From: JBHIBR01 sp046759145 [NCBI: Nitrospinota bacterium] | GTDB taxonomy: Bacteria > UBA8248 | Assembly: GCA_046759145.1 (NCBI GenBank) | Contig: JBHIBR010000134.1 | Location: forward strand, 1-5,659 | Direction of reading: 5' to 3' | DNA length: 5,659 nt | Notes under the pieces: generated by a model | Database searches by the model: none | What the model was told of the DNA's origin: nothing | Seen by the model: only the letters and a program-made list of their open reading frames with translations | Program-made: the position numbers and the translations under genes | Part shown: positions 1 through 5,659 of the stretch, piece after piece | Layout of the letters: each line of letters opens with the position of its first letter | How positions within the stretch are numbered: the first letter of the stretch is position 1

Positions 1-95
1 CGGTCTTTGGGGATCCAACTGATGTGCTCTGCAGACGCGCCATCTTGTTCACCCGGGGAAGGGGGTGCCGCGAGTAAGAGGGGGGAGAATCGCAA
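1..95 (+). other. Leader or possible 3' end of an upstream gene
   Basis: No complete gene fits here. Two + strand frames are open from the window edge. Frame 3 runs 24 codons to a TAA at 75-77 with mostly G/C third positions and could be the C-terminus of an upstream protein (it ends TRGRGCRE). Frame 1 runs to a TGA at 97-99 that overlaps the TTG start of the next gene. Neither tail is long enough to assign to a family. If one is real, the following hyuA lies inside an operon. No convincing -35/-10 pair is visible, which agrees with an upstream operon but does not prove it. Confidence 0.25.
81..87 (+). promoter_or_regulatory. Ribosome binding site deciding a TTG start of the first hyuA
   Basis: A purine block GGGGGAG ends 8 bases before the TTG at 96. 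No in-frame ATG lies nearby. The next in-frame start candidate, GTG at codon 22, would cut into the first beta strand of the N-terminal ATP-binding fold (FAVGVDVGGTFTD). The GTG at 65 is out of frame. A TTG start is therefore the best reading, although a second purine-rich stretch follows it at about 101-117. Confidence 0.6.
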
Positions 96-2237
96 TTGAC
101 GAGAGAGGAGAGGGGAGGCCGGCCGACGGGGGGCGCCTTCGGGCAAACCCGGTTCGCCGTGGGCGTGGATGTGGGTGGGACCTTCACCGATGCGGTGGTG
201 GTGGACACCGAGCGGGGGATCCTCCATCAGTCGAAGGCCCCCACCACCCCTGCCGACCTCTCCCAAGGGGTCTTCGACGCCCTGGAGATCGGCAATGGGC
301 TCTCCGCCGAGACTCTCCTGCCGCGGACGGGGAAGTTCGCCCACGGTACCACCCAGTCCTCCAACGCACTCCTCATGCGGAGGGGCGCGAAGGTGGGACT
401 CATCGCCACTCGGGGGTTCGGGGATCAGATCCTCATCATGCGCGGCGGGGGGCGCGTGGCGGGGATGGGCCTGCCCGAGCGCCGCCACTTCGCCCCCACG
501 CGGAAGCCCGACCCCTTGGTCCCCAGGCCCCTTATCCGCGAGGTGGCCGAGCGGGTGGACTACAAGGGGGCCATCCTCACCCCCCTGGACCCCCAGGAAG
601 CGCGGCGGGCTGTTCGGGAGCTGCTGGATGAGGGCGTCGAGGCCATCGCCATTGCTCTTCTGTGGTCTTTCCGGAATCCGGCTCACGAGCGCGCTTTGCG
701 AGGGGTTGCCGCCGAGCTCTCGCCCGGGATGTACGTAACCGTCTCCTCCGAGCTGGCGCCCGTCATTGGGGAGTACGAGCGCACGGCCACCGCCGTCATC
801 GACGCCTATGTGGGCCCCTCCACCGTTGCCTACGTCCAGCGACTCGTGGGGCGGCTGCAGGCGGCGGGCCTGCGCTGCCCCCTCCTCATTCTCCAGGCGG
901 GCGGCGGCGCCAGCCGAGCCGAGCGGGTGGTTTCCGTCCGCACCATCGAGTCGGGCCCTGCGGCGGGCGTCCTGGCCAGCCAGTACCTGGCCGAGCGGCT
1001 GGGGTTCCGCAACGTCATCGCCACCGATGTGGGCGGAACTACCTTCAAGGTGGGCCTCATCGTGGACGGGGCTTGGGCCTATGCCCGAGAGACGGTGGTG
1101 GGACAGTACACCTACCGGGTGCCCATGGTGGATGTGACCTCCATCGGGGCTGGGGGCGGCTCCATCGCCTGGGTGGATGAGGGGCGACTGCGCATCGGCC
1201 CCCACAGCGCGGCCGCCGACCCGGGCCCCGCTTGCTACGGGCGGGGGGGCGAGGAGCCCACGGTGACGGACGCCGATGTGGTCCTCGGCTACATCGACCC
1301 GGACTACTTCCTCGGGGGACGGATGCCCCTCCAGGCCCCGCTGGCCGAGGAGGCCGTCCGCCGGCGCGTCGCTTTGCCCCTCTTCGGCGGGGACCTCGCG
1401 CGGGCGGCCCTCGGCATCCGCCAGGTGGTGAACGCGCAGATGGCAGACCTCATCCGCAAGGTGACGGTGGAACGCGGCCACGACCCCCGGGACTTCGTCC
1501 TCATGGTCTACGGTGGGGCGGGCCCTACCCATTGCTCCCTCTACGGCCGGGAGGCGGGGCTCGCCCGCGCCATCATCCCGTTCACCGCCCCCGTACACTC
1601 CGCCTTCGGAGCGGTGTCCTCCGATGTGCGCATCACCCTGGAGCGCTCGGACCCCCAGGCCGCTCCCCCGCAGCCGGGTCGAGTGCGGCGACTCTACCGG
1701 GAGCTGGAGCGGGAGGCTCTGGACCGACTTCGGGCCCAGGGCAAGAGGCGCGGCGAGGTCGAGCTGCGCCGCTCGGCCTCGCTGCGCTACCGCCGGCAGA
1801 TGCACGAGCTGAGCGTCCCCGTCCCTCGCGGGCAGCTGGACGGGCGGGCGCTGGGGCGGGTGGTGGCCGAATTCGAGCGGCGCTACGAGGCACGCTACGG
1901 TCGGGGGGCAGCCTACCGCGAGGCGGGAGTGGAGTTCATTGGCTTCAAGGTGGAGGCGACCGGAAGAGAGGCGAAGCCTCCCCTTGTCCGGAGACGCCCG
2001 GGAGGGGCGGACCCCCGCCGCGCCCTCAAGGGCCAGCGCCCCGTGTGCTTCGACGCCGCCCAGGGCTATCGTCGCACCCGGATCTACGAAGGCGAGCGAC
2101 TGGTGACCGGAAACATCGTCCGGGGGCCCGCCATCATCGAGCATCCCTCCACAACGGTCGTGGCGGCGCCCGGCCAATGGGCCGAGGTAGACCCTTACCG
2201 GGACCTGGTCCTTCACCTGAGGGGGGGCCGAAGATGA
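96..2237 (+). CDS. hyuA: HyuA-type ATP-dependent subunit (hydantoinase A / oxoprolinase / acetone carboxylase beta family)
   Basis: This 713-residue protein is full length for the family. It is expected to be cytosolic and to use ATP to phosphorylate the carbonyl oxygen of a substrate that its HyuB partner then processes. The N-terminal domain (about 20-200) has the phosphate loop VDVGGTFTDAVVVD at 24-37 and FAHGTTQSSNALL at 81-93. The main domain (about 215-480) has EYERTA at 226-231, LQAGGG at 266-271, ESGPAAG at 285-291, TDVGGTTFKVG at 310-320, SIGAGGGSIAW at 349-359, ADPGPACYG from 374, ERGHDPRDF from 459 and YGGAGPTH at 472-479. The C-terminal domain has FERRYEARYG at 593-602 followed by VEFIGFKVEA. 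The second ATP loop reads DVGGTTFK, not the DxGGTTAKAS of the second hyuA here, so the two belong to different subgroups. The stop overlaps the hyuB start by four bases, implying coupled translation and one complex. Family assignment is firm. The substrate is unknown, and a carboxylase role is inferred from the partner. Confidence 0.93.
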   Translation: MTREERGGRPTGGAFGQTRFAVGVDVGGTFTDAVVVDTERGILHQSKAPTTPADLSQGVFDALEIGNGLSAETLLPRTGKFAHGTTQSSNALLMRRGAKVGLIATRGFGDQILIMRGGGRVAGMGLPERRHFAPTRKPDPLVPRPLIREVAERVDYKGAILTPLDPQEARRAVRELLDEGVEAIAIALLWSFRNPAHERALRGVAAELSPGMYVTVSSELAPVIGEYERTATAVIDAYVGPSTVAYVQRLVGRLQAAGLRCPLLILQAGGGASRAERVVSVRTIESGPAAGVLASQYLAERLGFRNVIATDVGGTTFKVGLIVDGAWAYARETVVGQYTYRVPMVDVTSIGAGGGSIAWVDEGRLRIGPHSAAADPGPACYGRGGEEPTVTDADVVLGYIDPDYFLGGRMPLQAPLAEEAVRRRVALPLFGGDLARAALGIRQVVNAQMADLIRKVTVERGHDPRDFVLMVYGGAGPTHCSLYGREAGLARAIIPFTAPVHSAFGAVSSDVRITLERSDPQAAPPQPGRVRRLYRELEREALDRLRAQGKRRGEVELRRSASLRYRRQMHELSVPVPRGQLDGRALGRVVAEFERRYEARYGRGAAYREAGVEFIGFKVEATGREAKPPLVRRRPGGADPRRALKGQRPVCFDAAQGYRRTRIYEGERLVTGNIVRGPAIIEHPSTTVVAAPGQWAEVDPYRDLVLHLRGGRR
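2219..2237 (+). promoter_or_regulatory. Ribosome binding site and ATGA stop-start overlap between hyuA and hyuB
   Basis: GAGGGGGGG at 2219-2227 lies 6 bases before the ATG at 2234. The hyuA stop TGA (2235-2237) sits inside ATGA, so ribosomes ending hyuA are placed to start hyuB. This fixes the hyuB start. The same frame stays open far upstream (to about 1232), but that stretch lies inside the hyuA coding frame and reads as low-complexity Arg/Gly/Pro. Confidence 0.85.
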
Positions 2238-4465
2238 GCGGCCGGCGGCTGGACCCGGTGACCTTCGAGGTGATCCTCCACAAGCTGAACCAGATTGCCG
2301 AGGAGATGTGCATCAGTTACATCAACTGCTCCGGATCGGAGCCCCTGGTCCAGGCCAACGACGGCAACGCCGGCATCACCCTCGCCGACGGGTCCATGGT
2401 GGTGGTGGGGCCCTACGTCATCATCCAGGCGAACGTGCTGCCCCTCACCATTGCCAAGGTCCTCGAGCGCTGCCGGGAGAACCCGGGCATCGGCGAGGGG
2501 GACATGTTCATCTGCAACGACCCTTGGGTGGGCCCCATCCATCAACCGGACATCACCACCGTGGCACCCCTCTTTCACGGGGGGGAGATCTTCTGCTGGA
2601 CGGGCGCTTCGGGGCACCAGTCGGATGTGGGGGGGAAGGACCCCGGCGGCTTCTCCATCGGCGTGGTGGACGTCCACCAGGAGGGCCTGCGAATGCCCCC
2701 GGCGAAGCTGGTGGAAGGGGGGGAGTTGCGGCGAGACCTCTTTGACTGGGTGTTGAACGCCGTGCGGGATCCCCTGGTGGGGCTGGACGTCAAGGCCCAG
2801 ATCGCGGCCAACCACGTGGGCCAGGCGCGCCTGCGGGAGCTCATCGAGCGCTTCGGGGCCGAGACGGTTAAGGCCTGCATGGAGGAATCCATACGCTACA
2901 GCGAGTCCCGCTTCCGCAAGCGCCTGACCTCCTTGCCCGATGGGACCTGGCGCACCCGGCAGTACATCGACCACGACGGCCACGCCCCCAACCTCTACAA
3001 GCTGGAGTGCACCATGACCAAACGGGGCGACCGGCTCGCCTTCGACTACGAGGGCACCGACCCCCAGGTCCGAAGCCAGATCAATTGCACCTACACGGGC
3101 CTCATCGCCGGCACCCTCACCCCTGTCTACATCATGCTCTGCCACGACATCCCCTGGAACCGGGGCATCCTGAACCGGGTGGACATCCGCGCCCCCGAGG
3201 GGGTTATCAACAACTGTCTCTATCCCACCCCCTGCTCCATGGCCACGGTATCCGCCTGCTACCTGACCCTGGACCTTGCCGCCGCCGCCATCGCCCAGAT
3301 GTGCGCCGCTTCTCCTGACTACCACCAGGAGGCCATGGCCATCTGGACCGCCGCCTCAGTGGCGCCCATGGTGAGCGGCACCAACCAGCACGGCCACCCC
3401 TTCAGCCTGGTGGAGATGAGCCACTTTGCCGCCGGGGGGGGCGCCCTTACCCACCGAGACGGGGTGGACAGCGCGGGGATGTATTTCACCACCACGCCCC
3501 TCATCTCGAACATTGAGACCACCGAGCAGTTTTATCCCGTGCTCTACCTCTTCCGCCGACAGCTCCCGGACTCGGGTGGCCCCGGCATGTACCGGGGCGG
3601 CTGCGCCGGCGAGATCGCCTTCATCCCACACGGCCACGGGGGGGAGTTTCTGGAGACGGTCCTCATCGGCACCGGCCACGAGATGCCCAACTCGGTTGGC
3701 TTGTGGGGCGGCTTTCCCGGCGGGTGCGGGCGCCACATCCGCATCCGAGGCTCGGAGATCGCGGAGCGGCTCGGGCGGGGCGATCCCCTCCCGGCGAGCT
3801 TGGAGGGGATGGGGGGTGAGTGGGAGGTCTTCCCGCCCAAGGCCCCCCGCACGCCCTTCTTCCCCGGGCAGGTCTGGTACTCCAGCTGGCAGGGGGCGGG
3901 GGGATACGGCGACCCTCTGGACCGCGATCCCGAGAAGGTACTCGCCGACGTGGCGGGAGGTCTCGTCTCCCCCTCCTGCGCGCGGGAGATCTACGGCGTT
4001 GTCCCGAGTCCTGAGGGCGGCGTGGACCATCCGGCCACCGAAGCCCTGAGAGAGCGTCACCGGGCAGAGCGCCGCTCCCGGGCGGGTGGCGGCCCTGCGG
4101 GCGGCGGCCCTGTGGAATGCGGCGAGCCACCCCGGCTCGTGGGGAGGGGGCTCAGGTGCAAGGAGTACGTTGTCTGGGACGAGGCGAGGGGGGAGCTCTT
4201 CTGCCGCAAGTGCGGCTTCTCCTTCGGCCCTCTCGACGCCGACCCCAAGGGGCGCGCCCTATGGGAGGATGCCCCGCTCTCCCGTGCGGGGCCGGTCATG
4301 GGCCAGCTTTACGACCGGGGGCGGTTCGTCCTGAGGCTCTATTATTGTCCCGGCTGTCTCGCCCTCCTGGAGTGCGAAGTGCTCCGAAGGGGAGACCCCC
4401 CCGTCGGCTCACAGCTCGCCCGGGCGCGGGCCGGGATGCCGAGGAGGGCCAAGAAAAAGGGTTAA
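2234..4465 (+). CDS. hyuB: HyuB-type metal-site subunit with fused acetone-carboxylase-gamma-like C-terminal domain
   Basis: This 743-residue protein has two parts. Residues 1 to about 610 form a complete HyuB / acetone carboxylase alpha-type subunit. It opens with LDPVTFEVILHKLNQIAEEM, then has MFICNDPWVGPIHQPD at 91-106, GHQSDVGGKDPGG from 127, PDSGGPGMYRGG at 445-456, and the usual family ending GYGDPLDRDPEKVLADV from 557. His103, Asp106 and His128 have the same spacing as the Mn ligands I recall for Xanthobacter acetone carboxylase alpha (His150, Asp153, His175). NDPW...HQPD looks more carboxylase-like than the NDPY...HLPD usual in hydantoinases. A Gly/Pro/Arg-rich linker (about 611-636) leads to a cysteine-rich domain with FCRKCG at 656-661 and YYCPGC at 703-708, resembling the separate gamma subunit. 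It ends in a basic tail, RRAKKKG. No frame change occurs between the parts. Probable role: carboxylation or hydrolysis of the substrate phosphorylated by the upstream HyuA. Substrate not determined. Confidence 0.93.
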   Translation: MSGRRLDPVTFEVILHKLNQIAEEMCISYINCSGSEPLVQANDGNAGITLADGSMVVVGPYVIIQANVLPLTIAKVLERCRENPGIGEGDMFICNDPWVGPIHQPDITTVAPLFHGGEIFCWTGASGHQSDVGGKDPGGFSIGVVDVHQEGLRMPPAKLVEGGELRRDLFDWVLNAVRDPLVGLDVKAQIAANHVGQARLRELIERFGAETVKACMEESIRYSESRFRKRLTSLPDGTWRTRQYIDHDGHAPNLYKLECTMTKRGDRLAFDYEGTDPQVRSQINCTYTGLIAGTLTPVYIMLCHDIPWNRGILNRVDIRAPEGVINNCLYPTPCSMATVSACYLTLDLAAAAIAQMCAASPDYHQEAMAIWTAASVAPMVSGTNQHGHPFSLVEMSHFAAGGGALTHRDGVDSAGMYFTTTPLISNIETTEQFYPVLYLFRRQLPDSGGPGMYRGGCAGEIAFIPHGHGGEFLETVLIGTGHEMPNSVGLWGGFPGGCGRHIRIRGSEIAERLGRGDPLPASLEGMGGEWEVFPPKAPRTPFFPGQVWYSSWQGAGGYGDPLDRDPEKVLADVAGGLVSPSCAREIYGVVPSPEGGVDHPATEALRERHRAERRSRAGGGPAGGGPVECGEPPRLVGRGLRCKEYVVWDEARGELFCRKCGFSFGPLDADPKGRALWEDAPLSRAGPVMGQLYDRGRFVLRLYYCPGCLALLECEVLRRGDPPVGSQLARARAGMPRRAKKKG
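4139..4462 (+). other. Acetone-carboxylase-gamma-like zinc-ribbon domain fused to HyuB
   Basis: This part of the HyuB protein covers residues 636-743. Visible cysteines are Cys642, the pair Cys657/Cys660 (CRKC), the pair Cys705/Cys708 (CPGC) and Cys714. Two CxxC pairs 45 residues apart suit one zinc site. The segment LRLYYCPGCLALLECEV followed by GDPP recalls the C-terminal REYxCPxCGTLxxVE of acetone carboxylase gamma subunits (Acetone_carb_G family). The known gamma subunit is about 165 residues in Xanthobacter and is encoded by its own gene. Here only the zinc-binding half seems kept. GTG codons at 4112 and 4139 could in principle start a free copy, but neither has a good ribosome binding site. 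The match is by eye and moderate. An unrelated zinc ribbon remains possible. Confidence 0.6.
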
Positions 4466-4486
4466 GGCCGGGGAGGCGGGCCGGGT

Positions 4487-4501
4487 GGGGGGGGGGGGGG
4501 G
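4487..4501 (+). repeat. Homopolymer tract of 15 G
   Basis: Fifteen uninterrupted G follow a T at 4486. It is the longest homopolymer in the window and sits between hyuB and the second hyuA, outside any coding frame. Runs this long are prone to replication slippage and to sequencing length error, so the exact count is uncertain. The last four G could pair with bases at the ribosome binding site downstream. Confidence 0.85.
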
Positions 4502-4553
4502 CCCTCCGGTGATCACCCCTTGGCCGACCGGCGCTTGACGAGGAATTCCAGTT

Positions 4554-4575
4554 GAAGCCCCCGAAGGAGGGCTTC
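4554..4575 (+). promoter_or_regulatory. Inverted repeat enclosing the Shine-Dalgarno sequence of the second hyuA
   Basis: GAAGCCC (4554-4560) and GGGCTTC (4569-4575) are perfect 7-base inverted arms around an 8-base loop. The Shine-Dalgarno sequence AAGGAGG (4564-4570) starts in the loop and enters the 3' arm, 7 bases before the GTG start at 4578. In RNA this hairpin would partly cover the SD. The pairing is read directly from sequence. A regulatory role is inference, since short GC-rich inverted repeats arise often by chance at this base composition. Confidence 0.4.
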
Positions 4576-4577
4576 GT

Positions 4578-5659
4578 GTGGCGGCACCGGGCTATCGCAT
4601 AGGTGCCGACATTGGTGGCACCTTCACCGACCTCGTTTTCTGCAGGGGCGACGGCTCGATCCGGGTGCGCAAGCTCCCTTCCTCACCAGAGGACTACGCC
4701 CGCCCCGTTCTGGAGGCCGTGGGGGCCTTCCTGGCAGAGGAGCGCCTGGGAGGGGAGGCGGTCTCGGAGCTGGTCCACGGGACCACGGTCGCCACCAACG
4801 CCATCCTCCAGCGGGCGGGCGCCCGCACCGGTCTCCTGACCACCCGGGGATTCCGCGACGTGCTGGAGATCCGGCGTGTGCGGCTTCCGAAGCTCTACGA
4901 CCTGACCTGGGAGAAGCCTCCGCCCCTGGTTCCGCGCCGGCTCCGCCTGGAGGTGGACGAGCGCCTGGATGCGCGAGGGCAGGTGATCCGCCCCCTCTCG
5001 GAGGGGAGCGCCCAGGAGGCCATCCGAGAGCTGAGCGCGCAAGGGGTGGAGTCGGTGGCTGTATGCTTCCTGCACGCTTACGCCAACGACGCCCACGAGC
5101 GCCGCCTGGAGGAGCTCCTGCGGGAGATGCTGCCCGGCGTTCCCGTCTCTCTCTCCTCCCGGGTCTTGCCCAAGATGCGCGAGTACGAGCGCACCGCCAC
5201 CACGGTGGTGAATGCCTACCTGCAGCCCCTGGTCCAAGGATACCTGGAGAATTTGCAGGCGGGCCTCCGGGCGGCCGGCTTGGGGGCTCCCTTGCGCCTC
5301 ATGCAGAGCAACGGCGGGCTGCTTTCCGCGGGGGTGACCACGGAGCGGCCGGTGCATTTGGTGGAGTCGGGCCCCGCGGCGGGCGTCATCGCCGCCCTGG
5401 GTGTGGCGCGGCAGATGGACATGCAGAACGCCCTGACCCTGGACGTGGGGGGCACCACGGCCAAGGCTTCCATCATCGAGGGGGGAGAGCTCTCGTGGAC
5501 GGCGGAGATCGAGGTGGGGGCGGAGATCTCCCGCGGGAGCCGTCTCATCAAGGGGGCCGGATACCCCATCGGCCTCCCGACGGTGGACATCGCCGAGGTA
5601 GGAGCGGGGGGCGGTTCGGTGGCCTGGCTGGAGGCGGGCGGCACCCTGAGGGTGGGGCC
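4578..5659 (+). CDS. hyuA: Second HyuA-type ATP-dependent subunit, 3' end outside the window
   Basis: The frame is open from GTG 4578 to the window edge: 360 full codons plus the first two bases of a proline codon, about half of a usual 650-720 residue HyuA. The start is set by AAGGAGG at 4564-4570 and by the stop at 4536-4538. The phosphate loop follows at once: IGADIGGTFTD at residues 8-18. Then come LVHGTTVATNA at 65-75, TTRGFRDVLEI from 88, EYERTATTVVNAYL from 202, MQSNGG at 242-247, ESGPAAG at 263-269, LDVGGTTAKASII from 288 and AEVGAGGGSVAW at 339-350. DxGGTTAKAS and SRLIKGAGYP are typical of hydantoinase or N-methylhydantoinase A-like proteins and differ from the first hyuA (DVGGTTFKVG, LQAGGG). 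It is therefore a diverged paralogue, not a recent duplicate. Expected role: ATP-dependent activation of a carbonyl or lactam substrate. A matching hyuB may lie just downstream. Confidence 0.93.
   Translation, partial: MAAPGYRIGADIGGTFTDLVFCRGDGSIRVRKLPSSPEDYARPVLEAVGAFLAEERLGGEAVSELVHGTTVATNAILQRAGARTGLLTTRGFRDVLEIRRVRLPKLYDLTWEKPPPLVPRRLRLEVDERLDARGQVIRPLSEGSAQEAIRELSAQGVESVAVCFLHAYANDAHERRLEELLREMLPGVPVSLSSRVLPKMREYERTATTVVNAYLQPLVQGYLENLQAGLRAAGLGAPLRLMQSNGGLLSAGVTTERPVHLVESGPAAGVIAALGVARQMDMQNALTLDVGGTTAKASIIEGGELSWTAEIEVGAEISRGSRLIKGAGYPIGLPTVDIAEVGAGGGSVAWLEAGGTLRVG

What the first reader, a model, noticed from the sequence alone, without database searches (positions are those of the whole stretch)
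4050..4465. HyuB/alpha subunit fused to a gamma-like zinc-ribbon domain
Acetone and acetophenone carboxylases carry a separate small gamma subunit, while hydantoinases and oxoprolinases have none. Here a complete HyuB ends in its usual GYGDPLDRDP segment and continues in frame through a Gly/Pro/Arg linker into a CxxC-x44-CxxC domain with a YYCPGC...ECEV segment like that of the gamma family. The fusion would force 1:1 alpha:gamma stoichiometry and points to a carboxylase, not a hydantoinase. The seen part is the continuous frame and the cysteines. The gamma homology is recalled by eye.
Basis: partly seen in the sequence, partly recalled or inferred. Interest (0 to 1): 0.6.

Follow-up and report, generated by a model that had tools for sequence, protein, structure and literature searches.

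The report
HyuB fused to carboxylase gamma domain
One gene joins two parts that in known ketone carboxylases are separate proteins, the large metal-binding subunit and a small zinc-binding subunit; the same joined gene recurs in several phyla under the label hydantoinase, and probably marks an unstudied group of ATP-driven carboxylases.

Summary
ORF 2234-4465 (743 aa) is a HyuB (PF02538, residues 7-561) that continues in frame into a CxxC-x44-CxxC domain (C657, C660, C705, C708). The window tail alone scores just under the Acetone_carb_G cut-off (19.1 against 21 bits). A profile of 25 fused tails finds acetophenone carboxylase (E 1.8e-11) and acetone carboxylase (4.6e-11) small subunits as its only significant PDB matches, and matches stand-alone gammas by hhalign (99.5%, 4.6e-23). 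The fusion is no artefact: I count 31 genes, in Nitrospinota (6 of 18 genomes), Chloroflexota (10 of 400), Bacillota (4 of 398), on three plasmids of other groups, and the window. Haloarchaeal relatives have the unit as three genes, alpha-beta-gamma. In a beta tree (93 rows) 50 gamma-bearing rows, window included, form a clade (100/99) apart from 39 gamma-less rows and caprolactamase beta; three rows (one fused, its untailed neighbour, one gamma-less) lie between. The window is outside the acetone and acetophenone carboxylase subclades. The alpha tree does not show the split. Carboxylase chemistry is therefore inferred, not shown; substrate unknown. A new variant of a known kind; I found no description of the fusion in the open-access library searched, though Pfam already detects both domains in several members.

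The parts
96..2237 (+). HyuA1, alpha (ASKHA ATPase/kinase) subunit, 713 aa from a TTG start; its stop overlaps the HyuB start
   Evidence: Pfam Hydant_A_N, Hydantoinase_A, Hydant_A_C; best solved relative 5l9w_B, Apc alpha, 452.9 bits; groups with alphas of other Nitrospinota fused units
2234..4465 (+). fused HyuB::gamma gene, 743 aa plus stop
2234..4081 (+). HyuB (beta) part, residues 1-616
   Evidence: PF02538 residues 7-561; phmmer to 5l9w_A 5-616 and 6yra_B 6-609
2360..2617 (+). metal-site tetrad of beta: D43 (2360-2362), H103 (2540-2542), D106 (2549-2551), H128 (2615-2617)
   Evidence: aligned to Asp65/His123/Asp126/His148 of Apc beta and Asp41/His99/Asp102/His124 of CapB (residues from PMC8453981 passages)
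3902..3931 (+). GYGDPLDRDP segment (residues 557-566)
4082..4153 (+). Gly/Pro/Arg-rich linker, about residues 617-640
   Evidence: between the end of HyuB homology and the start of gamma homology; variable in length among relatives
4154..4405 (+). gamma-subunit-like zinc-ribbon domain, about residues 641-724, with C657, C660, C705, C708
   Evidence: Acetone_carb_G 19.1 bits, E 0.0016 for the tail alone, below the cut-off of 21; family profile to 5l9w_C E 1.8e-11 and 5m45_C E 4.6e-11; hhalign E 4.6e-23
4406..4462 (+). basic C-terminal end, residues 725-743, poorly conserved (38% of 16 aligned residues in L001)

Best explanation
[quoted passage not shown] Proposed working: the alpha subunit uses ATP to phosphorylate the enol form of a carbonyl substrate and bicarbonate. 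The phosphorylated intermediates pass to the D-H-D-H metal site of beta, where the C-C bond forms. The zinc ribbon, tied to beta by a flexible linker, folds back on beta and takes the place of the separate gamma of acetone and acetophenone carboxylases, as a structural clamp at the alpha/beta/gamma cleft rather than a catalytic part. Shown here: the fusion, the gamma homology, the conserved cysteines and metal tetrad, the place of beta in the tree. Inferred from the known enzymes: phosphorylation, transfer, carboxylation, where gamma docks. Unknown: substrate.
For: Gamma homology: PF08882 matches 16 of 25 fused tails at E<=0.01, best 4.2e-11, and 10 of 10 stand-alone gammas; the PDB profile search finds only Apc and Acx gammas before a next chain at 0.058; hhalign 99.5%. 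The second cysteine pair is CPxC in 25 of 25 tails of A2, the first CxxC in 24 and CxC in L070. Unfused state: relatives in Natronosalvus and Haladaptatus have alpha-beta-gamma as three adjacent genes, gamma annotated as acetone carboxylase subunit gamma; Bacillota G509 likewise twice. Tree: 50 gamma-bearing rows (29 fused, 20 separate, Apc beta) form a clade at 100/99; 39 gamma-less rows plus CapB split off at 100/100. Tetrad D or E-H-D-H in 24 of 24 fused rows then in hand. CoA-forming enzymes lie near 6 of the 15 fused loci of which I tested neighbours, as apc genes lie with a benzoylacetate-CoA ligase gene (PMC5214803 passages).
Against: I found no known activity for a fused member. The tetrad is shared with the gamma-less kind (35 of 40 rows are DHDH), so it does not tell carboxylase from hydrolase. 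The alpha tree does not separate the kinds: alphas of six gamma-less G001 units nest with alphas of three fused units (95 SH-aLRT, quick tree). Of the Nitrospinota fused loci four had one neighbour tested each, and none is a CoA enzyme: M29 peptidase, hydroxyacid dehydrogenase, IlvD/Edd, ABC transporter. Fused locus L100 lies by a permease of the cytosine/purine family (PF02133). The window tail alone is below the Pfam cut-off. One fused row and one gamma-less row lie together between the two halves of the tree. Absence of gamma from the gamma-less genomes is not firm, because the PF08882 search missed 5 of 6 known fused genes in Nitrospinota. The two AlphaFold models are too poor to use (mean pLDDT 50.7 and 34.6).
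Confidence: 0.6

Rival explanations
1. The tail is a true gamma domain but the enzyme is an ATP-dependent hydrolase (lactamase, hydantoinase or oxoprolinase type); gamma is only a stabiliser and says nothing about chemistry.
For: Caprolactamase needs bicarbonate too, so the chemistries are close (PMC8453981 passages). HyuA1 scores highest with the caprolactamase alpha model among NCBIfam models, 545 against 466 bits for ApcC, both far below their cut-offs. The alpha tree does not separate the kinds. A gamma-less beta (L092_9903), a fused one (L184_6480) and a beta beside it (L184_8877) lie together between the two halves. A permease of the cytosine/purine family lies by L100.
Against: The characterised gamma-bearing enzymes named in PMC5214803, Acx and Apc, are carboxylases, and it reports gamma absent from any Hyd complex. 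Beta places the window with the gamma-bearing clade.
Confidence: 0.33
2. A generic zinc ribbon, unrelated to carboxylase gamma, was attached to HyuB.
For: For the window tail alone the TFIIB-type zinc ribbon scores better than Acetone_carb_G (E 0.00019 against 0.0016).
Against: That match covers 20 residues round one CxxC; Acetone_carb_G covers 80 residues and both cysteine pairs. The family profile favours gamma by nine orders of magnitude in E-value over the next PDB chain.
Confidence: 0.03
3. Assembly artefact or frameshift that joins two genes.
For: The source of the window is not told and no reads can be seen.
Against: The same join in 31 genes from several phyla, in cultured organisms too; codon-position pattern in linker and gamma domain.
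Confidence: 0.01

Closest known systems
[quoted passage not shown]
   Same: Closest solved relatives of both HyuA1 and HyuB; gamma with four cysteines tightly associated with beta (PMC5214803 passages)
   Different: In Apc gamma is a separate gene between those of alpha' and alpha, and alpha' and epsilon are present. Here gamma is fused to the end of beta and no alpha' is seen: the second HyuA in the window groups with alphas of gamma-less units
Acetone carboxylase (alpha beta gamma)2 of Xanthobacter autotrophicus (5m45, 5svb)
   Same: Gamma homologous to the tail (E 4.6e-11); gene order alpha, beta, gamma (in the unified naming of PMC5214803), as the fused gene reads
   Different: Acx gamma is separate and carries about 50 more N-terminal residues than Apc gamma (PMC5214803); Acx-type betas and alphas form their own subclades, without the window
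Three-gene alpha-beta-gamma units of haloarchaeal plasmids (Natronosalvus halobius, Haladaptatus pallidirubidus) and of Bacillota G509
   Same: Same order; haloarchaeal betas 38-39% identical to the window; gamma like the tail
   Different: Gamma is a separate gene that overlaps or nearly abuts the end of beta
ATP-dependent hydantoinases, oxoprolinases and caprolactamase CapAB (6yra)
   Same: Alpha and beta homology, D-H-D-H metal site, two-gene layout
   Different: No gamma; CapB and 39 of 40 gamma-less betas lie on the other side of the tree

Membership tests
Acetone_carb_G (PF08882), gamma subunits | Score over the curated cut-off of 21 bits | tested here: inconclusive
   Window tail 19.1 bits alone, 15.5 as whole protein, both below; its ortholog in G001 20.1, or 21.2 with its neighbours; fused tails of Halorientalis, Niveispirillum, M. 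branderi and L177 at 28.1-44.6 bits
Acetone_carb_G (PF08882), gamma subunits | Four zinc cysteines in two pairs about 45-50 residues apart, the second as CPxC | tested here: met
   C657, C660, C705, C708; the second pair is CPxC in 25 of 25 tails of A2, the first CxxC in 24 and CxC in L070. Zinc binding itself not tested
Acetone_carb_G (PF08882), gamma subunits | Profile-level homology to gammas of known structure | tested here: met
Gamma-bearing (ketone carboxylase) half of the family | Beta groups with betas of units that have gamma | tested here: met
   core of 50 rows at 100/99
Gamma-bearing (ketone carboxylase) half of the family | Alpha groups with alphas of units that have gamma, apart from gamma-less ones | tested here: inconclusive
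   HyuA1 groups with five Nitrospinota fused partners (98), but gamma-less alphas nest among other fused partners
Gamma-bearing (ketone carboxylase) half of the family | ATP- and bicarbonate-dependent carboxylation | not testable with these tools
   needs enzyme assay
Acetone carboxylase (Acx) | Alpha and beta inside the Acx subclade; separate, longer gamma | tested here: not met
   The eight Acx-type loci form their own clades in beta (100/100) and alpha (100) without the window
Acetophenone carboxylase (Apc) | Gene order alpha', gamma, alpha, beta (epsilon); NCBIfam ApcD and ApcC equivalogs | tested here: not met
   Order here is alpha, beta::gamma; ApcD 227 bits against a cut-off of 1500, ApcC 466 against 1500; outside the Apc-type subclades
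Hydantoinase/oxoprolinase/caprolactamase (Hyd) | Alpha and beta only, no gamma | tested here: not met
   gamma domain present; beta on the other side of the tree

The most novel reading that the evidence does not exclude
The beta::gamma enzymes are further classes of ATP-dependent carboxylases beside Acx and Apc, with their own substrates, and the fused state is the older one: the stand-alone gammas of acetone and acetophenone carboxylase arose by splitting off from a fused gene.
Probability: 0.25. Interest if true: 0.6.

Novelty: new variant of a known kind. Interest (0 to 1): 0.42.

Why it matters
The role of gamma is called not clear in PMC5543143 (passages). In the sample here its presence goes with one half of the beta tree, whether gamma is fused or separate, which suggests that it matters for the carboxylating branch. 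A fused gene lets that be tested by cutting the tail off one protein, and it gives a simple sequence mark for picking probable carboxylases out of the many genes named hydantoinase B.

Tried and rejected
Triple fusion HyuA-HyuB-gamma: frames of 1499 and 1507 aa in G340 and G239 looked like it, but HyuA lies in another frame and the long frame is only open upstream of HyuB. Rejected.

The second HyuA (4578 onward) as an alpha' of this enzyme: it groups with alphas of gamma-less G001 units (100 SH-aLRT, quick tree), its matches in G001 are 35-48% identical, so no close ortholog, and L001 has an M29 peptidase gene downstream instead. A loose pattern for the alpha/alpha' fingerprint of PMC5214803 (R/KERiDsxG) matched HyuA2 (DERLDARG) and not HyuA1 (by eye AERVDYKG); neither has the R/K, so I give it no weight. 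It looks like the start of a separate hydrolase-type unit.

Foldseek with the tail model puts four acetone carboxylase gamma chains first, but at E 0.055-0.12, and two rows of that alignment were themselves gammas; I give it no weight.

Direction of fusion: unordered parsimony needs 4 changes with a fused root of the gamma core and 5 with a separate one (4 and 6 for the wider set) on the 88-row tree, and 6 against 7 (6 and 8) on the 93-row tree. Undecided; the rows were found with gamma profiles, which biases such a count. Separate gamma in L183 was read from frames; its gamma frame overlaps the end of HyuB, so a frameshift in a fused gene is not excluded.

Matches not counted: of the A1 hits, L045/L076, L049/L077, L050/L078 and L066/L080 read by eye as other proteins; L051, L052, L065 were not followed. 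L033 and L034 (weak or contig-edge PF08882 hits) were not followed. L074 (G019) holds a gamma but no HyuA or HyuB match in its 10.5 kb and was not classed. L185 (G491) held no HyuB. L179 and L182 hold a gamma at a contig edge and were not classed. L090 (G111) is fused but its HyuB is cut, so it is among the 31 and not in the trees. L115 and L125 (same genes as rows already in) and the fragment L126 were left out of the trees. Of the 30 plasmid records listed five were opened.
Full report
What is there. The window holds HyuA1 (96-2237), a HyuB with a C-terminal extension (2234-4465) and the first 360 codons of a second HyuA (4578 to the end). Pfam finds Hydantoinase_B over residues 7-561 of the HyuB. 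HyuB homology runs on past GYGDPLDRDP to residue 609 or 616, so the added part is a linker of about 24 residues and a domain of about 84 residues with C657, C660, C705 and C708.

Is the tail a gamma subunit? Alone, the window tail gives Acetone_carb_G at 19.1 bits, E 0.0016, over 80 residues, just under the cut-off of 21; the TFIIB zinc ribbon scores better (E 0.00019) but over 20 residues. Its best PDB match is the small subunit of acetophenone carboxylase, 5l9w_C, E 0.011. To decide, I gathered relatives. One Nitrospinota MAG has an ortholog with the same fusion (L001, tail 73% identical). Searching 18 genomes of that phylum with the window tail gave 6 with a match, all in the frame of a HyuB. 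An alignment of these seven tails (A1) then matched 18 of 400 Chloroflexota and 8 of 398 Bacillota genomes; some of these matches are other proteins or separate gammas. A PF08882 search of the same two sets matched 17 of 400 and 9 of 398, but in Nitrospinota it found only 1 of the 6 fused genes, so neither probe is complete. Reading the loci I count fused genes in 6 of 18 Nitrospinota, 10 of 400 Chloroflexota and 4 of 398 Bacillota genomes (6, 16 and 5 genes). A profile of 25 fused tails (A2), built without any stand-alone gamma, has as its only significant PDB matches 5l9w_C (1.8e-11), 5m45_C (4.6e-11) and 5svb_C (5.9e-11); the next chain has 0.058. A2 against ten stand-alone gammas (A3) gives hhalign probability 99.5, E 4.6e-23. 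PF08882 is matched at E<=0.01 by 16 of 25 fused tails and 10 of 10 stand-alone gammas. The tail is a gamma domain.

Named, cultured carriers. A tblastn of the 743-aa protein against plasmids gave 928 records with a match, 25 of them over at least 80% of the query. Of the 30 listed, I opened the first five. Niveispirillum cyanobacteriorum (Alphaproteobacteria), Halorientalis marina (Halobacteria, WP_246989762.1) and Mycobacterium branderi (Actinomycetota, WP_083130707.1) have fused genes, the last two annotated only as hydantoinase B/oxoprolinase family protein, the first without annotation in the table; the tails score 28.1, 35.6 and 32.6 bits with PF08882. Natronosalvus halobius and Haladaptatus pallidirubidus have alpha, beta and gamma as three adjacent genes, with gamma annotated as acetone carboxylase subunit gamma. 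With the window this makes 31 fused genes.

Is it a carboxylase? The beta tree was made from the HyuB part only. With 88 rows, 45 gamma-bearing rows (26 fused, 18 separate, Apc beta) form a clade at 100/100, and 39 gamma-less rows plus caprolactamase beta split off at 100/100. Three rows stand between: L092_9903 (no gamma found), L184_6480 (fused) and L184_8877 (a beta next to the fused one). With five plasmid rows added (93 rows) the gamma-bearing core has 50 rows (29 fused, 20 separate, Apc beta) at 100/99, the 39 gamma-less rows plus CapB again split off at 100/100, and the same three rows lie between. In the first 76-row tree, without L184, gamma presence changed once; with L184 it needs two changes. 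The gamma-less rows come from G001 (12), from 27 loci of a PF02538 search in 41 Chloroflexota genomes (the best-scoring loci only) and from G191 (1). PF08882 searches of their genomes (16 genomes) and the A1 search found no gamma beyond those counted, within the limits of those probes. The fused rows do not form one clade (8 changes of the label, 7 forced by well-supported branches), and lie outside the Acx-type and Apc-type subclades. The alpha tree (quick, 57 rows) is less clear: Acx-type and Apc-type alphas each form a clade, but alphas of six gamma-less G001 units nest with alphas of three fused units. So the carboxylase reading rests on beta and gamma. The metal tetrad is D43, H103, D106, H128 and is present, as D or E-H-D-H, in 24 of 24 fused and 10 of 10 separate rows, and as DHDH in 35 of 40 gamma-less rows; it fits catalysis but does not tell the kinds apart.

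Neighbours. I tested 30 neighbouring genes at 17 loci (15 fused, 2 separate), chosen by eye from an ORF list as adjacent or near. CoA-forming enzymes lie near six of the 15 fused loci: L081, L091 and L093 (family III CoA-transferase, L091 twice), L092 (ATP-grasp CoA ligase type), L071 (CoA-transferase, about 2.9 kb away), L100 (AMP-binding ligase); of the separate ones L099 has an AMP-binding ligase. L081 and L091 also have a citrate-synthase-like gene. L083 and L084 have UbiD decarboxylases nearby. L070 has a B12-binding and a methylaspartate-mutase-E-like gene, L073 a MmgE/PrpD gene. L187 has enoyl-CoA hydratases, MaoC and an AMP-binding protein by annotation. Against this, the genes tested at four Nitrospinota fused loci are none of these, and L100 also has a permease of the cytosine/purine family.

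Mechanism. From the solved enzymes (PMC5214803, passages and section 7; PMC5543143, passages; PMC8453981, passages): the HyuA-like subunit phosphorylates substrate and bicarbonate, intermediates pass to the metal site of the HyuB-like subunit, gamma sits mostly on the HyuB-like subunit, touches the other large subunit with a C-terminal helix, and has no known catalytic role. I expect the fused tail to do the same from a flexible tether. This is inference; the AlphaFold models were too poor to test it.

Novelty. I searched the open-access library with: acetone carboxylase + gamma subunit + fused (2 papers; the one 'fused' in PMC5214803 describes the fold of gamma, and the two in PMC8453981 concern oxoprolinase subunits and a His tag), acetophenone carboxylase / HyuB / hydantoinase (10 papers, listing), acetone carboxylase + structure + zinc + bicarbonate + Xanthobacter (20 listed), acetone carboxylase + gene fusion (unrelated by listing), hydantoinase B + acetone carboxylase + gamma, hydantoinase + ketone carboxylase + fusion + subunit (unrelated by listing), acetone carboxylase + Nitrospinota (two passages seen, only names hyuA as an acetone carboxylase subunit), Acetone_carb_G (a Helicobacter genome paper, not read), PF08882. 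None describes a beta::gamma fusion in what I saw. Subscription papers and InterPro architecture pages were not available, and Pfam models detect both domains in several members, so the architecture may be listed in databases. I rate it a new variant of a known kind.

Noticed in passing
window 4578-5657: A second HyuA, cut by the window end, groups with alphas of gamma-less units of G001 and probably starts a separate hydrolase-type alpha/beta pair.
   Followed up: partly
G001 (L004-L016): The relative's MAG holds 13 HyuB matches, only one with a gamma tail; a large expansion of this family.
   Followed up: partly
L008:3100-3492 (+) and L009:3100-3519 (+): Two other HyuBs of G001 carry a different C-terminal extension; in L008 it weakly matches molybdopterin-dinucleotide-binding and CDC48_N barrel domains, both below cut-off, in L009 nothing. 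HyuB seems to take up other tails too.
   Followed up: partly
L184:6480-10673 (-), G438: A HyuB without tail directly followed by a HyuB::gamma of the same lineage (sisters in the tree): a duplicated beta with only one copy tailed.
   Followed up: no
L094:4784-5323 (-) and L091:8816-9262 (+): Very similar fused genes differ by a run of PAGNA/PADNA-like repeats in the linker, so the tether length varies.
   Followed up: no
L081:4752-6748 (+), L091:9241-13360 (+): A shared cluster alpha, beta::gamma, family III CoA-transferase, citrate-synthase-like protein (plus enoyl-CoA hydratase and a second CoA-transferase in L091), perhaps an unknown carboxylation and CoA-cleavage route.
   Followed up: partly
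L188:2470-2946 (+) (M. branderi plasmid): The fused unit has the order beta::gamma, alpha and lies near a gene annotated as 2,4'-dihydroxyacetophenone dioxygenase family and several cytochromes P450, which hints at an aromatic ketone substrate there.
   Followed up: no
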